In this document: one piece after another, positions 1 to 33,308 of the stretch
Position numbering within the stretch: position 1 is the first letter of the stretch
Layout of the letters: each line of letters begins with the position of its first letter
NCBI RefSeq assembly: GCF_020731355.1
Contig: NZ_JAJFZK010000023.1
Span: 1-33,308, forward strand
Direction: 5' to 3'
Source of the DNA: Bacillus sp. REN16
GTDB taxonomy: Bacteria; Bacillota; Bacilli; Bacillales; Bacillaceae_L
Length of the DNA stretch: 33,308 nt
The notes under the pieces: model-generated
Databases searched by the model: none
The model's input: only the letters and a program-made list of their open reading frames with translations
Told to the model about the DNA's origin: nothing
Program-made: the position numbers and the translations under genes

Positions 1-84
1 TTGTATCATACCAAGGGGACTTTTTTTGTTCAAACCTCAAATTTCTTCATTACAGGAATGCTCCTATGTTCCAAAAGCACAAAT

Positions 85-98
85 GTGTAAATTTACAC
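85..98. promoter_or_regulatory. Perfect 14-bp palindrome, possible operator
   Basis: GTGTAAATTTACAC is its own reverse complement. It lies beyond the terminator of the lipoprotein gene, in AT-rich DNA with no visible gene. A perfect even palindrome of this kind could be the binding site of a dimeric regulator for a gene left of the window, but I do not recognise the regulator. Chance in AT-rich DNA is possible. Confidence 0.25.
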
Positions 99-146
99 TA
101 ATTGTAACATAAGTTCGTTCGTTGAATATAAAATATTACCAAATTA

Positions 147-179
147 TTATTCAACTAACCTGCACCTTTAGTTTAATAA
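147..179. repeat. Dispersed palindrome, copy A
   Basis: Inverted arms TTATTCAACTAA and TTAGTTTAATAA pair at 11 of 12 positions around the 9-base centre CCTGCACCT. A second copy with the same arms, spacer length and centre pattern lies at 679-705. The two copies flank the lipoprotein gene and its terminator. It reads as a short interspersed palindrome, possibly a mobile or transcription-end element. I cannot name the family. Confidence 0.6.
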
Positions 180-187
180 CTTCAACA

Positions 188-222
188 AAAAAGTGCGTTA
201 ATCCTTCTTGGATCAACGCACC
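188..222 (-). terminator. Rho-independent terminator of the lipoprotein gene
   Basis: GTGCGTT at 193-199 pairs with AACGCAC at 215-221, and ATCC at 201-204 pairs with GGAT at 210-213, with a loop TTCTT. An A-run at 187-192 on the plus strand gives the U-tract for minus-strand transcription. It sits about 35 bases past the stop codon at 258. Confidence 0.8.
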
Positions 223-257
223 CTTTAGTTTAAGAATTAAATTTATTTCGATTACGT

Positions 258-629
258 TTAATCAACGGGGTCGCCACCAAAAGTTTTTGAGGTAAATTCC
301 CAAGTTGCCCTATCTTCTGCCATTTGTCTAAATTTCTCTGGTTCAACCCAATCCTCTGATTTAAATTCATCAATTGGGCTAACTTCCAGATGATTTGTAC
401 CTTCTTTTGCATTTATTTCTTTTACAATTTCAACATATTGTTTGTAATAATCTTCTTTTTGTTCTTGAGTTAAATCTAATGGAGTTACTGATACAACTTC
501 TTCTTTATTCGTATCAGGTAAAGTCTCAACTTCTTTTGCTTGTAATTGTTCTTCTGCTTCCTCATTCGCACTACATCCAGCTAACATAATAGTTCCAAGT
601 AAAATCCCTGCGTAAAGATATTTTTTCAA
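258..629 (-). CDS. Small lipoprotein of unknown function
   Basis: A secreted lipoprotein of about 123 residues: lysines, a hydrophobic stretch and the lipobox LAGC with the lipidated Cys near residue 19, then an acidic, Glu-rich linker and a short soluble domain rich in charged and aromatic residues. I recognise no domain. A GTG at 638 is in frame, but its purine-rich SD lies directly against it. The TTG at 629 has GGAG eight bases upstream and gives a standard signal peptide, so I prefer TTG. The gene lies downstream of tnpC in the same orientation, has its own terminator, and is bracketed by two palindrome copies. It may be passenger DNA of the Tn554-like element or the native neighbour; the other end of the element is not in the window, so this cannot be settled. 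Confidence 0.75.
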   Translation of the reverse strand: MKKYLYAGILLGTIMLAGCSANEEAEEQLQAKEVETLPDTNKEEVVSVTPLDLTQEQKEDYYKQYVEIVKEINAKEGTNHLEVSPIDEFKSEDWVEPEKFRQMAEDRATWEFTSKTFGGDPVD

Positions 630-678
630 TATTCTCACTCCCTCATAACGTTATTTTACCACAAAAAACCAATTGATA

Positions 679-705
679 TTCAACTAATCTGCCCCGTTAT
701 TTGAA
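679..705. repeat. Dispersed palindrome, copy B
   Basis: Arms TTCAACTAA and TTATTTGAA (8 of 9 paired) flank the 9-base centre TCTGCCCCG. Copy A at 147-179 shares the arm sequence, the 9-base spacer and the centre pattern YCTGCMCCK. It lies immediately downstream of tnpC and upstream of the lipoprotein gene. Confidence 0.6.
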
Positions 706-712
706 CAAGGAT

Positions 713-1108
713 TTATAACTTCACAAAGTAGTCAGACAGGTTTTCTTTCTCTTTATCACGTAATTGTTTGTTTTCATTCTCCAGTTCTTTATTCCTTTTT
801 TCCAACTTTTCAATCCTTCTTTTAAGAGATTCGATGATGGCGTTTTGATTATTTTCATCACGTTTAATCCTAGAGTCTACATATGCTTTTTCTTGTTGAT
901 TTCGCAAGAAATTGATACGCTCTTTGAGCTCATGATGGTTATAAAGAGTTGCTTTACTCACTCCTGCTTCTTGTGCCACACTATTAAAGTTAATCGCCTT
1001 AGAATACTTTGTAAGGCGTTTAATAGCTTCTTCAACCTTATCCTTGGTTGTTTGCTTTCTTTTTTCGTGTAGCTGCTTCAATTGCTCCTCTCGGTCAAAA
1101 TTAGACAT
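713..1108 (-). CDS. tnpC: Tn554-family transposition protein TnpC
   Basis: About 131 residues. An N-terminal basic segment leads into a helix-turn-helix-like stretch around residues 40-60 (SVAQEAGVSKATLYNH), followed by a long Glu/Lys/Asn-rich coiled coil (about 85-125). This is the architecture of Tn554 TnpC, an auxiliary protein that affects the efficiency and orientation of transposition and is not itself a recombinase. I start it at the ATG at 1108, preceded by AAGGTG six bases away; a GTG at 1117 is in frame. The start overlaps the end of tnpB (ATGTCTAA), so the two are translationally coupled. It is the last gene of the tnpA-tnpB-tnpC unit. Confidence 0.88.
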   Translation of the reverse strand: MSNFDREEQLKQLHEKRKQTTKDKVEEAIKRLTKYSKAINFNSVAQEAGVSKATLYNHHELKERINFLRNQQEKAYVDSRIKRDENNQNAIIESLKRRIEKLEKRNKELENENKQLRDKEKENLSDYFVKL

Positions 1109-3236
1109 GCTTAACACCTTTCTTTTTCTTACGTTCTAATTGTCTCTTCATTCGGTCAAAACGTCCAAAAATGACATTTCCACCCTTGATTGTTTCATAA
1201 ATATTTTGGTATCTTTCCAAGTTCTTTTCGTTTGCTTTAACCATATCTTCACGACCATATTCTTTTGATGCTTCAATCCATTTTGTAGTAGTTTCTATTA
1301 GAAGCTCATACTTTTTAACATCAAAACTCGTCATACCAACAGCTAAATCAAAACAAGGCTTTCCATCATTTGCTGTGAGACAAGGAGGTTCTGCTGCTAA
1401 TGGACAGTTTCCATTTACTCTGGCACGACAAGTCCCGTAAGGGTTGTCCAATGCGTTTAACTTCTCGTCTTTCCACATCATGTCCATAATGTCTTCGGGG
1501 ATATCTTTAACTTCTGAAACTTGATGAATTTCTCCGTTTAAGTCAAAGGAAAATACACCTTGCTTAACGACCATTTCGAACTCCTTGCGTTTCGTATCAT
1601 CCAATAGACGGGCATATCGCATAGTCATTTCTGGTGAGGCGTGTGCCAATAACTCTTGTACTGTTAAAATATCAGCTCCGCCATTTAACATTTTTACGGC
1701 GTAGGTGTGGCGAAACTGGTGACTCTTAAAATGAAAGACATTACCCATTTCATCAGTAATGTTCTTTTGGAGTGCTAGCTTATTAAGTTCTGTTCGTACC
1801 CAATGTTGAGAAAATGGTTTTCCCTTACGGCGACCACTGTATCGAACGAAAATTAATTTATCAGGGTTATTATCCTCATTGCTGAGTTCCAGAGAATTAT
1901 GTATTAGAACAGCGATTATATCTGCTAATTGGTCGTCAATTGGGATAGTATGACCTTTTACATACGTTTTTTCAATATCGGTTTTTATAGAGTATTTCCC
2001 ATTTAAACGAATTAAACAGCCCTGTGTTAATCCTAATACGTCACTTATACGCAATCCAGTTCTATAAGAAACCCACACGATAGGTTGTACGTCTGGATGC
2101 AGGTCGTTTATATTATCAAACAGTTGCTCTAATACATGATCAGTAATGTAATCAATATCATCATCTGACTTTTTACCCAGATTGGGATAATCCTCAGGGT
2201 ATAGAAATTGTATAGTTGGTTTCTCAGGTGCAATGCTATAATCAAAGCGTTGAGTATCTTTTATAAATAAATATACACAATTAAGATTTTCACTGATGTG
2301 TCGGTTTGGATTAGCATTTTTCTGTTTTAGATTGTTTTTTGCATGATGATGAAGGTATTCTAGGTATTTCTCAATGTGCTTTCTTGTTAATCCTTTTAAA
2401 TCATTCCATTCAGGATTAAACTTACTAATTAAATTTAAAAACCTCGGAACATGTTGCAAATATTTTAGAGCGCTTCCCCATGAAAACTTCCCTCCTCCTA
2501 GCAATCTAGTTTTAATATATTTTTTAAAATATTGTCTAAAAACTACGTTTTCAATTTTTGTGAAGTCGATATAGTAAGTTTCTGCCGAGAGATTGTAACG
2601 CACCCCGTAATTGGTATTTAACACCCTAATATCCCATCTATCTTTTACCCATTCTTCACGAGTGTCCGTTAAATTGAATAATTTCTCATACACGCGACGA
2701 AAGAAGTATACTATTGGTGTTTTGTACTCGAGTTCACCATATTTGATATTTTTGATTATACGAGTTGTTTTTACACCTTTGTTATTTAACCACCAAATCC
2801 ACTGTTTTTCAAATTTCTCAACATCTAAATCAAGTAAGGAAGAGAGGCGAGAATGTTTTTCGTTTAAGAATAAAACCAATTGATTTATCATAAACCTGTA
2901 ACCATTAAATAAGGAGGCAACACTCAGTTCATCGCTAAACAATTTATGATAAAGCACAAATTTAAGTTCTAAGCCGATGTTGTGATTTTCGGTAGAAAAC
3001 TTTACATATCTTCCTGTTCCTTTGTATTTACTAAATTGCCCTACAAAGTTAGGAATTTTTCCAATATCAGTTACATTCCAAACATCATTGACTAAAAAGT
3101 AATCATCATTCACAACACTTCTTGTTACTTTTCCATCACTGGATATATCCTTAACCTCGTAAGAGGAGAGGGTGGATGTGATTAAGTCCAAATAATCGCT
3201 TTGGGGGAGTGAATTATTTGCTATGATTTTATCCAA
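1101..3236 (-). CDS. tnpB: Tn554-family tyrosine recombinase TnpB
   Basis: A 711-residue site-specific recombinase, the larger of the two integrases that act together in Tn554-type transposition. The C-terminal catalytic domain has Arg396 (RTGLRISDVL), His506 and Arg509 (HQFRHTYA), His532 (LLAHAS) and nucleophile Tyr541 (MTMRYARL), so the active site looks complete. After it comes a Cys cluster around 625-660 (C...GNCPLA...C...C), a putative zinc knuckle found in this family. The N-terminal about 250 residues form the arm and core-binding region. It starts at TTG with AGGAGG seven bases upstream, 39 bp after tnpA. It is somewhat longer than the roughly 630 residues I recall for S. aureus TnpB, with the excess at the N-terminus. 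No frameshift is seen, so the element may be active. Confidence 0.92.
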   Translation of the reverse strand: MDKIIANNSLPQSDYLDLITSTLSSYEVKDISSDGKVTRSVVNDDYFLVNDVWNVTDIGKIPNFVGQFSKYKGTGRYVKFSTENHNIGLELKFVLYHKLFSDELSVASLFNGYRFMINQLVLFLNEKHSRLSSLLDLDVEKFEKQWIWWLNNKGVKTTRIIKNIKYGELEYKTPIVYFFRRVYEKLFNLTDTREEWVKDRWDIRVLNTNYGVRYNLSAETYYIDFTKIENVVFRQYFKKYIKTRLLGGGKFSWGSALKYLQHVPRFLNLISKFNPEWNDLKGLTRKHIEKYLEYLHHHAKNNLKQKNANPNRHISENLNCVYLFIKDTQRFDYSIAPEKPTIQFLYPEDYPNLGKKSDDDIDYITDHVLEQLFDNINDLHPDVQPIVWVSYRTGLRISDVLGLTQGCLIRLNGKYSIKTDIEKTYVKGHTIPIDDQLADIIAVLIHNSLELSNEDNNPDKLIFVRYSGRRKGKPFSQHWVRTELNKLALQKNITDEMGNVFHFKSHQFRHTYAVKMLNGGADILTVQELLAHASPEMTMRYARLLDDTKRKEFEMVVKQGVFSFDLNGEIHQVSEVKDIPEDIMDMMWKDEKLNALDNPYGTCRARVNGNCPLAAEPPCLTANDGKPCFDLAVGMTSFDVKKYELLIETTTKWIEASKEYGREDMVKANEKNLERYQNIYETIKGGNVIFGRFDRMKRQLERKKKKGVKHV

Positions 3237-3275
3237 TTGATTTCCTCCTATAATACCAGTCTAGTTAAAAAGGAA

Positions 3276-4433
3276 CTATTTCATCAGGGATATCTGATTG
3301 AAATCTTTCTCTTTGCTACGTCCAATCTCAAAGGCATGGGAAGCCTTCTCCCAATCCTTACGGATATCATCTTCGGAAGGATGGAGGTATAGGTTCATCG
3401 TTGTTTGAATTTGTGCGTGACCTAAACGCTCTTGCACCATTTTAATGTTTTTCGTTTGAAGGTAATAAATCGTTCCGTGAGTGTGCCGGAACATGTGTGG
3501 AGTGATATGTATGCCTGTTTTCTTCTCAAGCTCTTTGAAGGTCGCATAGACATCAGAATAGGTAAGAGGATCCCCGGCATTCTTCCCCCAAATCTTCACA
3601 AACACAAAGTTATGGTCTGGATTATATTCATCAAGCACTTCATATAAGTAATCGTCATAAAAATCCATGAGTCTTTGAGAGATGTCTATTCTTCTCCCTC
3701 CAGTTTTCAACTTACTCCCATTTGGTAGTTCACCTCTATCAGTTAGTTGGATTTTGTGTTCTCTTCGTTTAGCATCGAATTGAAAATCTTCGAGGAACAG
3801 GGAGAGGGCCTCCCCGATACGCAATCCACTTTCATAGAGAAGATGTACCAGAAATTTATCCCTAATGTTAGTAGTAGATTCATAGATTAAATCAACTTGA
3901 TCTTTTGTAAATACTTTTATTCTTTCTCTCGGTTCATCTAATTTAAGGATGTTTTTAGATATTGGTTTCCCTTCATTTACGTGGTGTAGGAAGCCCTTGT
4001 ATCCGGTGCCACCAGCACCCACAAATACTTTCTTCATGAGTTTTTCAACAACGTCTGAGTCAATTAACTCATTTCGGTACAAGTAATCATAAAAGGATGT
4101 AACCACTGTCAGATAATTGTTTACTGTACTCTCACTACGTTTAGCTATGGTTCTTTTTTGGGGTACAACTTTATTACTCTCATATGGGTTTCTAAGCCAA
4201 GCAACAAAGTTAGATAGTCTCTGAAAGTTGATTTCTTGATAGCCAATTCCTACCTGTTTTAGGTACGTGAAGTAATGTTTTAAAGCCGTACAGTAGGTCC
4301 GTAAAGTATTGCTGCTGCTCTCTCTGTTATGAAGGTATTTCATGTACTTTGCAACAGGCGCAATAGGCAACCCATTTGTATCCAGTAGAAGGTAGGCTTT
4401 TCTATTGTCGACAGATATTTCTTCCACTCTCAT
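3276..4433 (-). CDS. tnpA: Tn554-family tyrosine recombinase TnpA
   Basis: A 385-residue tyrosine recombinase. An N-terminal SAM-like core-binding domain (about 25-125) is followed by the catalytic domain with Arg205 (SGLRIGEAL), His313 and Arg316 (PHMFRHTHG), His339 (LGHAQI) and Tyr349 (MNLYLHP). All residues of the R-H-R-H-Y set are present. It starts at ATG 4433 behind GGAGAG and is the first gene of the tnpABC unit, reading inward from the element's left end. Tn554 relatives normally enter the att site inside radC. Here the element lies next to a small spore-gene operon, so its target differs. No disruption is visible. Confidence 0.92.
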   Translation of the reverse strand: MRVEEISVDNRKAYLLLDTNGLPIAPVAKYMKYLHNRESSSNTLRTYCTALKHYFTYLKQVGIGYQEINFQRLSNFVAWLRNPYESNKVVPQKRTIAKRSESTVNNYLTVVTSFYDYLYRNELIDSDVVEKLMKKVFVGAGGTGYKGFLHHVNEGKPISKNILKLDEPRERIKVFTKDQVDLIYESTTNIRDKFLVHLLYESGLRIGEALSLFLEDFQFDAKRREHKIQLTDRGELPNGSKLKTGGRRIDISQRLMDFYDDYLYEVLDEYNPDHNFVFVKIWGKNAGDPLTYSDVYATFKELEKKTGIHITPHMFRHTHGTIYYLQTKNIKMVQERLGHAQIQTTMNLYLHPSEDDIRKDWEKASHAFEIGRSKEKDFNQISLMK

Positions 4434-4505
4434 GAGAACACTCTCCTGTTAATTATTTTTTTTAATAGTATTTCTACCTAAAGTGACTTCCGTTATTGTT
4501 ATTTC

Positions 4506-4579
4506 TTTAAGGTCCTCGAAACTATCGTTTCTGCGGAGTGCTATCCTCGCACCGAGGCTTCTGTCCTCCACCCCTTAAA
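4506..4579. other. Nested branched inverted repeats at the left end of the Tn554-like element
   Basis: TTTAAGG at 4506-4512 pairs with CCTTAAA at 4573-4579. Inside it, CCTCG at 4514-4518 pairs with CGAGG at 4553-4557. Inside that sit two small hairpins, AAAC/GTTT at 4519-4530 and GTGC/GCAC at 4538-4552. The segment lies between tnpA and the probable element boundary. It could be a recombinase-binding or end-recognition region, or an RNA upstream of tnpA. I recognise no known ribozyme or riboswitch. The 320 bp between tnpA and the next gene hold only this, the possible boundary and the terminator. Confidence 0.4.
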
Positions 4580-4657
4580 ACCAAACCAATGTTCTTATTT
4601 GAAATTCCATTTTATACAACTTGTACCATTTTATCAACCTTTATTTTACTAATAAAA

Positions 4658-4663
4658 GATGTA
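4658..4663. other. Possible left junction core (GATGTA) of the Tn554-like element
   Basis: GATGTA is, from memory, the core hexamer at the att554 junction. Here it lies between the terminator of the host operon (from 4671) and the outward flank of tnpA, exactly where the boundary is expected. A hexamer is weak evidence by itself and no second junction is visible. Confidence 0.3.
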
Positions 4664-4664
4664 A

Positions 4665-4705
4665 ACAAAAAAGGATAATTAGCCCTTATAATGGACTAAC
4701 TATCC
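4665..4705 (-). terminator. Terminator of the sspK-ypzG-like operon
   Basis: GGATAATTAGCCC and GGACTAACTATCC form a 13-bp stem with two G-T pairs around TTATAAT. The plus-strand A-run just left of it supplies the U-tract for minus-strand transcripts. It lies about 50 bases past the stop at 4754 and marks the end of host DNA next to the Tn554-like element. Confidence 0.8.
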
Positions 4706-4753
4706 TATGATTCAATATCTTAATTTAAGGAGATCTCTCTGGTTTTCTGCGTA

Positions 4754-4906
4754 TTAGGAGCGTTTTCTGGTCTCACGCTCTAATATGATGAGGTTTTGGG
4801 TCAGTCGCGTTTCTCCATTCACCTGTGCCCAAGAATGTTTTGGATTAGCCCAAGCTTTTTGAAACGGACTGTTATATTCATTTTGTTTATATCCTTTTTT
4901 ACCCAT
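4754..4906 (-). CDS. YpzG-like small protein
   Basis: A 50-residue protein beginning MGKKGYKQNEYNSPFQKAWA and ending LIILERETRKRS. It contains the WANPKHSWAQVNGET core that I associate with the YpzG family of short, basic, Bacillaceae-specific proteins of unknown function. GGAGGTG sits six bases before the ATG. It lies 53 bp downstream of sspK on the same strand, with a terminator directly after, so the two are probably co-transcribed. That suggests forespore expression, but nothing in the sequence shows a biochemical role. Confidence 0.82.
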   Translation of the reverse strand: MGKKGYKQNEYNSPFQKAWANPKHSWAQVNGETRLTQNLIILERETRKRS

Positions 4907-4959
4907 TACACGCACCTCCAAGTTTTTCTCGAATCGATTTTAGAAACAAAACTCCATTT

Positions 4960-5118
4960 TTAAAAATCGTGTCGTTCACTTGAAGCTTTCATTCTCTCCT
5001 GTGGATGTGTGTTAATGGAACCATCTGCTCTTGTTGAAGCGTATTCTGCTTTTGCTCTAGGCTCACCTTCAAATTTATTACTATTTTGATTTGGGAATCC
5101 TCGTTTCTTGTTCCGCAT
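4960..5118 (-). CDS. sspK: Small acid-soluble spore protein K
   Basis: A 52-residue protein starting [20 protein letters not shown] and ending ASSERHDF. It matches SspK, a minor small acid-soluble protein of the spore core, including the [20 protein letters not shown] segment and the NTHPQERM segment. The ATG at 5118 has an SD (GGAGG) about eight bases upstream. The 5' UTR is long, about 190 nt from a sigma-G-like promoter at 5319-5348, and is filled by copy 1 of a structured repeat. The YpzG-like gene follows. SspK proteins are made in the forespore and are not needed for viability. Confidence 0.93.
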
Positions 5119-5133
5119 GCGAATACCTCCTTC

Positions 5134-5260
5134 ATCAAATGCGCCTTGGCGTATTTGCGCCCGATTTTTTTCGAGCAGATGCTCGAAAAACTACCTTTGA
5201 AAAATCGTGGCATCTGCCAGCGGCTATAAGTTTATTCAGTAGTTGCTGAATAAACTTATA
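5134..5260 (-). repeat. Structured intergenic repeat, copy 1 (sspK leader)
   Basis: Read on the minus strand: a perfect 15-bp hairpin (TATAAGTTTATTCAG with CTGAATAAACTTATA, 5225-5260); a mini-hairpin TGGC-AGAT-GCCA; a larger stem whose tip is TTTTCGAGCA/TGCTCGAAAA closed by GATTTTT/AAAATC; and a 3' module GCGCAAATACGCCAAGGCGC ending in ATTTGAT just before the sspK RBS. Copies 2 (8867-8999) and 3 (9050-9228) have the same order of elements. It lies inside the predicted sspK 5' UTR. Confidence 0.75.
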
Positions 5261-5318
5261 AGCAAAATTGGATAAAAATCGTGCAAAAAGGCAGTTCACT
5301 CCTTTAAACACGTACTAC

Positions 5319-5348
5319 TAGTATGGAGAACTTCCCTTCTTATCATGT
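5319..5348 (-). promoter_or_regulatory. Sigma-G-type promoter of sspK
   Basis: On the minus strand, ACATGA (5343-5348) and CATACTA (5319-5325) are separated by 17 bp. CATACTA matches the sigma-G -10 consensus as I know it, and ACATG fits the HATR core of the -35. Transcription would begin near 5310, giving a leader of about 190 nt. This fits forespore expression of sspK. Confidence 0.6.
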
Positions 5349-5376
5349 AAAATGGACAGCGTGAATTAATGGAAAT

Positions 5377-5401
5377 CCCCATAACAATGATTGTTATGGG
5401 G
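5377..5401 (-). terminator. Strong hairpin after yfhP
   Basis: A perfect 10-bp stem, CCCCATAACA with TGTTATGGGG, around the loop ATGAT, lies nine bases past the yfhP stop. The U-tract on the minus strand is weak (ATTTCC), so termination may be partial and some yfhP transcript may run on into sspK. Confidence 0.7.
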
Positions 5402-5409
5402 AAAATCAG

Positions 5410-6393
5410 TTAGCTTGGAATAAGCTCTAGTTTTTTACGAAGCTTTTCTTCACTAAAAATCCAGCCCGTATAGGATGTTATAATGTTTAAATCAAGGTCT
5501 AACTGAACAACCGCAACAAAAGGGTAATGCCCTTTGCTTCGATAACGAAGATCGATAAAGCGAACCTCATAATGATCGTCGTACTCGTCAATTTCCCAAC
5601 GATAAACTGGTGAGAAGTGAAGAAAGGCTGCCAGGTTCTTGTCTTCTTTGGCCGCATTGATTACCGGAGTATCGGGAATTGGGCGCTTCGCAAATTGATC
5701 GTGGATAATGATTTCATTGTTTTTGGCGCGGGCGACATAAAAATATTTTTCCGTTACGATTGCAATATGCCATTGATTAAAGCGATAGGTTGGCGAAATG
5801 ATGATTTCTGTGATTTCATCATCAATTTTTGCACGAACCGCTAAGTCGACCTTATTCCGCATTCGAAACCGGATGATATAATAGACAAGCAGGATGACAT
5901 AGACGGAAAAGAAGGTAACTCCCGGATGTAAGCCGAGCTTCCACACGACAATCCCTGCCAAATGTATGAGGAAAATAAATGGATCAAATGTATTGATAAC
6001 TCCTAAAGCTACCCATTTATGAGAAAAGGGCCTTAATGCTTGTGTTCCATACGCATTAAAGATATCAACAAAGACATGGAGAATCACACCAATAAAGGTC
6101 CACATCCAAAGATGAAAAAGATTCGCTTCAGGAAAAAAGAATAAAAGGGCTCCTGTGATTAAGATCGGCCACAATAATACGGCCGGAATGGAATGTGTAA
6201 TTCCACGATGATTTTTTATATAATGAGCATTGTTCCGCAATTTTAGTATGGTATCAAGGTCTGGTGCCTGTGAACCAATTAGCGTTCCAAGGATTACAGC
6301 ATGAGTAGTAGCGGTGTTTACTGTAACAACTGGGTCCAAGGTAGCAATCCCGCCTAATGCAAGACCCATAACGACATGTGTTCCTGTATCCAA
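5410..6393 (-). CDS. yfhP: YfhP-like membrane protein, YdjM/DUF457 metal-dependent hydrolase family
   Basis: A 327-residue integral membrane protein. It begins MDTGTHVVMGLALGG, then GSQAPDLDTILK and NHRGITHSIPAVLLW, the His/Asp motifs of the YdjM family of predicted membrane-bound metal hydrolases. Four to five hydrophobic segments lie between residues 60 and 175, and a soluble C-terminal half follows. It starts at TTG with AAAGGAGGT seven bases upstream. It is divergent from mutY, as I recall for B. subtilis. A regulatory effect on neighbouring genes has been proposed for the B. subtilis homologue, but no DNA-binding domain is visible here. The substrate is unknown. Confidence 0.88.
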   Translation of the reverse strand: MDTGTHVVMGLALGGIATLDPVVTVNTATTHAVILGTLIGSQAPDLDTILKLRNNAHYIKNHRGITHSIPAVLLWPILITGALLFFFPEANLFHLWMWTFIGVILHVFVDIFNAYGTQALRPFSHKWVALGVINTFDPFIFLIHLAGIVVWKLGLHPGVTFFSVYVILLVYYIIRFRMRNKVDLAVRAKIDDEITEIIISPTYRFNQWHIAIVTEKYFYVARAKNNEIIIHDQFAKRPIPDTPVINAAKEDKNLAAFLHFSPVYRWEIDEYDDHYEVRFIDLRYRSKGHYPFVAVVQLDLDLNIITSYTGWIFSEEKLRKKLELIPS

Positions 6394-6503
6394 AAATGGG
6401 ACCTCCTTTTCGTATATGTTCTTAAGTATAATGTAACCAACTAGCTCAATTTAGATAAATTATTTCAATAATAACACCTTGGGAGAAGGAATGGTATTAA
6501 TAA

Positions 6504-7583
6504 ATGAAAATGTTAGAAAAGTTTTCGATAAATAGATTTCAAAAGGATTTAATCAATTGGTTTGAAAAAGAACAGAGGGACCTTCCGTGGAGGGAGGATC
6601 AGGATCCATATAAAGTATGGGTATCTGAAATCATGCTTCAGCAAACAAGGGTCGATACAGTCATTCCGTACTTTGAGAATTTTGTTTCCAAGTTTCCAAC
6701 AATTGAGGATCTTGCTGAAGCCGAAGAGGAAAAGGTCCTCAAAGCATGGGAAGGATTGGGTTATTATTCGCGCGTCAGAAACCTTCATGCGGCAGTGAAA
6801 GAAGTAGCCGCAGAATATGATGGCAAGGTTCCAAATACAGTTAAGGAAATCTCAAGTCTTAAAGGTGTGGGACCTTATACAACTGGGGCAATTCTTAGCA
6901 TTGCTTATGGAATTCCAGAGCCCGCCGTTGATGGCAATGTGATGCGTGTTCTTTCAAGAATTTTATCGATTTGGGATGATATCGCAAAACCAAAAACTCG
7001 TCAGCTATTTGAAGAAGTTGTAAGAGAAATCATTTCAAAAGAGAACCCATCTGCATTTAATCAGGCGTTAATGGAATTAGGTGCATTAATTTGTGTTCCT
7101 GGAAACCCTGCCTGTCTATTGTGTCCGGTACGTGAGCATTGTCGTGCATTTGCTGAAGGGGTTCAAAAAGAGCTCCCAGTAAAAAGTAAGAAAAAGGCGC
7201 CAACCGCTGTTACAATGGCAGCAGTTGTGGTGATGGATGAAAACGGGCGTTTTCTAATCCATAAACGACCGGAAAAAGGACTTTTAGCAAACCTATGGGA
7301 ATTTCCAAATCACGAAACCATTTTAGACCTTCAAGCGCCTAAGGAACAGCTCGGTGAATTTTTAAAAAGGGAATACGAGATTGATGTAAAAATAGGCCAG
7401 GCATTTACTACAATTCAACATGTATTTTCCCATTTAATTTGGAATATCACTGTTTTTGAAGGAAAAATCGAAGGCATTGTGGATGAAACAGACAATTTAA
7501 AACTTGTCAGTCTAAAGGAGTTGGAAGAATATACATTCCCCGTTTCTCATCAAAAGATATTAAAAAGCTTTCTCGCTAAATGA
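6504..7583 (+). CDS. mutY: Adenine DNA glycosylase MutY
   Basis: A 359-residue base-excision repair glycosylase that removes A opposite 8-oxoguanine. The HhH-GPD domain has the catalytic Glu42 (SEIMLQQT) and Asp143 (AVDGNVMRV), with the helix-hairpin-helix [11 protein letters not shown] at 119-129. The [4Fe-4S] cluster ligands are Cys197, Cys204, Cys207 and Cys213 (C-X6-C-X2-C-X5-C). The C-terminal NUDIX-like domain (about 230-359) carries the FSH motif (Phe308-Ser309-His310) used to recognise 8-oxoG. An in-frame stop lies directly upstream, so the start is 6504 or the Met two codons later. The RBS is weak (GGAGAAGGA, about 13 bases away). The gene ends in its own terminator. Confidence 0.96.
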
Positions 7584-7597
7584 GAAAGCTTTTTTGT
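7563..7597 (+). terminator. mutY terminator
   Basis: AAAAGCTTTCTC and GAGAAAGCTTTT form a 12-bp stem overlapping the last codons and the stop of mutY, followed by T-rich sequence. Confidence 0.88.
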
Positions 7598-7606
7598 TCA
7601 TATTAA

Positions 7607-7730
7607 TGTCTGGCTTCAGGTGCCATAGGCTCGAGGTCATAAGTCAATTACTTCTGAAGGCAAATTTCGTCTTTTGTCAGCGCTCGTCTTATGCTTGTTG
7701 CCGATAGACGGGCACCTTATGCTTTTCTTT
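7607..7730 (+). repeat. Dispersed Bacillaceae-type intergenic element with closing stem
   Basis: The segment begins GTCTGGCTTCAGGTGCC and ends GACGGGCACCTTATGCTTTT. Its ends pair as AGGTGCC (7618-7624) with GGCACCT (7711-7717). I have the impression of similar GTCTAGCTCCAGCGCC-type intergenic repeats in other Bacillaceae, but cannot confirm it here. It is non-coding and lies between convergent mutY and yfhS-like. Confidence 0.5.
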
Positions 7731-7951
7731 CAGTCATAAGACATTCGAATATCACTTGTATAGTCATAGTTACGATGAAAACCGCCTCTAGCTGCAATCT
7801 CTTGGACAATTTCACGGTGAAGGGACTGTCCCTCCGCATTTAAATATGGAACAATTTGTTGAAAGGAATGGTGGAAAAAAGCAAGCTCGCTTTCCTTCCA
7901 TTCATTTTTTGGGATCATTGATAAATGAGTCATGTCACGACCAGCATACAT
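7730..7951 (-). CDS. yfhS: YfhS-like small protein
   Basis: A 73-75-residue soluble protein: MYAGRDMTHLSMIP near the N-terminus, then SELAFFHHSFQQIVPYLNAEGQ and an Arg/Tyr-rich tail. I take it as the YfhS-type small protein found next to sspE in Bacillus; function unknown. The ATG at 7951 is ten bases from GGAGG. A TTG at 7957 is in frame but only about four bases from the SD. It is convergent with mutY and divergent from sspE. Confidence 0.75.
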   Translation of the reverse strand: MYAGRDMTHLSMIPKNEWKESELAFFHHSFQQIVPYLNAEGQSLHREIVQEIAARGGFHRNYDYTSDIRMSYD

Positions 7952-8003
7952 CTTCAATTACCCTCCTTTAATATTCACTTGTTCAATTAATAAGATTATC
8001 CAG

Positions 8004-8035
8004 TTGATGAAAAAATATCCTTAAAAATCATAATC
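8004..8035 (+). promoter_or_regulatory. Candidate sigma-G promoter of sspE
   Basis: TGATGA (8005-8010) and CATAATC (8029-8035) are 18 bp apart. CATAATC resembles the sigma-G -10 (CATNNTA) imperfectly. It is supported mainly by sspE genes being forespore-expressed. Confidence 0.35.
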
Positions 8036-8093
8036 TTTTTTTGGATATTAAATTTCGAATCTGGACAAATTAAGTGACGTGGAGGTGATAACA

Positions 8094-8351
8094 ATGGCTA
8101 AACAACCAAACAAGTCTTCAGCTGGAACTAACATTCAACAAGTAAGACAACAAAACGCTCAATCTCAAGGTGCTGGAGGACAATTCGGTACTGAGTTTGC
8201 TAGCGAAACAAACGCTCAGGAAGTAAGAAAACAAAATGCTCAATCTCAAGGTGCTGGAGGAAATTTCGGTACTGAATTTGCTAGCGAAACAAACGCTCAA
8301 GAAGTAAGACGTCAAAACCAAAAGTCTCAGTCTAACAAAGGACAAGGCTGA
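8094..8351 (+). CDS. sspE: Gamma-type small acid-soluble spore protein
   Basis: An 85-residue, Gln/Asn/Gly/Ser-rich protein of the spore core, stored as an amino acid reserve. Two near-identical units each carry QNAQSQGAGG, then FGTEFASETNAQEVR. TEFASET is the recognition site of the germination protease GPR, so there are two cleavage sites. The ATG at 8094 follows GGAGGTG by six bases; an upstream in-frame GTG at 8079 overlaps the SD and is unlikely. It is monocistronic, with a terminator about 30 bp downstream. Confidence 0.96.
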   Translation: MAKQPNKSSAGTNIQQVRQQNAQSQGAGGQFGTEFASETNAQEVRKQNAQSQGAGGNFGTEFASETNAQEVRRQNQKSQSNKGQG

Positions 8352-8380
8352 CATAAACAAAGCATATAATACTTAACACC

Positions 8381-8414
8381 AAAACACTTCCATGCATCCG
8401 CTGGAAGTGTTTTT
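8381..8414 (+). terminator. sspE terminator
   Basis: AAAACACTTCC and GGAAGTGTTTT form an 11-bp stem with an 11-base loop; the T-run is within and after the 3' arm. Confidence 0.85.
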
Positions 8415-8447
8415 CACTTTTGGGCGTTTGGATTAGATGAAGTTCGG

Positions 8448-8492
8448 ATGAAGGACATTCCGGAGCGAGATCAAGAGCGAAAAGTCTTTCAT
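8448..8492. repeat. Imperfect inverted repeat between sspE and ygaB
   Basis: ATGAAGGAC and GTCTTTCAT pair over 9 bp (one G-T) across a 27-base loop, with an outer GATTA/TAATC at 8431-8435 and 8492-8496. It lies in the 260-bp sspE-ygaB gap, which holds no gene. It is a possible degraded intergenic repeat element. Confidence 0.35.
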
Positions 8493-8615
8493 AATCTGGA
8501 TTTGACAAAACCTCCTATTTCTCTACATACAAAGACAAAGGAAATTGAGTCTATTTACAGAAATTATAGGGTATAACGTTAATATTGCTTCATAGACAAT
8601 TAGGAGGATTACAAG

Positions 8616-8870
8616 ATGAGCGATTTTAATAACCTTGTTGGTGAACAGTTAAAAACAATGGACAAGCTCCTTTTCATTCAATCCGAAATTGAAAGATGTC
8701 AGGTGCTTGAGACTCAAATTTTGGAACTTCAAAAAGAGACAGAGCTCGAAACGATAAAAGAAGAGATCAGGCGTATGCAGGAAGAACTTGTGCAAATTCA
8801 TGACTTATTCCAAAAACAAACCGAAGAAGTTATCCGGTCCTATCAGGGAAAAATTCATCAAATAGTGTAA
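8616..8870 (+). CDS. ygaB: YgaB family protein
   Basis: An 84-residue acidic protein that is almost entirely heptad-patterned coiled coil (Leu/Ile/Glu/Gln-rich from about residue 10 to 75). It matches the Bacillus YgaB family in length, character and position between sspE and ygaC; function unknown. The ATG follows AGGAGG. The stop codon lies within the first stem of structured repeat copy 2, so the repeat forms the 3' UTR. Confidence 0.85.
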   Translation: MSDFNNLVGEQLKTMDKLLFIQSEIERCQVLETQILELQKETELETIKEEIRRMQEELVQIHDLFQKQTEEVIRSYQGKIHQIV

Positions 8871-8999
8871 ATTTATTCAGTCGTGGCTATACCCAACTGA
8901 ATAAATTTACGCCTCCGGCGGATGCCACAGATTTTCAAAGGAAATTTTTCGAGCATGCTCGAAAAAATCTGGGCGCAAATACGCCAAGGCGCATTTGAT
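8867..8999 (+). repeat. Structured intergenic repeat, copy 2 (ygaB 3' UTR)
   Basis: GTAAATTTATTCAG (8867-8880) pairs perfectly with CTGAATAAATTTAC (8897-8910). Then come GCCTCCGGCGGATGCCAC, the palindromic TTTTCGAGCATGCTCGAAAA tip closed by GATTTT/AAATC, and the 3' module GCGCAAATACGCCAAGGCGC-ATTTGAT. It is nearly identical to copy 1 (minus strand, 5134-5260) except for the first hairpin, where pairing is kept by compensatory change. Confidence 0.8.
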
Positions 9000-9009
9000 T
9001 AGAGGAAAG

Positions 9010-9045
9010 GAGTCATCGAAAAATTTCCGATGGCTCTTTTGTTTT
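9010..9045 (+). terminator. ygaB terminator
   Basis: GAGTCATCG and CGATGGCTC (one G-T pair) with a 9-base loop, followed by TTTTGTTTT. It lies between repeat copies 2 and 3. Confidence 0.85.
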
Positions 9046-9049
9046 AACA

Positions 9050-9228
9050 TTATTCACCTTTTGGGTGAATAAGTTAAGCCTCCGGCGGATGCCACAAATT
9101 TTAAAAGGAAGCTTTTCGAGCAAAGGATCAAAGACTAAGAACGCCACGTCCTAATGTCTTCGTCTTTGTGACCCACATCACGTGGGCCTAAAAAATCTGG
9201 GCACAATTACGTCAAGTCGTATTTGATA
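9050..9228 (+). repeat. Structured intergenic repeat, copy 3, with replaced tip
   Basis: The first hairpin is TTATTCACC/GGTGAATAA. The shared GCCTCCGGCGGATGCCAC block and TTTTCGAGCA follow, but the TGCTCGAA arm is replaced by about 68 bases with their own stems: CAAAGAC (9129-9135) with GTCTTTG (9162-9168), and CCCAC (9172-9176) with GTGGG (9182-9186). The common 3' part resumes at AAAAAATCTGGGC and ends ATTTGAT. The last bases form the -35 of the ygaC promoter. Confidence 0.7.
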
Positions 9229-9252
9229 AAATATTACATGAACCGTTATAAT
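9223..9252 (+). promoter_or_regulatory. Sigma-A promoter of ygaC
   Basis: TTGATA (9223-9228) and TATAAT (9247-9252) with an 18-bp spacer. The leader of about 125 nt contains a hairpin built from CTGA/TCAG and GGGTT/AACCC near 9288-9322. Confidence 0.6.
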
Positions 9253-9381
9253 AAGAGAAAAAGGTTTTTCTTTGTTTTTATACTTCTGATAAGGGGGTTC
9301 GGGATCAACCCTGTCAGATAAAACACAATAATGATGAAATGTATAGAGCAAAGCTGCCCAAAGTGAAAGTAGGGAGAGAGA

Positions 9382-9912
9382 ATGGGTATTCCCATGGAAG
9401 GAGACAAAATACAAATCCATAGCTATAAGCATAATGGCCATATTCACCGTGTTTGGGAAGAAACGAGAGTGCTCAAAGGAACACAAAGTCTTGTAATTGG
9501 CGGAAATGATCGCACTACTGTGACAGAATCTGACGGTCGAACCTGGATTACACGTGAACCGGCTATATGCTATTTTCATGCGCGCCATTGGTTTAATATT
9601 ATCGGAATGATACGTGAGGACGGGGTATATTATTATTGCAATATCAGTTCACCTTTCATTTCCGATGATGAAGCATTGAAATATATTGATTATGATTTGG
9701 ACATTAAGGTATTTCCGGATATGACGTTTATTTTATTGGACGAGGATGAGTATGAAAAACATCGTCGCGAAATGAATTATCCGGATGTCATCGATAAGAT
9801 TTTAAAAAATAATGTGGACAAGCTTATCCAATGGATTCGTGGACGAAAAGGTCCATTCGCACCAGACTTTATTGATATCTGGTATGAACGTTATTTAACT
9901 TACAGAAGTTAA
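9382..9912 (+). CDS. ygaC: Nucleoside tri-/diphosphate phosphatase, DUF402 family (YgaC)
   Basis: 176 residues, matching YgaC/Ntdp over its full length: [13 protein letters not shown] near the start, [20 protein letters not shown] and [18 protein letters not shown] in the middle, and [17 protein letters not shown] at the end. The family has a DUF402 beta-barrel fold; the S. aureus member hydrolyses NTPs and NDPs with a divalent metal, probably through the conserved Asp/Glu/Tyr set ([18 protein letters not shown]). The ATG at 9382 follows GGGAGAG; a Met four codons later is an alternative. It is monocistronic with its own promoter and terminator. Confidence 0.92.
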
Positions 9913-9933
9913 TAAGTTAATAAGTTAACTTAG

Positions 9934-9958
9934 ACCTGTTGAGACCCAACAGGTTTTC
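9934..9958 (+). terminator. ygaC terminator
   Basis: ACCTGTTG and CAACAGGT, 8 bp perfect, loop AGACC, then a broken T-tract (TTTCAAATTTTT). Confidence 0.8.
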
Positions 9959-9999
9959 AAATTTTTATACATACTTACTTCAACTTAGAAGGGAAGGTC

Positions 10000-11757
10000 T
10001 TGGGGTTGGGGAGTACTAGACGTTATATGAAATTCGTGAAGCCATACCGGTTTCAAATCTTTATTACGATTATCATTGGGATCATTAAATTTTCAATACC
10101 GATGCTTACACCATTATTACTAAAATATGTATTGGATGATGTCATCGCAGCAGATATAGCGCAGGATGAAAAACTATCAAAGCTCTACCTTGCGATGGGA
10201 ATCATGCTCTTCATCTTTATTGTATTGCGACCACCTGTTGAATACTTTCGTCAATATTATGCTCAATGGGTCGGCAGTAAAATACTTTATGATATCCGTG
10301 ACCAGCTTTTTGACCATATTCAAAAACTAAGTCTTCGATATTATGCCAACACAAGAGCGGGTGAAGTGATTTCAAGGGTCATTCATGATGTGGAACAAAC
10401 GAAGACCTTTGTAATCACCGGACTGATGAACCTGTGGCTCGACCTGTTTACGATCGTAATTGCCATTGTCATTATGCTGACATTAGATGTTCCATTAACA
10501 ATCGTGTCCATTATTTTATTCCCATTGTATGGCTTTTCGATTAAGTATTTTTATGGGAGACTTCGCCATCTTACAAGGGCACGTTCACAGGCGCTGGCAG
10601 AGGTGCAGGGATATCTGCATGAGCGGGTTCAAGGGATTCCGGTTATCCGTAGCTTTGCGATTGAAGACCATGAACAAAAACTTTTTGATAAACAAAACAG
10701 CAATTTTCTCCAAAAGGCATTAGATCATACTGGCTGGAATGCAAAAACCTTTGCCGTCGTGAATACAATTACTGATATCGCACCCCTTCTTGTGATCGGG
10801 TTTGCCGGATATCAGGTTATTCAAGGGGATCTAACAGTCGGTACGTTAGTGGCGTTTGTTGCTTATATCGACAGACTCTACAATCCGTTAAGACGACTTG
10901 TGAACTCTTCTACAACATTAACACAGGCACTTGCGTCCATGGATCGTGTATTTGAATTTATTGATGAAAAATATGATATCGTGGATGGGCCAAATGCAGT
11001 TGAGTGTAAACACGTGTCTGGGACTATGAAGTTTGAAAATGTCTCATTCTCATATGGGGATGATGACAATGACCAAATTGTCCTGAAGGATATTAATTTA
11101 AATATAAAAAGCGGGGAAAAAGTCGCCTTAGTTGGTATGAGTGGTGGCGGAAAGTCGACACTCGTAAGCTTGATACCGAGATTCTATGATGTGACAGAAG
11201 GTAGGATACTGTTAGATGGAACGGATATTCGGTCCTTTAAAGCAAGAAGTCTCCGAGATAAAATCGGGATGGTTCATCAAGATACCTTCTTATTCAGTGA
11301 ATCGGTAAAGCATAATATTCTGATTGGAAAACCAGGTGCAACAGATGAAGAAATTATTGAAGCAGCTAAAGCGGCCAATGCCCATGAGTTTATCGAAAAT
11401 CTGCCGCAGGGCTATGATACAAAAGTAGGGGAAAGAGGCGTAAAACTATCAGGCGGTCAAAAACAAAGAATTGCGATTGCTCGTGTATTCTTAAAAAATC
11501 CGCCATTATTAATTTGGGATGAAGCGACGTCGGCGTTAGATCTTGAAAGTGAACATCTGATTCAGGAATCACTAGAGGAACTCGCGAAAAATCGGACGAC
11601 CTTCATCGTCGCGCACCGATTATCTACGATCACACATGCAGATAAAATTGTCCTCATTGAACATGGAGAAATCGTCGAAATTGGAACACATGCGGAATTA
11701 ATGAGCCAAAAGGGCCATTATTACGATCTGTTCCAGGTTCAACAACTCGATGATTAA
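10000..11757 (+). CDS. ygaD: ABC exporter half-transporter, MsbA/LmrA type (YgaD)
   Basis: 585 residues with the permease and ATPase fused. The transmembrane domain (about 15-305) has six hydrophobic helices. The nucleotide-binding domain has Walker A GMSGGGKS (379-386), Q-loop (MVHQDTFLF), signature LSGGQKQR, Walker [13 protein letters not shown] and H-loop IVAHRLST, so it should be active as a homodimer. The substrate cannot be read; relatives export drugs or lipids. It starts at TTG 10000 with AGAAGGG six bases upstream; a second TTG at 10006 is possible. It follows ygaC as in B. subtilis but has a terminator on both sides. Confidence 0.92.
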
Positions 11758-11767
11758 GGTAAGACCA

Positions 11768-11799
11768 AAGACATGGAAAAAATTCCGTGTCTTTTTTTT
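11768..11799 (+). terminator. ygaD terminator
   Basis: AAGACATGGAA and TTCCGTGTCTT (one T-G pair) around AAAA, followed by a run of eight Ts. Confidence 0.9.
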
Positions 11800-11961
11800 A
11801 TGCTCTCTTTCGACAAATTTCAATGTTTTATGTTATTTCCAGGGAAATCGTGTCAGATAATAGCGGAATATTTCCTTCGATTCTCGAAGCCTTTTTATGT
11901 CATTGGGGTAATAATTGAGACAACTTTTTAATAAAACTTCTTGTAAAGGCAGGTGTAATCG

Positions 11962-12978
11962 ATGGGTGAAAAAATTATTGAGGTGAAGGGTCTCCGTACC
12001 TCTTTTTTTAAGGATGAAGGAGAAATACCAGCAGTTGATCATGTTGATTTTCATATAAACGAAGGTGAAATTTTAGGAGTGGTGGGAGAATCGGGCTGCG
12101 GAAAGAGTGTCACTTCGTTATCAATAATGGGACTTGTTCCTGCTCCTCCTGGAAAAATTGTCGGTGGCGAAATTATTTTTAATAGTGAGAATCTCGTTCA
12201 TTTCTCTGAAAAAAAGATGCGGCAAATCAGAGGCAATGACATCGCAATGATCTTTCAAGAGCCCATGACATCTCTAAATCCACTATTTACGATTGGTGAC
12301 CAGATGATTGAAGGCATCAAGATCCATATGAAATGGGATAAGAAAAAATCTCGCTTAAAGGCAATTGAAAGTATGAAACGGGTTGGACTCCCACGTGCGG
12401 AGGAACTGATGAACGATTACCCCCATCAACTATCAGGAGGTATGCGCCAAAGGGTAATGATTGCAATGGCAATGGCTTGCAATCCAAAACTATTAATAGC
12501 AGATGAGCCAACAACTGCCCTGGATGTGACGATCCAATCACAGATTTTAAAGCTAATGAAAGAATTGAACGTTGAAATGAATACGGCGATTATGTTAATC
12601 ACTCATGATTTAGGTGTTGTTGCCCAAATTTGCGAACGGGTAATTGTGATGTATGCCGGAAAGATTGTGGAAGAAGGGGAAGTCTCGTCCATTTTTAAAA
12701 ATCCAAAGCACCCATATACGAAAGGCTTGTTAAAATCAGTACCCGATATCCGCAACAAAAATGAGCGGCTTTATTCGATTCCTGGGAATGTACCAAAGCC
12801 GGGTTCGATTACACAAGGATGTCGGTTCGCTGAACGATGTGAGTTTGCTTTTGAACGCTGTTTTTCAGAAAATCCTGAGCTTTATGCGGTTGATGAATTG
12901 GGGCATCGTGTTCGCTGCTTTTTACAAATTGGAGAGGAGGAAAGCAATCATGACTCAGCCTTTACTGCAAGTCCATAA
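11962..12978 (+). CDS. Peptide ABC transporter ATPase, DppD/OppD type
   Basis: A 338-residue ATPase of a peptide/nickel-type importer. Walker A GESGCGKS (about 43-50), Q-loop [12 protein letters not shown], signature LSGGMRQR, Walker [13 protein letters not shown] and H-loop LITHDLGVV. The C-terminal oligopeptide-transporter extension has HPYTKGLL and a Cys-bearing tail (GCRFAERC...RC) that in some relatives binds an Fe-S cluster. It starts at ATG 11962 and is the first gene of the five-gene importer operon. It overlaps the next gene by 29 bp. Confidence 0.92.
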
Positions 12979-13915
12979 TTTAAAAAAGTATTTTCCGATT
13001 AACGGGGGCGTGTTTGGAAAAAAGATAGGAGATGTAAAGGCGGTTGACGGACTTTCCTTTTTTGTGAATAAGGGTGAAACACTAGGAATCGTTGGGGAAA
13101 GCGGATGTGGAAAGTCGACAACTGGAAGACTTATTTTAAGGCTATTGGAACCTACGGATGGGCAGGTTCTGTTTAATGACAAAGATGTTACGAATCTATC
13201 AAAACTTGAGATGAGGAAGCTAAGACGTGAAATGCAAATCATTTTTCAGGATCCATATGCTTCCCTTAATCCAAGACATACAGTTGAACAAATACTAGAG
13301 GAACCTCTCATTGTTCATGGAATTGGTGACAAAAAGGAACGGAAACGTAGGGTTCAAGAAATGCTAGAGGTTGTTGGCTTAAGCAGTTATCATGCAAAGC
13401 GATATCCACATCAATTTAGCGGAGGTCAGCGTCAACGTATTGGTATTGCAAAGGCATTAATGACCAATCCATCCTTAATTATTGCAGACGAGCCTGTTTC
13501 TGCGCTCGATGTTTCGATTCAATCTCAGGTGCTAAACCTGATGGAGGATTTGCAACAGAAATATGGCTTGACCTATATATTTATTGCACATGATTTAGGG
13601 GTAGTCAGGCATATAAGTGATAGAGTGGGAGTCATGTATTTAGGAAGAATCATAGAATTGACAGATAGTGAGAAGCTTTATAATATGCCTCTTCATCCAT
13701 ATACAGAAGCCCTATTAGATGCGGTGCCAATTCCAGATCCTGAATATAAAAAAGAGTCAGTTGGTATTACTGGAGAGATTCCAAGCCCATCCAATCCGCC
13801 AGCAGGATGTACGTTTCACACAAGATGTCGGAGCTGTATGGAGATTTGCAAAACGACAAGCCCAGAGTTTAAAGAGGTAGAAGATGGTCATTTTGTTGCC
13901 TGTCATCTCTATTAA
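12950..13915 (+). CDS. Peptide ABC transporter ATPase, DppF/OppF type
   Basis: 321 residues and the partner ATPase of the gene before. It contains LKKYFPINGGVFGKK, typical of the F subunit, Walker A GESGCGKS, signature FSGGQRQR, Walker B LIIADEPVSALD and the C-terminal HPYTEALL plus CTFHTRCR motif. An open frame extends upstream to 12761, but the ATG at 12950 has GGAGAGGAGG in front of it, and the upstream stretch is the shifted frame of the previous gene. The 29-bp overlap implies coupled translation of the ATPase pair. Confidence 0.92.
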   Translation: MTQPLLQVHNLKKYFPINGGVFGKKIGDVKAVDGLSFFVNKGETLGIVGESGCGKSTTGRLILRLLEPTDGQVLFNDKDVTNLSKLEMRKLRREMQIIFQDPYASLNPRHTVEQILEEPLIVHGIGDKKERKRRVQEMLEVVGLSSYHAKRYPHQFSGGQRQRIGIAKALMTNPSLIIADEPVSALDVSIQSQVLNLMEDLQQKYGLTYIFIAHDLGVVRHISDRVGVMYLGRIIELTDSEKLYNMPLHPYTEALLDAVPIPDPEYKKESVGITGEIPSPSNPPAGCTFHTRCRSCMEICKTTSPEFKEVEDGHFVACHLY

Positions 13916-13963
13916 TGGCAGGCAGCATTCATGATAAAAAAAGGCTATAAGGGGGAATTTTCT

Positions 13964-15598
13964 TTGTTTAAAAAGAAAGGCATACTGCTTTCACTTCTAT
14001 TCCTGCTCCTAGTTTCAACAGCTTTAGTTGGCTGTAGTGGAGGAAGTGAAGAAGGAAATGAAAGTCCGAATGAGGGTGAAAAACCGTCAGCGGAAACACC
14101 AGATGCAGAAGTACAGAAGGAGCTTGTCTTCGGACGTGGCGGGGACTCTGTTTCCTTAGATCCAATTTCAACCACTGAAGGGGAAACCTTTAAGGTAACA
14201 GTGAATATTTTTGAAACGTTAATTAACTATGGCGAGCAGGATACTACATTGCATCCAGGTTTGGCAACTGAATGGACACCATCCGATGATGGCCTCGAAT
14301 ATACACTGAAGCTGCGTGAAGGAGTAAAATTCCACGACGGAACGGATTTTAATGCGGAAGCAGTTGTTAAGAACTTCGAGCGTTGGATGAATGGCGATGC
14401 GGATCAATTCCCTTACTACACGATGTTTGGCGGATTTAAAGGGGATGAAGGACACGTCATTAAAGAGGTAAAAGCTGTCGATGAGTTTACTGTACAATTT
14501 ACCTTAAATCGACCGCAAGCACCGTTCTTAAAGAACCTGGCTATGTCTCCATTCGGTATCGCAAGTCCGGCTGCACTTGAGGAATATGGCGATAATTTTA
14601 TGAAGAACCCAGTAGGTACGGGACCCTTCAAATTTGTAGAGTGGAAAGAAAATGACAGAATTACATTGGAAAAGAATCCTGATTATTGGATGGAAGGTTA
14701 TCCGAAGTTAGACAAGGTTATCTTTCGATCCATCCCAGAAAACTCTGCGCGCTTAAATGCGTTGCTAGCTGGTGAAATCGATTTAATGGATGGAGTGAAT
14801 CCATCTGATCTTGAACAAATTCAAGGAAATCCGGATCTTCAAACCTTTGAGCGACCTTCAATGAATATTGGTTACTTAGGATTTACGGTAAATCGCCCTC
14901 CATTTGATAACAAGCTGGTTCGTCAAGCGCTTAACCATGCCATTGACAAGGAGGGAATTATTGAGGCATTTTATGGCGGCCTTGCAGAACCTGCAAAAAA
15001 TCCGCTTCCACCAGCATTAGAAGGGTACAATGATGAAATTGAACCATATCCATATGACTTAGAGAAGGCGAAGAAATTATTAGCTGAAGCAGGCTTCGCA
15101 GATGGATTCGAAATGGATCTTTGGGCAATGCCTGTACCACGTCCATATATGCCTGATGGTATGAAAGTAGCAGAAATTATTCAGTCAAGCTTTGCTGAAA
15201 TTGGAGTAAAAGCTGAAATCAAATCGGTTGACTGGGGGACGTATTTAGAGCAAGCATCTAAAGGTGAATTCGATGCCTATATGCTAGGCTGGACAGGGGA
15301 CAATGGTGATCCGGATAACTTTATCTATACATTATTGGATAAGGACAGCATTGGAAGCAATAACTATTCATTTTACAGCAATGATGAGCTTCACGATATT
15401 TTAATTAAAGCTCAAACTATTCCTGATCAAGAACAACGTAATGAATTATATAAAAAAGCACAAGAAATCATCCATGAGGATTCTCCTTGGGTACCGCTTG
15501 TACATTCAACACCATTGCTCGCTGGTAAGAAAAATCTTAAAGGATTACTGCCACACCCAACTGGTTCGGATATATTAACGAAGGTTGAGTTCGAATAA
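13964..15598 (+). CDS. Peptide-binding lipoprotein, SBP family 5 (DppE/OppA-like)
   Basis: A 544-residue extracellular substrate-binding lipoprotein. The signal peptide ends in the lipobox LVGC with Cys24, then a Gly/Ser/Glu linker. The mature part carries the family 5 signature region (YTLKLREGVKFHDGTDFNAE). Frames open at ATG 13931, but that codon lacks a good RBS and would add 11 residues before the signal peptide. The TTG at 13964 has AAGGGGG eight bases upstream, so I start there. It sits between the ATPases and the permeases of the same operon. Peptide is the most likely ligand; nickel, haem or opine-like ligands cannot be excluded. Confidence 0.9.
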   Translation: MFKKKGILLSLLFLLLVSTALVGCSGGSEEGNESPNEGEKPSAETPDAEVQKELVFGRGGDSVSLDPISTTEGETFKVTVNIFETLINYGEQDTTLHPGLATEWTPSDDGLEYTLKLREGVKFHDGTDFNAEAVVKNFERWMNGDADQFPYYTMFGGFKGDEGHVIKEVKAVDEFTVQFTLNRPQAPFLKNLAMSPFGIASPAALEEYGDNFMKNPVGTGPFKFVEWKENDRITLEKNPDYWMEGYPKLDKVIFRSIPENSARLNALLAGEIDLMDGVNPSDLEQIQGNPDLQTFERPSMNIGYLGFTVNRPPFDNKLVRQALNHAIDKEGIIEAFYGGLAEPAKNPLPPALEGYNDEIEPYPYDLEKAKKLLAEAGFADGFEMDLWAMPVPRPYMPDGMKVAEIIQSSFAEIGVKAEIKSVDWGTYLEQASKGEFDAYMLGWTGDNGDPDNFIYTLLDKDSIGSNNYSFYSNDELHDILIKAQTIPDQEQRNELYKKAQEIIHEDSPWVPLVHSTPLLAGKKNLKGLLPHPTGSDILTKVEFE

Positions 15599-15611
15599 GA
15601 TTTGAGACTTG

Positions 15612-15642
15612 TTAAAGGGGAGTTTTTGTTACTCCCCTTTAA
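15612..15642 (+). terminator. Perfect 12-bp hairpin between binding protein and permeases
   Basis: TTAAAGGGGAGT pairs perfectly with ACTCCCCTTTAA around a 7-base loop. No real T-tract follows, so it is more likely an mRNA-stabilising or attenuating hairpin that sets binding protein above permease. Its 3' arm can alternatively pair with the SD of the next gene (CCCCTTT with AAAGGGG at 15654-15660). Confidence 0.75.
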
Positions 15643-15668
15643 TGTCTACTTTAAAAGGGGTGATAACC

Positions 15669-16673
15669 TTGTTCGCATATACACTGCGCAGAATCGGTAT
15701 GGTCATTCCAGTGTTGATCGGCATGACACTCGTTGTTTTTTCGATTATTCACCTAATCCCGGGAAATCCGGCGCAAATCATTCTTGGGCAACGGGCTACT
15801 GCAGAGTCCATCGCTGCCCTTACAACCAAGCTTGGTCTCGACCAACCGTTATACATCCAATATTTCGAGTATATCAAGGGGCTGTTGACTGGGGATTTAG
15901 GCGAATCAATCCGGACGAAGACGGCAATAAGTGAAGAAATTTGGCCATATCTGGCTGCAACAATTGAATTAACCTTTGTTGCGATGATTATTGCAATTGT
16001 AATAGGAGTTAACGCAGGCATCATAAGCGCATGGTTTCAAAATTCTTGGTTTGATTACACGGCGATGGTCCTTGCTTTAATTGGAGTATCAATGCCAATT
16101 TTTTGGTTGGGGTTAATGGAGCAATGGGCGTTTGCACTGCAATTGGATTTACTGCCAACAACAGGCAGGGAAAACGTTAGGGACCCAGTTGATTCGGTCA
16201 CCAGTCTCTATTTAATTGATACTTTATTAAACGGGAGATCGGACCAATTTGTAACGGTGTTAAAGCATTTAATTCTCCCAAGTATCGCGCTAGCCACCAT
16301 TCCAATGGCAATAATCGCCAGGATTACCCGTTCAAGTATGCTTGACGTGATGCGTTCAGACTTTGTACGAACAGCACGTGCAAAGGGTGTAAAAATGTTT
16401 TGGGTCGTGTACAAGCACTCATTAAAAAATGCAGTGATCCCTGTTTTAACAGTCATCGGTTTACAAACAGGTTTATTGCTAGGAGGAGCGATTCTAACAG
16501 AAACCATTTTTGGCTGGCCTGGAATTGGAAGATATATTTATGAAGCCATCAATTACCGCGACTACCCTGTCATACAGTCAGGAATTTTAGTGGTTGCCAC
16601 CTTCTTTGTTTTTATTAATTTAATCGTAGACCTTTTATATGCGGTTATTGATCCGCGCATTAAATATCGTTAA
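15669..16673 (+). CDS. Peptide ABC transporter permease, DppB/OppB type
   Basis: 334 residues, with the N-terminal motif LRRIGMVIPVLIGMTLVVFSIIHLIPGNPA of the B subunit and six hydrophobic segments. The EAA loop (SDFVRTARAKGVKMFWVVYKH) contacts the ATPase. The frame is open from 15609, but the TTG at 15669 is preceded by AAAAGGGGTG at six bases and gives the normal family N-terminus. The upstream part would run through the intergenic hairpin, so I reject it. Confidence 0.9.
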   Translation: MFAYTLRRIGMVIPVLIGMTLVVFSIIHLIPGNPAQIILGQRATAESIAALTTKLGLDQPLYIQYFEYIKGLLTGDLGESIRTKTAISEEIWPYLAATIELTFVAMIIAIVIGVNAGIISAWFQNSWFDYTAMVLALIGVSMPIFWLGLMEQWAFALQLDLLPTTGRENVRDPVDSVTSLYLIDTLLNGRSDQFVTVLKHLILPSIALATIPMAIIARITRSSMLDVMRSDFVRTARAKGVKMFWVVYKHSLKNAVIPVLTVIGLQTGLLLGGAILTETIFGWPGIGRYIYEAINYRDYPVIQSGILVVATFFVFINLIVDLLYAVIDPRIKYR

Positions 16674-16691
16674 AAAGGAGGGGGTGAAAGA

Positions 16692-17579
16692 ATGGCAGAG
16701 CTTGCAAACACGGATCTGGCAATGAAAAAAACTGAGGCTGTTTCACCTTGGAAGGAAGCATGGCGAAGCTTTGGAAAAAATAAATTAGCCCTTGTGGGCA
16801 CTTGTATTGTTTTCTTTTTTATCATTCTTGCAATTTTTGCACCTTTAATCGCTCCTCAAGGGATTGATGAAAAAAACCTTGCCAACCGCCTTCAGCCGCC
16901 GTCTAGCGATCATTGGCTTGGTACGGATGACTTTGGAAGGGATATATTATCAAGAATCATTTTTGGGGCAAGAATTTCACTAAGGGTTGGTTTTTTTGCA
17001 GTAATGGGTTCAGCCATTGTCGGAAGCTTGCTTGGGATTCTAGCAGGCTACTACGGGCGATGGGTGGATAACTTAATTAGCCGCATGTTTGATATTTTAC
17101 TAGCATTTCCAAGTATTCTACTTGCCCTTGCGATTGTTGCAATTCTTGGCCCGTCCCTAAGAAATGCGTTGATTGCGATTGCGATCATCAATGTGCCAAA
17201 CTTCGGAAGGCTGATTCGGTCAAGGGTATTGAGTGTGAAGGAAGAGGAATATATAACCGCCGCCCGTGCCGTCGGAATGAAGGACCGGCGCATTTTATTT
17301 CATCATATTTTGCCAAATAGTATGGCGCCTATTATTGTCCAGGCATCACTTGCAATTGCAACAGCCATTATTGAAGCGGCAGCACTCGGCTTTCTTGGTA
17401 TGGGAGCACAGCCGCCAAATCCGGAATGGGGAAAGATGCTTGCAGATTCAAAGAATTACTTAACACAGGCTCCGTGGACAATGATTTTTCCGGGAATTGC
17501 CATCATGCTGACAGTGCTTGGCTTTAATCTAATGGGTGATGGGTTGCGAGATGCCCTTGATCCAAAAATGAAGCAATAA
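16692..17579 (+). CDS. Peptide ABC transporter permease, DppC/OppC type
   Basis: 295 residues and the second permease of the importer. A cytoplasmic N-terminus precedes the first helix (LALVGTCIVFFFIILAIFAP). Then come the periplasmic-type HWLGTDDFGRDILSRIIFGARISL motif of C subunits, further helices and the EAA loop (EEYITAARAVGMKDRRILFHHILPN). The RBS AAAAGGAGGGGG precedes the ATG at 16692. It is the last gene of the operon, 18 bp after the first permease, and ends at a terminator shared with convergent ygaE. Confidence 0.92.
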   Translation: MAELANTDLAMKKTEAVSPWKEAWRSFGKNKLALVGTCIVFFFIILAIFAPLIAPQGIDEKNLANRLQPPSSDHWLGTDDFGRDILSRIIFGARISLRVGFFAVMGSAIVGSLLGILAGYYGRWVDNLISRMFDILLAFPSILLALAIVAILGPSLRNALIAIAIINVPNFGRLIRSRVLSVKEEEYITAARAVGMKDRRILFHHILPNSMAPIIVQASLAIATAIIEAAALGFLGMGAQPPNPEWGKMLADSKNYLTQAPWTMIFPGIAIMLTVLGFNLMGDGLRDALDPKMKQ

Positions 17580-17608
17580 AAAACAGCTAACTCGTGTTAG
17601 CTGTTTTT
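17579..17608. terminator. Bidirectional terminator between the peptide importer and ygaE
   Basis: AAAAACAGCTAAC and GTTAGCTGTTTTT, 13 bp perfect with loop TCGT. T-tracts exist in both directions. It overlaps the last codons of ygaE. Confidence 0.92.
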
Positions 17609-18673
17609 AACTTCCTCCACAATCACTTCGCTATGGAAATTTTGAAAACTATCTACCAACGTATCTAATCTCTCGAGCTGTTCCGAGTATTCAAAAATAG
17701 CAGATACAAGTGTCATTAAGTGATACCAGGTTTCTTCATCCTCTTCAGCTGTTGGTCGCTTGTGCTCAAACAACGTATCAATGACCTTTTTTCGATCAAA
17801 TGCAAAATCCAGCCTTAACTCCTCAGGTGCTTGAACCTTCACTTTTCCTACGAACTTTAAGAGAATTTGCTCATGGGAATGGAGAAGATCATCGATTTCC
17901 TTCACAAATAATTGCTGGAATCGAATCGGTAATTCTTGAAGCTCATTTTCATGCCTGTGCAGTCTTTTAAGTGTATCCAAGGCTCGATTTGTACATACAA
18001 TCATTTGTCGAAACAAAACAAGCTTTCTGGACTTTTCATATTCTACCTTTTTAAAATAATTCCGTTCCTCTTTATAAAGGAGAAATAACTGGTCAATTTG
18101 AATGATATTTTCTTTAATTTTATCGATATCGTCTTTTAACGTATTGTACTCTGAAGCATGCCTTGTACTAACACGGACCCATTTAAAGATTTCCTCAGAT
18201 TGCTCGACAATTGCGTCATATAGTTTTTTCTCGTATTTAGGCGGGAGAAAAATAAGATTAACCAAAAATGCGGATAAAATCCCCAAAAGAATGGCAAGAA
18301 AACGCAGACTTGCGAATTCGATAAACTGTTCACTTGGACTTTCCATAATGGCGATGACCGTCACAATTGCGACAGAAATCGTTTTTTCCATCTTAAATCT
18401 AAGGTTAATTGCGATTACTAGAACGACAGTTAGTCCAATGATAAATGCATTATTGCCAAAATACATTCCAAAAAGAACCGCAAAAAATGCACCAATTACA
18501 TTTGCCTGAACCTGTTCAATCACCGTTAAGTAAGAGCGGTAGATCGAAGGTTGAATCGCAAAAACAGCTGCAATCCCAGCAAATACCGGCGAGGGCAGCT
18601 CTAAAAGCTTTGCTATCATTAACGCAAGCGTGATGGCAATTCCCGTTTTTAGCATGCGGGCACCAAATTTCAT
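17597..18673 (-). CDS. ygaE: FUSC/aromatic acid exporter family protein (YgaE)
   Basis: A 358-residue membrane protein. The N-terminal half (about 5-160) has five to six hydrophobic segments with the family pattern LPSPVFAGIAAVFAIQPSIYRSY. The C-terminal half is a cytoplasmic helical domain. This is the ArAE_1/YgaE type of the FUSC superfamily, related to aromatic acid exporters; the true substrate in Bacillus is unknown. The ATG at 18673 has AAAGGATT upstream. It is convergent with the peptide importer, and its promoter side faces the GCGCAATT array. Confidence 0.85.
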   Translation of the reverse strand: MKFGARMLKTGIAITLALMIAKLLELPSPVFAGIAAVFAIQPSIYRSYLTVIEQVQANVIGAFFAVLFGMYFGNNAFIIGLTVVLVIAINLRFKMEKTISVAIVTVIAIMESPSEQFIEFASLRFLAILLGILSAFLVNLIFLPPKYEKKLYDAIVEQSEEIFKWVRVSTRHASEYNTLKDDIDKIKENIIQIDQLFLLYKEERNYFKKVEYEKSRKLVLFRQMIVCTNRALDTLKRLHRHENELQELPIRFQQLFVKEIDDLLHSHEQILLKFVGKVKVQAPEELRLDFAFDRKKVIDTLFEHKRPTAEEDEETWYHLMTLVSAIFEYSEQLERLDTLVDSFQNFHSEVIVEEVKNS

Positions 18674-18833
18674 TGTTTCGAATCCTTTCTATAAAAAAGC
18701 TGTTCTCTTATACTTAGCCTTTTCTCCATAATCTAAACCAATAATGTATCATACAATGATTTTATGCTTATAGCAAGAGAAACATGTCCCAATTGCACTG
18801 CCCACTGTTGGTATGATAATACTATGAATTTGA

Positions 18834-18985
18834 CGCGAATGGCCCGCGTAAAACGCAAATAATTAAAATAAAGCGCAATTCCTTCGAATAAAGCGCAATT
18901 CCAACCGATTAAAGCGCAATTCCCAAAAATAACGCGCAATTCCAACCGATTAAAGCGCAATTCCCACTCCCCAAAGCGCAATTCC
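18834..18985. repeat. Tandem GCGCAATTCC array with 20-21 bp period
   Basis: Six copies of GCGCAATTCC start at 18873, 18893, 18914, 18934, 18955 and 18976. Two degenerate units (CGCGAAT at 18834, CGCAAAT at 18854) continue the same phase. Spacing is 20, 20, 20, 21, 20, 21, 21, about two helical turns. Linkers vary (AACCGATT-AAA twice). The array lies in the 370-bp gap between ygaE and the hemL terminator; no gene is supported there. Helical phasing suggests a protein-binding array, but the repeat could also be a simple expansion. Confidence 0.85.
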
Positions 18986-19000
18986 TTATTTCAGCACTAA

Positions 19001-19032
19001 AAATAAAAAGAACCTGCCACCCGGCAGGTTCT
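19001..19032 (-). terminator. hemL terminator
   Basis: AGAACCTGCC and GGCAGGTTCT, 10 bp perfect, loop ACCC; the A-rich run at 19000-19009 gives the minus-strand U-tract. Confidence 0.9.
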
Positions 19033-19041
19033 AAAAACATA

Positions 19042-20328
19042 TTAAAGATTTTTAAACGCGTATTCAACAGCTTTTAGTGTCTCAACAATGTCATCTTCCG
19101 TATGAGAAATGGTGAGGAACCATGCTTCATATTTGGAAGGAGCGAGATTGATGCCTTGGCTTAGCATTAATTTGAAGAAGCGTCCGAACATTTCTCCGTT
19201 CGTATTCTCAGCCTGCTCATAGTTTTCAATCTTTTCATCTGTAAAGAAAACAGTTAAAGCACCTTTTAAGCGATTAATCGTAATAGGTACATTGTAGGTT
19301 GCAGCATGCTTTAGAATTCCATCTTCAAGCATTGTGCCAAGTTGATCTAATTTTTCATACAGCCCTTCTTCTTGAAGGACTTCAAGGCAAGCAATTCCGG
19401 AAAGCATGGATGCCGGGTTCCCGGCCATGGTACCAGCTTGGTAAGCCGGACCGAGTGGGGCAACCTGCTCCATAATTTCCTTTTTACCGCCGTAAGCCCC
19501 AATTGGAAGACCGCCACCGATTATTTTTCCAAGCGCGGTTAAGTCAGGTGTGATGCCTAATAGATTTTGAGCTCCGCCGTACATAAAACGGAAAGCCGTA
19601 ATGACTTCATCAAAAATAACGAGTGCACCTGCCTCATGCGAAAGCTCAAGGACTTGCTCCAGAAAGCCTTCCTTCGGTTCGACGATTCCGAAGTTCCCAA
19701 CGATTGGTTCAACAAGAACGCCTGCGATTTCTTGACCCCATTTTGCAAGTGCCTCTTTAAAAGGCTCGATATCATTGAATGGAACCGTGATGACTTCCTG
19801 GGCGATGCTCTTTGGAACACCGGCGGAGTCAGGCGTTCCAAGAGTTGAAGGACCTGATCCGGCTGCAACAAGCACAAGATCAGAGTGACCGTGATAGCAG
19901 CCTGCAAATTTAATGATTTTCGTTCTGTTTGTATAAGCACGTGCGACACGAATCGTTGTCATCACAGCTTCTGTACCTGAGTTTACAAAACGAACTTTAT
20001 CCATGCCAGGCATGGCTTCTTTCAGCATTTTTGCAAACTTCACTTCATGTGGTGTTGGCGTTCCGTATAAAACACCTGTCTCAGCTGCTTTTGTAATGGC
20101 CTCGGTAATATGGGGGTGAGCATGACCAGTAATGATTGGGCCATATGCTGCTAAATAATCTATGTATTTATTTCCGTCCACATCCCAAAAATAAGCTCCT
20201 TTTGCACGTTCCATTGCTACCGGTGCACCACCGCCAACCGCTTTATACGAACGTGATGGACTATTTACACCTCCAACGATATGCTCCAGTGCTTCACTAT
20301 ATAATTCTTCTGAATTTGAATGATTCAT
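19042..20328 (-). CDS. hemL: Glutamate-1-semialdehyde 2,1-aminomutase
   Basis: A 428-residue PLP enzyme converting glutamate-1-semialdehyde to 5-aminolevulinate for haem and other tetrapyrroles. [14 protein letters not shown] is at the N-terminus; [15 protein letters not shown] and CYHGHSD form the PLP phosphate and substrate region. The Schiff-base lysine is Lys268 in [10 protein letters not shown], after the FDEVITAFR motif. It corresponds to the gsaB paralogue found at this position in B. subtilis, not to the copy in the hemAXCDBL operon. The ATG at 20328 follows AGGAGGA by ten bases. It is divergent from bcp. Confidence 0.94.
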
Positions 20329-20457
20329 CTAATATGTTCCTCCTAGTTTTGAACTCAACGATTCTATTTTAGCACAAATCCCAAATCCGGTTTATTTGTA
20401 TATACCTATAAAATTATGTAACCTATCATTAATAGGAAAATACAGGAGGTAATTGGA

Positions 20458-20925
20458 ATGACAATTGAAGTTGGAAAAAAGGCACCTGAGTTCACGGCTA
20501 CTGGTAGTAATGGAGAAAAAGTTTCACTGGCAGATTTTAAAGGAAAGAATGTCGTGCTTTATTTTTACCCGAAAGATATGACACCAGGATGCACCACAGA
20601 GGCGTGTGATTTTAGAGACGCACATGAAAGCTTCAGTGGACTAGACACTGTGATACTAGGTGTTAGCACGGATTCATTAGAGCGCCACAAAAAATTCATT
20701 GATAAATATGATCTGCCGTTTCTATTAGTAGTAGATGAAGAACATGAAATAGCTGAAAAATATGGAGTTTGGAAGCTTAAGAAAAATTTCGGCAAGGAAT
20801 ACATGGGCATTGAGCGCTCCACCTTCATTATTGATAAAGAAGGAAATCTCGTAAAAGAATGGCGCAAAGTATCAGTCAAAGGCCATGTTGAGGAAGCTCT
20901 ATCTTACATAAAAGAAAACTTGTGA
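20458..20925 (+). CDS. bcp: Thioredoxin-dependent thiol peroxidase (BCP, YgaF)
   Basis: A 155-residue atypical peroxiredoxin that reduces peroxides with thioredoxin. Peroxidatic Cys45 lies in MTPGCTTEAC and the resolving candidate Cys50 five residues on. Later motifs are LGVSTDSLERHKKFIDKY and RSTFIIDKEGNL. The ATG follows AGGAGG by seven bases. A small hairpin (CCTAT/ATAGG) sits just upstream of the RBS. It functionally matches its neighbours hemL and perR, which belong to haem and peroxide physiology. Confidence 0.94.
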   Translation: MTIEVGKKAPEFTATGSNGEKVSLADFKGKNVVLYFYPKDMTPGCTTEACDFRDAHESFSGLDTVILGVSTDSLERHKKFIDKYDLPFLLVVDEEHEIAEKYGVWKLKKNFGKEYMGIERSTFIIDKEGNLVKEWRKVSVKGHVEEALSYIKENL

Positions 20926-20935
20926 AGTTTTTGTG
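20915..20935 (+). terminator. Weak hairpin at the end of bcp
   Basis: AAAACTT and AAGTTTT with the loop GTG overlap the bcp stop and run into T-rich sequence. The stem is AT-rich, so readthrough into the structured segment that follows is plausible. Confidence 0.4.
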
Positions 20936-20940
20936 AAATT

Positions 20941-21052
20941 AAATAGGAAAGTACTGGTCGAAACCTCACTGGGGTATCGCTATAAACACAAGTGGGGCCA
21001 GTGCTTGGATAGGATGCGGGTGGTGTGATATAAGCCACTCGTATTCCTATTT
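20941..21052 (+). ncRNA. Candidate structured RNA with three-way junction
   Basis: P1: AAATAGGAA (20941-20949) with TTCCTATTT (21044-21052), 9 bp perfect. P2: GTACTGG (20951-20957) with CCAGTGC (20998-21004), extended by CCTCACT (20964-20970) with AGTGGGG (20991-20997). P3: GGGTGG (21018-21023) with CCACTC (21035-21040). The strand choice is arbitrary. It is GC-richer than its flanks and matches no riboswitch motif I know. It lies between bcp and the promoter of yclN, so it is not the leader of yclN. It could be a bcp 3' UTR, an independent RNA or the relic of a mobile element. Confidence 0.45.
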
Positions 21053-21057
21053 GAAGG

Positions 21058-21086
21058 TTGATTTTACAATATTCTTTACTTATAAT
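21058..21086 (+). promoter_or_regulatory. Sigma-A promoter of the siderophore permease operon
   Basis: TTGATT (21058-21063), a 17-bp spacer, then TATAAT (21081-21086). The Fur box follows about 13 bp downstream. Confidence 0.8.
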
Positions 21087-21098
21087 GAAGGTATTAGT

Positions 21099-21117
21099 AA
21101 TGATAATCGTTTTCATT
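21099..21117. promoter_or_regulatory. Fur box upstream of yclN
   Basis: TGATAATCGTTTTCATT matches the Fur 7-1-7 consensus TGATAATNATTATCA at most positions. It lies just downstream of the -10, over the start region, which suits iron-dependent repression. Confidence 0.7.
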
Positions 21118-21157
21118 TGTCATATACTAATAAAATACATGTTATGAGGATTTACAT

Positions 21158-22111
21158 ATGAAACTATGGATGTTAATTATCGCTGGCATCGTCCTTTCCT
21201 TCATATCGCTATTTATTGGGGCTATTGATATAACACCGATGCATTTACTGGATTGGGAATCAGATGAGACACAGATTTTCCTAATTAGTCGGGTTCCTCG
21301 GTTAATGGCGATCATTCTGGCGGGAGCAGGGATGAGTATTGCAGGATTAATTATGCAAAGCTTGAGCAGAAATAAATTCGTATCCCCAACAACAGCAGGT
21401 ACATTAGATGCAGCAAAGCTTGGGATTTTGATATCAATGCTGTTCTTTACAAATGTTTCCTATACACAACAGATTATTTTTAGCTTCGCATTTGCTTTAG
21501 TGGGTACACTCATTTTCATGCAAATTTTAGATAAAATTAAGTTTAAGGATGCAATTTTCGTTCCTTTAATCGGGATTATGTACGGAAATATCCTGTCATC
21601 CATCGCAACATTTTTTGCATATGAAGCAGATCTGATTCAAAACATTTCATCTTGGTTAATGGGAAGCTTCACTTTGGTTATCGCAGGACGCTATGAGCTT
21701 TTATATATAGCGATTCCAGCAGTTATCTTAGCGTATATTTTTGCGAATAAATTTACCGTTGCTGGTATGGGTGAGGATTTTGCGAAAAACCTTGGGTTAA
21801 GCTATAAATTTGTCTTAAATATAGGTCTAGTTCTCGTCGCGATTATTTCAACAACTGTGGTATTAACGGTTGGAGTCATTCCCTTTTTAGGATTAATTGT
21901 TCCGAATATTGTATCGCTTTATTTAGGGGATAACTTACGAAAAACGATTCCTCATACAGCTGCTTTAGGGGTAGTGTTTCTATTAATCTGTGATATTTTA
22001 GGTAGAGTCATTGTCCATCCTTACGAGATACCGGTCAATGTTACGGTTGCAGTAATCGGCAGTGCGATCTTCTTAACGATGTTATTTAGGGGGAAAGCAT
22101 ATGCGAAATAG
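21158..22111 (+). CDS. yclN: Iron-siderophore ABC transporter permease, YclN-like
   Basis: A 317-residue FecCD-family permease with about nine hydrophobic helices. It closely resembles B. subtilis YclN as I remember it: SRNKFVSPTTAGTLDAAKLGIL, YELLYIAIPAVILAY and GVIPFLGLIVPNIVSLYLGDNLRKTIPHTA. That system imports petrobactin-type catecholate siderophores. The substrate is inferred from this resemblance. The ATG follows a modest RBS (GAGGATTTACAT). It is the first gene of a three-gene operon under a Fur box and overlaps the next gene by 11 bp. Confidence 0.9.
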   Translation: MKLWMLIIAGIVLSFISLFIGAIDITPMHLLDWESDETQIFLISRVPRLMAIILAGAGMSIAGLIMQSLSRNKFVSPTTAGTLDAAKLGILISMLFFTNVSYTQQIIFSFAFALVGTLIFMQILDKIKFKDAIFVPLIGIMYGNILSSIATFFAYEADLIQNISSWLMGSFTLVIAGRYELLYIAIPAVILAYIFANKFTVAGMGEDFAKNLGLSYKFVLNIGLVLVAIISTTVVLTVGVIPFLGLIVPNIVSLYLGDNLRKTIPHTAALGVVFLLICDILGRVIVHPYEIPVNVTVAVIGSAIFLTMLFRGKAYAK

Positions 22112-23051
22112 TACAAAATTGATTCTCTTAGCCGTCCTTGCCATCATTTGTATCGTGGCATATGGATTTTATGATTTAAAAGGTGGATTTGATTATGCCT
22201 TCCCGAAACGGATGACCAGGGTTACAGCAATGGTTGTAACCGGAATTGCGATTGCATATTCGACCGTTGTGTTCCAAACGATTACGCAAAACCGTATTCT
22301 GACTCCTTCGATGATGGGACTCGACTCGATGTATGAAGTCGTACAAACATTAATCTATTTCTTTGCAGGTTCAATGTCTGTATGGGTGTTAAATAAATAT
22401 TTAAACTTCGGTGCAGCCATTATCGCCATGGTATTATTTGCGCTCATCCTGTACCGTTTCTTATTCCGGTCAGACAAACATCCGATCTATTTACTTCTAT
22501 TAATTGGGATGATCATCGGAACCTTGTTGGGAAGCCTCGTCACATTTTTACAGGTGATGATCGATCCAGTCGAATATTTAAGTCTGCAAAGTCGCTTATT
22601 TGCTACCTTTACAAATGTGAAGGCAGAGCTTTTATATATTGCAATTGGGATTTTACTCATTGCCTTTATTTACGGTTACCTCATTATGGATAAGTTAGAT
22701 GTCATGTCACTGGGCCGTGAAAACGCGATGAACCTTGGCGTAAATTATGACAAGATGGTTATGAATATCTTAATTTTATCATCGGTGTTAATTGCGACTT
22801 CAACTGCATTAGTTGGTCCGATTACATTTTTCGGTTTAATTGTCGCGAATCTTGCGTATCAATTTTTGGTTACGTATAAACACTCGATTCTCATTCTCGG
22901 GGCCAGCTTAATGAGTGTCATTGCTCTTGTCGGTGGTCAGTTCCTCGTTGAACATATTTTTGAATTACGTACCACATTAAGTGTCATCATCAACTTTATC
23001 GGTGGTCTTTACTTCATTTTCTTACTATTAAAAGAAAGTAGGTCAGCATGA
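22101..23051 (+). CDS. yclO: Iron-siderophore ABC transporter permease, YclO-like
   Basis: 316 residues, the second FecCD-family permease. YSTVVFQTITQNRILTPSMMGLDSMYEVVQ is the YclO-type signature, and GPITFFGLIVANLAYQFL is the ATPase-contact region. About nine hydrophobic segments. GGGGGAAAGC precedes the ATG, which overlaps yclN. It should form a heterodimeric channel with the yclN product. It ends with the stop overlapping the next start (ATGA). Confidence 0.9.
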   Translation: MRNSTKLILLAVLAIICIVAYGFYDLKGGFDYAFPKRMTRVTAMVVTGIAIAYSTVVFQTITQNRILTPSMMGLDSMYEVVQTLIYFFAGSMSVWVLNKYLNFGAAIIAMVLFALILYRFLFRSDKHPIYLLLLIGMIIGTLLGSLVTFLQVMIDPVEYLSLQSRLFATFTNVKAELLYIAIGILLIAFIYGYLIMDKLDVMSLGRENAMNLGVNYDKMVMNILILSSVLIATSTALVGPITFFGLIVANLAYQFLVTYKHSILILGASLMSVIALVGGQFLVEHIFELRTTLSVIINFIGGLYFIFLLLKESRSA

Positions 23052-23818
23052 TGATTGAAATCAAAGGTTTATCGAAGTATTTTGGGAAAAAGCCTGTTGT
23101 CGAAGATGTGTCTATAAACATAGAGCCGGGTACGATTACATCGTTTATCGGACCGAATGGTGCAGGTAAATCTACGCTTCTTTCTATGGTAAGTCGATTA
23201 TTGGATTCTGATACTGGGGAAGTTTTACTTGATCAAAATAATGTGAAAAAGTGGAAGTCATCCGAGTTTGCAAAACGGGTTTCGATTTTAAAACAATCCA
23301 ATTATTTAAATGTACGTTTAACGATTCGTGAGCTTGTTGCATTTGGGCGCTATCCTTATTCAAAGGGCCGCCTGGCAGACGAAGATGAAAAATTCATTAA
23401 CCAAGCTTTAGAATATATGAATTTAACTGATATCCAGGATATGTTTTTAGATGAGCTTTCCGGTGGACAACGGCAGCGTGCTTTTATTGCAATGGTTATT
23501 GCACAGGATACAGACTATGTATTGCTTGATGAGCCATTGAATAACTTAGATATGAAGCACTCCGTTCAAATTATGAAGATTTTACGAAAGCTTGTTGATG
23601 AGCTTGGTAAAACCGTTGTGATCGTTTTGCATGATATTAATTTTGCATCCGTGTATTCAGATCGAATTGTCGCGTTAAAAGATGGCAAGCTTGTAAAAAA
23701 TGGACCAACACATGAAATTATTAATCGTGATGCACTGCGTGAAATCTATGATATGGAAATTCCGGTTCAAGAACAAAATGGCTGTCGAATTTGCGTTTAC
23801 TTCAATTCACATGCATAA
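23048..23818 (+). CDS. yclP: Iron-siderophore ABC transporter ATPase, YclP-like
   Basis: A 256-residue FepC-type ATPase. Walker A GPNGAGKS (about 35-42), Q-loop (ILKQSNYLN), signature LSGGQRQR, Walker B YVLLDEPLNNLD and H-loop VVLHDINFA. Two adjacent ATG codons are possible (23048, 23051). The ATGA overlap with yclO implies coupling. A terminator follows directly, separating the gene from the binding-protein gene, which has its own promoter. Confidence 0.92.
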   Translation: MMIEIKGLSKYFGKKPVVEDVSINIEPGTITSFIGPNGAGKSTLLSMVSRLLDSDTGEVLLDQNNVKKWKSSEFAKRVSILKQSNYLNVRLTIRELVAFGRYPYSKGRLADEDEKFINQALEYMNLTDIQDMFLDELSGGQRQRAFIAMVIAQDTDYVLLDEPLNNLDMKHSVQIMKILRKLVDELGKTVVIVLHDINFASVYSDRIVALKDGKLVKNGPTHEIINRDALREIYDMEIPVQEQNGCRICVYFNSHA

Positions 23819-23853
23819 AGATCTAGGGAATTCAGTCTCTAGGTCTTTTTTTT
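23819..23853 (+). terminator. Terminator of the yclNOP-like operon
   Basis: AGATCTAGGGA and TCTCTAGGTCT (two G-T pairs) with a 6-base loop, then a run of Ts. Confidence 0.85.
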
Positions 23854-23926
23854 AGGTCAAAAGAAATAGGCATTCTATGTCTCTAATTTTTTACAGAATA
23901 AAGAAAAAATATTTGTTTATTTTGTA

Positions 23927-23955
23927 TTGACGGAAGTTGGGTATGACTCTATAAT
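23927..23955 (+). promoter_or_regulatory. Sigma-A promoter of the siderophore-binding protein gene
   Basis: TTGACG (23927-23932), a 17-bp spacer, then TATAAT (23950-23955). It is close to consensus and should be strong when derepressed. Confidence 0.85.
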
Positions 23956-23985
23956 GAGAATAGTTATCAATGATAATGATTCTCA
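23955..23985. promoter_or_regulatory. Two adjacent Fur boxes
   Basis: TGAGAATAGTTATCA (23955-23969) and TGATAATGATTCTCA (23971-23985) each match TGATAATNATTATCA at about 13-14 of 15 positions and are offset by 16 bp. They begin at the end of the -10, so bound Fur would block initiation. The operator is denser than the single box in front of yclN. Confidence 0.85.
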
Positions 23986-24031
23986 TTTTTATTTCAAAAA
24001 TACATAATGTTTATAAAGGAGAGGAAAATCC

Positions 24032-25054
24032 ATGAAAAAGTGGAAATTAGCAGGTGCAGTTTTAGCACTGACGTTAGCGCTTACGGCGTGCGGGAATGAT
24101 GATGAGGCTGCAAAGGAAAAAGCAAATGAGACAGATGTTGCAGGAGAACAAGCAACTAGTGAAGCAACAGGGCAATACCCAATGACTGTTTCTCCAACAC
24201 TTACGTCTTCTGAAAGTGAAGAAGCAGGTACTGTTAATTTTGAAGATGAAACTTTCGATGCAATGCCAGAAAAAATCGTCGTTTTTGATTATGGTTTCCT
24301 AGATACATTAGATACTCTTGGTGTTGAAGGTGTTGTAGGGGTTCCTCAAGATTCCAGCTTGCCTGAAAACCTTGAAGAATATGCGAGCGATGACTACGTG
24401 AATGTCGGAACTTTAAAAGAACCATTACTTGAAGATATCGCTGAAATCGGTCCAGATGTTATCTACATTTCAGGTCGTTTAGCACCATACTATGAGGAAT
24501 TAAAAGAAATCGCACCTGTTGTATTTGTTGGAACATCACAGGATGACTACTGGAACACATTCCTAGCTTCAGTAGATGTAGCTGCGAAAATGTTTGATAA
24601 AGAAGATGAAGCAAAAGAGCATATTGCAAAAATTGAATCAGCTATAGAAGAAGTTAAGGCTTTATCTGGCAACTATAAAACTTCTCTAGTAACAATGTAC
24701 AATGAAGGTAAATTATCAGGTTTCGCTTCAAACTCACGTTTTGGTTACATTTATGATATTTACGGTTTCACGCCAGTAACCGAAGATATCGCAGCTTCTT
24801 CCCACGGTTCAAACTTTGGATTTGAAGCCATTCTAGAATTTGATCCAGAAGTGCTATTCGTTATCGACCGTACTGCAGCAGTAGGCGGCCAATCTAATAT
24901 TGACAAAGATATGGAAAACGCAATCGTTCAGAAAACACAAGCATATCAAAACAAACATATCATTTATTTAGATGGTGTACTTTGGTACCTAAGCGGTGGC
25001 GGCTTAACATCTGAGCTTGCAAAAATTGAAGAAATCTTAGCAGAATTAAAATAA
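24032..25054 (+). CDS. yclQ: Siderophore-binding lipoprotein, YclQ-like
   Basis: 340 residues. The signal peptide ends in the lipobox LTAC (Cys20), followed by an acidic Ala/Glu/Thr linker to about residue 70 and a FepB/FhuD-type (PBP_2) two-lobe domain. Motifs: PEKIVVFDYGFLDTLDTLG, ISGRLAPYYEELKEIAPVVF, and FDPEVLFVIDRTAAVGG near the end. These resemble YclQ, the petrobactin-binding protein of B. subtilis. The RBS is AAAGGAGAGG. It is transcribed alone under two Fur boxes, which would allow more binding protein than permease. Confidence 0.92.
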   Translation: MKKWKLAGAVLALTLALTACGNDDEAAKEKANETDVAGEQATSEATGQYPMTVSPTLTSSESEEAGTVNFEDETFDAMPEKIVVFDYGFLDTLDTLGVEGVVGVPQDSSLPENLEEYASDDYVNVGTLKEPLLEDIAEIGPDVIYISGRLAPYYEELKEIAPVVFVGTSQDDYWNTFLASVDVAAKMFDKEDEAKEHIAKIESAIEEVKALSGNYKTSLVTMYNEGKLSGFASNSRFGYIYDIYGFTPVTEDIAASSHGSNFGFEAILEFDPEVLFVIDRTAAVGGQSNIDKDMENAIVQKTQAYQNKHIIYLDGVLWYLSGGGLTSELAKIEEILAELK

Positions 25055-25065
25055 GCTGTGAATGA

Positions 25066-25118
25066 AGGCTGTCCGGAAAATCAGTGTAAAAACTGATTCT
25101 CTGGGCGGCTTTTTTTAT
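25066..25118 (+). terminator. yclQ terminator
   Basis: Outer stem GCTGTCC/GGGCGGC (with G-T pairs), inner stem AATCAGT/ACTGATT, then a run of seven Ts. Confidence 0.85.
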
Positions 25119-25175
25119 TTGAAATGGGGTTTAGGTTTCTAATTTTTAGGAGTGGGAAAGTGGGTAGGTTTTAAG

Positions 25176-25383
25176 ATGCAGTTTTTTCCGGTTATTAACA
25201 AAAGTAATAGCATATAGTGCGTTTAAGGCATAGGTTTTTCCTATTTTATCCATAAGTGATTGTATATAATGCCTTTATAGTGGTGGTTTTTACAGTATTA
25301 TCCAAAAGTCATGACAAATAGTCTTCTTATGACATGGCTTTTTCCTAAAATATCCAAAAGTAGAGCTTTCAAATGGTTTTGCG
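25176..25383. repeat. Four-unit degenerate 52-bp tandem repeat
   Basis: The anchor AAGT within ATCCAAAAGT-like sequence recurs at 25202, 25254, 25306 and 25358, exactly 52 bp apart. Each unit begins with GGTTTTTCC-like sequence and later carries a TATAGTGC/TATGACAT-like part. Units 2 to 4 are most alike. It lies in the roughly 560-bp gap between yclQ and the response regulator. No gene is supported in the gap. Confidence 0.75.
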
Positions 25384-25534
25384 GTACAAGGTAGGATGAA
25401 AAAGATAAGAGCTATGTACCAAAAGCGTGTTCTTGCGGTACAAGCTAGAGCTAAAATAGCTCAAACATGTCCTGCAAGTGAATTCTCACCGTACAATCTC
25501 AGGTGATAACCACCCAACAATGTCCCGCAACCTC
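25381..25534. repeat. GCGGTACAAG direct and inverted repeats
   Basis: GCGGTACAAG occurs at 25381 and 25435 (54 bp apart). Related inverted forms TGTCCTGCAA (near 25468) and TGTCCCGCAA (near 25522) follow, the reverse complement of TTGCGGGACA-like sequence, again about 54 bp apart. This gives two direct copies facing two inverted copies upstream of the two-component system. Confidence 0.5.
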
Positions 25535-25617
25535 AAGCTCCTTAAAAAAATACACCAAGATACCCTTGATTTTGTTATACTGGAAAGAAAATGGAATTGT
25601 TGAAAGGGGGCACTCGG

Positions 25618-26328
25618 ATGAGTCGGACGATTTTGATTGTGGACGATCAGCCGGAGATTGTCGAGCTGCTTAGTCTTTATTTGGAAAAAGAGAATTATAG
25701 AATACTAGAAGCCTTTGACGGTAGGGAAGCACTAAGAATCATCGAGAAGGAAACCATCGACCTCATGCTTGTTGACCTGATGATGCCAAACATTAACGGC
25801 TATCAGCTCATAAAAAGAGTGAGACAGAACTTGCATATCCCGATCATTATCATCTCTGCTAAGAATGACGACAATGATAAGATTCTAGGGCTTGGGCTCG
25901 GCGCAGACGACTTCATTCCAAAGCCCTTTAATCCACTAGAAGTGATCGCAAGGGTTCAGGCTCAGCTTAGAAGAAGCTACAGCTACAAGCAGGAGCCAGC
26001 AGCCGAAAGTGAAAATCTTCAAATTAAAGTAGGCGATATTGTTTTAGATGAAAATTCCTTTTCAGCAATTAAGGGGGATGTAACAATCACTCTCACAAAA
26101 ATCGAATATAGGATTCTTGAATTATTAATGAGTTCACCTGGAAGGGTCTATACGAAACAACAAATCTTTGAACGGGCATGGGATGACTACTATATGGGCG
26201 GCGAAGAGGACAATACGATCAATGTACATATCTCAAAGCTAAGAGAAAAGCTTGAGGAAAATCCGAAAAAACCCATCTACATTAAAACGATTAGAGGATT
26301 AGGCTATAAATTTATAAATCAGAAATAG
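25618..26328 (+). CDS. Response regulator, OmpR/PhoB family
   Basis: 236 residues. The receiver domain has the acidic pocket VDDQPE, phospho-acceptor Asp53 (LVDLMMP), the Ser/Lys switch (ISAKNDD) and IPKPF. The winged-helix output domain (about 140-236) has LTKIEYRILELLMSSPGRVYTKQQI and NTINVHISKLREKLE with RGLGYKF. The frame opens at 25591, but the ATG at 25618 follows GAAAGGGGG and gives the normal start. It pairs with the kinase gene 22 bp downstream. The direct-repeat operator at 27622-27640 is its likely target. Confidence 0.93.
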   Translation: MSRTILIVDDQPEIVELLSLYLEKENYRILEAFDGREALRIIEKETIDLMLVDLMMPNINGYQLIKRVRQNLHIPIIIISAKNDDNDKILGLGLGADDFIPKPFNPLEVIARVQAQLRRSYSYKQEPAAESENLQIKVGDIVLDENSFSAIKGDVTITLTKIEYRILELLMSSPGRVYTKQQIFERAWDDYYMGGEEDNTINVHISKLREKLEENPKKPIYIKTIRGLGYKFINQK

Positions 26329-26350
26329 TGAAATCGTGAGGAAGAAATCA

Positions 26351-27574
26351 ATGAAAAAAATAGTTGATCGGATTTTTCCGGAAAAAGAAGGGTTCATCCC
26401 GTATATATACATCGCGAACCTGGCCATTCCACTCTACTTTTTATTTCAAGAATCCCAGGGGAAATTGCTATTTGGCTTGTTATTAATGGCGATCCTTGTT
26501 GTCGCCTACCGGCAGGCTTTCTGGAGCCCGCAGCACATACTTACGTTCGTTCTTGTCCAAGTATCAATCATTCTATTATTTGGATTCATGTACGATCCCT
26601 TATATACGTTTATGATTTTTATTGTTGTGTATCAAGTGACTCGTCTTCCGGTGCAATGGATGTATATTGTGTGCGGTTTGTTCACATTTTTTGCTCTTAT
26701 CTTGGTCTATCAAGTTGTCCTATCCGGAGAATATTACGCCATCCTAAATTTAGGACCTCCTATTTTCGGTGGCAGTATTTTACCATTTATTATTAAGGGG
26801 TCCATTAAGTACAAGGAAATGAGTGAAGTCTTAAGGAGAACGGCAGAAGAGTTAGAGCGGAAAAATCGGGAAATGACGAGACTGGAAGAAAGTAAAAAGC
26901 AAATGCTTGCAGACATCTCCCATGATTTAAAAACACCCATTACGACGATTCAAGGATATTCGAAAGCGTTATATGAAGGTGTAGTAACAGAAGAAGAGCA
27001 AATGAAAAAATACTTAACATACATTTATGACAAGTCTATTCGGGTAACATCCTTGATTGATGAGCTCTTTATGTTTTCTAAGTTGGATAGCCCAGATGTG
27101 CCTATTCAAAAAGAGATGAAAGACATTTGCGAATTTTACCGTGGGGTCATTGCGGAGCATTTTGATTTATTTGAGGAAAAAGAAATGGAGCTTGAGATCA
27201 ACATTCCTGATAAAAAATTGATGTATCCATTCGATCCAAAACTACTTAATCGAGCGATATCCAATCTGCTCCAAAATACGAATAAATACAATCCGGACGG
27301 TACGGAAATTTATCTTACATTAATTCAAACAGAAGATAACATTTTCATTGAAGTCGGTGACAATGGGGTTGGCATTCGTGAGGAAATCGCCCAAACATTA
27401 TTTGATCCGTTTGTAAGAGGGGATAAAAGCAGGATGAACGACGGTGGATCCGGTCTCGGTCTTGCCATCACAAAGAAAATCGTGGAACTCCATAATGGCA
27501 CCATCTATGTCGACACCACACCAAAGCAAGGAAAAACAAACTTCATAATCGAACTCCCAATTCAAAAGGTATAG
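26351..27574 (+). CDS. Sensor histidine kinase with multi-helix membrane domain
   Basis: 407 residues. Five to six closely packed hydrophobic helices (about 15-150) have almost no extracytoplasmic loop, so it resembles an intramembrane-sensing kinase. A coiled linker (EVLRRTAEELERKNREM) leads to the H-box with phospho-acceptor His191 (ISHDLKTPITT), N-box (AISNLLQNTNKYN), G1 (GDNGVGI) and G2 (GGSGLGLAI). The ATG at 26351 follows GAGGAAG; a GTG at 26336 is in frame but would place the SD inside the gene. The ABC exporter downstream suggests envelope stress or drug sensing; the signal is unknown. Confidence 0.92.
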   Translation: MKKIVDRIFPEKEGFIPYIYIANLAIPLYFLFQESQGKLLFGLLLMAILVVAYRQAFWSPQHILTFVLVQVSIILLFGFMYDPLYTFMIFIVVYQVTRLPVQWMYIVCGLFTFFALILVYQVVLSGEYYAILNLGPPIFGGSILPFIIKGSIKYKEMSEVLRRTAEELERKNREMTRLEESKKQMLADISHDLKTPITTIQGYSKALYEGVVTEEEQMKKYLTYIYDKSIRVTSLIDELFMFSKLDSPDVPIQKEMKDICEFYRGVIAEHFDLFEEKEMELEINIPDKKLMYPFDPKLLNRAISNLLQNTNKYNPDGTEIYLTLIQTEDNIFIEVGDNGVGIREEIAQTLFDPFVRGDKSRMNDGGSGLGLAITKKIVELHNGTIYVDTTPKQGKTNFIIELPIQKV

Positions 27575-27594
27575 CCGCAGGCTTACCTTTTTTT
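27566..27594 (+). terminator. Kinase gene terminator
   Basis: AAGGTATAGCC and GGCTTACCTT (one bulged T), loop GCA, with a T-run. It overlaps the stop codon. Confidence 0.75.
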
Positions 27595-27621
27595 CATTCT
27601 TAAGCAAGATATAAGTCTCAC

Positions 27622-27653
27622 TTAAGGTTTAGTTAAGGTTCGCTGTCTATGAT
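27622..27653 (+). promoter_or_regulatory. Direct-repeat operator and promoter of the ABC exporter
   Basis: TTAAGGTT at 27622-27629 and again at 27633-27640 have an 11-bp period, one helical turn. They end seven bases before the -10 TATGAT (27648-27653) and occupy the position of a missing -35. This is the classic layout of a site for an OmpR-type activator, here most likely the regulator encoded just upstream. Confidence 0.65.
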
Positions 27654-27695
27654 AAGGGTAACAAAGCAAAGGGAACTTAAAAGGAGGACCTAAAA

Positions 27696-28418
27696 ATGAA
27701 TCAACATGTAATCGAACTTACAAATATATCAAAAAGCTATGGAGACGTAAAAGCAGTTGACAGCATCAGCTTACAAGTCAAAAAAGGAGAGGTACTAGGA
27801 ATCATTGGTGCAAACGGTGCCGGAAAATCAACTACCCTCGAAATCATGATGGGCATTCGCAAACCAGACACTGGAACCGTAAAAGTCCTTGGGATGAACG
27901 TCGATGATGCATCGAACGAAATTAAACAAAAAATTGGCATCCAGCTTCAACAAACAGCGCTTTACGACCGAATTAAAGTCAAGGAAGCTTTGAAACTATT
28001 TAGTTCCTATTACGATAAAAAACGAGACTTACAGGAAATCATCGAAACGCTCGGGCTTCAACCTTATCTCAATAAATATGTTAAGAATCTATCAGGCGGC
28101 TGGCAGCAACGAACATCATTAGCATTAGCACTTGTAAACGACCCTGACATTATTTTTCTCGATGAACCGACGACCGGCTTAGATCCACAGGCAAGACGTG
28201 ATCTCTGGATTTGCATCAATCGCTACCGTGAAGAAGGAAAAACGATTCTTCTTTCTACACATTACATGGATGAAGCGCAGAAGCACTGTGACCGAATCGC
28301 GATTATTAGAAAAGGAAAACTTGTCGCTTGCGACCAGCCGCAGAATCTAATTGATTCTTACCTGCAAGGTGCAGGAACGATGGAAGATGTATACCTAAAA
28401 TATGCGGTTTCACAATAA
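27696..28418 (+). CDS. ABC transporter ATPase, ABC-2/drug exporter type
   Basis: 240 residues. Walker A GANGAGKS, Q-loop (IGIQLQQTALYD), signature LSGGW, Walker B IIFLDEPTTGLD and H-loop LLSTHYMDEA. It belongs to the CcmA/DrrA-like group that works with ABC-2 permeases. RBS AAAAGGAGG. It is the first gene of a two-gene operon behind the TTAAGGTT repeats and is followed by the permease 13 bp later. The substrate is unknown. Confidence 0.92.
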   Translation: MNQHVIELTNISKSYGDVKAVDSISLQVKKGEVLGIIGANGAGKSTTLEIMMGIRKPDTGTVKVLGMNVDDASNEIKQKIGIQLQQTALYDRIKVKEALKLFSSYYDKKRDLQEIIETLGLQPYLNKYVKNLSGGWQQRTSLALALVNDPDIIFLDEPTTGLDPQARRDLWICINRYREEGKTILLSTHYMDEAQKHCDRIAIIRKGKLVACDQPQNLIDSYLQGAGTMEDVYLKYAVSQ

Positions 28419-28431
28419 GGGGGAAATTAAC

Positions 28432-29172
28432 ATGCAATCAATTCTTACACATACACAAATGGAATTAAAATTATTTTTTCGTGAGACATTAGCTTTACTG
28501 TTTACCTTTATCGTCCCAGCCGTCAGTTTTGTAGTGTTCGGATTCATGTTCGAATCAAACACATATGAAGGGCTAAATTACTTTCAAGCCTATATTCCAA
28601 GCATGATCGCCATCATTATTTTTACCACAGCCTTTTTCACAATGGGACTGCAAATTGTAATTGACCGGGAAAAAGGTGTATACAAACGCTTAAAGGGAAC
28701 ACCTATTAATCAACATGCGATTTTTACTGCAACGATTTTAAAAGGCTTTATCGCTATCTATGTTGGTGTCGCTGAAATTCTATTAATTGCAAAGTTCGGA
28801 TTTAATTCTGTATTAACTGAGCATCCTTTTGAGTTTTTTGCAGCCTTAACATTTTGTGCGGTTACATTTTTCTCAATTGGTTTTATCGTTTCAAGTGTGA
28901 CAAAGCGTATGCAGACAGCTTTAGGAATTGCGATGATTGCAATGTACCCGATGATGTTTTTATCCGGAGCAACGATTCCCTTGGAAACATATCCAGAGGT
29001 TCTTCAAAAAATTGCTGCCATCGTACCATTAACCTATGTTGTAAACGTCTTACGAAATGGCTGGAACGGAACACTTTTTACAACAGATGCACTTTTTGAC
29101 ATTGGAATCTTACTGGGGATTTTAATTGTATCAACAGTGATTGGATTAAAATACTTCAAGTGGACGGACTGA
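28432..29172 (+). CDS. ABC-2 type permease
   Basis: 246 residues with six hydrophobic segments: LALLFTFIVPAVSFVVFGFMF near the N-terminus, the conserved ABC-2 coupling region REKGVYKRLKGTPI, and MFLSGATIPLETYPEVLQKIAAIVPLTYV. The frame opens at 28402 within the end of the ATPase gene, but the ATG at 28432 follows AAGGGGG and gives the standard N-terminus. It partners the ATPase in front; export of an antimicrobial or lipid-type substrate is likely but unproven. Confidence 0.9.
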   Translation: MQSILTHTQMELKLFFRETLALLFTFIVPAVSFVVFGFMFESNTYEGLNYFQAYIPSMIAIIIFTTAFFTMGLQIVIDREKGVYKRLKGTPINQHAIFTATILKGFIAIYVGVAEILLIAKFGFNSVLTEHPFEFFAALTFCAVTFFSIGFIVSSVTKRMQTALGIAMIAMYPMMFLSGATIPLETYPEVLQKIAAIVPLTYVVNVLRNGWNGTLFTTDALFDIGILLGILIVSTVIGLKYFKWTD

Positions 29173-29189
29173 TAGGGTAGCCTATTTTT
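29172..29189 (+). terminator. Weak terminator after the ABC-2 permease
   Basis: ATAGG and CCTAT around GTAG, followed by five Ts. The stem is only 5 bp, so leakage is likely. Confidence 0.45.
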
Positions 29190-29280
29190 CACAGACAGAG
29201 TCAAACGTCTATACACTTTCGATATAACGGACGTATCTTATAAGTGTAGGGCATACCTCCTCAGATGTTAGCGAATTTTA

Positions 29281-29308
29281 GTGCGAGAGAAATCTCGCAC
29301 CTTTTTTT
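29281..29308 (+). terminator. Strong terminator upstream of the dehydrogenase gene
   Basis: GTGCGAGA and TCTCGCAC with a GAAA tetraloop, then CTTTTTTT. It ends about 50 bp before the start codon of the next gene and 108 bp after the previous stop. It is either the backup terminator of the ABC operon or an attenuator in a leader. Confidence 0.9.
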
Positions 29309-29358
29309 GCTTTCACCTTTTAAACAAACTTGTTACTATATAGGTAAGGAGGCGTATT

Positions 29359-30315
29359 ATGCGAATCTTATCAACATTTATTCCAATCGACGAAGTTACA
29401 GAAAACATGAAAAAGGCGTTTCCGGATGAAGAATTTATCTATTGTGAGGATATTGAGAAAGCCTTACCTAAACTACATAACGCAGACATATTACTTACAT
29501 ATGGGGAGGACTTAATCCCTGAGCATATTCAAATGGCAAAGAATCTAAAATGGATCATGGTGATCTCAGCGGGACTTGAGCTAATGCCTTTTAAAGCGAT
29601 TGAGGAAAAAGGAATCCTCGTCACAAATGTTCGAGGCATTCACAAAATCCCAATGGCTGAATACACCCTTTCCATGATGCTGCATATTACCAAGAAAAAT
29701 AAGACAATCGTTGAACAGCAAAAGCATAAAAGCTGGGATCGGCTCACCCATTTTCCAGTTGGCGAGTTATATGGAAAAACAATCGGAATCTTAGGTGTTG
29801 GTGCGATTGGCGGCGAAATTGCAAGACTTGCAAAAGCCTTTAACATGAAGACCATTGGATTAACTCGCAGCGGCAGAAAGCATGAATATATAGACGAAAT
29901 GGTTCAATTTGATGGGCTAAATGATATCTGTGAAAATGCTGACTATTTTGTTTCGGTCCTGCCAAGTACCAATGAAACAAAATATATTCTCAACGAAAGC
30001 CATTTTGATCGTATGAAAAAGGATGCCATTTTCATCAATATTGGTCGTGGAGATTTAGTGAAAGAAGATGTCATATTAAAGGCCATGCAATCTAAGAAAA
30101 TTTTACATGCCGTATTGGATGTATTTGAACAGGAACCACTTCCTGCCGACCATCCATTTTGGACGCTAGAGAATGTCACCGTAACTCCGCATATCTCAAG
30201 TAAGTCACAATATTATCAACCAAGATCATTTGAAATCTTTGAAAAAAATCTTCATATATATAAACAAGGCGGCAATGAATTTATCAATAAAATTGACTTG
30301 AACCGGGGGTATTAA
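29359..30315 (+). CDS. D-2-hydroxyacid dehydrogenase, NAD(P)-dependent
   Basis: 318 residues of the D-isomer-specific 2-hydroxyacid dehydrogenase family, which reduces a 2-keto acid to a D-2-hydroxy acid. The Rossmann motif GVGAIGGEIA starts near residue 146. The catalytic triad is Arg230 (NIGRGD), Glu259 (FEQEPL) and His278 (TPHIS). The substrate cannot be read. RBS TAAGGAGG. It is one base before the cobalamin adenosyltransferase gene, so the two form an operon. From memory, a similar gene sits near perR in other Bacillus genomes. Confidence 0.92.
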   Translation: MRILSTFIPIDEVTENMKKAFPDEEFIYCEDIEKALPKLHNADILLTYGEDLIPEHIQMAKNLKWIMVISAGLELMPFKAIEEKGILVTNVRGIHKIPMAEYTLSMMLHITKKNKTIVEQQKHKSWDRLTHFPVGELYGKTIGILGVGAIGGEIARLAKAFNMKTIGLTRSGRKHEYIDEMVQFDGLNDICENADYFVSVLPSTNETKYILNESHFDRMKKDAIFINIGRGDLVKEDVILKAMQSKKILHAVLDVFEQEPLPADHPFWTLENVTVTPHISSKSQYYQPRSFEIFEKNLHIYKQGGNEFINKIDLNRGY

Positions 30316-30316
30316 G

Positions 30317-30865
30317 ATGAAAATCTATACAAAAACAGGTGATAAAGGGACGACCTCACTCGTATATGGACAGCGGGTTTCAAAAACGGATATGCGTGTT
30401 GAAGCATATGGAACATGTGATGAAGCAAATTCTATGATTGGATTAGGCTTAAGTCACCTGCATATTACACAATTCGATGGCAAATCTGAGGTTGAGCAGA
30501 TTTTCAAAAAAGTTCAAACGACCTTGTTTCACGTCGGTGCAGAGTTAGCCACACCTGCTGGGAAAGAAGTAAAATGGAAAGTTTCCGAGGAAGACGTTAC
30601 TTTATTAGAAGAAACAATTGATAAATGGGATGCTGAGAATCCTCCGCTTACAAACTTTGTTTTACCTGGAGGCAATCAAGCGGGTGCAGCCTTCCATGTG
30701 GCAAGAACCATTGTAAGGAGAGCTGAAAGAAATGCCGTAGCTGTTGGGGAAGACGTAAATCCATTGGCAATATCCTATTTAAACCGCCTTTCCGATTTTC
30801 TTTTTGTTGCGGCTCGCTATGTCAATCAGAAGCTTGGCCAAAGCGAACCAACACTCCATCAGTGA
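30317..30865 (+). CDS. Cob(I)alamin adenosyltransferase, PduO type
   Basis: 182 residues. It transfers the adenosyl group of ATP to cob(I)alamin to make adenosylcobalamin. The N-terminal ATP motif is KTGDKGTTSLVYGQRV, then AYGTCDEANSMIGL and, at the C-terminus, VARTIVRRAER and the LNRLSDFLFVAARY segment typical of the family. It is closest to the YvqK/PduO group. GGGGG lies ten bases before the ATG. It is translated directly after the dehydrogenase. No cobalamin biosynthesis or B12-dependent enzyme gene is nearby. Confidence 0.93.
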   Translation: MKIYTKTGDKGTTSLVYGQRVSKTDMRVEAYGTCDEANSMIGLGLSHLHITQFDGKSEVEQIFKKVQTTLFHVGAELATPAGKEVKWKVSEEDVTLLEETIDKWDAENPPLTNFVLPGGNQAGAAFHVARTIVRRAERNAVAVGEDVNPLAISYLNRLSDFLFVAARYVNQKLGQSEPTLHQ

Positions 30866-30924
30866 AAAAATCAGTAAAACAAGCGTATTTCACTGGGATT
30901 AGTCATATAGTAATGGTAGATATG

Positions 30925-30954
30925 TTGACAAAAGTAGTGAAATCAAGATACACT
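30925..30954 (+). promoter_or_regulatory. Sigma-A promoter of perR
   Basis: TTGACA (30925-30930), an 18-bp spacer, then TACACT (30949-30954), ahead of the PerR box. Confidence 0.75.
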
Positions 30955-30956
30955 AA

Positions 30957-30971
30957 TTATAAGGATTATAA
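30957..30971. promoter_or_regulatory. PerR box of perR
   Basis: TTATAAGGATTATAA matches the PerR consensus TTATAATNATTATAA at 14 of 15 positions. It starts three bases after the -10, which fits autorepression of perR. Confidence 0.85.
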
Positions 30972-31000
30972 AGTAATAATGTTTACTAGAAAAGAGGTGC

Positions 31001-31444
31001 ATGGCGGTGTCAGAACATCTTTTGAAAGAAGCGCTTGATACGTTGAAAGAAACCGGGGTTCGAATCACTCCGCAACGTCATGCGATATTAGAATATCTAA
31101 TTAATTCAATGAGTCACCCTACTGCAGATGATATCTATAAAGCACTTGAAGGAAAGTTCCCAAACATGAGCGTTGCAACCGTATATAACAATCTTCGTGT
31201 ATTCCGTGAAGTTGGTTTAGTGAAGGAATTGCCTTACGGAGATTCATCAAGCCGTTTTGATTTTATCACAACACAGCACTATCACGTAATTTGTGAAGAA
31301 TGTGGGAAAATTGTGGACTTCCACTACCCAGGTTTAGATGAAGTGGAAGCATTGGCAGCACATGTGACTGGCTTTAAGGTTAGCCATCATCGAATGGAAA
31401 TTTACGGTTCATGCCAAGATTGTCAAAAAAAGTGCGCACATTAA
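31001..31444 (+). CDS. perR: Peroxide-responsive repressor PerR
   Basis: A 147-residue Fur-family repressor. The winged helix (about 1-85) has [13 protein letters not shown] and [12 protein letters not shown]. The regulatory metal site is His39, Asp87, His93, His95 and Asp106; iron-catalysed oxidation of His residues there inactivates PerR when peroxide appears. The structural zinc is held by Cys98, Cys101, Cys138 and Cys141. All ligands are present (B. subtilis numbering is two lower). The ATG at 31001 follows AGAGGTG; a GTG at 31007 is also possible. It ends at a terminator shared with ygzB. Confidence 0.97.
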
Positions 31445-31480
31445 AAAAAGCTGATCAGGTCATCCTGTCAGCTTTTTTCT
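31444..31480. terminator. Bidirectional terminator between perR and ygzB
   Basis: AAAAAAGCTGATCAGG and CCTGTCAGCTTTTTT with the loop TCAT and one bulged base; T-tracts in both directions. It overlaps the stop of ygzB. Confidence 0.9.
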
Positions 31481-31836
31481 ACTTTAGAATATTTTTTACT
31501 ATTGTATTTCTCATCAAACTCTTTCCCTTCAAGTGCTGGATCAAGAGTTAATGGTTCCTTACAATGCATACATACATCTACTCTGCCTAACATCTTAGTT
31601 GGCTTTTCGCAAGAAGGACAAATGATCTGAATGGTTCGTGTCGAAAGCAAGCCAATCCAGAAATAAACAACTGTACTTGCTAAAATAAATACAAGGCCAA
31701 GAAGCATAAAGATTGTCATAAGGATAACATTTTCTCTAAAGAAGATTCCCCCGTACATGACAATAAATCCAGCGAAAATCAAAGCAAGAGCAAAAGAACG
31801 AATTTTATTAATTTTACTAGAATATTTTACACCCAT
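31468..31836 (-). CDS. ygzB: UPF0295 membrane protein YgzB
   Basis: 122 residues. Two hydrophobic helices (about 14-32 and 38-60) are followed by a zinc-ribbon-like segment CPSC...CMHC (about 72-95) and a charged tail. It matches UPF0295/YgzB in length and order; function unknown. It is convergent with perR and divergent from ygxA. The AACAACCTCC complement gives GGAGG seven bases before the ATG at 31836. Confidence 0.9.
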
Positions 31837-31978
31837 ATTTCAAACAACCTCCTAGATATACTATACAATATAAAAAAGAAAGATAAAAATAAAAAAAAGA
31901 TTCTGCCTAAAATGTGCAGGGTTTTATTTTTTGTGCGTCGAAATATATTAGCATCGGATTTGAATGGAGGAAATCAAA

Positions 31979-32848
31979 ATGGAGGATTTACTTCGACCTC
32001 TTTACCAAGAAAGAGCAAGCCAACCCAATACGTTAGGGGTTATTCTTATAGAAAAGGGAAAGGATGCTTTTTCACATACAGATCACTTTGACATAGCCCT
32101 ACTTGTAATAGTAAAAGAGGCAGAGAAAAATGTGTTTATTAAACATTATGACTATGATAAAAACAAAGCAACCTTGTATACAGTGAAAGAAAGTCAACTT
32201 AAAGAATGGCTCTTATTCGGTTCTAACCGGAAGATTGTTAACTGGATTGTAAACGGCAAAGTACTTTTTGATCGAAATGAATACATTACGGACTTAAGAA
32301 CTGAGCTTCATGAATTTCCAACTGAAGAAAGACAAATTAAGATGGGAATCGAATTTGCGAAACTAATTCGCAGATATCAGGACGGTAAAGCATTCTTTAA
32401 TGCAAAACAACATCTAGACGCCTATAATTATGTCATTCATGCACTTCATCATTTAGCACGATTAGCGATTATCGAAAATGGCTTTCATCCCGAAATAACC
32501 GTCTGGAACCAAGTGAAACAAATTGATCCACAAATATATAAACTGTATATTGAGCTCTTAGAAAGTGAAGAATCACTTGAAAAACGGCTAGAGCTTCTCT
32601 TCCTTGCAAGTGAATTTCTTATACATTCCAGAGCAAAACGTGGAGCCATTCATATTCTTAATGTGTTGTCTCAAAGAAATGACTCCTGGACATTTGGTGA
32701 GATTATGGAACTTCCTGAGTTAAAAGTATATTCAGTCGACCTGGAGGTCTATCTCGATTTCCTTGTCGATAAACATTTTATTAATGTAGAAACAATCGAA
32801 ACAAAAGGAAAAGGTGTTTTCCATAGAACATACAATGTTAATAGATAA
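31979..32848 (+). CDS. ygxA: YgxA, nucleotidyltransferase-like protein
   Basis: 289 residues, soluble. N-terminal LLRPLYQERASQPNTLGVILIEK and a DHFDIALLVIV segment resemble a nucleotidyltransferase fold (one Asp pair). A helical middle follows (AKQHLDAYNYVIHALHHLARLAIIE). The C-terminus may be a winged helix (about 240-289). It is the gene found next to rrnD in B. subtilis; function unknown. The frame opens at 31964, but that ATG carries the SD (GGAGGA) of the ATG at 31979, which I take as the start. Confidence 0.88.
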   Translation: MEDLLRPLYQERASQPNTLGVILIEKGKDAFSHTDHFDIALLVIVKEAEKNVFIKHYDYDKNKATLYTVKESQLKEWLLFGSNRKIVNWIVNGKVLFDRNEYITDLRTELHEFPTEERQIKMGIEFAKLIRRYQDGKAFFNAKQHLDAYNYVIHALHHLARLAIIENGFHPEITVWNQVKQIDPQIYKLYIELLESEESLEKRLELLFLASEFLIHSRAKRGAIHILNVLSQRNDSWTFGEIMELPELKVYSVDLEVYLDFLVDKHFINVETIETKGKGVFHRTYNVNR

Positions 32849-32856
32849 ACATAGTG

Positions 32857-32889
32857 AACTCCTTCAGTCATATTGAAGGGGTTTTTTTA
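32857..32889 (+). terminator. ygxA terminator
   Basis: AACTCCTTCA and TGAAGGGGTT (one T-G pair), 7-base loop, then seven Ts. Confidence 0.9.
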
Positions 32890-33040
32890 GGTGTGCGTTT
32901 AGTAGAGTGGGTACAAGATTGTTGATTTTATTTTCATAGGTATATTCACTGGCACGTAAACTCTTTTGGTATTAGCGGGGCTGGGTGTTATTCATATCAA
33001 AGGTTTTTTTATTATTTTAGAAAAATATTTGATTTTAGTG

Positions 33041-33070
33041 TTGACGGATTATTGATCCCCGTGGTATATT
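33041..33070 (+). promoter_or_regulatory. rrn promoter P1
   Basis: TTGACG (33041-33046), an 18-bp spacer, then TATATT (33065-33070). AT-rich sequence at about 33005-33040 could serve as an UP element. The roughly 410-bp gap from ygxA to 16S rRNA holds the ygxA terminator, about 120 bp with no recognised feature, and the two promoters. Confidence 0.8.
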
Positions 33071-33125
33071 AGATTTCGCCGCTGAGAAACACAAATCAGC
33101 CGGTAAAAACTTTTTGAAAATATTA

Positions 33126-33154
33126 TTGACATTAATAAATCACCATGATATATT
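33126..33154 (+). promoter_or_regulatory. rrn promoter P2
   Basis: TTGACA (33126-33131), a 17-bp spacer, then TATATT (33149-33154). It lies 84-85 bp after P1, the usual tandem arrangement for Bacillus rRNA operons. Confidence 0.85.
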
Positions 33155-33185
33155 AATAAAGTCGCTTCTGAGCGGCGGTCAAAAA

Positions 33186-33200
33186 GTTCTTTGAAAACTG
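33186..33200 (+). promoter_or_regulatory. boxA-type antitermination leader
   Basis: GTTCTTTGAAAACTG resembles the Bacillus rrn boxA region (TGTTCTTTGAAAAC). It lies between P2 and the 16S gene, where Nus factors would load. Confidence 0.75.
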
Positions 33201-33262
33201 AACACAATACAAGCGTCAACGTTTTAATTTAAGGTAACAAATTTATTGAGCAATCAATACTC

Positions 33263-33308
<46 letters not shown>

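What the first reader, a model, noticed from the sequence alone, without database searches (positions are those of the whole stretch)
5134..9228. Three-copy structured RNA-like repeat with a compensatory base pair
Seen: the same order of elements (variable AT hairpin, GGC-NGAT-GCC mini-hairpin, GATTTT-closed stem with TTTTCGAGCA tip, GCGCAAATACGCC-type 3' module ending ATTTGAT) occurs at 5134-5260 (minus), 8867-8999 and 9050-9228 (plus). In the first hairpin, AAGTTT/AAACTT of copy 1 becomes AAATTT/AAATTT in copy 2: both partners change and pairing is kept. Copy 3 keeps a hairpin there with different sequence. Inference: selection acts on RNA structure, or the element replicates as a structured mobile unit. 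Copies occur on both strands, always tight against genes.
Basis: partly seen in the sequence, partly recalled or inferred. Interest (0 to 1): 0.7.

Follow-up and report, generated by a model that had tools for sequence, protein, structure and literature searches.

The report
Mobile structured repeat with swappable cassette
The three RNA-shaped look-alikes are copies of a small mobile DNA element found about a hundred times in this Bacillus relative; its first hairpin tends to match the spot where it landed, and it gains or loses a known but unexplained RNA piece like a cartridge.

Summary
The three copies belong to a family of about 100 in this genome, present in all 8 same-genus relatives searched and patchily in other Bacillales. 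It is a MITE-like, non-coding mobile element of about 135 nt: the window copies are missing at orthologous sites in most relatives, as are 9 of 10 further insertions of this genome and 17 of 18 of a sister genome in at least one relative. It has no terminal inverted repeat and no consistent target duplication, and lies in the sense direction of the downstream gene in 67 of 73 classifiable cases. Covariation supports the fold (18 of 29 pairs). Copy 3 is a long form whose insert is Rfam's Bacillaceae-1 RNA (RF01690), found in 20 of 20 other long copies tested and gained or lost at orthologous sites. The 5' hairpin is palindromic yet hypervariable, decoupled from the core, and its base includes host sequence; its compensatory changes therefore need not mean RNA selection. 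The mobilising enzyme was not found.

The parts
5134..5260 (-). Copy 1, short form: 5' hairpin 5225-5260, core from 5224 down, 3' hairpin 5134-5158; 15 nt upstream of a small ORF (ATG at 5118, minus strand; reads like a small acid-soluble spore protein, recalled)
   Evidence: site empty in 7 of 8 same-genus relatives, the eighth too diverged to align
8866..8999 (+). Copy 2, short form: 5' hairpin 8867-8910, core from 8911, 3' hairpin 8975-8999; hairpin base contains the stop codon 8868-8870 of the upstream ORF
   Evidence: absent in 8 of 8 same-genus relatives
9043..9227 (+). Copy 3, long form: 5' hairpin 9045-9077, core from 9078, insert in the apical loop, 3' hairpin module to 9227
   Evidence: absent in 7 of 8 relatives, the eighth (L212) has what looks like a short remnant
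9119..9186 (+). Bacillaceae-1 RNA cassette (RF01690) inside copy 3
   Evidence: 45.1 bits, gathering 35

Best explanation
It is a non-autonomous, MITE-like mobile element that can fold as a single strand: a variable 5' hairpin, a conserved long stem with an apical hairpin, and a 3' hairpin ending in CATTTGAT. SHOWN: it moves (empty sites), without a consistent target duplication, into A/T-rich intergenic sites, mostly in the sense direction of the downstream gene; its apical loop exists in two states, a mini-hairpin or the RF01690 cassette of about 60 nt, and the state differs at orthologous insertions. SHOWN IN PART: the base of the 5' hairpin is built with host flank. INFERRED: it is moved in trans as single-stranded DNA by a hairpin-recognising enzyme, most likely a Y1 (HUH) transposase of the IS200/IS605 or RAYT kind (about 0.35; no direct evidence for the enzyme). 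INFERRED: the arms of the 5' hairpin are kept alike mainly by DNA templating (replication template switching, or copying of the target at insertion) rather than by selection on a transcript (about 0.6).
For: Copy number and spread. Empty sites. The two ends (TTTAACTTTATTC.. and ..CATTTGAT) are not inverted repeats of each other. Junctions without duplication, e.g. GATTGGGGTTTAA[element]AAAAGGAGG against GATTGGGGTTTAAGAGGAGG. Orientation: downstream 67 same to 6 convergent, upstream 49 same to 9 divergent, of 88. Fold: 18 of 29 pairs with double changes, covariation score 0.151 against 0.061 shuffled and 0.005-0.017 slid. Host match: basal-stem positions j1-j5 paired in 68-80 of 87 copies against 35-54 when permuted, 0 of 5000; host T-runs mirrored by A-runs in L201, L155, L028, L285-L287; direct test against empty alleles, 22 of 2000 permutations as good. 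Hairpin decoupled from core. Cassette.
Against: No mobilising gene was identified; of 6 Y1 loci in the genome only an IS200-like pseudogene has an element within 1.5 kb, and genes beside the copies were not annotated systematically. The direct host-match test is modest because sites are A/T-rich, and L316 and L317 do not match. Some sites allow a 2-4 bp duplication (TA, TAA, CAT, CTAA). The permutations do not model relatedness of copies. No transcript or excision data.
Confidence: 0.6

Rival explanations
1. A cis-acting RNA: copies are kept in leaders because the fold protects or regulates the transcript, and hairpin covariation reflects selection on RNA.
For: Sense orientation 67 to 6; the element ends 30 nt or less before the start codon in 42 of 67; core covariation.
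Against: Window copies and most others tested are absent at the same site in relatives; the hairpin does not follow core relatedness; in gaps of 60 nt or more only 7 of 22 lie within 15 nt of the SD, 2.9 expected.
Confidence: 0.15
2. An RNA-copied mobile element: an RNA of the element is inserted at transcribed sites by reverse transcription or reverse splicing, with base pairing to the 5' target as in intron recognition.
For: Sense orientation; no consistent duplication and target-matched basal stem; three 5'-truncated copies with intact 3' module, L297, L299, L300.
Against: Internal deletions and 3'-truncated copies also occur (L295, L298, L301, L304, L303, L022); no reverse transcriptase was looked for or linked; far too short for a known self-splicing intron and no intron family match.
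Confidence: 0.15
3. A DNA element moved by another, unknown recombinase (for instance of the kind moving bcr1-type repeats); the long/short differences are ectopic gene conversion between copies.
For: Structured, MITE-like repeats are known in Bacillus (passages); about 100 similar copies per genome allow conversion; private variants outside the apical part are kept.
Against: No inverted ends and no constant duplication; converted tracts would have to be very short.
Confidence: 0.3

Closest known systems
Bacillaceae-1 RNA (Rfam RF01690)
   Same: The insert of the long form is this family: copy 3 at 45.1 bits, 20 of 20 long copies and 7 of 7 long orthologs given reach the gathering score.
   Different: RF01690 covers only the insert; the surrounding element of about 135 nt matches no Rfam family. 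RF01690 also occurs outside this element: 4 of 30 loci fetched showed this element's modules.
bcr1-bcr3 of the Bacillus cereus group
   Same: High-copy, structured, MITE-like intergenic repeats of Bacillus with transcribed copies (passages of PMC3446304 and PMC6542083).
   Different: No bcr sequence was available to compare (papers not held); the element found nothing in the plasmid collection; R1 hit no genome beyond four outside the genus among 60.
IS200/IS605-derived palindromic elements and REP/RAYT elements
   Same: Hairpins at both ends, no inverted ends, mostly no duplication; Y1 transposase genes exist in the genome.
   Different: No transposase gene inside or shown to act on the element; much longer than the 20-40 bp REPs (PMC3733652, start of abstract); no TnpB (PF07282) in the genome.
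Quasipalindrome template switching
   Same: Would keep two hairpin arms identical and extend them into flanking DNA; a known process in E. coli (PMC7202029, listing and start of abstract).
   Different: A mutation process, not an element; whether it acts here, and whether at or after insertion, is not shown.

Membership tests
RF01690 Bacillaceae-1 RNA | Score at or above 35 bits | tested here: met
   Met by long copies only: copy 3, 20 of 20, 7 of 7 long orthologs. Copies 1 and 2 and 10 of 10 short orthologs given have no match.
Classical MITE | Terminal inverted repeats | tested here: not met
   The ends read TTTAACTTTATTC.. and ..CATTTGAT and do not pair with each other.
Classical MITE | Constant target-site duplication | tested here: not met
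   Junctions against empty sites: mostly none, 2-4 bp possible at some.
bcr1-type repeat | Sequence relation to bcr1-bcr3 | not testable with these tools
   No bcr sequence held. Indirect: no blastn match in plasmids.
IS200/IS605-type element | Hairpins close to both ends | tested here: met
IS200/IS605-type element | Insertion without duplication next to a fixed short target | tested here: inconclusive
   Mostly no duplication; target A/T-rich (often TTAA or a T-run) but not fixed
IS200/IS605-type element | Carries or is moved by a Y1 transposase | not testable with these tools
   6 Y1 loci in the genome; element within 1.5 kb of one, a pseudogene; action cannot be tested
REP/RAYT | 20-40 bp palindrome next to a RAYT gene | tested here: not met
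   Element is about 135 nt; no copy within 1.5 kb of the 5 other Y1 genes
Riboswitch or leader RNA | Conserved position upstream of one kind of gene | tested here: not met
   Position is not conserved between relatives; gene kinds were not annotated systematically

The most novel reading that the evidence does not exclude
The element has no fixed left end: at each insertion its 5' terminal hairpin is rebuilt by copying host sequence at the landing site, so the basal stem of each copy is a reverse-complement record of its target while the rest of the element is inherited. A second mobile part, the RF01690 cassette, is swapped in and out of its apical loop.
Probability: 0.22. Interest if true: 0.85.

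Novelty: new variant of a known kind. Interest (0 to 1): 0.62.

Why it matters
It gives a physical home to an orphan Rfam family: Bacillaceae-1 RNA, reported in 2010 without a function (table seen in PMC2864571), is here a swappable cassette of a mobile element, which changes how its many copies should be read. Of 29 long copies with context in this genome, 22 lie in the sense direction of the next gene, 1 against it and 6 are unclear, so the strand with the RUCCU loops is the one expected in read-through transcripts. That bears on the open strand question and on the proposal that its reverse complement is a CsrA sponge (PMC4333381, passages). It also warns RNA discovery that strong compensatory change in a hairpin can arise from DNA templating in mobile repeats. 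If the left hairpin really is rebuilt from the target, I know of no described element that does this (recall, not a search).

Tried and rejected
Autonomous version: the two modules were sought separately in the whole genome with up to 3 mismatches, and ten places without a strong full-length model hit were fetched (L295-L304). Reading about 300 nt at each: L302 is an ordinary long copy, L296 is a long copy cut by a contig end, L297, L299 and L300 are 5'-truncated, L295, L298, L301 and L304 internally shortened, L303 3'-truncated. None shows the other half further off, but the wider flanks were not searched for genes, so an autonomous form elsewhere is not excluded.

Enzyme: 6 Y1 loci in the genome. 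The model finds an element beside one only, the pseudogene L403. Two of the other five proteins were scanned and resemble NCBI's REP-associated transposase family just below its cut-off (71.8 and 76.4 of 80 bits); three were not scanned. RF01690 lies beside L405, but none of the other 29 RF01690 loci and none of 80 element loci has a relative of four of these proteins at E<=1e-4. I keep this as a lead. TnpB (PF07282): no hit in this genome. Plasmids, phages, viral contigs: no match.

Shine-Dalgarno targeting: the raw peak looked strong, but in gaps of 60 nt or more it is 7 of 22 against 2.9 expected, and my start picker favours starts with an SD, so I claim only a bias. A Hamming version of the arm divergence test was distorted by register shifts and was replaced by edit distance. 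RNA selection on the 5' hairpin: not needed, not excluded.

Rows dropped and limits: one search used 87 of 93 copies (one false start, five without a clear inner hairpin). One search classified 88. One search used 57 short copies. One search used one empty allele per site, chosen by me, for 28 sites. Alignment A2 and model R1 are from short copies, and the G007 copies came from the best R1 hits and are all short, so the 7-of-13 cassette difference is conditional on that. In one search my motif finder was off register at a few of the 30 loci (for example L382).
Full report
WHAT WAS CLAIMED AND WHAT IS THERE. Reading and aligning the sequence confirms all three and the compensatory change AAGTTT/AAACTT to AAATTT/AAATTT between copies 1 and 2. 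A covariance model (R1) built from 30 short copies of the same genome places them at 5134-5260, 8866-8999 and 9043-9227.

HOW MANY. R1 finds 100 places in the genome at E<=0.01 (150 of 2812 first-look candidates scored, the weakest hits are doubtful). Six contig lengths of G007 equal those of F. onubensis RH52_bin.057, so by inference the genus is Ferdinandcohnia.

ANATOMY. From 5' to 3': (i) a variable, usually near-perfect hairpin, consensus TTTAACTTTATTCAG...CTGAATAAAGTTAAA; (ii) the nearly fixed block GCCTCCGGCGGATGCC; (iii) a long stem AC-AGATTTT...AAAATCT-GGGC; (iv) an apical hairpin TTTTCGAGC..GCTCGAAAA; (v) a 3' hairpin CAAATACGCC/GGCGCATTTG, then AT. On 30 copies, 5 of 29 pairs show double changes; the AGA/TCT to GAT/ATC triplet switches in 7-8 of 30; further pair types do not exceed shuffles there. 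On 94 copies from several genera (89 distinct), 18 of 29 pairs do, covariation score 0.151 against 0.061 for shuffles and 0.005-0.017 for slid partners (that alignment was fitted to the model and leans towards it). About a dozen copies have a larger 5' domain inside the same outer palindrome.

IT MOVES. Copy 2 is absent in 8 of 8 relatives. At copy 3, 7 of 8 are clean and one (L212) has what looks like a short remnant. At copy 1, 7 of 8 are empty and one is too diverged to align. For ten further insertions of this genome, 9 have at least one empty ortholog and one (L005) gave no comparable hit; four of the nine sites (L028, L017, L027, L196) also have a filled ortholog in some relative. For 18 insertions of G007, 17 have an ortholog without the element, L307 has only filled ones, and 11 of the 18 sites have a filled ortholog. 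Junctions: GATTGGGGTTTAA[..]AAAAGGAGG against GATTGGGGTTTAAGAGGAGG (L312/L331); TTATCTATTAA[..]TAGG against TTATCTATTAAGTAGG (L314/L337); AGGGATA[..]TATACAT against AGGGATACTATACAT (L313/L353). The best common reading is no duplication, with the final T or AT of the element shared with the host. Some sites allow 2-4 bp (L196/L294, L310, L318, L320). The two ends are not inverted repeats of each other.

WHERE IT LANDS. For 88 copies with enough flank, the downstream gene is on the same strand in 67, convergent in 6 and unclear in 15; the upstream gene is on the same strand in 49, divergent in 9 and unclear in 30 (an open-frame heuristic). The start codon follows within 30 nt in 42 of the 67. 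In co-directional gaps of at least 60 nt, 7 of 22 lie within 15 nt of the SD against 2.9 expected, and 5 of 22 within 15 nt of the stop codon, so SD proximity is a bias, not a rule. Several copies follow terminator T-runs (L201, L155, L028, L017).

THE 5' HAIRPIN. With the register fixed on inner bases only, basal-stem positions j1-j5 are Watson-Crick in 68-80 of 87 copies, against means of 35-54 when partners are permuted among copies (0 of 5000 reach it); j0 is weaker, 53 against 43 (7 of 5000). Relatedness of copies is not modelled. Empty alleles show that outer bases of the 5' arm can be host sequence: ATTCTAGTTTTTTTA in L260 against L028, whose 3' arm ends TAAAA; relatives L285 and L286 at the same site end TAAAAAAAA, L287 ends TAAAAAA; L201 has AAAAAAAA opposite a host T-run. 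A direct test over 28 sites asked whether the 3' arm matches the empty allele of its own site better than those of other sites: summed match length 111 against 100.2 (sd 4.4), 22 of 2000 permutations as high; for the 19 arms that differ from GTTAAA, 77 against 66.3 (sd 4.2), 26 of 2000. That is modest support. L316 and L317 do not match. Pairs of copies whose cores differ by less than 5% (31 pairs) have 3' arms as different (mean edit distance 0.24-0.29) as pairs with 8-20% core difference (0.23-0.27). The two arms track each other (Spearman 0.81) but hardly track the core (0.21); the last 26 nt of the element, which are part of the core, track it at 0.68. So this hairpin is remade or converted much faster than the rest. 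Replication template switching at imperfect palindromes is a known bacterial process (PMC7202029, listing and start of abstract only) and would do this after insertion; copying of the target at insertion would also do it. I cannot separate them here.

THE CASSETTE. Copy 3's insert is RF01690. The 20 long copies given (of 28 long spans) all reach its gathering score. At orthologous insertions where G007 has the short form, the ortholog is long in 7 of 13 comparisons over 10 sites, with shared private variants elsewhere kept. The 7 long orthologs hit RF01690; the 10 short sequences given do not. RF01690 was found in 146 of 299 genomes of the order, 145 over the cut-off, often 16 matches, which was the number scored; among 14 control genomes only Bacillus subtilis rings. 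Of 30 loci fetched, four (L376, L377, L383, L388) show this element's modules; in L376 and L388 the cassette sits in the 5' hairpin instead of the apical loop; four others (L374, L390, L391, L394) sit beside hairpins that resemble IS605 right ends (recalled, not tested). So RF01690 looks like an exchangeable part of more than one repeat. Ectopic gene conversion is a fair alternative for the swaps.

MECHANISM, COMMITTED. Mobile, non-autonomous and structured: shown by empty sites, lack of a reading frame and fold. Moved as single-stranded DNA by a hairpin-recognising Y1-type enzyme in trans: inferred, about 0.35. RNA-copied: about 0.15. Another recombinase: about 0.3. Palindrome upkeep by DNA templating rather than RNA selection: about 0.6.

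NOVELTY. Structured MITE-like repeats of Bacillus are known (bcr1-3; passages in PMC3446304 and PMC6542083; the primary bcr papers were not held). The copy-specific, host-matched hairpin and the RF01690 cassette are new to me. Searches for Bacillaceae-1 and for structured or IS605-like repeats (listings only) and the passages read showed no report of RF01690 as part of a mobile repeat; subscription papers are not covered.

Noticed in passing
L405:1333-1986 (own genome C13): The RF01690 copy that scores best in this genome (81.3 bits) lies beside a RAYT-like Y1 transposase gene; no relative of these genes was found at 29 other RF01690 loci.
   Followed up: partly
L403 (own genome C23:242198-242533): A Y1 transposase pseudogene with two in-frame TGA codons (IS200-like by my reading) lies about 120 bp from element copy L190.
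   Followed up: no
window 18849-18985: Intergenic array of about 20-bp units (TAAAGCGCAATTCC...), seen.
   Followed up: no
5' hairpins of many copies, e.g. L028, L145: The apical part reads like CGGGGTTCAAACCCCG, which resembles a tRNA T-arm (resemblance recalled, not tested).
   Followed up: no
L112: A record titled Arthrobacter beigongshangensis holds three copies of this Bacillales element: contamination, misnaming or transfer.
   Followed up: no
L028 site; L285, L286, L287: One T-run site holds a short copy in this genome and long copies with other arms in three relatives, which looks like two independent insertions at one spot.
   Followed up: partly
L297, L299, L300: Three 5'-truncated copies keep only the 3' module; L299 and L300 lie just before a likely start codon.
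   Followed up: partly
L004, L006, L013, L016, L021, L182, L189 and others: A subset of copies has a larger 5' domain with an extra conserved stretch (AAGTGGGGATGAATGCAAAAAGAGTATAC) inside the outer palindrome.
   Followed up: no
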